Source of the DNA: Haemophilus parainfluenzae | Lineage (GTDB): Bacteria; Pseudomonadota; Gammaproteobacteria; Enterobacterales; Pasteurellaceae | Length of the DNA: 64,000 nucleotides | Assembly (NCBI RefSeq): GCF_900450995.1 | Contig: NZ_UGHY01000002.1 | Coordinates: 570,501 to 634,500, forward strand | Direction of reading: 5' to 3' | Part shown: positions 1 to 64,000 of the stretch, in pieces | Position numbering within the stretch: the first letter of the stretch is position 1 | Layout of the letters: each line of letters starts with the position of its first letter | The notes under the pieces: generated by a model | The model's database searches: none | Told to the model about the DNA's origin: nothing | What the model saw: the letters and a program-made list of their open reading frames with translations, nothing else | Program-made: the position numbers and the translations under genes

Positions 1-30
1 AAGTGCTAAAGTTGATAATGTTTTTTTCAT
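1..30 (-). CDS. Siderophore ABC transporter substrate-binding protein, N-terminal fragment
   Basis: Only the first ten codons lie in the window (MKKTLSTLAL), a typical positively charged start of a signal peptide. An AAGGAAA ribosome binding site sits just upstream (31-42). It follows the ATPase gene by 14 bases, so this is the expected periplasmic binding protein of the importer, giving the order permease-permease-ATPase-binding protein as in ceuBCDE. The ligand is inferred from the neighbours only, since the rest of the gene is outside the window. Confidence 0.7.
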   Translation of the reverse strand, partial: MKKTLSTLAL

Positions 31-44
31 GAAGATTTCCTTAT

Positions 45-806
45 TTATCTAAAATAAACGGCAATTTTATGGTCGTCGATATCCTGAATCGGAATCGCCA
101 TGTCATAAATATCTTGTAATACGGTTGATTGCATAATGTGGTTAACTTCACCTTGGTGCACTAGTTTTCCATTTTTCATGGCAACAATATAGTCTGAATA
201 ACAAGAGGCGAAATTAATATCATGAATCACAATCACCACGGTTTTGTTGAGTTCTGTCGCTAATTTACGCAAAACTTGCATGATCTGCACTGAATGTTTC
301 ATATCCAGATTATTTAATGGTTCATCCAACAAAATATAATCGGTATCTTGAGCAAGTGTCATCGCAATATAAGCACGTTGCCGCTGACCGCCACTTAAAC
401 TATCGATATATTGGTGGCGAATATCATCTAAATCCATATAGGCAATAGCATTATCAATAAAAGTGCGGTCAGTTTGAGTTAAGTTTCCTTTGGAATAAGG
501 GAAGCGCCCAAACGAGACTAAATCTTCAATGGTTAGACGCAGATTAATGTTGTTCGTTTGCTTTAAGATCGCAAGCTGTTTCGCAATATCACTACTTTTT
601 TTGCGATTGAGCAATTCACCATTGAGATACACATCTCCGTTATCAGCACTTAACAAACGGCTAATAATAGACAGCACCGTACTCTTCCCCGCGCCATTCG
701 GTCCGATAAAAGACGTAATTTTCCCCGTAGGAATAGTAACGGATACATTATCCACCACCTTTTTGCTTCCGTAACTTTTAGTAATATTGCGAATTTCTAT
801 TGCCAT
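45..806 (-). CDS. Iron-siderophore ABC transporter ATP-binding protein
   Basis: A 253-residue ATPase that should energise uptake of a ferric siderophore across the inner membrane. Walker A GPNGAGKST is near residue 36, the ABC signature LSGGQRQR near 138 and Walker B YILLDEP near 158, followed by the switch histidine in VIHD. Length and the immediate signature-Walker B spacing fit the FepC/FhuC/CeuD group. Its ATG overlaps the end of the preceding permease gene by 10 bases (ATGGCAATAG), which indicates translational coupling. The substrate (catecholate, petrobactin-like or other) cannot be told from sequence. Confidence 0.9.
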   Translation of the reverse strand: MAIEIRNITKSYGSKKVVDNVSVTIPTGKITSFIGPNGAGKSTVLSIISRLLSADNGDVYLNGELLNRKKSSDIAKQLAILKQTNNINLRLTIEDLVSFGRFPYSKGNLTQTDRTFIDNAIAYMDLDDIRHQYIDSLSGGQRQRAYIAMTLAQDTDYILLDEPLNNLDMKHSVQIMQVLRKLATELNKTVVIVIHDINFASCYSDYIVAMKNGKLVHQGEVNHIMQSTVLQDIYDMAIPIQDIDDHKIAVYFR

Positions 807-1756
807 TTTTTGTTTGCTCTTAATAACAAATAAATAAAGTACACACCGCCGACAAAATTAACGATGATGCTTAATGTCGTGCGGAACGTAAAAATATGGG
901 TCACTAATAATTGCCCTAAAACCAAGGTTATGATGGAAATTAACATCGCGGCAGGAATGAGTACCTTGTAACGATAATCACGAACAAATTCAAAGGTCAC
1001 GTTCATCACTAATAACCCAAGGAAAGTAAGTGGGCCAACAAGTGCGGTCGACACTGACGTTAAAATTGCCACGAGAATTAATAGGATTTTTAAGGTCTTT
1101 TGGTAATCGATCCCTAAGTTAATGGCATTTTCTCGCCCTAACGCCAACACATCAAAGCAATGCCAATATCTCAGACTAAAAACAATGGTCGCGACTAAAA
1201 TGGCTAATGCGACCCACAAGATTTGTGTATTGATTCGGTTGAAACTGGCAAAGCCAATATCTTGTGCGATCTGGAATTCATTTGGGTCAATCAACACTTC
1301 CATAAACGTCGTTAAGCTACCAAAGAAGGTGCCGAAAATAATCCCGACAAGCAACAAGAAGAAAATATTTTGGTTTTCTTTCTTAAACAGGAAGTGATAA
1401 AGCACTAATGAAAACGCCATCATTAATCCCGTACACAAGACAAACAATGCAATCGAATTCATTGAAAGCAATGTGCTTGAGCCGAAAAGGAAAATTATCG
1501 TCGTTTGAATCAGTAAATACAGCGAATCTAAACCCAAAATACTCGGCGTGAGAATTCGGTTATTCACAACCGTTTGGAAAATCATCGTAGCAAGTGCAAT
1601 TGCCGCGCCTGTAATCACAATCGCAATTAAGGATAAGGCACGATTTTCCAAGGCATATTGCCAACGGTTTGGTAAGTTGTAGCCTAAATAAAGTGCAAGA
1701 GAAACAATGGCTAACAACGATAATACAATCAGTTGAGAAGAAGATTTCTTAGCCAT
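797..1756 (-). CDS. FecCD-type iron-siderophore ABC permease (second permease)
   Basis: A 319-residue, strongly hydrophobic protein of the FecCD/BtuC permease family with about nine or ten membrane segments. The block LVGPLTFLGLLVMNVT near residue 240 is the conserved region of the family that contacts the ATPase. Its ATG overlaps the last codons of the upstream permease by 8 bases, and its end overlaps the ATPase gene, so the three genes form one tight operon. It would pair with the upstream permease as a heterodimer, as CeuB/CeuC do. That partner is frameshifted here, which may disable the system. Confidence 0.9.
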   Translation of the reverse strand: MAKKSSSQLIVLSLLAIVSLALYLGYNLPNRWQYALENRALSLIAIVITGAAIALATMIFQTVVNNRILTPSILGLDSLYLLIQTTIIFLFGSSTLLSMNSIALFVLCTGLMMAFSLVLYHFLFKKENQNIFFLLLVGIIFGTFFGSLTTFMEVLIDPNEFQIAQDIGFASFNRINTQILWVALAILVATIVFSLRYWHCFDVLALGRENAINLGIDYQKTLKILLILVAILTSVSTALVGPLTFLGLLVMNVTFEFVRDYRYKVLIPAAMLISIITLVLGQLLVTHIFTFRTTLSIIVNFVGGVYFIYLLLRANKKWQ

Positions 1757-2701
1757 TTCTATACCGCTTTAATAATAAAAATAAGAAGATACCACTACCA
1801 AATACACCCACCACGGCATTAATGGAAATCTCATAAGGATAAATCACACTTCGACCTAAAATATCGCAGAATAAGACAAATACCGCACCTAATAAGGCAG
1901 TATGAGATAACACTTTCTTCAAGTTATCCCCTAAATAAAGGGTGACGATATTCGGGATAATTAACCCAAGAAAGGGATCACGCCAACAGACACGATAATA
2001 ATTGAAGACACGACCGCCACAATGAGCAATCCGAGATAAAGGATCTGGTTGTAATTTAGACCTAGATTAACCGCAAAATCTTTCCCCATCCCGACAATAG
2101 AAAAACGATGCGCAAATAAATAAGCCACGATAAGTGTAGGAATACTGAAATACAACAATTCATAGCGACCAGACATCACAAGAGAAAAATCCCCTTGCAG
2201 CCATCCAGATAAGTTTTGCAATAAATCTTCTTTATAAGCGATAAAGGCAGTAATTGAACTGATGATATTACCAAACATAATCCCCACTAAGGGCACAAAA
2301 ATCGTGTCCTTGAATTTCAAACGGGACAGAATCGTCATAAATAACAATGTGCCAAGGAAAGACACGATGACCGCAATGGTGGTTTTTAACAACATCGAAG
2401 CTGTTGGGAAAAACAGCATCGCCATTAAAATCCCTAATCTTGCACTGTCCATTGTGCCCGCAGTGGTGGGAGAAACAAATCGGTTTCGACTGAGTTGCTG
2501 CATCACTAAGCCACAAATACTTAAGGATGCACCTGCAATCAAGATACTGATTAAGCGAGGCACGCGACTAATTAAAAAGATCTGCCATTGATTACCCTCA
2601 AACTTCAGTAATCCTTGTAAATTAACGGTACTTACCCCGAGAAAAAGTGAAACAAAGGAAAGCACGATCAACAGAAAAATCAGATAACGTCTCTTAATCA
2701 T
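1749..2701 (-). pseudogene. FecCD-type siderophore permease (first permease), frameshifted
   Basis: The reading frame from the ATG at 2701 (MIKRRYLIFLL) runs through seven or so membrane segments and then stops at 1961 just after VSVGVIPFLG. Shifting frame at about 1960-1970 restores the rest of the family: LIIPNIVTLYLGDN, then about 50 more residues with LFCDILGRSVIYPYE, ending at 1749 and overlapping the next permease by 8 bases. One base is missing around CCTTTCTTGGGTT, in the most conserved family motif. Either this is a real inactivating mutation or a sequencing error. An alternative in-frame ATG lies at 2740; I prefer 2701 because the family starts directly with a short basic segment before the first helix. 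Confidence 0.8.
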
Positions 2702-2706
2702 AAAAA

Positions 2707-2721
2707 TGAGAATAATTCTAA
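2707..2721. promoter_or_regulatory. Possible Fur box upstream of siderophore operon
   Basis: TGAGAAT-A-ATTCTAA matches the 7-1-7 Fur model (TGATAAT-N-ATTATCA) at 11 of 14 positions and lies directly before the first permease start. Iron repression of such an operon is expected from the family. The match is moderate and the site sits very close to the preferred start codon, so this is tentative. Confidence 0.3.
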
Positions 2722-2799
2722 AATGCAAAGAGGATAGCATATTGAGGAAAAAGAGAAAAGATGAAGAGCGGTCAGTTTTCAGCTAATTTTTTAGGCCTA

Positions 2800-2830
2800 T
2801 AAAAATGCGGTCAAATTTGACCGCATTTTA
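2800..2830 (-). terminator. Intrinsic terminator after mepM
   Basis: A perfect inverted repeat, AAAATGCGGTCA / TGACCGCATTTT with a short AATT centre, starts a few bases past the mepM stop codon. The minus strand reads into a T run. The stem resembles a degenerate uptake-sequence pair (ATGCGGT instead of GTGCGGT). Confidence 0.8.
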
Positions 2831-2834
2831 TTCA

Positions 2835-4313
2835 CTATAATTTTAATGTTCTTTCAACTTCTTTCGCTCGGACTAAGAATTGCTTACGCTCTGCAGTTGC
2901 CATACCGCTGCTGGTACCTGGTAATTTCACCGTAAGCGGGTTCACCGCTCGCTCATTGATATGAAATTCGTAGTGCAAGTGTGGACCGGTTGAAATACCC
3001 GTATTACCAGTTAATGCAATGCGCTCCCCTTTCTTCACTGTTTGGCCCGCACGCACTAAAGCACTACTTAAATGCATATACACCGTTTGATATTCACGAC
3101 CATGGCGTATCACCACATAACGTCCTGCACCACCGGCTTGATAAGCCACTTTTTCCACCACACCTTCTGCTGGCGCAATAACTGGCGTACCTGGTGAAAC
3201 AGCAAAGTCTACCCCTTTATGCGGACGAACACGTCCCGTTACCGGATGGCGGCGATTTGGGTTAAATGGTGACGAAATACGTGCTTGGCGTTGTAATGGA
3301 TAGCGCGCAAAACCTTTGCCAAGGGTTTCCCCTTGCTTATCGTAGTAGCGACCATTCGCTGCTTGAATACCATAATAGCTCTTACCATCTGCCATAATGT
3401 GAATGGCTTCAACGTTACCTTGACCAGTTAATTTATCGCCTAAATATTCACGTGATACCAAAATCGCAAACTTAGTACCTTTACTGAGTTTTTGAAGGCT
3501 TACTTGCCATTGTAATGCTGAGCTTAATTGGCTGATTTGACGACCATCTAGACCTAAATCACGCAAACTTGATGCAAAAGATCCGTTAATTGTTCCTTTT
3601 AACACCTCTTTCTTCCAGATACTTTTCTTCTCTAGAATTTGGCGTTTAAACTTACCGTCTTCCGTGCGTTCATAAATACGTTCTTCTTTTTCAGACACCA
3701 ACCAGTTTAAATACTCCAGCTGATCTTCTTTATCTAAAATCCAATAGAACTGCTGACCTGCGCGTAAATTTTTTAATTCAGGATATTCGGCAATTAAGTT
3801 CTTCGCTGTATCATCTTCCAAACCTGAAAGCTCTAACACATCTTTTAAGGAGTCGCCACGCACCACGGTATGACTAAATTGATCGGTAATACGCAATGCC
3901 TGATCGGCCACATCTAAAATACCACTCAGCGCATCTTGAGCATCTTTTGGTAAATCATTAAGATCATCAAATTGCGGTTTGATTTCATCGACTTCATCAT
4001 CTTTGGCTTGAAGTTCATCATCATAAGAAGTTGCATCTTCCGTATTAGCATGTTGTTTTACTTCGGGATGTTCGCCTTCTTGAGATTGAGGATTACCCGA
4101 TTCCGTTTTTTCAGGTGTCAGAGATTGATATTGAACGTTATCTACCATCTCTGGTTCAAGATTACTTTGCAGAGAAGGATCATAATCAGCGGTATCTTTA
4201 AAGGCGAGGAAAATGCCCGTTAAAATAAGCAAAAGTGCGGCGAAAAAAATCGCCGCTTTTATGCGGGATTTTCGTTTCCGTCTATCTCTGGCTAATTTAA
4301 CGTGTTGAACCAT
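2835..4313 (-). CDS. mepM: Murein DD-endopeptidase, M23 family with OapA domain (MepM/YebA)
   Basis: A 492-residue cell-wall hydrolase, probably cutting D-Ala-mDAP crosslinks to allow peptidoglycan growth. The N-terminus is basic with one membrane anchor at about residues 20-37. An acidic linker follows (to about 140), then an OapA/LysM-like substrate-binding region (about 145-240), and a C-terminal peptidase M23 domain (about 340-455) with the zinc ligands visible in HKGVDFA and HLHYEFH. It is transcribed away from znuC, the arrangement seen in E. coli (yebA-znuA/znuCB region) and H. influenzae (HI0409 next to HI0408). A strong terminator follows. Confidence 0.9.
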
Positions 4314-4404
4314 TTGATACCTTTAAAATGAGTAAAAAGTTTTTCGTTTCTCAGACTACAAACTCTGGGAAAAATTCATTTTACCCTAAAAATATAAAAT
4401 CTTA

Positions 4405-4421
4405 TGCCTAAATATTAGGCA
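4405..4421. promoter_or_regulatory. Inverted repeat between mepM and znuC, possible operator
   Basis: TGCCTAA-ATA-TTAGGCA is a perfect 7-base dyad about 70 bases before the znuC start and in the divergent mepM/znuC promoter region. A zinc-responsive operator is plausible by position, but the sequence does not match the E. coli Zur consensus, so the regulator is unknown. Confidence 0.35.
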
Positions 4422-4489
4422 TTGTCGGAATTTCTTGAGAAAAATAAGGAAATGAGCTATTTTAGTAGGCTATTTTTAAAGGGGGGATT

Positions 4490-5284
4490 ATGCAAATTCA
4501 CGCCATTCAACCAGCCCAACCAATACCACTAATTACACTGAAAAATATCAATGTGGTCTTTGAACAAAAGACCGCATTGCGGAATATTAATCTCAGCATT
4601 TATCCCAATTCCATTATCACCATTGTTGGGCCAAATGGTGGGGGAAAATCAACTCTTTTAAAAACCTTATTAAAATTACAAGCGCCAACATCCGGTGAAG
4701 TGATTTATAGCGCGAATGTCAGAATTGGCTATGTCCCACAAAAAATTCACCTCGATCACAGCTTACCGATGACGGTTGAGCGTTTTCTGGCGCTCAAAAA
4801 AGGTGTTAAAACACAAGAAATATCAACCGCACTTGAGCAACTCTCTATTACTCATTTGAGAAAAAATAATATGCAAAAACTCTCTGGTGGCGAGATGCAA
4901 CGTGTATTATTGGCCCGTGCGATTTTGAATAAACCCAATTTACTGGTGCTAGATGAACCCACTCAAGGGGTGGATATTAATGGTCAAGCTGAACTTTATC
5001 AGCTAATTCATCGTACTCAACAAGCCTTAAATTGCGCAGTATTAATGGTTTCCCATGATTTGCATATCGTGATGGCGGACAGTAAAGAAGTGCTGTGCAT
5101 CAATCAACATATTTGCTGTGCCGGCACACCAGAAAGCCTGTCGAATGATCCCACATTTATGCGCCTTTGGGGCAATCAAATCTCACAAAATGTGGGCTTT
5201 TATACACACCATCATAATCACCACCATAATATGCATGGTGATGTTTGTAGTTACAGCGCCAATCCATCAGAATGCCAACAATAA
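4490..5284 (+). CDS. znuC: Zinc ABC transporter ATP-binding protein ZnuC
   Basis: A 264-residue ABC ATPase of the high-affinity zinc importer. Walker [10 protein letters not shown] is near residue 46, signature LSGGEMQR near 129 and Walker B LLVLDEPT near 150. The C-terminus is rich in histidine ([13 protein letters not shown]), as in other ZnuC proteins, and may sense or bind zinc. An AAAGGGGGG ribosome site precedes the ATG. znuB follows after 9 bases. znuA is not next to it; in Haemophilus the binding protein is usually encoded elsewhere. Confidence 0.95.
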
Positions 5285-5293
5285 GGAAAAATC

Positions 5294-6079
5294 ATGTTTG
5301 AGATTTTATTTCCCGCCTTGCTTACGGGCTTACTGCTTTCCTTAATTACCGCACCACTGGGTGCCTTTGTGGTATGGCGTAAAATGGCTTATTTTGGTGA
5401 TACCCTTTCCCACTCGGCCTTACTCGGTGTGGCATTAGGCATTTTCTTACAAATTAATCCTTATGTTGCCATTGTGATTTTGACGATTATTCTTGCCGTA
5501 TTAATGGTATGGCTCGAAAGTAACACGCAATTTTCAGTGGATACCCTTTTAGGCATTATCGCACACAGTTGTCTTTCTCTTGGTGTGGTCACGGTTGGTT
5601 TGCTTAAAAATGTCCGCGTAGATTTAATGAGTTATCTTTTTGGGGATTTGCTCGCTATTAATTTTAACGATTTACCTTATATTGGCGTGGGTGTCGTCAT
5701 TGTATTAGGCACATTGCTTTACTTCTGGCAAGCCTTACTCTCCACCACAGTTTCACCTGAACTGGCTCAAGTGGAAGGCATTAACATTAAAAAAATGCGA
5801 TTTATTTTGATGATTTTGACCGCACTTACCATTGCCTTAAGTATGAAGTTTGTTGGAGCTCTGATTATTACATCGCTATTAATTATTCCCGCCGCAACAG
5901 CAAGACGTTTTGCCAAAACACCTGAACAAATGGTGTTTATTGCGATTTTAATCAGTATGCTTTCCGTCGTTGGCGGGTTATTCCTTTCCGCCTTTTATGA
6001 TACTGCTGCGGGGCCTTCTGTCGTGATTTGTTCCACATTTTTGTTTTTGTTATCATTACTAAAAAAGGAATATTTATAA
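5294..6079 (+). CDS. znuB: Zinc ABC transporter permease ZnuB
   Basis: A 261-residue membrane protein of the ABC-3 family (manganese/zinc permeases) with seven or eight helices. The conserved N-terminal segment AYFGDTLSHSALLGVA is present near residue 32. It lies 9 bases after znuC with an AAGGAAAA ribosome site, so the pair is cotranscribed. It forms the membrane channel for zinc together with ZnuC and a periplasmic ZnuA. Confidence 0.94.
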   Translation: MFEILFPALLTGLLLSLITAPLGAFVVWRKMAYFGDTLSHSALLGVALGIFLQINPYVAIVILTIILAVLMVWLESNTQFSVDTLLGIIAHSCLSLGVVTVGLLKNVRVDLMSYLFGDLLAINFNDLPYIGVGVVIVLGTLLYFWQALLSTTVSPELAQVEGINIKKMRFILMILTALTIALSMKFVGALIITSLLIIPAATARRFAKTPEQMVFIAILISMLSVVGGLFLSAFYDTAAGPSVVICSTFLFLLSLLKKEYL

Positions 6080-6166
6080 TCCGCTCCAACCAGTGAAAAC
6101 CATTTGCACCGCACCTTAAATCTTGATAAAGTGCGGGCAACTTTTGACGATATTTTAGGATAAGAA

Positions 6167-7114
6167 ATGAGCCAAGAATATTTAGATTTTGAATTACCTA
6201 TTGCTGAACTTGAAGCCAAAATTGAAGCGCTACGTTCAGCATCTGATGACAAAATTGATTTACACGATGAAATTAAACGCTTGCAAAAGAAAAGCGATGA
6301 ATTAACTAGAAAAACCTTTGCAAATCTTGATGCATGGCAGGTTTCTCGTATGGCACGTCACCCAAATCGTCCATACACGCTTGATTATATCGAACATATT
6401 TTTACTGATTTCCAAGAACTTGCGGGCGATCGTGCCTTTGCAGATGATAAAGCAATCGTAGGTGGTCTTGCTCGTTTAGATGGTCGCGCGGTAATGATTA
6501 TCGGTCACCAAAAAGGTCGTACAGTAAAAGATAAAGTAACACGTAACTTTGGTATGCCAGCACCTGAAGGCTATCGTAAAGCGTTACGCTTAATGCAAAT
6601 GGCTGAGCGTTTTAACTTGCCTATTATTACCTTTATCGACACGCCAGGGGCTTACCCAGGCATCGGTGCAGAAGAACGTGGTCAATCTGAAGCCATTGCT
6701 CGTAACTTACGTGAAATGTCTACATTAAGAGTGCCTGTTATCTGTACGGTAATCGGTGAAGGCGGTTCTGGTGGTGCATTAGCCATTGGTGTGGGTGACA
6801 AAGTGAATATGTTGCAATATTCAACTTATTCTGTTATTTCACCAGAAGGCTGTGCTTCTATCTTATGGAAAAGCGCAGAAAAAGCGTCAACCGCAGCAGA
6901 AGTCATGGGCTTAACCGCAACTCGTTTAAAAGAGTTAGGTTTAATTGATAATATCGTTCAAGAGCCATTAGGTGGTGCGCATCGTAATTATCATGAAATG
7001 GCACGTAATTTAAAACAATGCCTTATTGAAGAACTAAACGAACTCGATACCTTCGACAAAGATGGCTTATTAGAAAGACGTTATGAACGTTTAATGTCTT
7101 ACGGTTATTGTTAA
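6167..7114 (+). CDS. accA: Acetyl-CoA carboxylase carboxyltransferase subunit alpha
   Basis: A 315-residue subunit that with AccD transfers the carboxyl group from biotin to acetyl-CoA, the first step of fatty acid synthesis. An N-terminal helical region (to about residue 60) precedes the crotonase-like carboxyltransferase core, with [20 protein letters not shown] near 155 and the glycine-rich [15 protein letters not shown] near 200. Length matches the family (about 319). The znuB-accA order follows H. influenzae HI0407-HI0406. A strong terminator follows. Confidence 0.97.
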
Positions 7115-7122
7115 TAAAATAG

Positions 7123-7153
7123 AAAAAGAGCGGTTAGTTTAACCGCTCTTTTT
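7123..7153 (+). terminator. Terminator after accA
   Basis: AAAAAGAGCGGTTA / TAACCGCTCTTTTT forms a near-perfect stem 9 bases after the accA stop, ending in a T run. Confidence 0.9.
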
Positions 7154-7228
7154 GTGTTTTGAAAAAAATGTTGCATGGATGCAAGAAACAGCATCAATGC
7201 CTAAAATAATATAAAAGGAGAACTCAAA

Positions 7229-8095
7229 ATGAAAAACGTATTAGCAATCCAATCTCACGTAGTTTATGGTTTCGCTGGTAATAAATCTGCCACCTTTCCA
7301 ATGCAGCTATTAGGCGTGGATGTATGGGCACTCAATACCGTGCAATTCTCTAACCATACTCAATATGGTAAATGGACAGGGATGGTGATCCCACAAGAAC
7401 AAATTGGTGAGATCGCCAACGGTTTAGATGCCATTGGAAAACTGCAAGAATGTGATGCTTTGCTTTCTGGCTATTTAGGTTCAGCTGAGCAAGTTGACAA
7501 AATTATCTATGCTTTAGAAAAAATCAAAGCACGTAACCCAAATGCACTTTACTTGTGCGATCCAGTGATGCCAAATGCCGAAAAAGTCTGCGTGGTGGCG
7601 GATGGTGTACGTGAACGCTTAATTGAAAAAGCCATTCCACGTGCAGATATTATGACGCCAAACCTTTCTGAGCTTCGTACGCTTTCTGACTTCCCTATCA
7701 ATACGTTTGAAGATGTCCTCAAAGCGGCTAATGCGTTAGTTGCCAAAGGTGTGAAAAAAGTGTTGGTCAAACACCTAGGAAAAGCAGGTAAATTAAATGA
7801 TCCCAATACCTTTGAAATTATTATGGCGACACCTGAAGGTGTATGGCATTTAAATCGTCCACTTTATAAATTTAGCTTTGAACCTGTTGGTGTGGGTGAT
7901 TTAATTGCGGGGACTTTCTTGGCGCATTACTTAAACTGTGGCAATGATGTAGAAGCTTTTGAAAAAATGAATAATGCGGTGGCGGGCGTAATGAAAACTA
8001 CCTTTGATTTAAAATCTTACGAACTCCAACCTATTGCAGCACGTTTTGAGATCTTAAATCCAAGCACAAACTACAAAGCTGTTAAAGTTGCCTAA
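7229..8095 (+). CDS. pdxY: Pyridoxal kinase PdxY
   Basis: A 288-residue ribokinase-fold kinase that phosphorylates pyridoxal in the vitamin B6 salvage pathway. It starts [20 protein letters not shown], the conserved PdxY/PdxK pyridoxal-binding start, and has the anion-hole and catalytic aspartate motif [10 protein letters not shown] near residue 220. An AAAAGGAG ribosome site precedes the ATG. Its TAA overlaps the tilS ATG by one base, so the two genes are coupled. Confidence 0.95.
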
Positions 8096-9387
8096 TGGAT
8101 CTTTTTTCATTATTCCAAGCACAAATCCCAACCACCGCCAATAAGCTTTTCATCGCTTTTAGCGGTGGTTTGGATTCAACTGCACTGCTTTCTTTAGTTA
8201 AAAAACTCAGCGAAAAACGACCGCACTTAAGTCTGCGAGCTATCCATATCCATCATGGATTAAGCCCGAATGCGGGTGCTTGGACGGCTCATTGCCAACA
8301 ACTCTGTAAACAATTTGCCATTCCACTTATTATTGAAAAAGTCAAAGTGGAAATGCACGATGGCATTGAAGCTGGGGCAAGAGAAGCGCGTTATCAGGCG
8401 ATTTTGAAACATATTCAGCCAGATGAATATCTGGTCACTGCACATCATTTAAATGATCAAACTGAGACTTTTTTCCTAGCGCTAAAACGAGGCGCAGGAT
8501 TACAAGGTTTAGGCGCAATGCAGAAAGAAAGTCAATTGTTCGGGATGCCTATTCTACGCCCGCTTCTTTCTTTTACCCGTAATGAATTAGAAGATTACAT
8601 TCAGCAAGAAAATCTGTCTTGGGTCGAAGACGAAAGTAATCAAGATAATCATTACGATCGCAATTTCTTACGTAACCAAATTTTGCCTGAAATACGCCAA
8701 CGCTGGGGACATTTTGATCATGCAGTTCAGCGTGCCGCACAACATTGTTTTGAGCAACAACAATTAATTAATGAATTATTACAAACTTGCTTTGAGCAAC
8801 ATCTTCTTGAGGATCAAAAACAGTTTTCACTCGTAAATTTTCTAGACTATTCATTGCAAAAACAAACCGCACTTTTACGAATGTGGTTGGCTAAAAATCA
8901 GATAGCCATGCCAACGCAGATTCAATTAGCACATATTATTGATGATGTAATTAAAGCCAAAGCAGATGCAACCCCCCAATTTCAACTCGGAGAACATATT
9001 ATTCGCCGATATCAACAACGTCTCTATTTAACAGAGAAATTCGTTGATTTGTCGAAAACTTGTCTTGATATGCCGTTAAATCAACAGATTACTTTGCCTG
9101 ATAATCTTGGAACAATTTATGCAACCCACAATGAGACAGGTATTTTAGTCAATTGGAACGAAAAACAGGTTCAACTTGCCGATACGCAAGAACCGATTCA
9201 AATACGATTTGCTTATACTGGCAAGGTAAAACGACAACATAATCGTCCTGCCGAAACCATGAAAAAAATCTGGCAAGAGCTCGGTGTTACGCCTTGGCAA
9301 CGACATCGTATTCCACTCATTTTTTATGGTGAGACTTTACAAAGTGCGGTGGGGTTTTTCCGTGTTTTTCAGAACTTAGAAAAATAA
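8095..9387 (+). CDS. tilS: tRNA(Ile)-lysidine synthase TilS
   Basis: A 430-residue enzyme that uses ATP and lysine to change C34 of the CAU-anticodon isoleucine tRNA into lysidine, so that it reads AUA. The PP-loop SGGLDSTAL is near residue 24, and the N-terminal N-type ATP pyrophosphatase domain is followed by TilS substrate-binding and C-terminal domains. The length fits gamma-proteobacterial TilS. The start overlaps the pdxY stop (TAATG). Confidence 0.95.
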   Translation: MDLFSLFQAQIPTTANKLFIAFSGGLDSTALLSLVKKLSEKRPHLSLRAIHIHHGLSPNAGAWTAHCQQLCKQFAIPLIIEKVKVEMHDGIEAGAREARYQAILKHIQPDEYLVTAHHLNDQTETFFLALKRGAGLQGLGAMQKESQLFGMPILRPLLSFTRNELEDYIQQENLSWVEDESNQDNHYDRNFLRNQILPEIRQRWGHFDHAVQRAAQHCFEQQQLINELLQTCFEQHLLEDQKQFSLVNFLDYSLQKQTALLRMWLAKNQIAMPTQIQLAHIIDDVIKAKADATPQFQLGEHIIRRYQQRLYLTEKFVDLSKTCLDMPLNQQITLPDNLGTIYATHNETGILVNWNEKQVQLADTQEPIQIRFAYTGKVKRQHNRPAETMKKIWQELGVTPWQRHRIPLIFYGETLQSAVGFFRVFQNLEK

Positions 9388-9414
9388 AAAATGGGTGATG
9401 ATTCACCCATTTTT
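9387..9414. terminator. Bidirectional terminator between tilS and mutH
   Basis: AAAAATGGGTGA / TCACCCATTTTT is a perfect stem with A and T runs on both sides, placed between convergent genes. Its right arm contains the mutH stop codon. Confidence 0.85.
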
Positions 9415-10074
9415 ATGATTAAGAAAAGCGTTTAAAATGCCTGCCGTAAATTCTTTCCGTAAATAAAACCCCAGCGGCAAGGTATCAATCACCTCCCCAT
9501 TTTTACCAATGCCTTTCGTAATGGCTTTGCTGTTAGCACCTTTTGGACGCAGCTGCATGACTTCACCAATACGTGCCGTAATCTCATCTAACTTTCCGAG
9601 CACAATATAATCCATCAACTCTTCCCAATCTTGTTTTAATTGACGTTCTTGCTCAGCGCTTGGCTTCCATAAAATTGGCGTGCCGATATGGCGTTCACGT
9701 AATGGAATATGACGGCTGCCTTCAATTGGCATCCAAAGTACACAAGAAAGTTTATGACGAACGTGGGAATTTTCCCATTTAACCCCTGAATTTTGTACCA
9801 ATGGGGCAAGGCTCACAAAAGTGGTTTCAAGAGGATAACCCTCAGCATTAATCGGTAACGTTTTAAGTTCAACACCTAAATGAGAAAAATCCTGTTCAGC
9901 TTTACTCCCTGCCGTTGCGCCTAAAGCGCGCTCTAATAACATGCCTACCCAGCCTTTATCACGTTTTAAATCAAGCGGGACGGGGATATGCAATTCATCA
10001 GCTAACTCCCCAAAAGTTAAGCCTGCAATTGATTGTGCTTGGGAAAGCAATTGTTCAAGGTTTTGTGGAATCAT
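9403..10074 (-). CDS. mutH: DNA mismatch repair endonuclease MutH
   Basis: A 223-residue Sau3AI-like endonuclease that nicks the unmethylated strand at hemimethylated GATC after MutS/MutL activation. The active-site pattern D-x6-E-x-K is present as D62, E69 and K71 in [10 protein letters not shown]. The length fits the family. Its ATG overlaps the stop of ogt by four bases (ATGA), so two DNA repair genes are coupled, as in H. influenzae HI0403-HI0402. Confidence 0.96.
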
Positions 10075-10610
10075 TCGTGATATTTCTTAAAAAAGCGAGG
10101 CTTCGTGTTTTCAGTGCCTTTATCAATATAAGGAATTTTTTCTAACTGTAATAAAAAACGTTTTGCCTCTAAGCCACCACCAAAACCAGTTAAAGTACGA
10201 TCTTTACCTAAAATTCGGTGACAAGGAATAATAATGCTAATCGGATTACTGCCTACCACGCCACCCACGGCACGAACAGCTTTAGGATTATTAATCCGTA
10301 ACGCCAGCTCTCCATAAGTTGAAAGCTCGCCATAATCAATTTCTCGCAAGGCTTGCCAAATCGCTTGTTGAAACACGGTGCCTTCTGGTTTTAAAGGAAT
10401 GTCTGAAAAACGCTCAACTTCCCCATTAAAATATCGTTCAAAAGCCAACCGCACTTTTTGAAAAATAGGCAATTCATCTTTCTTGTGCCATTTTGGATTA
10501 GGCGCATATTGCTCTTTTTCAAAATCAATATGAGTAATACTTTCACCATCAGATAAAATCAAAAGACATCCAACTGGTGAGGGATAATAAGTGTAATAAA
10601 GTGCGGTCAT
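10071..10610 (-). CDS. ogt: Methylated-DNA--protein-cysteine methyltransferase
   Basis: A suicide repair protein that removes alkyl groups from O6-methylguanine to its own cysteine. The active-site motif IIPCHRIL is clear, preceded by the helix-turn-helix region with [14 protein letters not shown] place the start at 10610 ([14 protein letters not shown], 179 residues) because AAGGCG precedes it at good spacing; an in-frame ATG at 10640 would add ten residues of unlikely sequence. An uptake sequence lies over the start region (10599-10607). Confidence 0.93.
10448..10456. repeat. Representative Haemophilus-type DNA uptake signal sequence
   Basis: ACCGCACTT here is one example of the nine-base uptake core (AAGTGCGGT on the other strand). 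About forty copies were noticed, e.g. 10599-10607, 50642-50650 and 37531-37539. The form is the H. influenzae type, not the ACAAGCGGT type of Actinobacillus pleuropneumoniae. Confidence 0.9.
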
Positions 10611-10633
10611 TTTTCGCCTTATTTTATAAAAGA

Positions 10634-10662
10634 AAAGCACACCTCGTGTGGAAGTGTGCTTT
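10634..10662 (-). terminator. Terminator after fadL
   Basis: AAAGCACAC / GTGTGCTTT stem 22 bases past the fadL stop. The minus strand continues TCTTTTAT. Confidence 0.75.
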
Positions 10663-10684
10663 ATTATCCTTGATTTTTTCTAAA

Positions 10685-12064
10685 TTAGAAACGGTAGTTA
10701 ATATTTAAACCGTAAAGATTAGCTTTAGAAGTCACTTTAAATTGACCAGATAAGCCTTCTTTAAAGCTATTTTTCTTACCACGTAAATGTGAATATCCGA
10801 AATCAGCAGATAGATTTGGCGTAAAACGATAAGTTGCACCTAAGCTATACCACATACGATCTGTATCTGGAATTGAAATAGAAGGATGATTTACGCTTGC
10901 ACTCTTATCGTATGCAACGCCTGCTCTCAATGTCAAGGCGTCATTTGCATTATAAGAAAAACCTAGAGCATAGCGTGATGCATTACTAAATTTCTCATCC
11001 TTATGGAATAAGGTATTACCATTATTACCATATGCTGTTAAGCTTTTTAAGCGTTTCCATTCAGTATATTTATAACTATATTGAACAGCTAATTTATCCG
11101 TGATTTTATGGAAACCAGAGAATTCCCAATAAGCTGGTAAATTTAACGTTAAACTTCCTGGCACATTTTCCCCACCTGTCGCTTGACTAATCGGTAAAGA
11201 AACACCTGAAGCAGCTAAACGCATTAGTAATGCATTATAAGCAACAGGGAATTGATTTGAATATTCACCTTTAAACTTAACATTTACAGCAGAATGATAT
11301 GCTAAGCCCCAGCGATGGTTTTCATTTAATTTATAAGTTAACCCTGCATTCCAACCAAGGCTCCATTTATCACCTTTAATTTTTGACACAGATGTATTTG
11401 ATGGCATATTTGCTAATTGACCCGCAACAGCATTTAACTGAGCAGCCTGAACCGCCTGTCCTGCATTAGCTGCTTGAGTCGCTTTAGCCTGTAACTGACG
11501 AGCAATCGCTTTACCACCGATGCCTAGATGACGTTCAACCTCTGCATCTGAGTGAATCGCATTTAAACCGAAACCCGCACTAAATCCATAACCAAGATCA
11601 TATGCCCCACTTAAATTAAAGTTTAATGCTGTCAATTCTGTTCTACCGCCATAAACACCAGCAGCATATTGATTGCCATACTCAGATTTCAAACCATAAT
11701 TTACGTTTAATCCTCCACCTAATGCGAAACGCTCTGTGACAGGAACAACAGCATACATGTTTGGAACGATTGCATTTGGAATCACATTTTTATGATTAGC
11801 AGGTACGCCACCAATAGATCCAGCAACATCAACATCTGCATCAACTAAAATACCACCAACAGAAAACTCTGCTTTTTTAAACTCAGTCATTAACGCAGGG
11901 TTGGTAGCCACTACAGATGCATTATCTGCTACTGCTGCATTACCCGCATAAGCCATACCAAGACCTGAAGTCGATACTTCCGCCAATTGAAACGCTGCAG
12001 CATTTACCCCACCAGCTGCTAATAACATCGCAGTTGCTAATACAGATTGATTAAATTTTTTCAT
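10685..12064 (-). CDS. fadL: Outer membrane long-chain fatty acid transporter (FadL/OmpP1)
   Basis: A 459-residue outer membrane beta-barrel that binds and passes hydrophobic compounds such as long-chain fatty acids. The start at 12064 gives a clean signal peptide (MKKFNQSVLATAMLLAAGG, cleavage near VNA-AAF) with AAAGGT upstream; an in-frame ATG at 12127 would add 21 unlikely residues. The mature protein begins AAFQLAEVSTSGLGMAYAG, the FadL plug motif with NPA-like TNPALM, and ends in YRF, the usual barrel C-terminus. This is the H. influenzae P1 antigen family. A FadR-like box lies about 90 bases upstream. Confidence 0.93.
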   Translation of the reverse strand: MKKFNQSVLATAMLLAAGGVNAAAFQLAEVSTSGLGMAYAGNAAVADNASVVATNPALMTEFKKAEFSVGGILVDADVDVAGSIGGVPANHKNVIPNAIVPNMYAVVPVTERFALGGGLNVNYGLKSEYGNQYAAGVYGGRTELTALNFNLSGAYDLGYGFSAGFGLNAIHSDAEVERHLGIGGKAIARQLQAKATQAANAGQAVQAAQLNAVAGQLANMPSNTSVSKIKGDKWSLGWNAGLTYKLNENHRWGLAYHSAVNVKFKGEYSNQFPVAYNALLMRLAASGVSLPISQATGGENVPGSLTLNLPAYWEFSGFHKITDKLAVQYSYKYTEWKRLKSLTAYGNNGNTLFHKDEKFSNASRYALGFSYNANDALTLRAGVAYDKSASVNHPSISIPDTDRMWYSLGATYRFTPNLSADFGYSHLRGKKNSFKEGLSGQFKVTSKANLYGLNINYRF

Positions 12065-12147
12065 TTGGAAACCTTTGTTATAAATAAAAATCTGGGCGAT
12101 TCTAAAACCCGAATCTATTGAGTGCAAATTATTTTAGATTAATTTAA

Positions 12148-12164
12148 AAGTGTTCCGACCAGTG
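12148..12164. promoter_or_regulatory. FadR operator upstream of fadL
   Basis: AAGTGTTCCGACCAGTG agrees with the E. coli FadR consensus AACTGGTCNGACCAGTT at 13 of 16 defined positions. It is 84-100 bases before fadL and also about 100 before the divergent yfcZ. E. coli fadL is a known FadR target and is likewise divergent from yfcZ. Confidence 0.75.
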
Positions 12165-12265
12165 ATAAATAAATGATATTTAAATTTAAAAAATGCGGCT
12201 ACTTTGGCAGAGCGTTTTAAAAATGCTAGAATAAAACCAATCTTAATTTGAAATAAGGAAATCCT

Positions 12266-12553
12266 ATGACAGTAACATGCAAAGCAGAAGAATCTCTCAC
12301 TTGTAGTTGTGTTGATGTGGGTACGATTATTGACGGTTCAGATTGCGCTGTTGATATTCATCAAACCTATGCGAATAAAGCTGAAGCTGAAGCGGCACTT
12401 AATCGTTTCATGGAAAAAGCACGCAAAACAGAAAGCGATCCTTGCGACATTAAAAGTGAAATCACAGAAACTGAAAATGGCGCCAATTTAACGGCGCGTT
12501 TTACATTTAGCTGCCAAGCTGAAGCGATGATTTTTGAATTAGCGAATCGCTAA
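12266..12553 (+). CDS. yfcZ: YfcZ/YiiS family protein (DUF406)
   Basis: A 95-residue soluble protein of the YfcZ/YiiS family (UPF0381), function unknown. It has an unusually cysteine-rich N-terminus (TCKAEESLTCSCVDVGTII) and four to five cysteines that could bind a metal or form disulfides. The position divergent from fadL is the same as in E. coli, and AAGGAAA precedes the ATG. A long palindromic terminator follows. Confidence 0.88.
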   Translation: MTVTCKAEESLTCSCVDVGTIIDGSDCAVDIHQTYANKAEAEAALNRFMEKARKTESDPCDIKSEITETENGANLTARFTFSCQAEAMIFELANR

Positions 12554-12562
12554 AAATACATT

Positions 12563-12611
12563 AAAAAATAACCGCACTTTATCCTTTAAAATAAAGTGCG
12601 GTTATTTTTTT
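12563..12611 (+). terminator. Uptake-sequence-pair terminator after yfcZ
   Basis: Two inverted uptake sequences (ACCGCACTTTAT / ATAAAGTGCGGT) flanked by A and T runs form a long stem with a short loop. Confidence 0.9.
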
Positions 12612-12635
12612 AGTTAAAACCCAATTAAATCACTA

Positions 12636-12651
12636 TCGCAAACGTTTGCTT
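12636..12651. promoter_or_regulatory. PurR box in purM promoter
   Basis: TCGCAAACGTTTGCTT matches the PurR operator consensus (ACGCAAACGTTTNCNT), with a perfect GCAAACGTTTGC core, about 56 bases before purM. It implies repression by PurR with hypoxanthine or guanine. Confidence 0.85.
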
Positions 12652-12706
12652 AATCTGATACAATCACGCCGTTTTATCATTTAACCTAAAAATATAGGAC
12701 AACATT

Positions 12707-13744
12707 GTGAGCAAACCATCATTAAGTTATAAAGATGCAGGCGTGGATATCAATGCCGGTAACGAATTAGTTGAACGTATTAAACCACACGTAAAACGGA
12801 CAACTCGCCCTGAAGTCATCGGGGGATTAGGTGGGTTTGGTGCATTATGTGCCATTCCAGGCAAATATAAAGAACCTATCCTTGTTTCCGGTACAGACGG
12901 TGTAGGAACCAAATTACGTTTAGCCATTGACTTAAAAAAACACGATACTATCGGTATTGATTTGGTTGCAATGTGTGTTAACGATCTAGTCGTGCAAGGT
13001 GCCGAACCATTATTCTTCTTAGATTACTATGCGACTGGAAAACTTGAAGTCGATGTTGCCTCTGATGTGGTAAAAGGTATCGCTGAAGGTTGTGTACAAT
13101 CGGGTTGTGCATTAGTCGGCGGTGAAACTGCCGAAATGCCAGGTATGTACCACGCTGGCGATTATGACCTAGCAGGTTTCTGTGTGGGTGTCGTCGAAAA
13201 ATCAGAAATCGTTGATGGTAGCCAAGTTAAAGTAGGAGATGCTTTAATTGCACTAGGTTCAAGTGGCCCGCATTCAAATGGTTATTCTTTAATTCGTAAA
13301 GTCATTGATGTTGCTGGCGTCAACCTAGCCACTGAGCAATTAGATGGTCATCCATTAAGTGAACAAGTGCTTGCACCGACAAAAATCTATGTAAAATCTG
13401 TTCTCGCTTTAATCAAACAAACGAAAGTCCATGCTATCGCACACTTAACGGGTGGCGGTTTCTGGGAAAATATCCCTCGTGTATTACCGAAAAATACCAA
13501 AGCGGTTATTGATGAAAGCAGTTGGGAATGGCAACCCGTATTCAAATGGTTACAAGAAAAAGGCAACATTGAAACCTATGAAATGTACCGCACATTTAAC
13601 TGTGGCGTTGGTATGGTGATTGCATTACCACAATCGCAAGTGGAAACCGCTTTAGCGATTTTAAAACAATCCGGTGAAAATGCCTGGTTAATCGGTCATA
13701 TTGAAAATGCGACAGATAACGAACCACAAGTTATTATTAAATAA
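12707..13744 (+). CDS. purM: Phosphoribosylformylglycinamidine cyclo-ligase (AIR synthetase)
   Basis: A 345-residue enzyme that closes FGAM to aminoimidazole ribonucleotide with ATP, step five of purine synthesis. It starts with GTG after a TAGGA ribosome site. Conserved segments include [13 protein letters not shown] near residue 40, the ATP-binding [14 protein letters not shown] near 60 and [11 protein letters not shown] near 140. Length matches PurM exactly. purN follows, the usual purMN order, and a PurR box lies upstream. Confidence 0.97.
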
Positions 13745-13761
13745 TTTCTCTTTTCCATTTC

Positions 13762-13794
13762 AGGGCGAAAATTTCAGAATGAAAGGTTCGCCCT
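13762..13794 (+). terminator. Hairpin between purM and purN, possible attenuator
   Basis: AGGGCGAA / TTCGCCCT forms an 8-base stem followed by TCTTTT, which runs straight into the first purN ATG. It looks like an intrinsic terminator inside an operon, so it may partly reduce purN transcription. Confidence 0.55.
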
Positions 13795-13812
13795 TCTTTT
13801 ATGCAGAATAAT

Positions 13813-14451
13813 ATGAAAAAAATTGCCGTCCTGATTTCAGGACAAGGATCAAATCTTCAAGCAATAATTGAGGCTTGTCAAACCCGCTTTATTCCAGGAA
13901 AGATTGTGACTGTCATCAGTAATAAAATCGATTCATTTGGCTTAAAACGCGCTAAAAGTGCGGGCATTCCTAGCCGAGTTTTTTTGCGCCAAGATTTTAG
14001 TTCCAATCTCGCTATGGATAAGGCTATAGGGGATTATTTAGACGCTCTCAATATTGATCTCATTGTGTTAGCCGGTTACATGAAAATCTTAACCAAACCA
14101 TTCACACAACGTTTTGCTGGGAAAATTTTAAATATTCATCCTTCCCTTCTGCCAAAATATCCTGGGTTACATACTTATCAAAGGGCACTTGAGAATGGCG
14201 AGAGTGAACATGGTACAACCGTGCATTTTGTCAATGAAGAGCTCGATGGCGGCGCCATTGTGTTACAAGCTAAAGTACCGATTTTCCCTGGTGATACCGT
14301 CGAGGAAATTGAACTTCGTACACGTGAACAGGAATATAATATTTATCCTTTAGTGATTAAATGGTTTATTGAAGAGCGATTAAAGCTCGAAAACGGTATA
14401 GCGTATTTAGATGCCTCCCCTTTACCGATATCTGGCTATGCCGCTGAATAA
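13813..14451 (+). CDS. purN: Phosphoribosylglycinamide formyltransferase
   Basis: A 212-residue enzyme transferring the formyl group of 10-formyl-THF to GAR, step three of purine synthesis. It begins MKKIAVLISGQGSNLQAII, with the folate/active-site segment LAGYMKIL near residue 84, the catalytic NIHPSLLPKYPG near 102 and the HGTTVHFV region. I chose the second ATG (13813) because it gives the family length and N-terminus; the first (13801) directly abuts a T run. No clear ribosome site precedes either. Confidence 0.93.
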   Translation: MKKIAVLISGQGSNLQAIIEACQTRFIPGKIVTVISNKIDSFGLKRAKSAGIPSRVFLRQDFSSNLAMDKAIGDYLDALNIDLIVLAGYMKILTKPFTQRFAGKILNIHPSLLPKYPGLHTYQRALENGESEHGTTVHFVNEELDGGAIVLQAKVPIFPGDTVEEIELRTREQEYNIYPLVIKWFIEERLKLENGIAYLDASPLPISGYAAE

Positions 14452-14459
14452 AGTGAAAT

Positions 14460-14492
14460 AAAAAAGCGATACACATTGTGTACCGCTTTTTT
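14460..14492. terminator. Terminator between purN and ompW
   Basis: AAAAAAGCGATACAC / GTGTACCGCTTTTTT stem between convergent genes; A and T runs on both sides suggest it works in both directions. Confidence 0.85.
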
Positions 14493-14507
14493 CAGAGCAA
14501 GGTTCTA

Positions 14508-15122
14508 TTAGAAACGATAACCTAAACCGACGAAATATACTGTAGGGTCAAGTTTCACCTTCACCGTATGATGTTCACCAGCTAAATTAAAACGCGCTTT
14601 GGTTTTAATGTTCGCGTACCACATTGCCGCATTGAAATAAAGATTGTCGGTCAGTTTAATATCGACACCCACGTTCGCAATTGGGCCAACTGAATCTTTT
14701 AATCTAAGATCAGATACGCCAGCTAACTTAGCTTTTTCACTGAAAAATGTCGTGTAGTTAAGACCCGCGCCTACATAAGGACGTACGCTAGCATCTTTAT
14801 CAAAGAAATAGTATTGAGCATATACACTTGGCGGTAAATGTTTAGTTTTACCTACTAAGGCAGAACCTAACTTAATTTCATGACTGAAAGGGGTCGCCGC
14901 AAGTAATTCTACCCCGATGTTATCAGTGAACATATAAGTACCGGTTAAACCCAATTGAGTATTGTTGTTCACTTTAAATTTAAAGACATCGCTATTTGTG
15001 GTGGTGTGTGTATCCACAAGAACACCACCCGCTCTAACAATAACATCACCTTGCTGATGTGCGTTTGCAAAACCCGCTAATAATGCCGCGCTTAATCCCA
15101 ATGCTAATGCTGCTTTTTTCAT
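14508..15122 (-). CDS. ompW: Outer membrane protein OmpW family
   Basis: A 204-residue outer membrane protein with a signal peptide (MKKAALALGLSAALLAGFANA-HQQ) and an eight-stranded barrel forming a narrow hydrophobic channel. It has the OmpW segment GAGLNYTTFF near residue 120 and ends GLGYRF. It stands divergent from yciC, the same arrangement as in E. coli. An FNR-like site in the upstream region fits the known oxygen control of ompW. Confidence 0.92.
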   Translation of the reverse strand: MKKAALALGLSAALLAGFANAHQQGDVIVRAGGVLVDTHTTTNSDVFKFKVNNNTQLGLTGTYMFTDNIGVELLAATPFSHEIKLGSALVGKTKHLPPSVYAQYYFFDKDASVRPYVGAGLNYTTFFSEKAKLAGVSDLRLKDSVGPIANVGVDIKLTDNLYFNAAMWYANIKTKARFNLAGEHHTVKVKLDPTVYFVGLGYRF

Positions 15123-15208
15123 TTTGACTCCTTAGTCATTTTCTTTAAGATTAATTCCCATACAAATTATGGGTAAATATATGATACCTATTTTTAAGTA
15201 TTAAAAAT

Positions 15209-15222
15209 GTGATCTCTATCAA
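15209..15222. promoter_or_regulatory. FNR-like site upstream of ompW
   Basis: GTGATCTCTATCAA differs from the FNR consensus TTGAT-N4-ATCAA at one position. It is about 90 bases before ompW and 115 before yciC. A very similar site lies upstream of aspA (48514-48529). Confidence 0.55.
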
Positions 15223-15335
15223 TTTTTTAGAAATTAATGATTAATAATTTTTGATCTAGAACAATTTCTTGTATTTTTAGTTTTTTGATGTCAAAGCTTG
15301 TATAATTACTTCACTTTTTTTACCGAGAAAATACA

Positions 15336-16091
15336 ATGCAAATTAACTTTACTCAGATTTTTCAAGATAGCCTCAACTTTATGCGTAATCAGCGAAAAAC
15401 CGTGCTACTTTTCGTTGGTATTTTCATCATCTCACAATTGATTAATGCATTAGTCAGTGTCCCAATGCCGAGTTTGGGTGATAATCCTAATCCATCACAA
15501 CAGGATATTATTGATGCATTGAGTAAAGTGGAGCCAACTGCACTGATTGGATCTTTTTTATTCCAACAATTATTGATGTCTTTTATTGCGACCTTCGGTA
15601 TTGCAACCATTCATCATATTAGTCTGCAAAATGAAAATCCGATTAATCAAGGTCTCATGCTTACATTGCGTCGTTTTTTAGGTGTGGTCGTTTTAGATAT
15701 TTTTATGAGCTTGCCACTTCTCTTTGGCATAGCGGATGTCATGAGCTCATTTTTAAGCAAAAATGCCCTCTCCCCTCTAGCCTTTGTTTCAATGGTATTT
15801 GGTTTATTTTTCTTTGTTCGCCTATGCTTATCGCCTGTGCATTACATTGCCGCAAATCAATCTATCGGGCAAAGTGCTTTACAGGTGTGGCGTGCAGGTA
15901 TTAAACGTAATGGCTTATTAATTATTTATGCCTTGCTCACTTATTTACTTCTTCCTTTAGTGGTGAATACCATTGGTGCACTCTTGGGTTCATCATTTTT
16001 AAGTGCTATCGTTGGTATCTTGGCTGCATTATTTCAAATGTTTATTTTGGTATTTACTTACCGTTTTTACAGCTTATTTATGAAGGCATAA
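15336..16091 (+). CDS. yciC: YciC family inner membrane protein (UPF0259)
   Basis: A 251-residue inner membrane protein with about six helices, function unknown. It begins a compact yciC-yciB-yciA-yciI operon; yciB starts one base after its stop. The block is conserved in E. coli next to ompW. The family has been linked to envelope stress only indirectly. Confidence 0.85.
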
Positions 16092-16092
16092 T

Positions 16093-16647
16093 ATGAAACA
16101 ACTTCTTAAATTCATCCCTCTTGTTCTCTTTTTCATCACCTACAAAATATCTGGTGTGCGTGAAGCTGCGATTGTCTTAGTTATTGCAACTATTGTGCAG
16201 ATGATTGTGTTAAAACTGAAATATGGTGTCATTGAAAAACAACAAAAAATTATAGCCATTGCTGTCGTCTTTTTTGGCTTACTCACAGCCTATTTCGATA
16301 AAATCGTATACCTACAATGGAAAGTTACTATCATTAATGCTTTGTTTGCCATTGCTTTATTGGTTGCACAATTCCAATTCAATACGCCACTGGTGAAAAA
16401 GTTATTAGGCGAAGAAATCCAATTACCTGATAATGTGTGGAACAAATTGAATTTAGGCTGGGCTGGATTTTTCATTCTGTGTATGCTTGTAAATATTTAT
16501 ATCAGTCAAAATATGTCTGACAATGCTTGGGTTTACTTCAAATCTTTTGGTTTACTTGGTATGACCTTTGTTGCAACAATCATCAGCGGTGCTTATATTT
16601 ACCGTTACTTACCTAAAGATGATCAAAAAAATGACGAGGACAAATAA
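16093..16647 (+). CDS. yciB: Inner membrane septation protein YciB (IspZ)
   Basis: A 184-residue membrane protein with five predicted helices. The family is involved in septation and in keeping the cell envelope intact. The start [21 protein letters not shown] and the segment [20 protein letters not shown] near residue 118 are characteristic. Its TAA overlaps the yciA ATG by one base. Confidence 0.92.
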
Positions 16648-17117
16648 TGGTTTCAAATCTTACAGATAAAGAAGGTCGTCAATCTAAAGGCGTATTATTA
16701 CTACGTACCTTAGCGATGCCTTCAGATACCAACGCCAATGGCGATATTTTCGGTGGCTGGATTATGTCCCAAATGGATATGGGCGGAGCAATTCTAGCGA
16801 AAGAAATCGCTCATGGCCGTGTGGTCACTGTTGCCGTTGAAAGTATGAACTTCATTAAGCCTATCTCTGTAGGGGATGTAGTTTGCTGCTACGGACAATG
16901 TCTTAAAGTGGGACGTTCTTCCATTAAAATTAAAGTGGAAGTATGGGTGAAAAAAGTCTCTAGCGAACCCATTGGTGAACGCTATTGTGTCACCGATGCC
17001 GTCTTTACCTTTGTTGCAGTGGATGCTGACGGAAAATCTCGCAGCATTCCACGTGAAGGTAACCATGAATTAGAGCAAGCCTTAAAAACAATTGAAGAAT
17101 TACACCTAAGTTGCTAA
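16647..17117 (+). CDS. yciA: Acyl-CoA thioesterase YciA
   Basis: A 156-residue hotdog-fold thioesterase that hydrolyses short- and long-chain acyl-CoA; the H. influenzae orthologue (HI0827) has a solved structure. The conserved catalytic region NANGDIFGGWIMSQMDMGG is near residue 29, with the VAVESMNFIKPISVGD strand following. Coupled to yciB by a TAATG overlap. Confidence 0.95.
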   Translation: MVSNLTDKEGRQSKGVLLLRTLAMPSDTNANGDIFGGWIMSQMDMGGAILAKEIAHGRVVTVAVESMNFIKPISVGDVVCCYGQCLKVGRSSIKIKVEVWVKKVSSEPIGERYCVTDAVFTFVAVDADGKSRSIPREGNHELEQALKTIEELHLSC

Positions 17118-17129
17118 CAGGAGAAACAT

Positions 17130-17426
17130 ATGTACTATGTAATTTTTACCCAAGATATTCCAGGCACTTTAGAAAAACGCCTTGCTGTACGTGAGCAGCA
17201 TCTCGCTCGTTTAAAACAATTACAAGCAGAAGGTCGCTTATTAACTGCCGGTCCCAATCCAGCTATTGACGATGAAAACCCAGGCGAAGCTGGCTTTACC
17301 GGCTCGACAGTGATTGCTCAATTCGAAAGCCTGTCTGCAGCAAAAGACTGGGCGGCACAAGATCCTTATGTTGAAGCTGGCGTTTACGGTGATGTGATTG
17401 TGAAGCCTTTCAAAAAAGTTTTCTAA
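17130..17426 (+). CDS. yciI: YciI family protein
   Basis: A 98-residue ferredoxin-like protein (YCII superfamily); the H. influenzae homologue HI0828 has a known structure with a putative His-Asp active site. Here the conserved residues appear in [21 protein letters not shown] and near DPYVEAGVY. Function is not established. An AGGAG ribosome site precedes the ATG. Confidence 0.92.
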
Positions 17427-17446
17427 ATAAAACGAACTCTACACTC

Positions 17447-17472
17447 AAAGACGGATCTAAATATCCGTCTTT
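17447..17472 (+). terminator. Terminator after yciI
   Basis: AAAGACGGAT / ATCCGTCTTT perfect 10-base stem followed by CTCTTTAT, closing the yci operon. Confidence 0.8.
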
Positions 17473-17492
17473 CTCTTTATATGGAACCTCCT

Positions 17493-19684
17493 ATGCGAGC
17501 ACTTAAACACACGACAATTTCGTTATTAATTTTAACCGCACTTTCAGGCTCAGCTTTGGCTAATCAGCATGCCCATAAAAGCAAAAATGAAACAGCGCCA
17601 CAAATTAACCTTGCAGAAGAACAAGCCAAATGGGCACAACAACAGCACTCTCATGAATTAAAGCTGATTGAACAACGTGCAACTTTTCTACAATTAGAGT
17701 CGCTCCTAAAAAGTGCGGTCAAAAATAATCATGTTTCTAATAATGCTAAATTATTTCTTGGCTTATTGATTCTTTAAAAGGTTATCCATTGCAAACTGAT
17801 GCTATAGCGGCTTATTTAGATGCACGTATAAAAACCGTTAATCGCGATACACCTCGTGAAGAAGTGAATGCATTGCGAACAGACATTGAACAATTTATTC
17901 AACAGCATGCCTCTCATTTTCTACGCGGAAAATTAGAACAAAGCATTTTTACATTATTAACCAATGCTGAAGATACTCAAGCACTCGCCGAACTCACGCC
18001 AAATAATTTGGAAAGACAAATTGCCGTACTTACGGCTAAATATCAAATAGAAGCAGCCAATACTAGTCAAACGGCAGAAAATCCATCAAACGATAAGAAT
18101 AAATCGGCTATTTTGTCTGAATATGAACAACTTTGGCTTAATAATGCTGAACTTCCTAATGATGCTCAACTCTGGGCGGCTTGGTATTCACAAGGTGGAC
18201 GCACTGAAGAGAAGATCTATCAAAAAGCGGAAATGCTCTTTGGTAAAAATGATGCTAAAGGATTAGAAATACTCACTAAAGAGTTAGAAAAAATTGAGAA
18301 CGCTAAAAAAGATGAGCAAGTAGCCGCTCATTTAGCGCTCTATCAGGATCTCTTAAAAAATCCAGCCAATTTGAAAACACTCGCTGACTCATTGCCATTA
18401 ATTGATGGTAATACGAATAAAATCATCAATAAATTTGTCGTAGTGCTAGGTTTTGCTCGTTATTTGCGGACCATTCCAGAAAATATGAATGAGCCAACAT
18501 TCACCCCTTACGAGCAATGGGCGAAGACTTGGCAATTAAACGAAGCTGAATTACGTGATTGGAAAATCGCCTTTATTAACCGTTTCTTTGATAATGAAAG
18601 TCCTAATTTTGTGCAATGGCGCGATCAAGAACTTCTCAAACTCAACGCAGATAATCTCATTGAACGTCGTTTGCGTACGGCTATTTGGCAACAAACGGAT
18701 TTATTAGGTTGGTTGAATGCCCTTTCAGATGAAGCGAAGCAAAAACAAGAATGGCGTTATTGGATGGCTAAAATAGCTGCTCAAGCATCCGATAAAGATG
18801 CGAAACAACGATTAGAAGCTTTATCGAAAGAACGTGGGTTTTATCCAATGTTGGCAGCGGTCAAATTAGGCCATTCCTACAAACTGGAAATGCCTAAAAT
18901 TCCTCAAGAGTCCAATATCCAAGAGAAGTATGCTACTGAATTAGCTGAGATTGCAGAACTGCGTCAATTAGATCGATTAGGCGCAGCCAAACAACGTTGG
19001 CGTTCTCTATTAGAAAAATTACCGCAAGAGAAACAACTTGCGTTAAGCCAATATGCAAATGAACAAAATTGGTTTGAATTAGGCGTAGATGGCTCGATTA
19101 TTGCGAAAGCATGGGATTATATCAACTTACGCTTACCAAATGCTTACAGTCAATATTTTGATATTGCCATCAGTAATGTGAATCTCAACACAACGGAACC
19201 GCAAGCAGTTGTGGATAATCGCGTAACCAAAACTTTTGCGATGGCCATTGCTCGCCAAGAAAGTACTTGGAATCCAATGGCACAATCTTCTGCAAATGCT
19301 CGAGGATTAATGCAGCTATTACCAAGTACCGCGCAAAAAACAGCAGAAAATCAGCAACTTCCTTATAACGGAGAGTTAGATTTATTCAAACCGCTTAATA
19401 ATATTTTACTCGGTACGGCTCACTTAAATGAGTTAAATGCTAAATACCCTAATAACCGCATTTTGATCGCCTCTGCCTATAATGCGGGTGCAAGCCGTGT
19501 AGAAAAATGGCTTGCGAGAGCCAATGGCAAATTGGCTATGGATGAATTTATTGCCTCCATTCCATTCTTTGAAACTCGAGGTTATGTTCAAAACGTATTA
19601 ACTTACGATTTTTACTATCAAAACCTACAAGACAAAGAAAAATTACAAACCTTTAGCAAAGAGGAATACGATCGGCTATACTAG
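17493..19684 (+). pseudogene. slt: Soluble lytic murein transglycosylase Slt, frameshifted
   Basis: A periplasmic lytic transglycosylase of about 725 residues if repaired. The 5' part (17493-17777) gives a signal peptide (MRALKHTTISLLILTALSGSA) and the first helical repeat, then stops after KLFLGLLIL. From about 17762 the other frame continues DSLKGYPLQTDAIAAYL and runs to 19684; E. coli Slt has LKDYPLYPYL at this place. One base appears lost near GGCTTATTGATTC. The 3' part has the superhelical domain and a normal catalytic domain: AMAIARQESTWNP with the catalytic glutamate near the C-terminal third, GLMQLLPSTA and SAYNAGASRVEKW. Real mutation or sequencing error cannot be separated here. Confidence 0.8.
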
Positions 19685-19686
19685 TC

Positions 19687-19704
19687 GCACTAGTTTAATA
19701 GTAT
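19687..19704. promoter_or_regulatory. trp operator upstream of trpR
   Basis: CTAGTTTAATAG inside GCACTAGTTTAATAGTAT matches the TrpR operator core CTAGTTAACTAG at 10 of 12 positions, 13-30 bases before trpR and right after the slt stop codon. It suggests autorepression, as in E. coli. Confidence 0.65.
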
Positions 19705-19716
19705 AGGGTTGTTGAT

Positions 19717-20025
19717 ATGTATATTAGTCGCAATTTAGAACAATGGAATGCTTTCCTAGCGACCTTGCAAACCGCATTTGAGCAAGGCAAAGCACAAGAT
19801 TTCTTAACGCTTCTGCTCACTCCTGATGAACGTGATGCGGTGGGGTTACGTTTACAAATCGTGGCACAGTTATTGGATAAAAATCTCTCCCAACGAGAGA
19901 TTCAACAAAATCTCAATACCAGTGCGGCAACCATTACGCGTGGTTCTAATATGCTTAAAACAATGGATCCGGATTTTATAAACTGGGTGAAAAGCCAACT
20001 CGATGAGCAAGCTGCAAAAAACTAA
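19717..20025 (+). CDS. trpR: Trp operon repressor TrpR
   Basis: A 102-residue all-helical repressor that binds operators when loaded with tryptophan. The conserved [17 protein letters not shown] and the helix-turn-helix [22 protein letters not shown] region (about 58-80) are intact. The following mtgA start lies inside its last codons (23-base overlap). The slt-trpR-mtgA order is that of H. influenzae HI0829-HI0831. Confidence 0.96.
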
Positions 20026-20749
20026 GCGAATTCTGACCGCACTTTTACATCTTTTTCGCCCATCTTGGTGGAAAAAAAATTGGCAACGGGTTGCGTGGTG
20101 TTTTTCTCTCGCAATCCTGGCGTTTTTCATTTGCTTCCGCTTTATCCCTGTTCCCTTCTCTGCCTATATGGCACAGCAAAAAATCGGGCACTTATTACAG
20201 TTGGATTTCAGCTATTCAATCAAATACGATTGGGTGAGCCTTGATGAAATCTCACCGAATATGCAACTTGCGGTGATTGCCGCTGAAGATCAAAAATTTC
20301 CAAACCATTGGGGCTTTGATTTTGAGGCAATTCAAAAGGCCTTTAAATTTAATGAAAAATCTCGCCGAACCCGAGGCGCTTCAACGATTTCTCAACAAAC
20401 AGCAAAAAATCTTGTTCTCTGGCATGGACAAAGTTGGTTTCGCAAAGGATTAGAAGTTCCCACAACGGCATTAATGGAAATCTTTTGGTCCAAAGAACGC
20501 ATTTTAGAAGTGTATTTGAACATCGCAGAATTTGGTAATGGCATCTTTGGTGTAGAAGCAGCTAGTCGCTATTACTTCAAAAAATCAGCGAAAAATTTAA
20601 CTCAATCAGAAGCGGCATTACTCGCTGCAGTTTTACCGAATCCGATTATCTATAAAGTAAATAAGCCTAGTGCATTAGTTCGTAAAAAACAAAGTTGGAT
20701 TATGGGACAAATGAATGGATTAGGCTTAAATTATCTGAAAGAAATGTAG
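20003..20749 (+). CDS. mtgA: Monofunctional peptidoglycan glycosyltransferase MtgA
   Basis: A 248-residue GT51 transglycosylase that polymerises lipid II into glycan strands. One membrane anchor (about residues 27-50) precedes the catalytic domain with the motifs [16 protein letters not shown] (catalytic Glu), [33 protein letters not shown] and [12 protein letters not shown]. It overlaps trpR by 23 bases. Confidence 0.95.
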
Positions 20750-20765
20750 ATTTTCCATAAAGAAG

Positions 20766-20800
20766 AAAACCTTGAAACTCACTTTAAGTTTCAAGGTTTT
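20766..20800. terminator. Bidirectional terminator between mtgA and tRNA-Ala
   Basis: AAAACCTTGAAACT / AGTTTCAAGGTTTT perfect stem with a 7-base loop between convergent transcripts. Confidence 0.85.
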
Positions 20801-20805
20801 AAATT

Positions 20806-20882
<77 letters not shown>

Positions 20883-20895
20883 AATAACGCAAGCT

Positions 20896-20924
20896 ATGAT
20901 AAATTTCGGCTGATAAACTGTCAA
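20896..20924 (-). promoter_or_regulatory. Promoter of tRNA-Ala
   Basis: On the minus strand TTGACA (20919-20924), a 17-base spacer and TATCAT (20896-20901) end 14 bases before the tRNA 5' end. This is close to the sigma-70 consensus. Confidence 0.75.
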
Positions 20925-20955
20925 TATTGAAATAATCACATCCCGTTTATCAGCC
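20908..20955. repeat. Inverted repeat between gltX and tRNA-Ala promoter
   Basis: GGCTGATAAAC (20908-20918) and GTTTATCAGCC (20945-20955) are perfect 11-base inverted copies 26 bases apart. One arm fills the spacer of the tRNA-Ala promoter; the other lies just after the gltX stop. It could be a gltX 3' stem or a regulator-binding dyad. Confidence 0.6.
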
Positions 20956-20961
20956 TAAATA

Positions 20962-22404
20962 TTAAGCGTTTTGAGATTTAATAAAATCAATGGCACGTTG
21001 GATACGCGCTAACACACGTTCACGACCGATACCCACTAATGTCACATCCATAGAAGGTGATTGACCTGAGCCTGTCACTGCCACGCGTAATGGCATCCCG
21101 ACTTTACCCATACCCAATTCTAATTCAGCTGCGGTTTGTTCAATCGCTTCATGCGTAGAATGTAAATCCCAGCTAGAAAGTGCGGTCAATTTTTCTTTTA
21201 CTTTTTCAAGTGGTTCAATCGCCGCTGTTTTAAAGTGTTTCTTCACCGCTGCTTCATCAAAGCTTTCAAACTCTTCGAAGAAATAACGGCTTGCTGATGC
21301 CATTTCTTTTAAGGTTTTACAACGTTCGGCAAGCATCGTCACGATTTCAGTTAATGCTGGGCCATTTGATGTATCAATACCTTGATCTTTATAGTGCCAT
21401 GCAAGGTGTTTTGCCACATATTCAGGTGGTAATTCACGAATGTAATGATGATTTAACCACAATAATTTTTCAGTGTTAAATGCACTCGCAGACTTACTCA
21501 CATGATCTAATTCGAAGAATTTAATCATTTCTTCACGTGTAAAGATCTCTTGGTCACCATGACCCCAACCTAAACGAACAAGATAGTTAATTAAGGCTTC
21601 AGGTAAATAACCGTCATCACGATATTGCATCACACTTACCGCACCATGACGTTTTGAAAGTTTTTGACCATCATCACCATTAATCATGGAAACGTGCGCA
21701 TATACTGGGATTGGTGCGCCTAAGGCTTTTAAGATATTAATTTGGCGCGGGGTGTTGTTAATATGGTCTTCACCACGCACAACGTGAGTAATACCCATGT
21801 CCCAGTCATCCACTACCACACAGAAGTTGTAGGTTGGTGAACCATCGGTACGACGAATAATTAAATCATCTAATTCGCTGTTGCTGATTTCAATGCGACC
21901 ACGCACGGCATCATCAAACACGACTGAACCTTCTGTTGGATTTTTAAAACGTACAACATGTGGCTCATCGGCTGAATGATTGTGATCATGTAAACAATGA
22001 CGGTCATAACGTGGTTTTTCTTTGTTTTGCTCTTGTGTATGGCGTAATTCTTCTAAGCGTTCTTTAGAGCAATAGCAACGATAAGCCAAGCCTTGCTCAA
22101 TCATTTCATCAATCACTTGATTGTAACGATCAAAGCGTTTGGTTTGATAGTAAGGACCATGTTCCCAAGCTAGGTTTAACCAGTCCATCCCTTCAATGAT
22201 TGCCGCTGTTGCTTCTGGTGTAGAACGCTCTAAATCGGTATCTTCAATACGTAATACAAACTCACCGTTGTTATGTTTTGCAAATAGCCAAGAATAAAGG
22301 GCTGTACGTGCGCCGCCAACGTGCAAATAACCTGTCGGGCTTGGGGCAAAACGCGTACGTACTTTGACATTCGGATCTAATTCAAAAGGAGGATCAATTT
22401 TCAT
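20962..22404 (-). CDS. gltX: Glutamate--tRNA ligase
   Basis: A 480-residue class I aminoacyl-tRNA synthetase. The HIGH-like motif [18 protein letters not shown] is near residue 19 and the KMSKS-like [11 protein letters not shown] near 247. A zinc-binding cluster [11 protein letters not shown] with a downstream C-x-H pair (RHCLHDH) is present, as in E. coli GltX. It is divergent from a tRNA-Val array and followed by tRNA-Ala on the same strand. Confidence 0.97.
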
Positions 22405-22530
22405 TTTCTTAATAACCTATTCATTTACAAAAATTACCTTTATTTTACTACGACTTGCGTGAGTTCTAAATAAAAAATCTGATTTTATGCCTATTTTTGC
22501 AACAACTAGACGCTTTTTCATAAAAATATA

Positions 22531-22558
22531 TTGACTGAAATCTCATTATACTTATAAT
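22531..22558 (+). promoter_or_regulatory. Promoter of the tRNA-Val array
   Basis: TTGACT (22531-22536), a 16-base spacer and TATAAT (22553-22558) lie 18 bases before the first tRNA-Val. It is a near-consensus sigma-70 promoter. Confidence 0.8.
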
Positions 22559-22576
22559 GCCAATCCACAACATTAA

Positions 22577-22652
22577 GGGCGATTAGCTCAGTTGGGAGAG
22601 CACCTCCCTTACAAGGAGGGGGTCACTGGTTCGAGACCGGTATCGCCCACCA
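22577..22652 (+). tRNA. tRNA-Val (TAC), copy 1
   Basis: 76-base cloverleaf: acceptor GGGCGAT / ATCGCCC, D arm GCTC..GAGC, anticodon stem CCTCC / GGAGG with loop CTTACAA (anticodon TAC), T arm ACTGG-TTCGAGA-CCGGT, encoded CCA. Confidence 0.98.
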
Positions 22653-22696
22653 CTTTTTCCAAAGTAGACTTTAATGTTGTAAAAGTTTGACCAAGC

Positions 22697-22772
22697 GGGC
22701 GATTAGCTCAGTTGGGAGAGCATCTCCCTTACAAGGAGGGGGTCACTGGTTCGAGACCGGTATCGCCCACCA
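22697..22772 (+). tRNA. tRNA-Val (TAC), copy 2 with C27T change
   Basis: Same as the other copies except that the first base of the anticodon stem is T (TCTCC / GGAGG), giving a G-U wobble pair at 27-43. Still a normal cloverleaf with encoded CCA. Confidence 0.97.
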
Positions 22773-22831
22773 CTTTTCTAAAGTGTTCTTTCCGCTCAAA
22801 CTTTCCCATTATTTAAACGCTTTTCTTATGT

Positions 22832-22907
22832 GGGCGATTAGCTCAGTTGGGAGAGCACCTCCCTTACAAGGAGGGGGTCACTGGTTCGAGACCGGTATCG
22901 CCCACCA
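22832..22907 (+). tRNA. tRNA-Val (TAC), copy 3
   Basis: Identical in sequence to copy 1, 76 bases with encoded CCA, 59 bases after copy 2. Confidence 0.98.
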
Positions 22908-22954
22908 CTTAATTTTAGTGTTTAAATAAATCCGAATACCTTTTCAGGTGCATC

Positions 22955-23030
22955 GGGCGATTAGCTCAGTTGGGAGAGCACCTCCCTTACAAGGAGGGGG
23001 TCACTGGTTCGAGACCGGTATCGCCCACCA
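22955..23030 (+). tRNA. tRNA-Val (TAC), copy 4
   Basis: Identical to copy 1, 76 bases with encoded CCA, 47 bases after copy 3. Last gene of the array. Confidence 0.98.
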
Positions 23031-23099
23031 CTTTTCTTAAAGTCCTTTTTTAAATCAGTCAAATTAGCATTAGTTCTGTTTTATCTTATAAATAAAAAC

Positions 23100-23126
23100 G
23101 GCCACAAAACTTTTCGTTTTATGACC
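23100..23126. terminator. Terminator between tRNA-Val array and amidohydrolase gene
   Basis: GGCCACAAAAC / GTTTTATGACC pairs over 11 positions allowing two G-U pairs. The minus strand reads into GTTTTTATTT after the stem, so it mainly serves the amidohydrolase gene. It includes part of an uptake sequence. Confidence 0.65.
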
Positions 23127-23148
23127 GCACTTCTATCTAATTTTGGGA

Positions 23149-24141
23149 TTAAACTGGCTCTAAACCTAACACTTTGCGTCCATTAATACTCGCAATATCA
23201 ACCATTGCATCAAGATGTGGGAAACGACAGCCTGCAGCAAGTAAGCTTAGTTCTTGCCATAAATCCCCTTCACAAAGTGGCACCATATAATCACAGATAT
23301 TATCTGTACCTAAGGCCACTGTAATTCCTTCCGGAATCATTTCATCTGCTGGTGTCAAGGCATTATGGAAAGGCATCAAATCTTCTTTTCGATTACTATC
23401 AATCCACGCCATTGGGCAAGCAATCATCATCATTTTTGCCTGACGCATTTTTTCATAAAGTTTATAGCGATATTCTTTGCTGTGGGCACCAATGGAAATA
23501 CCATGGATTGCCACGACTCTCCCTTCCATACCATGCTCGATAGTTTTATCGCAAAGCTGCTCAGTTTCTTTTTCTTTAGGAGAATTGAATTGATCCACAT
23601 GTACATGACACATAATGCCGCGAGATTTAGCAGTATCAAGCAGAATGTCCATTGCATCAAGACCGCGACCATAATCAAGCTCATCGCGATAAGGTAAACC
23701 ACCAATCATATCCACCATATCAGAGCCAATATCAAACCATTTGCGTGCTTCTGGCTCAATGACCCCTTTTAAGGTTTGATTCGCAAATTTCAAAATAATG
23801 TCATGCTTATAAACTTCGCGAGCTTTGTGTGCAGCAATGATGGCTCGGTCTTCACAAATTGGGTCGATATCCACAAAAGTACCAAATGCCGTCACCCCTT
23901 GGGAAATCATCAGCTCAATCGATTGACAGAAACGGGCGTAATAATCATCAACACTTGATGTACGTTTCACTTCATCTACCAAATCCCATTTTTGTTGAAG
24001 ATTACTATTGTGATAAATGCCAATTTTTTCGGGTGTCATTGTAAAAGCACGATCTGCGTGAGCGTGGGCATTGACCCAGCCACCTTTTTTAATGATTTCG
24101 TCTCGAATAAACGTTTTAAAGCTACGAACGTGATTTCTCAT
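23149..24141 (-). CDS. Amidohydrolase family protein (cytosine deaminase-like)
   Basis: A 330-residue TIM-barrel metal hydrolase. Metal ligands of the family are visible: H26-A-H28 in NAHAHADR, H179 and H181 in CHVHVD, H213 in AIHGIS and D280 in LGTDNICD. This pattern is that of the cytosine deaminase/AtzF-TrzN type amidohydrolases; the true substrate is unknown. It is a single gene with its own terminator and a GGAG ribosome site, with no pathway partner nearby. The neighbouring permease usual for cytosine deaminase (codB) is absent. Confidence 0.8.
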   Translation of the reverse strand: MRNHVRSFKTFIRDEIIKKGGWVNAHAHADRAFTMTPEKIGIYHNSNLQQKWDLVDEVKRTSSVDDYYARFCQSIELMISQGVTAFGTFVDIDPICEDRAIIAAHKAREVYKHDIILKFANQTLKGVIEPEARKWFDIGSDMVDMIGGLPYRDELDYGRGLDAMDILLDTAKSRGIMCHVHVDQFNSPKEKETEQLCDKTIEHGMEGRVVAIHGISIGAHSKEYRYKLYEKMRQAKMMMIACPMAWIDSNRKEDLMPFHNALTPADEMIPEGITVALGTDNICDYMVPLCEGDLWQELSLLAAGCRFPHLDAMVDIASINGRKVLGLEPV

Positions 24142-24332
24142 AATAACTCCGCCAAAAAAGAAAGGAAAAGAGAGACGAGAAGTGTATTAATTGAAAAGCA
24201 AACCCAATAAGGGTCAGATCTATTGTGAATTGTTTACAATGTTATGAAAAATTCGCAGATTTTAATTAATAACATCTTTTCAGTCTTTCAACTGGGTTGC
24301 AAAGTATAAAATTTTAAGCACAAAAAAGCTAT

Positions 24333-26075
24333 CTATTTATTGACAAAAGAACGCTCTTGTTTGAAAACCTCTAAGAATAAGCCAAGCGGTGGGCGGCTAG
24401 AAGATTGCTCAGTATAAGTGCGGTCAAATTTCTTATAGTTTCCTTTGCGATCAATATGATACTGTGTGCCATCTGGCTGAATAATGACATTCCAACGGAA
24501 ATTCGATGCCAACACCCAAGGATCGCCATTAAGCTCAAATAAATTACGGCCTTGTGCATAATCCGAAACTGGATTTTTCACTTTAAAGATTGATGACATC
24601 AATGCTGGTAATAAATCGGTATGGCTCGTTAATTTAGAGACTTCTTGCACCGGTAAATCTTTCCAGTAAACAATAAACGGTACTTGGATTTCATCACGAC
24701 CAAAATAGTTTTCTTGCTCTTTTTCATTCAGCTTATTAAACGTTGTACCATGTTCTGCTGTAATAATGACTATCGTATTCTCTAAAGAAACTGATGCTAA
24801 GGTTTCATCAATCTGTTGGTCTATATCTGCAAGCGATTTGGTGTAATTTTCTTCCGTTTGATCTGCAATATCTAAATCCACATAAGCAAACCAAGGTTTA
24901 TCCTCTTTTAAGAGAGATAAAACGCCATTTATCGCTTCTTTTGACGAAGAAGCGTTTACTTTAGGCAATTTCACATTACGGAACAAGGCTTGTTTAAATA
25001 AGCTATCTTTAAATGCTGTAGACGAATAAGCGACAAATTGATATTTCTCATCTTGTAGCTTTGTAATTAATACCGACGGTATGTGATTACTCAAAATACT
25101 GTCTGTATAATTTGCATTCAATCCATAGAATAAGCCCACTAAGCCGGCATTGTTCGTATTGCCGCTACTGTAATGATTCGTAAATTGAGTAGAGCTTGTG
25201 GCAAATTCAAACAATTTAGGCATTTTCTCACTAGTCAGCGCATCATAACGTAAGCCTGAAACAGTAATCACGAGGATATTTGGTTTGTTCTCAACTTGCT
25301 CAAACTGAAGGTCTTTTTTCGGATAATCAAGTTTTAATGCATCTAAACGCCCTTCTTGCTCTAAGCGCTGAGAGTATGTTTCCGCATTAATGAACCCCTG
25401 TTTTTCCAAAAAGGTTCGAGCAGTCATTGGATAAGAAAGTGGGAAATTTGAGCGTTGCATGGTAATCGGACGATATAAAAATGCATCCGCCCAAGCATAA
25501 ATTAAGTGTGTTGCAATAAAAGTAGATGTCAGCACTAATCCGACTTTCTTCAGCCATTTTTGACGTTCTAAACTACGTAATTTTTCCCAACTCCAACGGG
25601 AGAAAAGCATTTGAATTAGCAAAATAATCGGCATCGGTGCAAAGAAAATTTGCCAATCCCGTGAAAGATCACCCTTTTCAGGATTCACTAACAAATTCCA
25701 AACAATAGACGAAAGGTGGATATTAAAACGGTTAAACACTTCTGTATCAAACAGCAATAAAGTGGTGCAAATCGTGGCAATAATTACCGTTAGTCCACGG
25801 AAAGTGCGGTGATTTTTGATGATGAAACTCAGCGGAAATATAACCAGCAAATACAAGGCAAAAACACAAAAGCTGAAATGACCTAATAAGCTGATAAAGA
25901 AATAAATTTTGCCGAGTAAGGTGTCTGGCCAGTCAATGAGAAAGGCGTAACGACTACCAATAAGAATTGCGATAATAATGTTAAAAAAAGCAAACCAATG
26001 TCCCCACGAAATTTTTCGTGAGGTTTCTTCACGGTATTCGCGTCCGTTGAATTTGCTCTTTTTAAACCACCACAT
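24333..26075 (-). CDS. yejM: Inner membrane lipid A regulator YejM (PbgA/LapC)
   Basis: A 580-residue protein with five N-terminal membrane helices (to about residue 200) and a C-terminal periplasmic sulfatase-like domain (NILVITVSGLRYDALTSEKM near 262, TAEHGTTFN near 438). In E. coli the homologue senses lipopolysaccharide and protects LpxC from degradation through LapB. It follows yejL by one base, and yejK is divergent, the same set as in E. coli. Confidence 0.92.
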   Translation of the reverse strand: MWWFKKSKFNGREYREETSRKISWGHWFAFFNIIIAILIGSRYAFLIDWPDTLLGKIYFFISLLGHFSFCVFALYLLVIFPLSFIIKNHRTFRGLTVIIATICTTLLLFDTEVFNRFNIHLSSIVWNLLVNPEKGDLSRDWQIFFAPMPIILLIQMLFSRWSWEKLRSLERQKWLKKVGLVLTSTFIATHLIYAWADAFLYRPITMQRSNFPLSYPMTARTFLEKQGFINAETYSQRLEQEGRLDALKLDYPKKDLQFEQVENKPNILVITVSGLRYDALTSEKMPKLFEFATSSTQFTNHYSSGNTNNAGLVGLFYGLNANYTDSILSNHIPSVLITKLQDEKYQFVAYSSTAFKDSLFKQALFRNVKLPKVNASSSKEAINGVLSLLKEDKPWFAYVDLDIADQTEENYTKSLADIDQQIDETLASVSLENTIVIITAEHGTTFNKLNEKEQENYFGRDEIQVPFIVYWKDLPVQEVSKLTSHTDLLPALMSSIFKVKNPVSDYAQGRNLFELNGDPWVLASNFRWNVIIQPDGTQYHIDRKGNYKKFDRTYTEQSSSRPPLGLFLEVFKQERSFVNK

Positions 26076-26076
26076 T

Positions 26077-26295
26077 TTATTTTGTTTTCACCGAATTCAT
26101 CAGAGAGTTAGCAAAGGCTTGTGCTAATGCTTCACGCTGTGCTGCTGGTACGCTAGTGGTCAATAAATTACTGGCCATATTGCCTAAAGCGATAAGAGAA
26201 AGATCAACGGGCGCTTTGTGAGTTTCAAGCACGCTAATCATGTCATTAATGATGGCATTAACTTGCCCATCGGAATACTTTGAATGTTGAGCCAT
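26077..26295 (-). CDS. yejL: YejL family protein (UPF0352)
   Basis: A 72-residue helical protein of the UPF0352 family, function unknown. MAQHSKYSDGQVNAIINDMI is the typical start. It is cotranscribed with yejM (one-base gap). Confidence 0.92.
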   Translation of the reverse strand: MAQHSKYSDGQVNAIINDMISVLETHKAPVDLSLIALGNMASNLLTTSVPAAQREALAQAFANSLMNSVKTK

Positions 26296-26434
26296 TTGGA
26301 ATGTTTAAGCCTGTTTCTAAATACAAAAAACTTCTCATATCATACCCGATAATTTGTCCAATCTGAATAATTTCTTTTTTCTTGCTTAAAAAGTGCGGTT
26401 ATAATTTAAGGTAAATTTTATGAAGGAAAAAATT

Positions 26435-27451
26435 ATGAGCATTACGGTTAATCAAATCGTGCTACATCAATTAGTTAAGCACGCTGAAAATGAAACCACT
26501 ACGATGGAAAGCGTGTTGCGTGATGAACTTCTTACCATTACGCCAGAAGTCGAACAAATGATGTTGCAATTACATCAAGGTTATCAAAATAAAGGCAAAG
26601 CTTTTGGTGTCTTCCAAGAGAACTCTATTTTTGCACAAGATCTGAATCGTTTATTAGAAAATGAAATCAACTTTTTAAATTTCAGCCAACAATCTACGAA
26701 ATTATTAGCGCAAGAATTGGGCAAATATAATTTTGCAGACAGCGGTACCCTTATCCTATGCCAATATAATTTTTTAGCGACGGATTACCTATTCATCGCA
26801 CTATTAGATAGTCGTATCAGTATGTTAGTTGACGAAAATCTTGAAATTCGCCGTACAGAATACTTAGACATCACACAATTTGATATTGCGGCACGTATCA
26901 ACTTAACGGATTTACAAGTAAATGCAAACTCAAACCGCTACCTTACCTTCATTAAAGGTCGTGTTGGTCGTAAAATTAGTGACTTCTTTATGGATTTCTT
27001 GGGTGCAGAAGAAGGTCTAAATCCACAAGTTCAAAACCAATGCTTATTACAAGCAGTCAGTGACTACTGTGAACAAGGTGAACTGAACAAAGAACAAACT
27101 CAGGCGGTGAAAAAACAGGTATTTGAGTACTGTAAAGGGCAATTAGCAAGCGGTGATGAAATTGCCTTAACTGAACTTTCAGCTAATTTGCCGACTCTAA
27201 ATGAGCGCCCTTTTGTCACCTTTACAGAAGAGCAAGATTACGGTTTGGAAGAAACCATTCCACCAGTACGCTCAACCTTAAAAACATTAACAAAATTTTC
27301 AGGTTCCGGTAAAGGGGTGACATTAAGTTTTGATGCGGATTTATTGAATAACCGTATTGAATGGGATCCACTTACAGATACTTTAACAATCAAAGGGATA
27401 CCACCAAATTTAAAAGATCAACTTCAAAAAGCATTAAAGTGCGATAATTAA
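26435..27451 (+). CDS. yejK: Nucleoid-associated protein YejK (NdpA)
   Basis: A 338-residue nucleoid-associated protein, divergent from yejL-yejM. I place the start at [13 protein letters not shown] (26435) because AAGGA sits directly upstream and the family begins there; an in-frame ATG at 26420 would add five residues. Conserved segments include [20 protein letters not shown] near residue 94 and [20 protein letters not shown] near 171. Confidence 0.93.
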
Positions 27452-27513
27452 TTTGGCAAGATCATAAAGTTTCGGTATCATTCGACATAACTTTGCAGTA
27501 AAAGGTAAAAAAT

Positions 27514-27927
27514 ATGCAATTAAAAACATTTTTAGGTGCAGTTGTTTTAGCATTAAGCTTAACTTCTTGTTCAACTGTACAAAAAGTAGTTTATCGTATT
27601 GATGTACCACAAGGTAACTATTTAGAAGCAGCCACTGTGGCACAAGTAAAACCAGGCATGACAGCCCAACAAGTACAATATTTACTTGGCACACCGGTTT
27701 TAATTGATCCTTATAGTAACTTAACTTGGTATTACGTGTTCTTACAACAACACTCTTACCAAAAACCTGAGCAGCACACATTTACAGTGAAATTCGATCA
27801 AAACGGTTTAGTAAGTAGTGCAGAATTAGATAAGCCATTACCTGAAGTGGAAAAACAAGACGAAAATAATACTATCATCAGCACACCTGAAAATGCAGGT
27901 AAGAAAAGCTGGTGGAAATTCTGGTAG
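27514..27927 (+). CDS. bamE: Outer membrane assembly lipoprotein BamE
   Basis: A 137-residue lipoprotein of the BAM complex. The lipobox LTSC places the acylated cysteine near residue 19. The SmpA/OmlA domain is recognised by VKPGMTAQQVQYLLGTPVL near residue 46 and TWYYVF near 70. It helps BamA insert beta-barrels. bamA itself is in this window (57635-60013). Confidence 0.93.
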   Translation: MQLKTFLGAVVLALSLTSCSTVQKVVYRIDVPQGNYLEAATVAQVKPGMTAQQVQYLLGTPVLIDPYSNLTWYYVFLQQHSYQKPEQHTFTVKFDQNGLVSSAELDKPLPEVEKQDENNTIISTPENAGKKSWWKFW

Positions 27928-27942
27928 TCATAAAAAAACAAT

Positions 27943-27966
27943 ACCTGCTTGTCATATCAAGCAGGT
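27943..27966 (+). terminator. Hairpin between bamE and cpxR
   Basis: ACCTGCTTG / CAAGCAGGT is a 9-base stem 16 bases past the bamE stop, but without a clear T run. It may be a weak terminator, or a 3' stabilising stem before cpxR. Confidence 0.45.
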
Positions 27967-27990
27967 TCGTTGTATTACAAGGGAATGAAA

Positions 27991-28698
27991 ATGTCAAAAA
28001 TTCTATTAGTTGATGATGATATTGAACTAACAGATTTACTTGCAGAAGTCTTACGACTGACTGGTTTTGAAGTTGAAATTGCAAATAATGGTCAAGAAGC
28101 ATTAGACAAGTTAGACTCAAGTCACCAATTAGTCTTATTGGATGTTATGATGCCTGTATTAAACGGTATTGAAACACTCAAGAAAATTCGTCAAACATCA
28201 AACGTCCCTGTAATGATGCTTACTGCGCGTGGTGAAGAAATCGATCGTGTACTGGGCTTAGAACTTGGTGCCGATGACTATTTACCAAAACCATTTAACG
28301 ATCGTGAACTTGTTGCCCGTATTAAGGCGATTTTGCGTCGTGCCGCTCCATCAGAAAAAGAAACACAAAATTCGACTGCACTTCCATCTGAAGAAAATAC
28401 ATTGGAATTTGCTGGCTTAGTGCTTCACTCTGGTTTTCAGCAAGCCTCTTATAAAGGCCAAGATCTCGGTCTAACTGGCTCTGAATTTGCACTACTCCAC
28501 AAGCTTATACTTCGTCCGGGACAAATTGTCTCTCGTGAAGAATTAAGTATGAATGTGCTTGGCAAACACCTTTCTCCTTTCGATCGCTCGATTGATATGC
28601 ATATGTCAAACTTGCGCAAAAAACTTCCAGAAAGAGACGATGGCTTACCATGGCTGAAAACGCTACGTGGCCGTGGTTACTTATTGGTTTGTGAATAA
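27991..28698 (+). CDS. cpxR: Envelope stress response regulator CpxR
   Basis: A 235-residue OmpR-type response regulator. It begins MSKILLVDDDIELTDLL with the acidic pocket DDD; the phosphorylated aspartate is in LVLLDVMMP near residue 51, and the switch lysine in YLPKPF near 101. The winged-helix DNA-binding domain follows (about 140-235), with IDMHMSNLRKKL. AGGGA precedes the start; in-frame ATGs at 27949 and 27985 are less likely. Its stop overlaps the cpxA ATG. Confidence 0.94.
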   Translation: MSKILLVDDDIELTDLLAEVLRLTGFEVEIANNGQEALDKLDSSHQLVLLDVMMPVLNGIETLKKIRQTSNVPVMMLTARGEEIDRVLGLELGADDYLPKPFNDRELVARIKAILRRAAPSEKETQNSTALPSEENTLEFAGLVLHSGFQQASYKGQDLGLTGSEFALLHKLILRPGQIVSREELSMNVLGKHLSPFDRSIDMHMSNLRKKLPERDDGLPWLKTLRGRGYLLVCE

Positions 28699-30101
28699 TG
28701 CTTATTAAGAAATTCAGCTTAAATCAGCTCACTATACGCACATTTACTGTCTTTTGGTTGGCATTCTTTGCCATGACCGCACTTTTGGTCGCACTCCCTT
28801 ATTTTGATAGCCGCTTATACTCAGATTTAAATCAAAATGAAATATCTAGCTATCAAAAGAAACTCGTTGAATCAATTCGTAACAATAGAATCAATGGTAT
28901 TCTCGCAGGCGTTCCTGTGCTTCCAACTGATAAATTCGACTCTGCTCGCCCAGTCATCATGACGCCCGAAAAAGAAATCTTCGGCGCTTTAGGCGAAGAA
29001 AGAATGCATATTGCTCAGTTCGCCCAAGAATCAAGTAACTTTGCCCAGCCACAACGCAAAACGTTTAAAGATATCCAAATTGCAGGGCCTTTTAAAGTCT
29101 ATATTGGCGATTCCGACCAAGCATCCGAATTATTCTTTGTGTCTCGAGTAAATGGTCAACAAGAAATTTTACGTTATATGCTTGACCACCCTTGGATCTT
29201 ATTACTTTTAACGTTAATTATTACTACACCTTTGCTTTGGTGGTTCACTCATACCATCGTCAAACCTATTACCAATTTGCAAAAAGCCGCGAATAGCGTG
29301 GCTTTGGGGCACTTCAAAGTTGATAATAAGTTAGCGAACCATGGTCCATCAGAATTACGAGAAGTAGGTCAAAGCTTTAATAAGATGTCGATTGCAATTG
29401 ATAGCCTAATTTCAAATCAACACAATCTGCTATCGTCCATTTCTCACGAATTAAAAACACCATTAACGCGTTTACAACTTTCCACTGCGCTAGTTCGTCA
29501 TCAAACAGGTGATATTGAACCAGTAAAACGCATTGAAAAAGAAATACAACGAATGGATAAAATGATCAGCGAATTGTTGCTCATTTCTCGCCAACAGATG
29601 CATTCTCAAATGGAACACAATTTATTTTCCATCGACCAACTTTGGGATGATGTAATAAAAGACGCCTTATTTGAAGCTGAACAACGCCAGATCACTTGTG
29701 ATGTGAATATCTCTATTTTACATCCTGAAAAGCATATGATTTATGGCAACCTAAGTTTGCTGACTAGTGCAATTGAAAACATCATTCGTAATGCATTGAA
29801 ATACACGAAAGATCGTATTTTCTTAACTATTGATTTACATAAAAATGAGCAGGATGATAATTGCCTTCAAATTCGAGTAGATGATAATGGCTCAGGCTTA
29901 CCACCTGAAGAATTTGATAAAATCTTTAAGCCATTCTATAGAGTTGATGAAACCAGAACAAGAGCCACTGGCGGAACGGGATTAGGTTTAACGATTGTCT
30001 ACAATGTTGTGAATGAACACAATGGAAAAGTATGGGCTGAATCCAGCAATTTAGGCGGACTTGCCATCATAATTCAACTTCCATTATGGACACAAAGCTA
30101 G
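28698..30101 (+). CDS. cpxA: Sensor histidine kinase CpxA
   Basis: A 467-residue membrane kinase, partner of CpxR. Two membrane helices flank a periplasmic sensor region (about 35-165), followed by HAMP, the phosphorylated histidine in SSISHELKTPLTRLQ near 250, and a HATPase domain with NIIRNALKYT and GGTGLGLTIV. It senses misfolded envelope proteins. In H. influenzae Rd, cpxR is reported without a cognate kinase gene; here the pair is complete. Confidence 0.93.
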   Translation: MLIKKFSLNQLTIRTFTVFWLAFFAMTALLVALPYFDSRLYSDLNQNEISSYQKKLVESIRNNRINGILAGVPVLPTDKFDSARPVIMTPEKEIFGALGEERMHIAQFAQESSNFAQPQRKTFKDIQIAGPFKVYIGDSDQASELFFVSRVNGQQEILRYMLDHPWILLLLTLIITTPLLWWFTHTIVKPITNLQKAANSVALGHFKVDNKLANHGPSELREVGQSFNKMSIAIDSLISNQHNLLSSISHELKTPLTRLQLSTALVRHQTGDIEPVKRIEKEIQRMDKMISELLLISRQQMHSQMEHNLFSIDQLWDDVIKDALFEAEQRQITCDVNISILHPEKHMIYGNLSLLTSAIENIIRNALKYTKDRIFLTIDLHKNEQDDNCLQIRVDDNGSGLPPEEFDKIFKPFYRVDETRTRATGGTGLGLTIVYNVVNEHNGKVWAESSNLGGLAIIIQLPLWTQS

Positions 30102-30138
30102 TTAAAACAAAAGGCGATATTTTCATATCGCCCTTTTC

Positions 30139-32307
30139 TTATTTAATTTTCACTCGTTTTAATCGTAACGCATTGGATAACACTGAAAGTGAACTCATTG
30201 CCATGGCTGCCCCTGCCAAAACAGGACTTAAGTAGCCCAATGCTGCTAGTGGAATACCTAACACATTATAAATCAAGGCAAAGAATAAATTTTGTTTGAT
30301 ATTCTTTAATGTTGCTCGAGAAATCATTAATCCATCGACTAACTGATCAACTGAATGTTGCATAAGTGTCGCCGATGCGGTTTGCTCTGCAACATCAGAA
30401 CCCGATTTCATCGCAAAACTTACGTTAGCCATTGCTAATGCGGGGGCATCATTCACACCATCACCAACCATTGCCACCACTTTGCCTTGCTGACGTAATG
30501 CCTCAATATAAGCGGCTTTGTCACGTGGACTGCAATTACCCTGTGCGGTTTTTACACCGACTTGTTGGGCAACATAATCAACAACAGATTGCTGATCACC
30601 ACTCATAATTACCACATTAATATTATGTTGGTGTAAGCGTTGAATCGCTTGCAAACTATCCTCTTTTAGACTGTCTGCTAATGCAAAGGCACCGATTGGA
30701 CTATCATCTACAGACACCGCAACAATACTCGCAATTTGCCAAATTTGAGGCATATTATCCAGTAAGGTTAATTCACAATAAGTCGGCTTACCGACTTTAA
30801 CCAAACCAACTCCTTCAATGTGAGCAGATATACCCTGCCCCACTTCTGAATGAACTGAAAGTGCGGTCGGAATTTCAAGTGATTTTTCCTGTGCAGCCAG
30901 GACTATCGCTTTAGCTAAAGGATGATTGGCATTTTGCTCAACGGAAGCCGCAATACGATATAAATCTTCCTCAGAATAGACCGCACTTTGTGGTTGCCAA
31001 ACAGCGGCAATTTTGAGCTCTCCTTGCGTTATCGTTCCTGTTTTGTCTAATACCACCGTATCCACATGTGCTGCCTCTTCCATAGATGCCGCATCTTTAA
31101 ACCAAATGCCTGCATTGACTGCTTTCCCCATGCCTACCATTATGGCAGCCGGTGTGGCAAGCCCTAACGCACAAGGACAGGCAATGACTAACACAGCAAC
31201 CGCATGAATTAAGGCGGTTACCCAATCTCCTTTTATCCACCAGGTTAATCCAAATGTCATTGCGGAAATCAATAACACGGTAGGCACAAATACAGCTGAA
31301 ACTTTGTCAGCAAAACGAGCAATCGGTGCTTTTGTACCTTGCGCCTCGGAAAGCGCTTTCATCATATCGCCCAATAGCGTTTGCTGTCCGAGTTGATTAG
31401 CTCGATAAATAAGACTACCTTGTGTCACCATTGCCCCTGCAAGCACAGGGCTTTGAGACATTTTTTCTAATGGGTGAGATTCACCGGTTAAATGACTCTC
31501 ATCGCACCAACCACTCCCCTGTTCAACTACGCCATCAGCTGCAATACGTTCACCTTGATTAGCCCGTAAAATATCGCCTATTTTTACTTGATCAAGAGGA
31601 ATCGTTTTCCAATGATTTTCACGCTGAACACTCACTTGTTTTGGGGTGAGTTGTAATAATAGCCCTAAACTGTTTAAGCTTTGTTTCTTCGTTCTTTCCT
31701 CAAGAAATTTCCCAAGGCTGACGAAACCGATGACCATCACCGATACTTCAAAATAGACATGAGATGCGCCATCATGCCCCATTGACTGATAATAAAACAG
31801 CATAAAGACCGAATAGAGATAAATCACCAACGTACCAGTACTCACGAGTACATCCATATTGGCCAAACCACCTCGAATACTACCAATCGCACCTTTATAA
31901 AAAGGAATAGCTAACCAAAGTTGCACAATGCTCGCAAGAACAAATTGCCACATTGGTGGTATCATCCAAGAATGATGATTAAACATCATCCCGCTCATTC
32001 CGATTAAAAAAGGAATATTAATGAACAAAAGCAACCATAAACGCGGACTAATCTTCGTTTCATTGGGCGAACTAGGCAACACATTTTGTTTTAGAATGCC
32101 ATTAAATCCCGCTTTTTGAATAATTGTCAAAATATCTTGTTCTGAAGCCTGAGATGAATCAAATACTACGTGCGCTTCCTCTGCCGCAAAATTCACGCCT
32201 GCGTCAGAGACAAAATCATTTCGATTCAATACTTTCTCAATCCGATTAGCACAGGATTGACAGGTCATCCCCTCGATTTGAATGGCTATTTTTTTATTCT
32301 GTTGCAT
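30139..32307 (-). CDS. copA: Copper-exporting P1B-type ATPase CopA
   Basis: A 722-residue copper efflux pump. One N-terminal heavy-metal domain (GMTCQSCANRIEKVL), eight membrane helices with the copper-transport motif CPCALGLA, the phosphorylation motif DKTGTIT, and the hinge GDGVNDAPALA. I place the start at 32307 (MQQNKKIAIQIEGMTC), which overlaps the end of copZ by 14 bases; an upstream in-frame start would add nine residues. It pumps Cu(I) out of the cytoplasm and works with CopZ and CueR. Confidence 0.94.
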   Translation of the reverse strand: MQQNKKIAIQIEGMTCQSCANRIEKVLNRNDFVSDAGVNFAAEEAHVVFDSSQASEQDILTIIQKAGFNGILKQNVLPSSPNETKISPRLWLLLFINIPFLIGMSGMMFNHHSWMIPPMWQFVLASIVQLWLAIPFYKGAIGSIRGGLANMDVLVSTGTLVIYLYSVFMLFYYQSMGHDGASHVYFEVSVMVIGFVSLGKFLEERTKKQSLNSLGLLLQLTPKQVSVQRENHWKTIPLDQVKIGDILRANQGERIAADGVVEQGSGWCDESHLTGESHPLEKMSQSPVLAGAMVTQGSLIYRANQLGQQTLLGDMMKALSEAQGTKAPIARFADKVSAVFVPTVLLISAMTFGLTWWIKGDWVTALIHAVAVLVIACPCALGLATPAAIMVGMGKAVNAGIWFKDAASMEEAAHVDTVVLDKTGTITQGELKIAAVWQPQSAVYSEEDLYRIAASVEQNANHPLAKAIVLAAQEKSLEIPTALSVHSEVGQGISAHIEGVGLVKVGKPTYCELTLLDNMPQIWQIASIVAVSVDDSPIGAFALADSLKEDSLQAIQRLHQHNINVVIMSGDQQSVVDYVAQQVGVKTAQGNCSPRDKAAYIEALRQQGKVVAMVGDGVNDAPALAMANVSFAMKSGSDVAEQTASATLMQHSVDQLVDGLMISRATLKNIKQNLFFALIYNVLGIPLAALGYLSPVLAGAAMAMSSLSVLSNALRLKRVKIK

Positions 32308-32503
32308 CAAAACCTGCCTCTTCGATTGTTTCAATTAATTGTGCAATACTAACCGCACTTTCATCAAAAGTAATCACCGCTTTACCGTCATCAAGTGTTA
32401 CAACAGCTTTTTCTACGCCATTAAGCTCTTCCAACACTCTTGTGACGCTTTTCACACAACCACCACAAGTCATCCCTGTTACATGTAATGTAATTGATTT
32501 CAT
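32294..32503 (-). CDS. copZ: Copper chaperone CopZ
   Basis: A 69-residue ferredoxin-like heavy-metal-associated protein with the Cu(I)-binding GMTCGGCVKSV near residue 10. It delivers copper to CopA, whose gene overlaps its 3' end. An AGGAG site precedes the ATG. Transcribed from a CueR-type promoter. Confidence 0.93.
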   Translation of the reverse strand: MKSITLHVTGMTCGGCVKSVTRVLEELNGVEKAVVTLDDGKAVITFDESAVSIAQLIETIEEAGFDATE

Positions 32504-32543
32504 ATTTACTCCTTAATTATTGATATAGATTGAAATTGAGCTT

Positions 32544-32574
32544 ACTATAAACATTAACACAAGGTTAAGGTCAA
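32544..32574 (-). promoter_or_regulatory. CueR-type promoter and operator of copZA
   Basis: On the minus strand, TTGACC (32569-32574) and TATAGT (32544-32549) are separated by 19 bases, the over-long spacer typical of MerR-family targets. Within the spacer a perfect dyad TTAAC-N5-GTTAA (32554-32568) marks the operator. It sits between copZ and the divergent cueR. Confidence 0.85.
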
Positions 32575-32583
32575 GGATTTTTT

Positions 32584-32970
32584 ATGAACATTAGTGAAGT
32601 GGCAAAATTAGTCGGTTTATCAAGTAAACAAATTCGAGATTATGAAAAGTCTGGCTTATTAAAACCAGCACAGAGAAGCCTTTCTGGTTATCGCCACTAT
32701 AAAGAAAAGGATTTAGAACGACTGCGTTTTATTCGTCACTCTCGAGATGTAGGGTTTTCACTCCAACAAATTCACCAGCTTTTACAATTACAGGATAATC
32801 CCAATCGTAGTAGCCGAGAAGTGAAAGCACTCACGGCGCAGCATATTAAAACATTGAATGAGCAAATTCATCACTTGCAAAAAATGGTAGAGGAATTGGA
32901 ACGATGGCATAACGCTTGTCAGGGCAATGATTGCCCTGAATGCAGTATTTTGGAAGGATTAAAAGGATAA
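32584..32970 (+). CDS. cueR: Copper-responsive MerR-family regulator CueR
   Basis: A 128-residue MerR regulator: winged helix with MNISEVAKLVGLSSKQIRDYEKSG... region (first 20 residues quoted partly), a dimerisation helix, and the metal loop with C112 and C120 in CQGNDCPECSIL, the same positions as the two copper-binding cysteines of E. coli CueR, plus an additional C117. It activates the divergent copZA promoter when bound to Cu(I). Confidence 0.93.
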   Translation: MNISEVAKLVGLSSKQIRDYEKSGLLKPAQRSLSGYRHYKEKDLERLRFIRHSRDVGFSLQQIHQLLQLQDNPNRSSREVKALTAQHIKTLNEQIHHLQKMVEELERWHNACQGNDCPECSILEGLKG

Positions 32971-32972
32971 AA

Positions 32973-33290
32973 TTAATATTCCCAGCTTTCAGGATCGATG
33001 CCTAAATCACGCATGATCTCTTTGGCATTTTCAGGAATCTCATCATGGCGTTCTTTCATTAAATCTGCATCCGTTGGTAATGGCTGACCAGTAAATGCAT
33101 GTAAGAATGCCTCACAAAGCAATTCACTGTTTGTTGCATGGCGCAAACTTTTTAGCTGACGACGCGTACGCTCGTTCGTCAGAATTTCCAACACTTTAAT
33201 TGGAATAGAAACGGTAATTTTTTTGACTTGTTCGCTCTTTTTGCCATGTTCTGCATAAGGGCTAATATATTTGCCATCCCAGTTTGCCAT
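32973..33290 (-). CDS. metJ: Methionine repressor MetJ
   Basis: A 105-residue ribbon-helix-helix repressor that binds met boxes with S-adenosylmethionine. [20 protein letters not shown] at the start and the ribbon [20 protein letters not shown] near residue 24 are standard. Convergent with cueR with only two bases between the stops. Tandem met-box-like octamers lie upstream. Confidence 0.97.
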
Positions 33291-33351
33291 AATGCACCTT
33301 AAATAACCTATTTGTCTGTATTTTAATGAAAAATAAGCAAAATGACAATCT

Positions 33352-33375
33352 AGACGGCTAAAAGTATAGCAATCT
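33352..33375. promoter_or_regulatory. Tandem MetJ operator upstream of metJ
   Basis: Three adjacent octamers, AGACGGCT (7/8 match to AGACGTCT), AAAAGTAT (5/8) and AGCAATCT (5/8), about 62-85 bases before metJ. Contiguous degenerate octamers are the form of MetJ operators, so autoregulation is likely. Confidence 0.6.
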
Positions 33376-33390
33376 AGATAATATAAATAA

Positions 33391-33410
33391 AAACCACCTT
33401 TCGGTGGTTT
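33391..33410 (-). terminator. Terminator after galU
   Basis: AAACCACC-TTTC-GGTGGTTT, a perfect 8-base stem with tetraloop, 7 bases past the galU stop; the minus strand then reads TTATTT. Confidence 0.9.
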
Positions 33411-33417
33411 CAGTCAA

Positions 33418-34305
33418 TTATAAGGTTTTTGCAAGATCTTTTAGGAAAGCTTTAAACTCTTTGCCTAATTTATCATGGCGAAGACCATATTCTACAAAGG
33501 CTTCCATATAGCCAATCTTGTCACCACAGTCAAAGCTTCTGCCTGTCATATGGAATGCTTCAACGGTCTCTTTCTCAATAAGCATATCGATTGCATCCGT
33601 TAATTGGATTTCATCACCCACACCAACAGGTGTTCTTTCCAATAAATCCCAAATCGCAGCAGAGAACACATAACGGCCTACAACAGCAAGATTTGATGGA
33701 GCCTCTTCCACTGATGGTTTTTCAACAATGCTGTTAATTTTGATGCTATCTCCACCTTTTAACTCTACGCCACCACAATCAGCAATACCGTAGCTACTCA
33801 CTTCATCAGCGGCAACAGGCGCAACCATAATTTGGCTCGCTTTGGTTTCGTTAAAACGTTTAATCATCGCAGAAAGATTTTCTTTCTTTTGATTTGCCGT
33901 AAAATCCGCTAAAAGCACATCAGGTAACACCACTGCAAATGGCTCGTTTCCAACAACTGGACGACCACATAACACCGCATGCCCCAAACCTTTCGCATTA
34001 CCTTGACGAACGTGCATGATGGTCACATCTTTAGGACAGATAGAACGAACTTCTTCCAGAAGTTGACGTTTAACACGTTTCTCAAGCATAGTTTCCAACT
34101 CAAAAGACGTATCAAAGTGGTTTTCAATCGCATTTTTAGAAGAATGTGTGACTAACACGATTTCTTTGATACCAGCTGCCACACACTCATTCACAACATA
34201 TTGAATAAGTGGTTTATCCACAAGCGTTAACATTTCTTTTGGAATCGCTTTTGTTGCTGGCAACATACGCGTACCTAAACCAGCTACGGGAATAATAACT
34301 TTCAT
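33418..34305 (-). CDS. galU: UTP--glucose-1-phosphate uridylyltransferase
   Basis: A 295-residue nucleotidyltransferase that makes UDP-glucose for lipooligosaccharide and other glycans. The activating G-x-G-T-R-x-L-P motif [18 protein letters not shown] is near residue 8 and VEKP near 190. The downstream order galU-csrA-alaS-uspA-pepP (read from the right) is the one in H. influenzae HI0812-HI0816. Confidence 0.97.
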
Positions 34306-34331
34306 TGATTTTCCTTTTTGTTTTAATATGG

Positions 34332-34366
34332 AATGACCACACTTCTATACTAAAAGTGCGGTCATT
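34332..34366. terminator. Uptake-sequence inverted pair between csrA and galU
   Basis: AATGACCACACTT and AAGTGCGGTCATT form an imperfect stem: the right arm is a full uptake sequence, the left arm has one change. It could terminate read-through from csrA (stop at 34528) before galU. The rest of this 222-base gap is AT-rich with no gene. Confidence 0.5.
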
Positions 34367-34527
34367 ATTTATTAAATTTTGATAGATTTAAGTTGGAAAA
34401 GTTCCTTCTCTACCTTTATAACTCAAATTTCCGTTATTTAAAATCTTGCAAACCAATGGGTTTAATTTTTTGAAAAACGTTAATTAAATTATAAATAGAA
34501 TGTAAAACATTCATAAAACTCGTCGGT

Positions 34528-34719
34528 CTAAGATGCCCCATCTATATGTTCATCTTTTGACTGCAGAATTCGTTGGTAAATTTCCTCTCGGTGAACGGAT
34601 ACTTCTTTAGGCGCTTGCACACCGAGTTTGACTTGGTTTCCACGTACACTCAAAACCGTGATAGAAATATCGTCTCCAATGAGAACACTTTCGCCAACTT
34701 TTCGAGTTAAGATTAACAT
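34528..34719 (-). CDS. csrA: Carbon storage regulator CsrA
   Basis: A 63-residue RNA-binding dimer that binds GGA motifs in mRNA leaders to control translation. [20 protein letters not shown] and the C-terminal [10 protein letters not shown] are conserved, including R44 in HREE. AAGGAG precedes the ATG. The alaS-csrA order is widely conserved. Confidence 0.97.
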
Positions 34720-34797
34720 CTTTTATCTCCTTAGTTTGCATTTATTAGATATCCCTATCAATCAAGTAAAGATCGGCATCCCACCGACCTGCTTGTA

Positions 34798-37422
34798 CTA
34801 CAGATTATTGCTTAACCAGTTTTGTGCGACAGTTAATGCTAGATTCACATTTTCTGGTTGGGAGCCTCCTGCCATTGCCATATCAGGGCGACCACCGCCT
34901 TTCCCACCAACTTGCTGAGCCATTAAATTCACTAGCTCACCAGCCTTCACTTTAGTAGTTAAATCGCTTGTTACGCCAACGACGAGGTTGACTTTATCAT
35001 CTAAAATAGATGCAAATACAATTACGCCTGAACCAAGTTGATTTTTTAAATCATCAACCATCACACGTAACGATTTAGTTTCAATTCCGTCTAGTTGATG
35101 TACGATTACAGAAACATCATTAATTTTAACCGCACTTTTCACTAAATCGGACCCCGCTTGAATTGCGGCTTTTTCTTTTAATCCTTGTAATTCTTTTTCT
35201 GCTTTCTTCGCTTTATCTTGAAGTTGCTGAATTTTCTCAACAAGGGTATTAACGTCAGATTTAAATAAATCTGCACTTTGAGCAAGAATACGTTGTTGAT
35301 TATGTAACCAATTAATTGCATTTTCACCCGTTACCGCTTCAATACGACGAACACCTGCTGCAACTGCAGTTTCCGCCACAATTTTAAATAAACCGATATC
35401 ACCAGTACGTTTAGCATGAATGCCACCACAAAGTTCAACGGAGAAATCACCCATTGTTAAAACACGTACCACATCAGCATATTTTTCACCGAATAACGCC
35501 ATTGCACCTTTTGCTTTTGCCGCTTCGATATCCATTACGTCCGTTTGAACCACAAAATTCTCACGTACTTTTTGGTTTACCAACGTTTCAATTTCATTAA
35601 GCTGTGCTTTGGTAATCGCTTCCGGATGAGCAAAGTCAAAACGTAATGCGGTATCGGATACTAATGATCCTTTTTGCACTACATGGTGACCTAAAACTTG
35701 ACGCAACGCGGCATGTAATAAGTGTGTTGCAGAATGGTTAAGTGACGTTTGATGACGTCTTGCTGCATCCACAACCGCATTGACTGTTTGTCCGACTTTT
35801 AAACTACCTTGTTCTAACTCACCAATATGACCGAATACTTGACCATATTTTTGAGTATCTTTTACATTAAACTGAATACCTTGAGAGATTAAATAACCAC
35901 TGTCACCAATTTGACCACCCGACTCCGCATAGAATGGAGTGTTTTCTAAAATTACCACAGCACTCTGGCCTGCAGTAATACTGTCTACTGATTTTCCATC
36001 ATGGAAAAGTGCGGTCACTTTGGCTAAAGATTCTGACTCAGTATAACCTTCAAATTTCGTTTCACCTTCTACACGAATAACATTGTTGTAATCCATGCCG
36101 AATTGGCTTGCAGATTGTGCACGTAAACGTTGTGCTTCCATTTCACGCTCAAAACCTGCTTCATCAATTGCAATATCACGCTCACGACATACGTCAGCGG
36201 TTAAATCAAGTGGGAAGCCATAAGTATCATAAAGTTTAAAGGCAACTTCACCTGACAACACGCCATCTTTCACTTGAGCTAGCGCATCATCTAATAAGCT
36301 TAATCCGCGCTCTAATGTACGAGCAAATTGTTCTTCTTCTAAACGAAGTAATTTTTCGACATTGGCTTGTTTTTCTTTAACTTCTTTTCCTGCTTCCGCC
36401 ATGACTTCAATTAAAGTCGGCACAAGTTTATAGAAGAAGGCTTCTTTTGCCCCTAATAAGTGGCCATGACGTACCGCACGACGAATAATACGACGTAATA
36501 CATAACCGCGACCTTCGTTTGATGGAATCACACCATCTGCAATTAAATATGCACAAGAACGAATGTGGTCTGCAATTACGCGTAATGATTTATTAGTTAA
36601 ATCTGTTGTTCCTACAACTTCTGCCGTTTTCGCAATTAGTTTTTGGAAAATATCAATCTCATAGTTAGAATTTACATGTTGTAATACGGCAGAAATACGC
36701 TCTAAACCCATCCCCGTATCAACCGATGGACGCGGTAATTTTTCCATGGTACCGTCTGCTAGACGGTTAAACTGCATGAATACCACGTTCCAAATTTCGA
36801 TATAGCGGTCACCATCTTCTTCTGGCGAGCCTGGAGGCCCACCCCAAATATGATCACCGTGATCGTAGAAAATTTCAGTGCATGGACCACAAGGACCTGT
36901 GTCACCCATTGCCCAAAAGTTATCTGATGCATAAGGCGCACCTTTGTTATCACCGATACGAATAATACGCTCTGCTGGCACACCAACTTCTTTATGCCAA
37001 ATGTCATAAGCTTCATTATCAGTTTCATACACGGTTACCCATAATTTTTCTTTTGGTAACCCGAGCCATTGTGGAGAAGTCAAATACTCCCACGCAAAAT
37101 TAATCGCATCATGTTTGAAATAGTCGCCAAAACTGAAGTTGCCGAGCATTTCAAAGAAAGTATGGTGACGAGCCGTATAACCGACATTTTCTAAGTCATT
37201 ATGCTTACCACCTGCGCGCACACAACGCTGTGCGGTTGTCGCACGTGAGTAAGGACGTTTATCCATACCAAGGAACACGTCTTTAAATTGGTTCATCCCG
37301 GCATTGGTAAAAAGCAATGTCGGATCGTTTTCAGGCACAAGTGAACTACTTGCGACGACCTGATGCCCCTTGCTATGGAAAAAATCAAGGAATGACTGTC
37401 TAATTTCTGCTGTTGTTTTCAT
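34798..37422 (-). CDS. alaS: Alanine--tRNA ligase
   Basis: A 874-residue class II synthetase. The catalytic domain begins [20 protein letters not shown] and includes [15 protein letters not shown]; the editing domain has the zinc ligands [11 protein letters not shown] and [13 protein letters not shown]; the C-Ala domain ends with [12 protein letters not shown]. Length is the family norm (about 875). Confidence 0.98.
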
Positions 37423-37530
37423 TGATAAAACCTTGTGTCTCTATCTCGATCACGATTTATAAAATAAGCTCACTATTCTTGCATATTTTGACCTAGAGAA
37501 AAAGGCTTTTTCACTGATCTTAAAAAAGAA

Positions 37531-37566
37531 AACCGCACTCTACTGCATTGATTGAGAAGTGCGGTT
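37531..37566 (-). terminator. Uptake-sequence-pair terminator after uspA
   Basis: AACCGCACT (37531-37539) and AGTGCGGTT (37558-37566) pair, with A/T runs outside, in the gap after uspA and before alaS. Confidence 0.7.
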
Positions 37567-37609
37567 AAAATTCACGTTATTTTAATAGGGCTAAAATAAT
37601 TTTTGATCA

Positions 37610-38035
37610 CTATTCGTCGCGAAGTGGCACAACCAACATATCAATTTTAATGGTATTCATCACTTGACGTGTTGAAGACATTAATTTACTCCAGAAATCT
37701 TGGTGATGACCTGTCACTAATAGATCTACATCATACTGATCAATAGCGTCTGTCAAAACTTGACCTAAATCACCGCTACCGCTCAATTTTTCTTTCACTG
37801 GATAACCAGCATGTTCTGCTAAATTAATTAGCGCTTTTTGTGTCTCGCTCGAAATTCTATCTTGCATTGATGACATATTGACATCAATCAAACCAGTATA
37901 GAGATCCGAGAAGTTTACATCTACATGGATAATGGAAAGTTGCGCATCATTGCGTTTTGCAATTCCCACGGCTTTTTTGAGTAGAAATTCACTTTCATCA
38001 GAAAGATCTACCGCAACTAAAACGTGTTTATACAT
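37610..38035 (-). CDS. uspA: Universal stress protein UspA
   Basis: A 141-residue alpha/beta protein of the Usp family; E. coli UspA-type (the H. influenzae UspA structure lacks ATP binding). I place the start at [12 protein letters not shown] (38035), with AAGGAG upstream; a start two codons earlier is also in frame. Expressed in growth arrest and stress in other bacteria. Confidence 0.94.
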
Positions 38036-38139
38036 AATCAACTCCTTACTGATTTAATTGGCCTTTTTTTATCTAACTGCATAGTAGCACTTTGGCTACA
38101 GGAAAAACTTGCACTAGATCACAAATTTGAGAATTTTTC

Positions 38140-39432
38140 TCAATTTTTCATTAAATTCTCAATGTCATCGATTTCTTTTGGTGCCGCTGCTGTCAGATTT
38201 TTGTTGCCGTATTCAGTCATCAACAAGTTATCTTCTATACGCACACCAATGCCTTTATATTGAGCTGGCACATCTGCCTCTTCTGAAATGTAAATACCTG
38301 GCTCAACAGTGATAATCATCCCCACTTCAAGTGTGCGGCTACGATCATCGTCGTAACGACCAACATCATGCACATCTAAGCCAAGCCAATGACCTAAACC
38401 GTGCATATAAAACTGGCGATAAGCTTTCTCTTCAATAAGCTTATCTACATCCCCTTTCAGGATACCTAAATCCACCAAGCCCTGAGTTTTAATACGAATT
38501 ACTTCGTCATTTGCCAGTTTAATTGAATTACCTGGCACTAATAGCTCAATCGCACGTTTTTGTGCTTTTAAAACTAATTCATAAATCTCACGTTGTGGCT
38601 GAGTAAATTGACCATTTACAGGGAACGTACGTGTGATATCGCCTGCATACATAGCAAACTCACAGCCTGCATCAATCAACACAAGATCGCCATCTTTCAA
38701 AGGTTGATCATTTTCGGTGTAATGCAAAATACAGGCATTATCGCCTCCCGCAATAATCGAATTATAAGACGGAAATCTTGCACCGTGACGATTAAATTCA
38801 TGCAAAATTTCGCTTTCAATTTCATATTCAAAACGATTCGGACGAGTTACTTGCATCGCTTTAATATGTCCAAATGCTGTAATTTGTCCCGCTTGCTGCA
38901 TTAAGCGAATTTCGTTTGGAGATTTGATTAAGCGCATTTCACTTAACATCGGCTGCCAATCAAAAATAGCGTAAAATTTCAACGCACTTTCGGCTAATAA
39001 TTTATCGCCCCAAGGATGACGCTCTGCCACATGATAAAGTGCGGTCAATTTTTCCGTTAATTTTGGAAATTCAGTTTTGAAATCGTCAATAGAATAGGCT
39101 TCATCAACATTGAGTTTTTGCGGTGCGCGCTCAACGCCCAATCGACGACCATTCCAGGTTTCAAGCAAAGGATCTCGTGGACGAAGAAATACAACCGTCT
39201 TTTCCACATTTTCCGTTTTAATCAATAACAATGCAGCATTGGGTTCATTAAAACCCGTTAAATACCAGAAGTAACTCTCTTGACGGAAAGGAAAATCACA
39301 GTCGTTATTACGACGTTTTTCAATTTCGGAAAATAGCAATAAGGCAGAATTTGGCTGCATTTGTGCTAATACTTTTTGACGACGTTCTGTAAATTCCTCT
39401 TGCGGTAATGCCGCCATGTATGCGAGATCCAT
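38140..39432 (-). CDS. pepP: Xaa-Pro aminopeptidase PepP
   Basis: A 430-residue M24 metallopeptidase that removes N-terminal residues next to proline. The dimanganese site is seen as DAGCEFAMYAGDITRTFP, HGLGHWLGLDVHD and TVEPGIYI, with a final glutamate in GVRIEDNLL. It follows ygfB by 12 bases, as in E. coli (ygfB-pepP). Confidence 0.96.
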   Translation of the reverse strand: MDLAYMAALPQEEFTERRQKVLAQMQPNSALLLFSEIEKRRNNDCDFPFRQESYFWYLTGFNEPNAALLLIKTENVEKTVVFLRPRDPLLETWNGRRLGVERAPQKLNVDEAYSIDDFKTEFPKLTEKLTALYHVAERHPWGDKLLAESALKFYAIFDWQPMLSEMRLIKSPNEIRLMQQAGQITAFGHIKAMQVTRPNRFEYEIESEILHEFNRHGARFPSYNSIIAGGDNACILHYTENDQPLKDGDLVLIDAGCEFAMYAGDITRTFPVNGQFTQPQREIYELVLKAQKRAIELLVPGNSIKLANDEVIRIKTQGLVDLGILKGDVDKLIEEKAYRQFYMHGLGHWLGLDVHDVGRYDDDRSRTLEVGMIITVEPGIYISEEADVPAQYKGIGVRIEDNLLMTEYGNKNLTAAAPKEIDDIENLMKN

Positions 39433-39444
39433 GTTTCGCTCCTT

Positions 39445-39993
39445 TTAATGTAATATCGGTTTTATTTCTTGCGCATCATCGTTGAAATGGGTGTAAAACA
39501 ACATCGCAATGGTGCGAACATATTCAATGATTTCTTCTAAGGCTTCGGCAAGTTCTTCTTCGTTATCATCTTCCTCATAACCAAGCTGACAAATATCTTG
39601 TAAATCATCTACCGCTTCGCCAATTTCGCCTTTTTCTTTATCCAATTCTGCCTGAACAAGACCTAAACCCAGTAAAAATTGGTTTGCCCAGTCTGATAAG
39701 CTGTCTGCGCGAGCAAACACGCTCTCATCTTCTGTTAATCCCAATTCAAAATCAAACCCTTCTACATCCCCTAAGGTTTTACCAATCTGTTCATAGATTT
39801 CGGTAATTGGCTGAATTAATGCGGCTGGATAAGCGTGGTTATCATTACTGAATTGATATAAAAGTGGTAACCAACTTTGGTCTTTCAGTCCACCACAAAT
39901 TAAGCCGCTCAAAAAACCATGTAATTCAGTTGCATTAATACCAATACCAGCAGATTTGAGTTGTTGATTAAGTTCAGTTTGGGAAATTGTCAT
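39445..39993 (-). CDS. ygfB: YgfB/YecA family protein (UPF0149)
   Basis: A 182-residue helical protein, function unknown; the H. influenzae homologue HI0817 has a solved structure. The start at 39993 ([12 protein letters not shown]) has AGGT upstream; an in-frame ATG at 40041 would add 16 unlikely residues. The family segments [13 protein letters not shown] near residue 21 and [10 protein letters not shown] near 100 are present. Confidence 0.9.
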
Positions 39994-40048
39994 TGTTATA
40001 CCTATAAGATCATCAAAAACCATTAAAGTGTAGCACCACACAAATAAA

Positions 40049-40087
40049 AATGCGATCGTATTTCTACAAAGAAAAACGATCGCACTT
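40049..40087 (-). terminator. Terminator after groEL
   Basis: TGCGATCGT / ACGATCGCA stem with extended AAAA/TTTT pairing; the minus strand ends in TTTTTATTTG. The left half resembles a mutated uptake-sequence pair. Confidence 0.85.
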
Positions 40088-40104
40088 TCTTTCGCAAAGG
40101 GGAA

Positions 40105-41763
<1,659 letters not shown>

Positions 41764-41773
41764 TTAATTTAAA

Positions 41774-42064
41774 TTATTCCACAATAGCCAAAATATCGTT
41801 TTCAGAAATGATTAACATTTCTTCACCATCAATTTTTTCACTTTTCACGCCATAACCATCATTGAAAATGACTGTATCACCCACTTTTACATCTAAAGGT
41901 TGAACGGTGCCATTTTCCAAAATACGACCCTTACCCACTGCCAATACTTTCGCACGGGTGGATTTAGTCGCTGCTGAGCCAGTTAATACGATACCGCCAG
42001 CTGAACGAGTTTCTACTTCTTCACGTTTAATGATTACACGATCGTGTAAAGGACGAATATTCAT
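41774..42064 (-). CDS. groES: Co-chaperonin GroES
   Basis: A 96-residue subunit of the heptameric lid of Gro[22 protein letters not shown] and the mobile loop [15 protein letters not shown] are intact. First gene of the groESL operon, with AAGGAAA upstream and a heat-shock-like promoter. Confidence 0.98.
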
Positions 42065-42102
42065 GATTAATTTCCTTCTTAAAAATTAGTTAACGCATTC
42101 CC

Positions 42103-42135
42103 TATATAAGGAGGATTTTTATGATTTCAAGGGGG
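42103..42135 (-). promoter_or_regulatory. Heat-shock (sigma-32-like) promoter of groESL
   Basis: On the minus strand CCCCCTTGAAA (42125-42135) is followed, 13 bases after CTTGAA, by TCCTTAT, resembling sigma-32 elements (CTTGAA / CCCCATNT). TTGAAA and TATATA with a 16-base gap could also serve sigma-70. No CIRCE element is seen. Confidence 0.65.
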
Positions 42136-42233
42136 ATTATTAAAAAAATCTAATAAAATATTTTTCCTATTCTGTCGTTTTTTACGTAAAATTCTGCCCG
42201 TCTTGCATAATAAACAAAAAAAGGAATAACGAT

Positions 42234-42536
42234 ATGCACTTAACTTCCAGAGAACAAGAAAAACTCATGCTTTTCCTCGCGGGCGAACTTGCAGCAAAAC
42301 GCAAAGCACGTGGCGTTAAATTAAATTATCCAGAAAGTATTGCCTATATTGCGAGCCATTTACAAGAGGCGGCCAGAGATGGAATGAGTGTGGCGGAGGT
42401 AATGCAATATGGAGCAACCCTACTCACCGTTGAAGATGTGATGGAAGGCGTTGCTGAGATGGTACACGAAGTACAAATTGAAGCTACTTTCCCTGATGGC
42501 ACGAAGCTTGTTACCGTGCATAATCCAATCAGATAA
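42234..42536 (+). CDS. ureA: Urease subunit gamma
   Basis: A 100-residue gamma subunit of nickel urease, which splits urea to ammonia and CO2. [20 protein letters not shown] and NYPESIAYI are typical. First gene of the urease operon, divergent from groES, with AAAAGGAA upstream. A palindromic repeat array begins two bases after its stop codon. Confidence 0.96.
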
Positions 42537-42538
42537 CC

Positions 42539-42632
42539 GTAGGGTGGGCTTTAGCCCACCAAATAAAAATATCAATGGTGGGCTTTAGCCCACCAAATAA
42601 AAATATCAATGGTGGGCTAAAGCCCACCCTAC
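42539..42632. repeat. REP-like palindrome array between ureA and ureB
   Basis: Three palindromic units with core GGTGGGCTTTAGCCCACC at 42539-42560, 42577-42594 and 42611-42632, separated by two identical 16-base spacers (AAATAAAAATATCAAT), a 34-base period. The third unit is inverted (CTAAAG core), and the outer ends GTAGG / CCTAC also match, so the whole array is flanked by 22-base inverted repeats. This is the form of REP/BIME elements. Confidence 0.9.
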
Positions 42633-42645
42633 AAGGAACCAAGAT

Positions 42646-42951
42646 ATGATCCCAGGCGAATACCAATTAGCCGAAGGCGATATTCTCGCTAATGTCGGCA
42701 GAAAAACCATAAAAATCGAAGTAACCAATTCAGGCGACCGTCCAATCCAAGTCGGTTCCCATTACCATTTCTTTGAAACCAATAATGCTCTTAAATTTGA
42801 CCGCACTTTAGCGCGTGGAATGCGCTTAAATGTTCCATCTGGCAATGCAGTACGTTTTGAACCCGGTGAAGTGAAATCAGTCGAATTAGTCGCTTTTGGT
42901 GGTTCGCAAACTATTTACGGCTTACATAATCAAATTGATAGCAAATTATAA
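42646..42951 (+). CDS. ureB: Urease subunit beta
   Basis: A 101-residue beta subunit, starting [20 protein letters not shown] with the conserved [11 protein letters not shown] near residue 36 and [25 protein letters not shown], directly after the repeat array, is its ribosome site. 11 bases before ureC. Confidence 0.96.
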
Positions 42952-42962
42952 GGTAGGGCAAG

Positions 42963-44681
42963 ATGGCATTAACAATTTCAAGAGCTCAATATGTAGCAAC
43001 TTATGGCCCAACCGTTGGCGATAAAGTCCGTTTAGGCGATACCAATTTATGGGCAACCATTGAACAAGATTTATTAACCAAAGGTGATGAGTGTAAATTT
43101 GGTGGCGGTAAAAGCGTGCGTGATGGCATGGCACAAAGCGGCACTGCAACTCGCGACAATCCGAATGTATTGGATTTTGTGATTACCAACGTGATGATCA
43201 TTGATGCTAAATTAGGCATTATCAAAGCAGATATTGGTATTCGCGATGGTCGTATTGTCGGCATCGGACAAGCAGGTAATCCTGACACTATGGATAACGT
43301 CACGCCAAATATGATTATCGGTGCTAGCACGGAAGTACATAATGGCGCACATTTAATTGCGACTGCAGGCGGTATTGATACCCACATTCACTTTATTTGT
43401 CCGCAACAAGCACAACATGCGATTGAAAGCGGTGTTACCACGTTAATTGGTGGCGGAACAGGCCCTGCTGACGGCACACACGCGACAACTTGTACACCGG
43501 GCGCATGGTATATGGAACGTATGTTCCAAGCGGCAGAAGCTTTACCTGTTAACGTAGGATTTTTCGGTAAAGGAAACTGCTCAACTTTAGATCCGCTACG
43601 TGAACAAATTGAAGCGGGCGCATTAGGTTTAAAAATCCATGAAGACTGGGGTGCAACACCAGCAGTGATTGATTCTGCATTAACCGTCGCTGATGAAATG
43701 GATGTCCAAGTGGCTATTCACACCGATACGCTTAACGAAAGTGGCTTTTTAGAAGATACCATGAAAGCGATCAATGGGCGTGTTATTCACACGTTCCATA
43801 CGGAAGGTGCGGGCGGTGGCCATGCGCCTGATATTATCAATGCGGCAATGTATTCCAATGTATTGCCTGCTTCAACTAACCCAACTCGTCCGTTTACGAA
43901 AAACACCATTGATGAACATTTGGATATGTTGATGGTTTGCCATCACTTAGATAAACGCGTGCCGGAAGACGTAGCTTTTGCCGATAGCCGTATCCGCCCT
44001 GAAACCATTGCAGCAGAAGATATTTTGCATGATATGGGCGTCTTCTCGATTATGAGTTCAGACTCTCAAGCGATGGGACGTATTGGCGAAGTGGTGATTC
44101 GCACATGGCAAACCGCAGATAAAATGAAAATGCAACGTGGTGAGTTAGGCAATGAAGGAAACGATAACTTCCGCATTAAACGCTACATTGCGAAATACAC
44201 TATCAACCCAGCAATTGCACACGGTATTGCGGAGCATATTGGTTCGTTAGAAGTGGGTAAAATTGCGGATATCGTGTTATGGAAACCAATGTTCTTTGGC
44301 GTAAAACCAGAAGTAGTAATTAAAAAAGGTTTTATTAGCTATGCGAAAATGGGCGATCCAAATGCCTCTATTCCAACACCGCAACCTGTATTCTACCGTC
44401 CAATGTACGGTACACAAGGTTTAGCAACGGCACAAACTGCCGTATTCTTCGTTTCACAAGCGGCTGAAAAAGCGGATATTCGTGCAAAATTCGGTTTACA
44501 CAAAGAAACCATTGCCGTGAAGGGCTGCCGCAGCGTGGGTAAAAAAGATCTCGTTCACAACAATGCTACGCCTGAAATTACAGTGGATCCAGAACGCTAT
44601 GAAGTGCGTGTAGATGGGGAGCTTATCACTTGTGAACCCGTGGATACGGTGCCATTAGGACAACGATATTTTATGTTCTAA
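42963..44681 (+). CDS. ureC: Urease subunit alpha (catalytic)
   Basis: A 572-residue catalytic subunit with the dinickel site: HIH in GGIDTHIHF near residue 136, the carbamylated lysine in [10 protein letters not shown] near 219, H in AIHTDTLNE and [12 protein letters not shown], and D in [10 protein letters not shown]. The active-site flap cysteine/histidine segment [20 protein letters not shown] is intact. AGGG precedes the ATG. Confidence 0.98.
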
Positions 44682-44718
44682 GCAGAAAAGAGCGGTCAAA
44701 TTTTAAGGAGAATTTACG

Positions 44719-45339
44719 ATGAAACTTTGGTACTCTACTACCAGCCCGTATGTACGTAAAGTGCTGGTAACGTTGAAATATCAACAACTCTTAGACAAAA
44801 CAGAACTGATTAAAATTGGTTCATCATTTGATGCAAGCTCTCCGCATAATCAGGCGAATCCTCTGGGTAGAGTGCCTGCGTTAGAACGTAATTGTGGTAA
44901 TTGGCTTTATGGCAGTTTGCTCATTTGCGAATATCTCGACCAAAAAGGCAAGGTAGAGCCTAAACTCATTCCAGAAAGTGGCAAGCCACGTTGGGCAGCG
45001 TTAGCGTTGCATAATTTAGCCGATGGCATTATGGAAAACACCGTGCCGATGATGGCTGAAAAAATGCTTCGCCCTGAAAGTGAATGGTGGACAGCTCGCC
45101 ATCAACAACTAACTGAACGCAATCGTCAAAGTTTTGCAAGACTTGAGCAAGACTTAAAACCATTTGGCACGGAATTAAACATTGGTACGTTAACGGCTGT
45201 TGCAGTCATTGATTGGTTCTTGTTTAGAGCAGAAAAAATTGGATTAGAGCTTGCAAAAGAATTTCCAAATTTAACCGCTTGGGCGGCAGAGATGAATGAA
45301 AAATATGAGGTTTTAAGAGAAACAAAGCCAACTTTGTAA
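44719..45339 (+). CDS. Glutathione S-transferase family protein
   Basis: A 206-residue GST: thioredoxin-like N-domain starting MKLWYSTTSPYVRKVLVTLK (a Ser/Thr-rich active-site start, S..SPY-R), with NPLGRVPAL and a C-terminal helical domain. It resembles YibF-type GSTs. It lies between ureC and ureE on the same strand with AAGGAG upstream, which is not a usual urease gene; a role in nickel or thiol handling would be speculation. Confidence 0.85.
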   Translation: MKLWYSTTSPYVRKVLVTLKYQQLLDKTELIKIGSSFDASSPHNQANPLGRVPALERNCGNWLYGSLLICEYLDQKGKVEPKLIPESGKPRWAALALHNLADGIMENTVPMMAEKMLRPESEWWTARHQQLTERNRQSFARLEQDLKPFGTELNIGTLTAVAVIDWFLFRAEKIGLELAKEFPNLTAWAAEMNEKYEVLRETKPTL

Positions 45340-45397
45340 CCATTTTTGTGGCGTCACGAAATTGGTCTAAATAACCTAATTTCTCTGTTTTTTCTTT

Positions 45398-45559
45398 TGC
45401 CAAATCTCCCTATCCCTCTTTGCTAAAGAGGGGGAAAGAATGAGCGAGGGTTTATATCATTGTTCTACTTTGATATGGCAAATATAAATGAGTCAGATGA
45501 CAGAAAATTTATAAGGAAAATCCCCTCTTTAGCAAAGAGAGGTAGGGGGAGATTTGGCA
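45398..45559. repeat. Paired inverted palindromes between GST gene and ureE (BIME-like)
   Basis: The left arm (45398-45434) and right arm (45522-45559) are inverted copies of TGCCAAATCTCCCTA plus a C/G hairpin (CCCTCTTT-GCT-AAAGAGGG). Each arm also folds on its own. The 87-base centre shows no gene. This family is unrelated in sequence to the array at 42539. It fills most of the 254-base gap. Confidence 0.8.
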
Positions 45560-45593
45560 GCCTTAATTAGAGAAGAAAATAAGTAATACAAAA

Positions 45594-46157
45594 ATGAAAA
45601 TCCTCAACCCCATTCTGCCTATTATGGATACCATTTTAGGTCATTTAACTAGCCTTCAAGATGAAGGCAAAATTACCCATCAAACCATTGAACGCGTGGC
45701 ATTGCAGTGGTATGAAAGTGAGCGCAACATTCTGCGTAAAACGACGAATACGGGGCGCGAAGTTGCCTTTCGCTTACTCAAAGAGGGGCAACGCTTGAAA
45801 CACGATGACGTGGTGTTTATCAGTGATGAATTAGTGATTGCGATTGAAATTTTACCGAGTGAAGTCATTGTGCTATCGCCGAAAACCTTGCCAGAAATGG
45901 CTCGCGCTTGTTATGAAATTGGCAATAAACATTCGCCACTCTTTTTAGATGGTGATGAAGTGACATTACCTTACGATAAGCCGATGTTTGAATGGCTGCA
46001 AGCCGCGGGATTTCATCCGCAAAAAGCAGAACGCCGTTTAAGCCAAGCGTTAAGAGCAAATTCTGCACAAGGGCACGGGCATTCGCACAGCCACGATCAC
46101 ACACATTCATATGGCAGTTATCATCATCACGGAGATGGAAATTGGCACCAGCATTAA
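45594..46157 (+). CDS. ureE: Urease accessory protein UreE
   Basis: A 187-residue nickel metallochaperone that passes nickel to UreG. N- and C-domains precede a very histidine-rich tail (GHGHSHSHDHTHSYGSYHHH) that binds several Ni(II). Starts MKILNPILPIMDTILGHLTS. The ureF gene starts inside its last codons. Confidence 0.94.
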   Translation: MKILNPILPIMDTILGHLTSLQDEGKITHQTIERVALQWYESERNILRKTTNTGREVAFRLLKEGQRLKHDDVVFISDELVIAIEILPSEVIVLSPKTLPEMARACYEIGNKHSPLFLDGDEVTLPYDKPMFEWLQAAGFHPQKAERRLSQALRANSAQGHGHSHSHDHTHSYGSYHHHGDGNWHQH

Positions 46158-46849
46158 ACCGAAGCCTAGCAGATTTGGGTGCGTTGTTGCACTTGGTCGA
46201 TCCCACCCTGCCGATTGGTGGATTTAATCACTCCAACGGCTTGGAAACCTTCGTCCAGCAAGGTATAGTGGAAAACAAAGCGACCCTCGAAGAATATGTG
46301 CAAACCCAGCTGTTGCAGAACTGGATTTACAACGACGGAGCGTATCTTTCCCTTGCATTCGATGCAATGTGTGAGGGGAATTTTGACCGCTTGTGCGAAC
46401 TGGATTGGCAACTTTCCGCCACCAAAGTTGCACGCGAAAGTCGTGAAGGGAGTTTCAAACTCGGCGTACGATTGCTGAAAATTTTTATTCGCTACGAAAC
46501 ACATGCGTTGCTCACAGCTTACCAGCAAGCGATTGCGGAAAAACGCGTGCAGGGCTATTTCCCGATAGTGTTTGCAATGGTTGCCCAAGCCATGGGTTTA
46601 AGCAAAGCCGACACACTCTATGCGTTCTACTACAACGCAGCAGTTGGTGCAATCACTAACGGCGTAAAACTTATTCCGCTTAGTCAAATGGACGGGCAAG
46701 ATATTTTGTTCGATTTACGAGCATCTCTTGTTCAAGCAGTGGAATTAAGTTTAGAACCCGATTTAGATTGGCTTGGTGCGGCAACGCTGGCGAATGATAT
46801 ACGAGCAATGCAACACGAAGTACTTTATACGCGACTTTATATGTCGTAA
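46142..46849 (+). CDS. ureF: Urease accessory protein UreF, TTG start
   Basis: A 235-residue helical GTPase-activating partner of UreG in nickel insertion. HLVDPTLPIGGFNHSNGLET is the conserved start region. I set the start at a TTG at 46142: GGAGA lies six bases upstream, the length equals the usual 235 residues, and no ATG in frame gives a sensible start (the frame is open further up inside ureE). It overlaps ureE by 16 bases. Confidence 0.85.
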   Translation: MAPALNRSLADLGALLHLVDPTLPIGGFNHSNGLETFVQQGIVENKATLEEYVQTQLLQNWIYNDGAYLSLAFDAMCEGNFDRLCELDWQLSATKVARESREGSFKLGVRLLKIFIRYETHALLTAYQQAIAEKRVQGYFPIVFAMVAQAMGLSKADTLYAFYYNAAVGAITNGVKLIPLSQMDGQDILFDLRASLVQAVELSLEPDLDWLGAATLANDIRAMQHEVLYTRLYMS

Positions 46850-46933
46850 GTGCGGTCATTTTTTATTGAGATTTTACTATTACAGAAGTGCTTATGAGTT
46901 TTTTCTGTGATCATCAAAAACGAAAGGAACATT

Positions 46934-47569
46934 ATGCGTAACTACATTAAAATTGGCGTGGCAGGCCCTGTTGGTGCGGGCAAAACAGCCTTAATTGAAA
47001 AACTCACTCGCGAAATGGCGAGTGAATATAGCGTGGCAGTGATTACTAACGATATTTACACCCAAGAAGATGCGGAATTTTTAACTAAAAATAGTTTACT
47101 TCCGCCAGAGCGAATTATGGGTGTTGAAACGGGCGGTTGCCCACATACTGCAATTCGTGAAGATGCGTCAATGAACTTAGAAGCAGTCGATGAAATGGTT
47201 GCACGCTTCCCTGATGTAGAAATCGTCTTTATCGAATCGGGTGGTGATAACTTATCTGCCACCTTTAGCCCTGATTTAGCAGATGTGACTATTTTCGTGA
47301 TTGACGTCGCACAAGGCGAAAAAATCCCGCGTAAAGGTGGTCCTGGCATCACCCGTTCTGATTTATTAGTGATTAACAAAACTGACCTAGCGCCATTCGT
47401 TGGGGCTGATTTAAGCGTTATGGAAAGCGATGCACGCCGTATGCGTAACGGTCAACCGTTTATTTTTACCAATTTAATGAAAAAAGAAAATCTCGATGGC
47501 GTGATTGGCTGGATTGAAAAATATGCTTTATTGAAAAATATAGAAGAACCTAAAGCCTTAGTGAGATAA
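46934..47569 (+). CDS. ureG: Urease accessory protein UreG
   Basis: A 211-residue SIMIBI GTPase that provides energy for nickel insertion. P-loop [10 protein letters not shown] near residue 11, the nickel motif CPH in [11 protein letters not shown] and the guanine motif NKTDLAP. AAAGGA before MRNYIKIG decides the start; an in-frame ATG at 46907 is less likely. Confidence 0.96.
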
Positions 47570-47575
47570 AGCACT

Positions 47576-47596
47576 CTCCTCTCTTCTTTTGAGGAG
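47576..47596 (+). terminator. Weak hairpin between ureG and ureH
   Basis: CTCCTC / GAGGAG stem in the 53-base gap, rich in C/T and G. It may be a worn copy of the C-rich palindrome at 45398, or a simple attenuating stem. No T run. Confidence 0.3.
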
Positions 47597-47622
47597 GGGG
47601 AATTTTACAAATTTAATCGATT

Positions 47623-48435
47623 ATGAACAGTACGCTCAAACTCTCAACTAAACTTTCTCCAAGCGGTAAAACTCAGCTTGCGGAATATTTTGCCACCCCA
47701 CCTTTCAAAGTGATTACGTTACCTGCTTATGCTGATTCTTGGGAAAATGGACTTAGTGCAATGCAAATGTCTTCTTCGCCAGGATTATTGGCAGGGGATC
47801 GAGTTGATATTCAAATAACGCTCGAAAAATCTACCGCACTTTCTTTAAATACGCAGGCATTTACTCGAGTTCAGGCAATGAATGAGGGGGATTTTGCCGA
47901 GCAAAATACATTGATTCAACTTGCTGAGAAAAGTCGTTTATTTTACTTACCTCATCCATTGGTTTTGCACAAGAATTCTGCTCTTAAGCAAAAAACGTTA
48001 ATCAATGTGCAACCTGAGAGTACGCTCATTTATGGTGAAATTGTGGCTATTGGCCGAGTGGCAAATGATGAACGTTTTGAATTTCGCCAATTTTCTTCTC
48101 ATTTAAAAGTTCAGCTTGTGCAAGAAAATGGGAAAGTTAAACCGCTGATGTTGGATTGTATTCAGTGGTTGCCGGCTAAAATGAATTTAACCGCTTTAAG
48201 CCAAATGGAAGGTTTTTCACATCAGGGATCATTGGTTTACATTAACTTACAAAAAACATCTGCAGAAATTAAGAAGATAGCGCAACAGCTTCAACAGCAA
48301 GAAACAGATAAATCCTTACTTCTTGGTATATCTCAGTTGAATGAAGGTGGGGTGATTGTGCGAGTGTTAGGGCATAGAGCAGAGCAAATTCAGAACCTGT
48401 TTGAGAAAATTGGTGAGCAGTTAAAAGCTGCGTAA
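47623..48435 (+). CDS. ureH: Urease accessory protein UreD (UreH)
   Basis: A 270-residue scaffold that holds apo-urease in the UreD-UreF-UreG complex. Recognised by SSPGLLAGDRVDIQITLE near residue 51, TQAFTRVQAMNEG and ESTLIYGEIVAIGR near 127. Last gene of the operon, here called ureH as in H. influenzae. Divergence from the D family elsewhere is normal. Confidence 0.93.
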   Translation: MNSTLKLSTKLSPSGKTQLAEYFATPPFKVITLPAYADSWENGLSAMQMSSSPGLLAGDRVDIQITLEKSTALSLNTQAFTRVQAMNEGDFAEQNTLIQLAEKSRLFYLPHPLVLHKNSALKQKTLINVQPESTLIYGEIVAIGRVANDERFEFRQFSSHLKVQLVQENGKVKPLMLDCIQWLPAKMNLTALSQMEGFSHQGSLVYINLQKTSAEIKKIAQQLQQQETDKSLLLGISQLNEGGVIVRVLGHRAEQIQNLFEKIGEQLKAA

Positions 48436-48513
48436 GATTGATAGAAAACTTGTTTTCCCCTAAAAAAACTAATCCGAAAAATGAAAATATGTCTTGAGAG
48501 CATTTCTTGAAAA

Positions 48514-48529
48514 TGTGATCTCGGTCAAG
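48514..48529. promoter_or_regulatory. CRP/FNR-like site upstream of aspA
   Basis: TGTGATCTCGGTCAAG matches a CRP half-site (TGTGA) and an FNR-type dyad with two mismatches (GTGAT-N4-GTCAA), about 70 bases before aspA. aspA is controlled by CRP and FNR in E. coli. Confidence 0.5.
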
Positions 48530-48590
48530 TTTTTTCCCCTTAAAATTTCTATAATGGCATCAAATTAACTAACCAGAAAAGGTGATTCAA

Positions 48591-50009
48591 ATGACTCAAT
48601 TTAGAAAAGAAGTAGATTTACTCGGTGAACGTGATGTACCAGCAGATGCATACTGGGGTATTCATACATTAAGAGCGGTAGAAAATTTCAATATTTCTAA
48701 CGTAACTATTTCTGACGTACCAGAATTTGTACGTGGCATGGTGATGGTGAAAAAAGCAACGGCTTTAGCCAATGGTGAATTAGGTGCAATTCCAAGTGAT
48801 ATTGCAAAAGCGATTGTAGCAGCTTGTGATGAAATCCTTACCACTGGAAAATGCTTAGATCAATTCCCATCAGATGTATATCAAGGTGGTGCAGGTACGT
48901 CTGTCAATATGAATACCAATGAAGTGGTTGCTAACCTTGCCCTTGAAAAAATTGCCCATAAAAAAGGCGAATATAACGTGATTAACCCAATGGATCACGT
49001 TAATGCAAGCCAATCAACCAACGATGCGTATCCTACTGGTTTCCGTATTGCGGTGTATAACAGCATCTTAAAATTGATCGATAAAATTCAATATTTACAC
49101 GACGGTTTTGATAATAAAGCAAAAGAGTTTGCGAATATTTTAAAAATGGGTCGTACCCAATTACAAGATGCGGTGCCAATGACTGTTGGTCAAGAATTCA
49201 AAGCTTTCGCCGTATTACTTGAAGAAGAAGTTCGTAACTTAAAACGTACTGCAGATTTACTCCTTGAAGTAAACCTTGGTGCGACTGCAATCGGTACTGG
49301 TTTAAATACTCCACAAGGTTATACAGAATTAGTTGTAAAACATCTTGCTGAAGTAACAGGATTAGCTTGCGTACCAGCAGAAAACTTAATTGAAGCAACA
49401 TCTGACTGTGGTGCTTATGTCATGGTTCACGGTGCATTAAAACGTACAGCAGTAAAACTTTCTAAAGTATGTAATGACTTGCGTTTACTTTCTTCTGGTC
49501 CACGTGCTGGTATTAAAGAAATTAACTTACCTGAATTACAAGCTGGCTCTTCTATCATGCCTGCAAAAGTAAACCCAGTTGTTCCAGAAGTGGTGAACCA
49601 AGTATGCTTTAAAGTAATTGGTAACGATACCACTGTGACTTTCGCATCTGAAGCAGGTCAATTACAATTAAACGTAATGGAACCAGTGATTGGTCAAGCA
49701 ATGTTCGAATCTATCGACATTTTAACGAATGCTTGTGTGAACTTACGCGATAAATGCGTGGATGGCATCACTGTAAACAAAGAAATTTGTGAAAACTACG
49801 TGTTTAATTCAATCGGTATCGTGACTTACTTGAATCCATTTATCGGTCACCACAACGGCGACTTAGTGGGTAAAATCTGTGCTCAAACAGGTAAAGGCGT
49901 ACGTGAAGTGGTATTAGAAAAAGGTTTATTAACAGAAGAACAATTAGATGACATTCTTTCTGTAGAAAACTTAATGAACCCAACTTACAAAGCGAAATTA
50001 AATAAATAA
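48591..50009 (+). CDS. aspA: Aspartate ammonia-lyase (aspartase)
   Basis: A 472-residue lyase that turns aspartate into fumarate and ammonia, feeding anaerobic fumarate respiration. The signature [12 protein letters not shown] near residue 320 and the AMTVGQEF-like segment ([11 protein letters not shown]) are intact. Start [13 protein letters not shown] chosen for AAAAGGTG upstream; a non-ATG upstream start is possible. The urease-aspA order follows H. influenzae (HI0535-HI0534). Confidence 0.97.
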
Positions 50010-50066
50010 TCTCGCTGAGAGATAAAAAGAGCGGTCAATCTGATCTGCCCCCAAAAAGTTAGACTG

Positions 50067-50888
50067 TTATTTAAAGGATTGTTTTCGATATTGTATCGGA
50101 CTCAGTCCTTTTAATTTTAGTTGAATCCGTCGATGATTATAGTAATCCAAATAATTTATGACAGCATCAACTATCTCTTCTTTTGTTTTAAATTCTCGAC
50201 CATAAAAACATTCCGTTTTTAATCGCCCAAAGAAACTTTCCATCGCGGCATTGTCCAAGCAATTCCCTTTTCTCGACATACTTTGAATAATGCCATATTC
50301 AGCCAAGATTCGACGATAAGCTACCATTTGATATTGCCAACCTTGGTCTGAATGTAAAATGACACCACAAGCTTTATTTAATCCTTTGACGGCTTGCATT
50401 AACATGTCCTCTACTTGCGCCCAGTTTGGGGAATAGCTGAGATTATAGGAGACTATCTCATTGTTAAATAACTCTAAAATTGGAGATAAATAGACTTTAC
50501 TCCCATCTTTCGCCTTAAACTCGGTGATATCGGTCACCCATTTTTGTTTCGGGGCTGTTGCGCTAAAATTACGTTCAATATGATTTGGGGCAATCACCCC
50601 TATCGTGCCACGATAGGTCGTAAATTTCTTGCTTTTTCTTGACCGCACTTGAAGCCCAAGTGTCTGCATTAAACGTTGAACTTTTTTATGATTCACGCCT
50701 GGCAAGCTGGCATGAACACGTCGGTAGCCATAATCAGGATGATTGGCTTTGATGTGTTGAATGGTCTTTTTCAACAACTCATCCTTATCCGGTTTAATCT
50801 GAAGTTTCGCAAAAAACGTACTACGCGCTAACTGTGCAAAGCCTAAAAGCCATTTTAACGGATAGCGTGTTCTTAACCTTTGGATAAT
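50067..50888 (-). CDS. IS150-like transposase OrfB (DDE catalytic part)
   Basis: The retroviral-type integrase domain with HTS-like WVTDITEF (first D), LHSDQGWQYQ (second D) and the final catalytic E in AMESFFGRLKTE. It ends IQYRKQSFK. The frame is open well upstream of any ATG, in the -1 frame to orfA (EIIQRLRTRYPLKWLLGFAQ), so it is probably made as an OrfAB fusion by -1 ribosomal frameshifting. The 5' limit given is approximate; a TTG at 50777 is the first ordinary start codon. An uptake sequence lies inside it (50642-50650). Confidence 0.85.
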   Translation of the reverse strand: MIQRLRTRYPLKWLLGFAQLARSTFFAKLQIKPDKDELLKKTIQHIKANHPDYGYRRVHASLPGVNHKKVQRLMQTLGLQVRSRKSKKFTTYRGTIGVIAPNHIERNFSATAPKQKWVTDITEFKAKDGSKVYLSPILELFNNEIVSYNLSYSPNWAQVEDMLMQAVKGLNKACGVILHSDQGWQYQMVAYRRILAEYGIIQSMSRKGNCLDNAAMESFFGRLKTECFYGREFKTKEEIVDAVINYLDYYNHRRIQLKLKGLSPIQYRKQSFK

Positions 50889-51226
50889 TTCTGTTGCTCG
50901 GCTTCGTCCTGAAGTCTGAGCCTTCTCAACTCCTTTAGGTAGGCCACCTCCGCTTCAAGCTGTAAAATTCTCAGGCGTAAACGGTCTTCTTCAGTTTTGG
51001 GGGGCGGTGGCATTCTGGCGTATTTAGGTTTCATTGGCGGTCTTCCTGATGGTTTACGGGGAATCAGTCCTTTTATGCCACTTTTTTCAAACCGTTTCAA
51101 CCATGTCCCGACTAGGGCGTTGGAAGGAATATTGTAAAAACGCGCGGCTTCTCTAATACTCATTTTCCCATTCAAAATAGGTTGAAGAACCTGTAATTTA
51201 AATTCGATTGCGTAGTGTTTACCCAT
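50873..51226 (-). CDS. IS150-like transposase OrfA
   Basis: A 117-residue DNA-binding protein: helix-turn-helix (MGKHYAIEFKLQVLQPILNG..., SIREAARFYNIPSNALVGTW) and a C-terminal leucine zipper (RLRLRILQLEAEVAYLKEL). It overlaps the -1 frame that encodes OrfB, the usual IS3 layout. Confidence 0.88.
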   Translation of the reverse strand: MGKHYAIEFKLQVLQPILNGKMSIREAARFYNIPSNALVGTWLKRFEKSGIKGLIPRKPSGRPPMKPKYARMPPPPKTEEDRLRLRILQLEAEVAYLKELRRLRLQDEAEQQKLSKG

Positions 51227-51304
51227 AAAAAAATCTGCACCTCAATTGTTGGTTTGTTGAGTCCAACTTTTGGGGTGCAGATCAATCTGATCGCTCTTTT
51301 TCAT

Positions 51305-52632
51305 CTAAAATGGAAATAATATTGGCACAATAAAAACAGTTACCAACATAACAATTAAGGTAAACGGTACGCCGATTTTAATAAAGTCAGCAAATTTATA
51401 GCCCCCGGCCCCACCACCATGGTATTCACTGGAGAAGAGACTGGTGTCATAAATGCAGCAGAAGCGGCTATGGCGACGACCATCGCAAATGGCACAGGAG
51501 ACACATTAAGTTGCTGAGCAAGAGAAATCGCAATGGGTGCCATCAAAGTTGCAGTGGCTGTATTCGAAATAAACAATCCGACTAATGCACAAAATACAAA
51601 GAGCACAATCAATACAGGATACATTCCCCAGCCATCAATGATTTGAGTCAGCCATTTCACCGCAAACTCTACCCCACCTGTTTTTTGAAGTGCGGTCGAA
51701 AATGGCATTATTCCGATAATCAAAATAAGACTTGGCCACTGAATGGAATCGTAAGCACTTTTAGCGTCCACGCAACGGAAATAAGCCAACATTAAACAAC
51801 CAATCAAGGCAGCTATAACATTCTGCACAGCACCTGAAACCATCAGTACCACCATAGTTAAAATGGATAGTAAGGCTAGTGGTGCTTGACGTTGAGCGGG
51901 TAAGGCACGCTCTATTTCTTTCGGATAATTCAATACAAGGAAATCTTTTCAACGATCACGCATTGCTTGAATGAGACGCCAATCGCCAATACATTTAATT
52001 GATAGCTAGAACGCAAATGAAGTTGATCTAAGGTTTTACCCACGAAAAGGGACGTGCTTTTCACCACCAAACGTTTGGTACGATCTTTCAAACCATATTC
52101 ATTAATTAGCTCATTCATGGAGCTTTGCATGGTATCTTGATTGCTTTCATCGTTATTATCAGAAAGCCATCGACGGGCAATAAGCATATAACCCATACCT
52201 AGCACTAAGATCAATAATCCGATTGCGTGAAATCAAAAAATTCAAGGCGAAGATTCGTATCTTTCACTAATTCCGCATTCACCACAAGGTTAGGGGCTGT
52301 CGCGATTAACGTCATCATCCCACTGATTAATCCTGCCACGCTTAATGGTATCATTAAGCGTTTTGGTGAAATATTCATTTGACGACAAATCATTATTACA
52401 ACAGGGATAAACACCGCAACCACGCCAGTGGAGCTCATAAATGCGCCTAATCCAGCCACTGAAAGCATCAGTAAAATAAGCACTTTAGCTTCACTATTTC
52501 CCGCAACTTTCAAGATGCCATCACATCCATACGAATTTTATTATGCACAAATAAAATGATCGCTGCGCCAAGCAACATTAATGTCCAAAATAATGGGCTC
52601 ACCCAAAGTGCATGATCAAGAATGGTATTCAC
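51305..52632 (-). pseudogene. SLC13-type transporter with RCK domains (YfbS-like), decayed
   Basis: Fragments in different frames match the order of a YfbS-type transporter (about 610 residues when whole): a start from GTG 52632 (AAAGGA upstream) with [10 protein letters not shown] then a stop; [44 protein letters not shown] remnant LHLRSSYQLNVLAIG; and the C-terminal half GLFISNTATATLMAPIA and [20 protein letters not shown]. At least four lesions are visible: about 50 codons lost near 52510, frameshifts near 52212 and 51400, and a deletion of about 120 codons with an in-frame TGA near 51950. It stops at 51305. Clearly non-functional. Confidence 0.88.
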
Positions 52633-52667
52633 ACTCTATCCTTTAATCTTACGACCTTTCACTCTAA

Positions 52668-53270
52668 CTATTCTTCTATGCCTAATGCTTTCTTCACGGG
52701 TGAAAAACTACGACGATACTCTGATAAAGGACCAAGCTCAGCTAATTTTTCTAAATGTAATTTGGTCGGATACCCTTTATGTTGAGCAAAGGCATATTCA
52801 GGGTGTTTTTTATCTAACTCTTCCATTTCCTGATCTCGCGCAACTTTTGCCAAAATAGAAGCAGCACTAATTTCAGCGACAAGTGAATCCCCCTTCACTA
52901 CCGCTTGAGCTGGTAAATCAAGGTTAGGCGGAACACGATTGCCATCCACCAACACAAAGTGCGGTTGAATTTTTAAGGCTTTTACTGCTCGTTCCATCGC
53001 TAGCATGGAAGCATGAAGAATATTCAGTTCATCGATCTCAGCTGGCTCTGCTCGTCCCATTGCCCAAGCTAAGGCTTTCTCTTTAATTTCTGCTGCAAGT
53101 GCAAGACGTTTTTTCTCACTGAGCTTTTTAGAATCTGTTAAACCTGCAATCGGATTATTAGGATCTAAGATCACTGCAGCCGTTACTACTGCCCCTACTA
53201 AAGGCCCACGTCCTACTTCATCCACGCCCGCAAATACTTGATAACCTTCAGGATAAACAAAATCAGTCAT
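52668..53270 (-). CDS. rnhB: Ribonuclease HII
   Basis: A 200-residue RNase HII that cuts RNA in RNA-DNA hybrids and removes ribonucleotides. The active-site start [14 protein letters not shown] and later D in VDGNRVP and [12 protein letters not shown] are present. Start MTDFVYPEG (53270) chosen; it overlaps the lpxB stop by 8 bases, as is usual for the lpxB-rnhB pair. Confidence 0.96.
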
Positions 53271-54432
53271 GTTTTTGCTCCAATAAATCAATTACAGCTT
53301 GTGCGGCTTGGCTATCCGCATCACATTGAATTAATTTGTGTAATTCAGTAAAACGTTGAATTAAAACACTGCGAGATTTGACCGCACTTTCGTCATCGCC
53401 CAAATACTGAGCAAGTTGTTCTGCTAATTTTTGCGGTTCGCAATCTTCTTGAATCATTTCTGGTACAAGCATTTCATCCGCTAATAAATTAGGTAATGAA
53501 ATATATTTTGTTTTGACTAATCTTTTTCCCAAGAAATACGTGAACGGCTTCATTCGATAGCCCACTACCATTGGTGATTTACACAACATCGCCTCAAGCG
53601 CTGCGGTACCCGAAGCAAGTAAAGTCGCTTCGGCGGCAATCATCACTTGGCGTGCTTTACCATCAATTAAATGCATATCGAGATCAGGTGCAATCTGAGC
53701 CCTTATTTCCTCAAATTGCTGGCGACGTTTTTCATTCACCAAAGGAACTAAAAACTGCAAGTCTGGATATTTTTCTTTTAATAACAAAGCAGTTTTTAGA
53801 AATGGTTCAGTAAGAAACCCGACTTCGCTACCACGGCTTCCCACTAAAATGGCAAGATAACGTCCTTTTTCATCAATACCTAAGGTTTGGCAAGCTTCCG
53901 TTCTATTTGGTTTTAATGGAATCGCATCTGCCATAGTATGGCCAATAAAACGACAAGGCACATTAAAACGATCATAAAAGGCTTTTTCAAAAGGAAGAAA
54001 AGCTAATACTTGATGGGTTGCTTTAGCAATTTTATAAATACGATTTTGACGCCAAGCCCAGACAGATGGACTCACGTAATGAATGGTTTTAATTCCTTTT
54101 TCTTTTAATTTCAGTTCAACAGTAAGATTAAAATCCGGTGCATCAATACCGATAAATACATCCGGTTTAATATCAGAAAGTTGTTCGATAATACTGCGAC
54201 GAATTTTTAGCAATCGGGGCAAATGTTTGAGGACCTCTACTAGCCCCATGACAGAGAGCTCTTCCATATCAAAAAAGCTTTCAAAACCTTGAGCAATCAT
54301 TCGCTCTCCGCCAATCCCGACAAACTTAGCTTGCGGATAGTAGCGTTTAAGCGCTTGAATGAGACCTGCACCAAGAATATCGCCAGATACTTCACCGGCA
54401 ACAATCGCAATAGTCGGATTTTCTTTTATCAT
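53263..54432 (-). CDS. lpxB: Lipid-A-disaccharide synthase
   Basis: A 389-residue GT19 glycosyltransferase joining UDP-2,3-diacylglucosamine and lipid X. The signature [14 protein letters not shown] near residue 10, [16 protein letters not shown] and [11 protein letters not shown] are seen. Start [13 protein letters not shown] at 54432; an in-frame ATG at 54468 would add 12 residues from the hairpin region. Confidence 0.96.
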
Positions 54433-54451
54433 TAAATTTATCCTAAAAAAC

Positions 54452-54482
54452 GACCGCACTTTGAACAAATCATAGTGCGGTC
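54452..54482 (-). terminator. Uptake-sequence inverted pair between lpxA and lpxB
   Basis: GACCGCACT (54452-54460) / AGTGCGGTC (54474-54482) forms a stem inside the operon, 46 bases past lpxA and 20 before lpxB. No good T run on the minus strand, so it may reduce rather than stop transcription. Confidence 0.5.
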
Positions 54483-54527
54483 TCTTTGTTATTCATCACT
54501 TTCTCTTAATGAGAAAAGAAACGTTAA

Positions 54528-55316
54528 TTAGCGAATAATGCCACGGGTAGAACGTTTGAAGAACTCCACAAAGAAACTAATTGCAGATTCAGTTTGTGCA
54601 ATTTGTTCAATTTCAGGCAATACTTCTTCAAGGGTTTTACCACTGCGGTAAATCATTTTATAGACGTTACGAATCGCATGCATGGTTGGTTTATCAAAAC
54701 CACGACGTTTTAATCCTTCAAGGTTAACACCAAAAGGTTGTGCATGGTTACCTTGAGCCATCACATAAGGTGGCACATCTTGGCTAACCATAGAACCACC
54801 ACCTAGCATAACGTGTGCCCCTACAATCACAAATTGATGAATCGCAGACATTCCACCAACAATCACAAAATCGTCTAATTCAACATGACCAGCAAGTGTT
54901 GCGTTATTTGCTAAGATACAGTTGTTCTTGATTTGGCAATCATGCGCAACATGTACGTTTACCATGAGTAAATTGTTATTACCAATACGTGTTACACCAC
55001 CACCTTGGATAGTGCCGCGATGAATCGTCACATGCTCACGAATACGGTTTCCATTACCAATAATGGTTTTTGTTGCTTCACCCTTATATTTTAAATCTTG
55101 GTTTACTTCACCAATGCTGGCAAATTGATAAATCTGGTTATCTTCACCAATCACGGTGTCACCTTTCACGACAATGTGAGAATTTAAAACAGTACGTGCT
55201 TTAATCTCAACACTTCCTTCAATAATACAAAAAGGACCGATAACAACATCTTCGCCAATAACTGCGCCATCAGCGACAAGCGCGGTCGGGTGAATTTTTG
55301 CACTTGGGTGGATCAT
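54528..55316 (-). CDS. lpxA: UDP-N-acetylglucosamine acyltransferase
   Basis: A 262-residue left-handed beta-helix trimer, first step of lipid A synthesis. Hexapeptide repeats run from about residue 2 to 190, with the catalytic histidine in [10 protein letters not shown]. Family length. Follows fabZ closely, as in most Gram-negatives. Confidence 0.97.
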
Positions 55317-55339
55317 ACTTACCCCTTAATTTTCTTTAA

Positions 55340-55789
55340 TTATCGACGAGCACACATTAATTTGGCTTCACAAGCTACTTCACCGTTTACGGTTGCAATA
55401 CCCGTGAATGCTGTAATACCACGACGTTCTTTAATCACTTGAACGTTCAATTCCATTTGATCTCCAGGTAATACTGGGCGTTTGAAACGCGCCTCATCAA
55501 TACCTGCGAAATAGAATAATTCGCCACCTTTTAATTCATGGGTTTTAAATGCAAGCAATCCCATTGCTTGTGCCAAAGCTTCAAGAATTAACACACCAGG
55601 TAAAATCGGTTCACTCGGGAAATGACCAGTAAAGCAAGGTTCGTTTACACTAATATTTTTAATTGCTTTTAACCACTCACCTTCTTTGTAGTCCAACACG
55701 CGATCCACTAATAAAAATGGATAACGATGTGGCAATAAGGTCATAATTTCTTTTGCTTCAATCACTTTACTTACTCGATTCTCTGACAC
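55340..55789 (-). CDS. fabZ: 3-hydroxyacyl-ACP dehydratase FabZ, GTG start
   Basis: A 149-residue hotdog-fold dehydratase that makes unsaturated acyl-ACP. The catalytic H in [13 protein letters not shown] and E in [10 protein letters not shown] are present. Start is a GTG at 55789 (GTG TCA GAG), with AAAGGT eight bases upstream; the open frame reaches 55867 but the extra N-terminus is unlike the family. Confidence 0.9.
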
Positions 55790-55884
55790 GTCTAATACCT
55801 TTAAAATAAATAATAATAAAACATTGAGATTATACGATATTTCTGTATAAAAATAAAACGCACCCAAAGGTACGTTTTAAAATC

Positions 55885-56910
55885 TTAACCAAGTTTTTTC
55901 TCTAGGGCTTTCAATCGTTTATTCATACCATCAATTCCCAAGGTAAGTGCGGCTGTTTTTCGCCACTCTTTATTGGTTTGTAATGGTATACCTGATGAGT
56001 ATACGCCTGGCTCAGTAATTGGACGCATCACCATGCCCATGCCTGTCACGGTTACTTTATCACAGATTTCCATGTGACCATTAATCACACTTGCTCCGCC
56101 AATTAAACAATAACGGCCCACTTTTAAGCTACCCGCCATAATCACACCGCCAGCCACCGCTGTACCTGTACCAATATGAACGTTATGGGCAATTTGACAA
56201 AGATTATCAATAATGACGTTGTCTTCAATGACAGTCGCATCTAAGGCACCACGATCAATACAAGTGCAAGCACCGATTTCGACATTATTACCAATAATCA
56301 CTTGACCTACCTGTGGAATTTTCACCCAGCGACCACGATCATTCGCATAACCGAAACCATCACTACCGATGACTGCTCCTGATTGAATTAAGCAATTTTG
56401 TCCAATTTCTACTTCATGATAAACGCTTACGTTTGCCCAAAGCTGTGTACCCTCACCAATTTTTGTGAATTTACCCACAAAACAACCCGCGCCAATAATC
56501 ACGTTATCGCCTAATACAACACCTTCTTCAATAACGGCATTTGCACCAATTGATACATTTTTACCAATTGACGCTTTTTCAGAAATAACAGCACTTGGGT
56601 GGATATTTTGAGCCGCTTTCGGAGTGGTATCCATATATTGAGCTAATACGGCGTAAGCAACATAAGGATCTTTGACGATAAGTAAGTTACTTTCAGGTGA
56701 GCAAAATTCCACATCCGCTTCTGACACGACAACAATACCTGCTTTAGATTCAGCTAATAAAGGACGGAATTTTGCATTAGAAATGAAGGTAAGCTGGTTA
56801 GGTTCTGCTTTTGACAATGCGGCAATATTATTAACGACAACGTCGGCGTTACCGCGAAGGGTACCGCCGACTTTTGCTGCTAATTCCTGTAAAGAATAGG
56901 ATTTTTGCAT
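55885..56910 (-). CDS. lpxD: UDP-3-O-(3-hydroxymyristoyl)glucosamine N-acyltransferase
   Basis: A 341-residue beta-helix acyltransferase, third step of lipid A synthesis. An N-terminal uridine-binding domain (to about residue 100) precedes hexapeptide repeats, with the catalytic histidine in [12 protein letters not shown] near residue 240. It sits between skp and fabZ. Confidence 0.96.
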
Positions 56911-56922
56911 TATGAGAACCTA

Positions 56923-57531
56923 TTATTTTTTCTCTTCAGTTTTTACTGGAGCTGCTTTTTCAGTTGCTGGAATAGATTTTAATACTTCTTCAGTAATATC
57001 TTTACCATCTATTGCAAAGACTACAGAGTTAGCATCTAGAACATAAGTATAACCTTTTGCTTTTGCTAAATTATTAGTTGCAACTTGAATGCTTTCTAAT
57101 AATTTACCACGCTCTTCAGTTTGACGTTTTTCGTTTAACTCTTGGAACTCTGCCACTTTTTTATCTTGCTCTTGCATTAATTTATTTAATGCAGCTTCTT
57201 CATCTGAACCAAATTTAGTGATTTCTTCTTGGCGTTTTTGAATTTCAGCTTGACGTAAACGAGGTGCATCTTTTTGTAAAGCTGCAACTTTTTCTTCTAC
57301 TTTTTTACGAGATGCTACAATTTTGTCATCAATTTCTTTCTTACTTGCAGCAAGTTTATCCGCCATTGGTTTGAATTCTGCATCTAACTTATCTGCTACA
57401 GCTTGACGATCTGGGTGATTTTGAAATAAATAACCCGCGTTGATGAATGCGATATTTTCATCTGCAGAAGCAAAACCTGATGCAAGTGCAAGACCTAAAG
57501 AAAGTGCGGTAACTTTTACTACGTTTTTCAT
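56923..57531 (-). CDS. skp: Periplasmic chaperone Skp (OmpH)
   Basis: A 202-residue periplasmic chaperone that carries unfolded outer membrane proteins. Signal peptide MKNVVKVTALSLGLALASGF ending ASA; then long charged coiled-coil helices (about 40-130) rich in K, E and Q. It lies after bamA, its functional partner in outer membrane protein assembly. Confidence 0.94.
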   Translation of the reverse strand: MKNVVKVTALSLGLALASGFASADENIAFINAGYLFQNHPDRQAVADKLDAEFKPMADKLAASKKEIDDKIVASRKKVEEKVAALQKDAPRLRQAEIQKRQEEITKFGSDEEAALNKLMQEQDKKVAEFQELNEKRQTEERGKLLESIQVATNNLAKAKGYTYVLDANSVVFAIDGKDITEEVLKSIPATEKAAPVKTEEKK

Positions 57532-57565
57532 ATTTGAATTTCCTTAAATTAGTTTAGTGAATATT

Positions 57566-57593
57566 TCTGTGTCAGCTAACTCACTGACACAGA
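57566..57593 (-). terminator. Hairpin between bamA and skp
   Basis: TCTGTGTCAG / CTGACACAGA is a perfect 10-base stem with an 8-base loop. Without a T run it may be an attenuator or processing site between the two genes. Confidence 0.45.
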
Positions 57594-57634
57594 ACGAAGA
57601 TTTTGACTTAAATAGAACGTAAAAGTTCAATTTA

Positions 57635-60013
57635 TTAGAAAGAACCACCAATACTAAATTGGAATTGTTCTACATCATCATTTTCATATTTTTTGATTGG
57701 TTTCGCGTAAGAGAATACCAATGGTCCAATTGGTGATTGCCATTGGAAAGCGACACCAGTTGAAGCACGGACTCGACCTGCTTTACTGTAATCAGGTAAT
57801 GTTGCATAAATCGGAGATGATTTTAAGCCTTCTTTATCTGATTTCCATTTTGTATTCCAAACGCTCGCTGCATCAACGAAAAGTGAGGTTCTTACGCTAT
57901 TTTGGCTTTTATCTCCAACAAATGGGGTTGGAACAATAAGTTCCACGCTTGCTGTAGCCATCGCGTTACCACCAACGACATCTGTACTTTGATACCATTG
58001 GTGATATTTATCTTGATAAATCGCATTAGGGCCTACCGCACCATAAGCAAAACCACGTAATGAACCGATACCACCTGCCGTATAAAGTTGATAGAACGGT
58101 ACACGTTTACCGCCTAGGCCATTTGCATAAGAAGCGGTTGCTTTTCCTGATAATACCCAACGATGATCACGATCTAATGGGTAGAAGCCTTGAAGCTCAG
58201 CACTTAATTTATAATATTTATTGTCAGATCCAGGAATGGTGACACGACCACCTAAACTTGCTTTTACCCCTTTAGTTGGGAAATAGCCACGGTTTAGGCT
58301 GTTGTAGTTCCAACCAAATGAGAAATCAAAATCATTAGTTTTGATTGAGTTTCCAGTTAAATTCATTGACTTCATGTATAAATCACGGTTGTATTCATAC
58401 GCGAAGTTACTGATTTTATTATAAGTATAACCTAATCCCACATAATATGAGTTGTTCTCATTAACAGGGAATCCTAATGTGACATTACCACCGTAAGTTG
58501 TACGTTTATAGGTTGATGAAGTATCACTTTTCGAGTTATCGTAAGTTTCATAGAATACGTTTCCACCTAAACTTACCCCATCTTTAGTAAAGTATGGTTC
58601 TGTATAACCCAAATTTACACTTGTACCATAGTCATTACGTGTACCGGCTAAACTTACCGCGGCACCAGTTCCCAAGAAGTTATCTTGTTTCACACTTGCT
58701 TGATAGCTGATACCACTCTCTGTACCATAACCGATACCAAAGTTAATACTACCAGTATTACGTTCTCTTACTTTATATACGACATCTACTTCATCATTAG
58801 AACCTTGAATTGGTTCAATACGATTTTCTACGCTCTCAAAGAAGCCTGTTCTATCTAAACGTACTTTACCTAACTCAACTAATTGTGAGTTATACCAAGT
58901 CCCTTCTTGCTGACGCATTTCTTGACGCAATGTGCTATCTGCAGAAACCGTATTACCTTCAAAACGAACTTGACGTACAGATAAACGACGTCCTGCATCA
59001 ACTACAAAGGTTAATGCTAATGTTTTATTTGCATCATCAAAAGTTGGTACAGTATTCACTGTTGCACTACCGTAACCACGTTCACCTAATTTATCTTTAA
59101 TTAAGCTTTCTACGTATTGTACATCTGAACGTCTGAAAGTATCATTTAAGTGAAGTTCACTTAATAATGGTTGTAACTCATTAGCCATACCACCTAAGTT
59201 ACCAACAATACGAGCAGAACTTAAATTGTATTTTTCACCTTCACTTACATCAATAGTCACATCTGCTTTTGTATGTTCTTCATTTAATTGAACATCTGTT
59301 TTTGTCACTCTAGCTTTGGCATAACCATTATTTTGGTAGTAATCTTGGATAGCTTGAATATCTTTATCAAACTGAGAACCATCAAACTTATTCCCCCAAA
59401 GTTTCCACCAAGAATCTGGTTGAAGCTCCATTTGTTCTTGTAACTTACTGCTAGAAATCACTTCATTTCCATTAAAAGTCACTGAACGAAGTTTTGCCGT
59501 ATCATCTTCATCAATTTGAAGCGTAATTTCTGCGCGGTTATTTGGTAAAGTTGTCACGATCGGATCAACTTTCGCATTATAACGACCTACACTCTTATAA
59601 TGTTCTCTTAAGGTTTTCGCAAACTCTTCTAATTTCGCACGATTTAAAACATCACCACTCTTGAAACCATTTGCATCAAGGTTTTGTTTTAATGCTTCTG
59701 TTGGAATAACTGAATTACCTTTAATATTCACTTCAGAAATGATTGGTTTCGCAATAACGCTCACAACTAATGCATCGCCATCCTGGAAAGCTTTAACATC
59801 ATCAAACTGTCCACTTACGAATAATGAACGTACAATATTGGCTACATCTTTATCCGTTACACGCTGACCACTACGAACAGGAAGGCTTGCTAGAATTTGC
59901 TGTTCTAAGTCTCCTTGAGCACCGTCAACACGAATGTCTTTTGCTACAAAGGGTGCCGCAAATACACTCGTTGTAGTACCGAATAATAAACTTGCGATTA
60001 GAAGTTTTTTCAT
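57635..60013 (-). CDS. bamA: Outer membrane assembly factor BamA
   Basis: A 792-residue Omp85 protein (the D15 antigen of Haemophilus), core of the BAM complex. Signal peptide ([19 protein letters not shown]), five POTRA domains (about 20-415) and a 16-stranded barrel ending [10 protein letters not shown]. The lid-lock segment with [16 protein letters not shown] near residue 650 holds the conserved VRGF/LRGF motif. Confidence 0.97.
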
Positions 60014-60039
60014 CGACTTTATCCTATAAAAAACAATAG

Positions 60040-61371
60040 TTATAAACGTAAGAAATCATTAAAAAGCACAAAAATTGTTTGAATTAACAAGATTATGAGC
60101 CCTATACGATAACTTAAATTTTGTACCCGTTCTGAAACAGGTTTTCCTTTGATAGCTTCCGCCGCCAAAAATACGAGATGTCCACCATCTAAAACTGGCA
60201 ACGGAAATAAATTCATTATGCCTAAATTCACACTAATCAACGCAAGAAAACTTAAGAAATAAATCACACCTGCGTTAGAAGATGCGCCTGCACCTTGTGC
60301 AATTGAAATTGGCCCCGCCAAACTGGAAAATGAAAGCTCGCCACTAAATAATTTTCCGATTGCCTTCACAATAAACCAAGAAATTTGGCCTGTTTTTTCC
60401 ACACCCTTTTGTAGGGCATCAAGAATACCATATTTTAATTCAGTTCGATACTGTTCGCCAACTTTTAAGAAAGTCGGACTTAGCCCAACAAACCATTTAC
60501 CATCTCGATTCTTCTCAGGTTGCAAGGTTTTATTAAAAATTTCTTGATTACGTTCGACCTTGATTGTAAAAGGCTGACCTTGTTGTACCTGTGCAACAAA
60601 AGCTTTCCAGTCAAGTGCGGTCGAATTTTCTGATAAAATTTTATCACCAATCAATAAGCCCGCTTTTTCTGCTGGAGAGTTTTCCACCACTTTTGATAAT
60701 GTCATCTCCACTTTACTTGAAACGGGATTAATCCCTAATGTTTCAAATGCTGTTTCTTTATCTGGTTCAAATGTCCAATTTTGCAGATTAATGGTTCGTT
60801 GATAAGGTTGGTCTTCACCAAAAGGCGTTAATGTGAGTTCAACCGAATCAGAACCTAACTTATCAGTGAGCAATAAATTAATGGTTTCCCAATCGGGGGT
60901 ATTCTTCCCATCAATTGCCAAAATCTGGCTATTCGGTTCAATTTGAGCCATCGCAGCTGGAGAATTTGGTGTGACGTTTTCAATGACCGGTTTAACACTC
61001 GGAATCCCAACAGAATAAATCACCCAATATGCCAAAATCGCAAAAATAAAATTAGCAAGGGGACCTGCAGCAATCACAAAAGCACGTTGCGCAACAGATT
61101 TACTTTCAAATGCCTGCGATTTTAATTCTGCGGGAACTTCTTCATTTCGCCCGTCAAGCATTTTTACATAACCGCCAAGCGGAATGGCTGAAATCGCAAA
61201 TTCAGTGCCTAATTTATCTGTGCGTCGCCAAATCACTTTACCAAAGCCAATCGAAAAACGATGAACTTTAATACCGCACTTTCTTGCGGCCCAAAAGTGA
61301 CCGTATTCATGTACAGCAACCAGCACAGCAATTGCAACAATAAATGAGCCAAGCGACCACAAAAACGACAT
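60040..61371 (-). CDS. rseP: Intramembrane zinc protease RseP
   Basis: A 443-residue site-2 protease. HEYGH near residue 22 is the zinc motif; two PDZ domains (about 115-290) and the second active-site motif [13 protein letters not shown] near 390. In E. coli it cleaves RseA to release sigma-E, and removes signal peptide remnants. Precedes bamA by about 26 bases. Confidence 0.95.
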
Positions 61372-61379
61372 GTTCTATC

Positions 61380-62246
61380 CTATAACACAAAGAAATAGAA
61401 GTATGTGAAGAATGGTACTGCGGCTGTTAAGCTATCAATACGATCTAAAATACCGCCATGGCCTGGAATTAATTGACTACTGTCTTTAATGCCTGATTCA
61501 CGTTTAAACATACTTTCGGCTAAGTCACCCAATACAGAAATAGCCACTGTTGCCACAGAAAGCACAATAAAACCACTCATTGCACGACTACCTAATAAGG
61601 TTTCACCTGAGAAATGGATAAATACAAATGCCAATACAGCTGCAGTGATCATGCCACCAAATACGCCTTGCCATGTTTTCCCAGGTGATACTTTCGGTGC
61701 AAGTTTGTGCTTACCAAAAGCTCGTCCAGCAAAATATGCACCTGAGTCAGCTGCCCATACTAATACAAATACATATAGTAATAAGAATAAACCATGATGT
61801 GGATCAGCAGTGTAATTATCTAAACGTAGACGTAAGACGGCGGCAACAAAAGGAATCAACGTAGAAAACGCAAACAAGAGTTGTAAAGGAATATTTTTGC
61901 CCCAAAACTTCGCTGAACTTGGATAAGTCACCACTAACACCAATGCAAGTGCCCACCAACCGACAGAGTTTAGCAATAACAACGGTAAGTAGTTTTCAAA
62001 TACCCGACCCGCATCCAAATAATTACCTTCGTTATAAAGCCAAAGGAAAATAAATGCACCTAAAAATGCCGCGATACAAAGGCGTGCTAAAGGATTTTTA
62101 AAACGAGCAAATTGAGCCCACTCCCAGATACCAAGCGTCGCCACAAAGCCTAGGGCTAGGGCAAAATAAAATGGGGTAAATAAGAACAAGGCACATAATA
62201 CCAAAGCAATCAACACAATGGCTGATAATACACGTTCTTTAAGCAT
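61380..62246 (-). CDS. cdsA: Phosphatidate cytidylyltransferase
   Basis: A 288-residue membrane enzyme with about eight helices making CDP-diacylglycerol. The signature KDSSQLIPGHGGILDR near residue 255 is intact. It follows uppS by 11 bases in the envelope operon. Confidence 0.96.
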   Translation of the reverse strand: MLKERVLSAIVLIALVLCALFLFTPFYFALALGFVATLGIWEWAQFARFKNPLARLCIAAFLGAFIFLWLYNEGNYLDAGRVFENYLPLLLLNSVGWWALALVLVVTYPSSAKFWGKNIPLQLLFAFSTLIPFVAAVLRLRLDNYTADPHHGLFLLLYVFVLVWAADSGAYFAGRAFGKHKLAPKVSPGKTWQGVFGGMITAAVLAFVFIHFSGETLLGSRAMSGFIVLSVATVAISVLGDLAESMFKRESGIKDSSQLIPGHGGILDRIDSLTAAVPFFTYFYFFVL

Positions 62247-62257
62247 AAGTTCTCCGC

Positions 62258-62977
62258 TTATTCTGTCCCGCCAAAACGGCGATGACGTTGTTGATAGCAG
62301 GCAATAGCCTGATTAAAATCTTTTTCACTAAAATCCGGCCAAAGCACATCTAAAAAACACAATTCCGCATACGCAATTTGCCAAAGCAAGAAATTGCTAA
62401 TACGCTGCTCACCGCTTGTGCGAATTAATAAATCGACTGGCGGCTCATCTTGTGTGACTAAATGTTGCTGGAAAAGTGATTCATTAATATCACTCACCGA
62501 AATCTCATTATCTTTTACTTTTTCAGCTAATTGTTGGGTCGCTTGAACAATATCCCAACAACCACCATAATTCGCCGCAATATTTAAGGTAAGTGCGGTA
62601 TTATTTTCCGTTAAATTTTCTGCTTTTGCGATCTTCTCTTGCAATTTTTCACTAAAACGAGAAACATCACCGATAATCTTTAAACGAATATTATTTTTGT
62701 GTAATTTTTTGACTTCTCGATCAAGCGCTTGCATAAAGAGTGTCATTAAAGCGCTCACTTCTTGCTCGGGACGATTCCAGTTTTCGCTGCTAAATGCATA
62801 TAACGTCAAAAATTTAACACCAGTTTGTCGTGCATAACTCACCGCACGGCGCACTGCTGCCACACCATTTGTATGGCCAAAAATACGCAGCTTATTTTGT
62901 TGCTTCGCCCAGCGCCCATTACCATCCATTATGATGGCAACGTGTTCGGGAATATTATTGTTATCAAGTTCTTTCAT
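62258..62977 (-). CDS. uppS: Undecaprenyl diphosphate synthase
   Basis: A 239-residue cis-prenyltransferase that makes the C55 carrier for peptidoglycan and O-antigen-type glycans. [10 protein letters not shown] near residue 18, the FSSENW-type segment [10 protein letters not shown] and the C-terminal [15 protein letters not shown] are conserved. Confidence 0.97.
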
Positions 62978-63017
62978 TCTAAAACATTCGGATTTTATGA
63001 CCGCACTTTGGTGTATT

Positions 63018-64000
63018 CTACATTAACTTTTTAATCAGCGAAGCTGCTAATTCACGTGCTTGCTTATCTACGGCTAAGACATCATCAATGCTTGAAATAG
63101 TAGAAGCTGGCATTTGCTCAACCGCTGCTTGGTTAATTTTCGCAATATCCGTAAATTTAATATAGCCATCTAAAAAAGCTTGTACGGCAATTTCATTTGC
63201 CGCATTCATTGCGGTTGTCGCATACTGCCCTTCTGCAAAAGCATCGATCGCTAATTTTAAATTTGGATAACGATTAAAATCAGGTTCGATAAACGTCAAT
63301 TCTTTGATTTTAAAGAAATCTAATGGTTCCACACCACTGACTGTACGATTTGGATAAGCCATAGTTTCCGCAATTGGAGTACGCATATCCGGATTGCCCA
63401 TTTGAGCGATGACCGAACCATCTACATAACGCACCATTGAATGAATAATAGATTGAGGATGAATAATCACTTCCATTTCATCAGCCGATGCATTGAAGAG
63501 CCAGCGGGCTTCAATGTACTCCAAACCTTTATTCATCATCGTGGCAGAATCCACAGAGATTTTTTTACCCATTGACCAGTTTGGGTGAGCGACGGCTTGT
63601 TCTGGCGTAATATGTTCAAACTCGTTTAATGGCGTATAACGGAAAGGGCCACCAGAACCAGTTAAGACAATTTTACTGACCCCTAATTCTTTCAAAGGAC
63701 AGAATCCGACTTTTTCTTGCGCTTCAGGCGGTAAAGATTGAAAAATCGCGTTATGCTCACTATCAACAGGCAATAATTTTGCTCTTGACTGTTTCACTGC
63801 ATCAATAAAGATCTGGCCACAAGTCACCAACGATTCTTTATTCGCAAGCAAGACTTTCTTACTCGCTTTTACTGCTGAAAGAGTTGGTAGTAATCCAGCC
63901 GCCCCAACAATGGCTGCCATAACTTGATCGGCATCTGGATGTGCTGCCAACTCACAAATGGCTTTCTGCCCAGCTAAGACTTCCGTTTTAATGTGGTGTG
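63018..64000 (-). CDS. dxr: 1-deoxy-D-xylulose 5-phosphate reductoisomerase, 5' end missing
   Basis: The C-terminal 327 residues; the frame is open to the window edge (upstream residues [17 protein letters not shown]). It makes MEP in isoprenoid synthesis. Family motifs are [13 protein letters not shown] (substrate and metal binding), TGSGGPFR and [13 protein letters not shown]. Upstream of uppS, so the operon supplies the precursor for undecaprenyl phosphate. Confidence 0.96.

Follow-up and report, generated by a model that had tools for sequence, protein, structure and literature searches.

What are the palindromes that separate ureA from ureB in Haemophilus parainfluenzae, how did they come to lie there, and does the urease operon depend on them? 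The array in question occupies positions 42539-42632 of the window, the 64,000-nt stretch of contig NZ_UGHY01000002.1 that was analysed here. The preceding gene, ureA (42234..42536, + strand), encodes the 100-aa urease gamma subunit (Pfam Urease_gamma, 157.1 bits) and ends with a TAA codon at 42534-42536, which is followed by CC and then by the GTAG that opens the array at 42539. The array is composed of a REP, a headless core and an inverted REP. REP 1 (42539..42560, + strand) combines a GTAG head (42539-42542) with an 18-nt palindrome (42543-42560) of two 8-bp arms around a 2-nt centre, which starts 6 nt past the ureA stop. The second core (42577..42594, + strand) has the same sequence as the first, lacks the GTAG head and shows 3 mismatches to the 22-mer of head and palindrome. 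The third copy (42611..42632, - strand) is inverted, with the head facing outward (CTAC at 42629-42632). The array directly abuts, at its 3' end, an AAGGA motif (42633..42637, + strand), the likely ribosome-binding site of the next gene, ureB (42646..42951, + strand; urease beta subunit, 101 aa; Pfam Urease_beta, 145 bits), and all three 18-nt palindromes lie within the 109-nt gap between the two genes. The geometry given in the initial annotation was verified throughout: the core starts at 42543, 42577 and 42611 follow a strict 34-nt period, the two 16-nt spacers (42561..42576 and 42595..42610, both + strand) are identical, each AAATAAAAATATCAAT, the array begins two bases past the stop codon, and the outer 22 bases (42539-42560 and 42611-42632) are perfect inverted copies of each other, heads included.

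The identification of the array as a low-copy, GTAG-tagged REP/BIME is sound. Its outer copies have the GT(A/G)G head and, behind it, the GC-rich palindrome with a short centre that characterize REPs, and the window contains three matches to the 22-mer when up to 3 mismatches are allowed, compared to 0.00 on average in 100 shuffles. Across the whole genome, the 18-nt core at up to 3 mismatches yielded 10 forward and 12 reverse matches, compared to 0 for the reversed-pattern control. The exact 16-nt core is present in 10 copies at 5 places (again 0 for the control), namely three in the urease operon, two between zwf and pgl (gene names that are our reading of the sequence), two near 1.020 Mb, and one and two on the respective sides of a transposase gene. 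The latter is the single PF01797 gene found in this genome and lies on the same contig as the array; it is an open frame, and the REPs that flank it on both sides match the array family. Its product is a REP-associated tyrosine transposase (RAYT) according to NCBIfam NF047646 (176.6 bits, cut-off 80) and matches the structure of Escherichia coli TnpA-REP (4er8) with E = 1.4e-40. The inverted pairing typical of BIMEs recurs at the other loci of this genome, with one member degenerate on one side of the RAYT gene. Thus, the initial suggestion that the array is a BIME-like unit is borne out: the core does occur elsewhere, and the same genome encodes a cognate RAYT whose gene has these REPs on either side. 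A target-site duplication, such as a MITE of a DDE transposon would leave, was not seen by eye in the 12-nt flanks of four REP pairs or arrays of this genome.

This kind of REP and RAYT is already known, and the array is a further member of it. In H. influenzae Rd, two REP variants with 6 and 5 exact copies and a BIME-associated RAYT were described by Nunvar 2010 (PMC2817692). Table 1 of that paper lists for strain KW20 the RAYT NP_438385 and the REP GTAGGGTGGGCTT(c/t)AGCCCACC, the same as in the array, and the two systems are further alike in the inverted REPs that flank the RAYT gene, in the low copy number and in the BIME association; however, the table row gives no insertion sites, whereas here a three-core array is found among the urease genes of a different genus-level group. 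The GTAG repeats of Di Nocera 2013 (PMC3733652) resemble the array in their GTAG tag, conserved spacers, mostly head-to-head dimeric arrangement and occurrence as trimers, but those trimers are described as a singleton beside a dimer, unlike the duplicated core and spacer seen here; in the text of that paper, a term search found no mention of Haemophilus or Pasteurellaceae. The E. coli REP/BIME system shares the homologous enzyme, the GTAG head and the mostly intergenic location, but has another palindrome and, in K12, about six hundred REPs (PMC8266576), compared to the 10 exact cores here. No published report of REPs in the ureA-ureB gap was found in the open-licence literature. What is new here is the existence of two-core relatives together with the apparent duplication that gave a third copy, the mosaic tract that contains the array, and the finding that the ureA-ureB gap is not special (see below for all three).

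Four of the 11 genus genomes contain the 16-nt core (10 copies in G000, 2 in G003, 8 in G008 and 14 in G010). PF01797 was found in three of these 11 (G000, G008 and G010), the same three that have at least 8 cores; of the eight genomes without it, one has 2 cores and seven have none. In the broader set of 140 family genomes, the GTAG 22-mer is present in 33, and the reversed control gave 0 throughout. According to counts that were compiled by hand and are not corrected for kinship, the 22-mer is present in all seven genomes whose RAYT reaches 97% identity or more (median 8), compared to 26 of the 133 others; at a RAYT identity of 50% or more, 15 of 22 genomes have it, compared to 18 of the 118 without such a RAYT. 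Against a strict link between RAYT and REP, 7 of those 22 genomes lack the 22-mer, and seven genomes without a RAYT at that level have 5 to 20 copies of it.

Close species differ by gain and loss of REP copies. As judged by eye, the sister genome G006 and also G001, G005 and G007 lack, at the matching site, the pair found near 1.020 Mb. No clean insertion point was found there: the bases beside the repeat-free sites of these four genomes differ, and there is no target duplication. The right flank in G002, G003, G004, G009 and G010 is unlike that of the genome studied here, and for G008 only the REPs and a single stretch of 72 bases gave a match. Judged by eye, G003, G006 and G010 have a decayed version of the zwf-pgl pair, which is unrecognisable in the other seven genomes. 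In the genome studied here, this pair (L009:559-627; C2:960558-960626 of the genome) retains both 16-nt cores intact; of the three genomes with the decayed pair, G010 has a PF01797 gene, and none was found in the other two, G003 and G006.

The ureA-ureB gap was then compared across the family. The ureB gene was detected in 51 of the 140 genomes, and 50 ureA-ureB gaps, including the one under study, could be read (the gap of G078 is at a contig edge); the lengths of individual urease gaps given here are approximate, as start codons were chosen automatically and the ureF and ureG queries do not begin at the start codon. Beyond the Pasteurellaceae, a pattern-based parse could read 23 of 70 loci (L036-L105), and these do not enter the counts. 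REPs of the array family are present in seven of the 50 gaps: three cores in the genome studied here and nowhere else, and two cores in 6 of the 49 other gaps, those of G010, G018 (A. ureae), G072, G073, G074 and G075. All seven carriers have the same left junction, the six two-core versions have a common 17-nt spacer, and G018 and G075, which belong to different genera, have in common one base change in the inverted REP. Other gaps lack the repeat, such as those of G071, G076 and G077 (22 nt) and of G006 in the same genus (51 nt). The number of cores therefore varies between species, each represented by one genome, from 0 to 2 or 3. The outcome that the initial annotation had named as evidence against its proposal, the same array in every relative with no variation in copy number, is thus not seen at the level of species. 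Neither a clean empty site nor a target duplication was found at the urease locus, where the repeat-free alleles differ in the flanking bases, too.

The array is predicted to be strongly structured at the RNA level. The segment 42500-42680 folds at -73.2 kcal/mol, compared to -40.0 (sd 4.2) in 200 shuffles (z = -7.9). Folded alone, the three-core array forms a single long hairpin, the tip of which carries the middle core as a small hairpin of its own; the predicted energies are -63.6 kcal/mol for three cores, -46.9 for two and -13.0 for a single REP. In a search of Rfam, eight matches with E up to 1 were obtained (seven microRNA hairpin models and one snoRNA), all below the gathering score, and a structured-RNA family was accordingly rejected. 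The possibility that the hairpin occludes the ribosome-binding site of ureB was considered as well: both G residues of AAGGA are predicted to be paired, in the allele without the repeat as in that with it, and no difference is claimed.

These folds bear on the proposal that the array is a selected intercistronic control element, in which the hairpin would set the ratio of UreA to UreBC and the copy number would tune it. For this proposal speak the position of the stem, 6 nt from the stop codon, the deepening of the fold from two to three cores, and the unrelated palindromes that many relatives have at this position: in 24 of the 50 ureA-ureB gaps, there is a perfect stem of 7 bp or more. Those palindromes, sorted by eye, include the CCCCTCTTT...AAAGAGGGG type, which was a repeat in every one of 19 genomes searched (between 5 and 39 forward matches per genome, at up to 1 mismatch), the CTCTCCCTC type and several other GTAG types. 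However, the ureA-ureB gap measures only 9-25 nt in 11 of the 50 genomes, and the 51-nt gap of G006 is almost devoid of structure (-1.7 kcal/mol). Furthermore, perfect stems of this size are present in other gaps of the operon, in 34 of the 46 ureG-ureH gaps and, among gaps shorter than 600 nt, in 16 of 48 between ureF and ureG (one longer gap was not scored) and 12 of 24 between ureC and ureE (26 were longer and not scored). The ureB-ureC (0 of 51) and ureE-ureF (0 of 50) gaps, which remain short, alone are spared, which fits translational coupling at these two junctions. A special role of ureA-ureB as a palindrome hotspot is therefore rejected, and the importance attached in the initial annotation to a position between these two genes is weakened. 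The location next to the stop codon calls for no selection, as any insert between a stop codon and a ribosome-binding site sits near the stop. On balance, we consider a selected control element unlikely.

Other features of the urease operon were observed in the course of this comparison. A glutathione S-transferase-like gene (44719-45339 of the window) lies within the operon, between ureC and ureE, and the ureC-ureE gap measures at least 600 nt in 26 of the 50 genomes read, including this one. The 254-nt gap preceding ureE (fold, -88.2 kcal/mol) harbours, at 45405-45560, two copies of the CCCCTCTTT..AAAGAGGGG palindrome within a long inverted repeat; this palindrome is a separate genome-wide repeat, with 21 forward matches in the genome studied here.

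As for the origin of the array, evidence comes from its flanks. Along the start of the urease locus, up to the ureA start codon, the genome is 97-100% identical to that of the sister species G006. In the first 100 bases of ureA, the identity to G006 is 79%, compared to 91-97% to G072-G075. Informative sites alternate accordingly: 23 of 23 at 42101-42230 are G006-like, 19 of 20 at 42239-42383 are G072-G074-like, 14 of 15 at 42413-42506 are again G006-like, and 16 of 16 at 42521-42744, two of them in the gap flank where the alignment is less sure, match G072-G074 and not G006; beyond 42753, the sites are mixed. The tract that includes the array thus extends at most over 246 bp (42507..42752) and resembles Haemophilus of another genus, not the sister species. 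Two published H. influenzae ureA primers match the genome perfectly and have 3 mismatches each to G006. In the ureA tree, the gene is placed beside the rows of its own genus (97/91), a position that can be compatible with a mosaic gene; the trees of ureA, ureB and ureC contain many weak forks. Taken together, the mosaic pattern indicates that the array probably arrived by homologous recombination; on the simplest reading, short tracts, the array among them, were imported, presumably with a member of the G072-G075 group as the donor. Alternatively, the sister species, and not the genome studied here, could have been overwritten, but G004 contrasts with the latter in a similar way.

The initial annotation implied that a RAYT had placed the urease copy. 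In its strongest form, this proposal holds that the resident RAYT recently transposed a REP pair into the gap and that the third copy was made by the enzyme. Both the cognate open-frame RAYT gene with its matching flanking REPs and the lack of the 1.020 Mb pair at the matching site in close species are in agreement with such activity, but the left junction at the urease locus is common to six other genomes, with nearly the same spacer, and the flanks are mosaic. The middle copy, moreover, has no GTAG, a motif that is either required or important when the TnpA-REP enzymes examined in PMC8266576 cleave their substrate. The third core looks like the result of a 34-bp tandem duplication, given the headless middle core: the segment 42543..42610 (+ strand) consists of two 34-nt units of core and spacer, where the six other carriers have one unit with a 17-nt spacer. 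A plain tandem duplication fits the third core better than transposition. Placement of the urease copy by the RAYT in this lineage is thus unsupported, with the mosaic pattern pointing to homologous import and the extra core to duplication, and we regard recent transposition as quite improbable.

An intrinsic transcription terminator or attenuator after ureA, finally, is rejected as very improbable: the stem is very stable, but no GC stem with a T-run was predicted within 42000-43000 on the + strand, that is, in the ureA-to-ureB direction, the two predicted sites in this interval (shuffle mean 1.0) being on the - strand, and ureA-ureH form one transcript in H. influenzae 11P6H, as reported from RT-PCR with a listed primer pair across ureA-ureB (PMC3166929). 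The two - strand sites, at 42576-42628, arise from the stems of the REPs together with the T-rich strand opposite the spacers.

The account that we favor, and consider likely as a whole, thus involves a REP/BIME that entered once, was transferred by recombination, was duplicated locally and has a modest effect. The RAYT (TnpA-REP) encoded on the same contig would make and spread the REP family, with this movement suggested by work on other species. A REP pair would have arrived a single time in the ureA-ureB gap, in an ancestral urease allele of the Haemophilus type, considering that the position, left junction and spacer are the same in three genera. It would then have passed between species within short tracts of homologous recombination, in a direction that we infer; the bacteria concerned are naturally competent. 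In the genome studied here, slippage or recombination would have duplicated one core with its spacer, resulting in three cores.

Intercistronic REPs protect against mRNA decay in E. coli, and an mRNA role of the array is plausible. The transcribed array would form a very stable hairpin from 6 nt past the ureA stop to just before the likely ureB ribosome-binding site, with transcription most likely continuing through it. The most likely effect would be modest, namely slower 3'-to-5' decay of the ureA part, slower ribosomes at the ureA stop, or both, as for E. coli REPs. In E. coli, translation can be reduced by REPs that lie less than 16 nt past a stop codon (Liang 2015, as cited in PMC12306157); with its stem 6 nt and its GTAG 2 nt past the ureA stop, the array lies within this distance, but the short distance here may follow from the geometry of the gap alone. 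Given that relatives exist without any hairpin between ureA and ureB, the urease operon appears mainly to tolerate the array rather than to require it. A more far-reaching reading, which we find doubtful, is that urease operons of Pasteurellaceae use interchangeable mobile palindromes as intercistronic hairpins: unrelated families would fill permissive gaps, natural transformation would swap the palindromes between species together with short gene ends, a change in copy number from 2 to 3 would adjust UreA against UreBC, and translational coupling would keep ureB-ureC and ureE-ureF tight.

The locus suggests that REP elements can enter new genomes as passengers of short recombination tracts and expand locally once there. 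The presence of the cognate RAYT in some species and its lack in close relatives provide the setting for such transfer of REPs. Because the same well-defined operon has 0, 2 or 3 cores in existing isolates, these would offer a natural test of whether protein ratios are altered by intercistronic REPs.

The RAYT gene itself adjoins hsdS of a type I restriction-modification locus in all seven genomes with a close RAYT, which represent four genus groups (stretches L011:2-3499, corresponding to C2:2141001-2144498 of the genome studied here, L213, L215, L218, L219, L220 and L221). Further on, hsdR follows in six of the seven stretches (that of G028 ends earlier), and hsdM precedes in six of the seven (not in that of G075). 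Across these stretches, the RAYT proteins are 98-99% identical and the HsdM ends 89-94%. The first HsdS ORF is 42-52% identical in five and, in G075, comprises only 61 residues (77%), and the second is 49-92% identical over varying parts. Between RAYT and hsdR, this genome encodes a gene that we take to be rhuM-like (L011:243-1241), with partial matches in G008, G028 and G070 (L215, L220 and L221); in G010, G018 and G075, the stretches examined showed no such gene. REP pairs are present between hsdM and hsdS in all five other genomes in which that junction is covered, and because REPs thus lie on both sides of the variable hsdS, they could serve as recombination borders.
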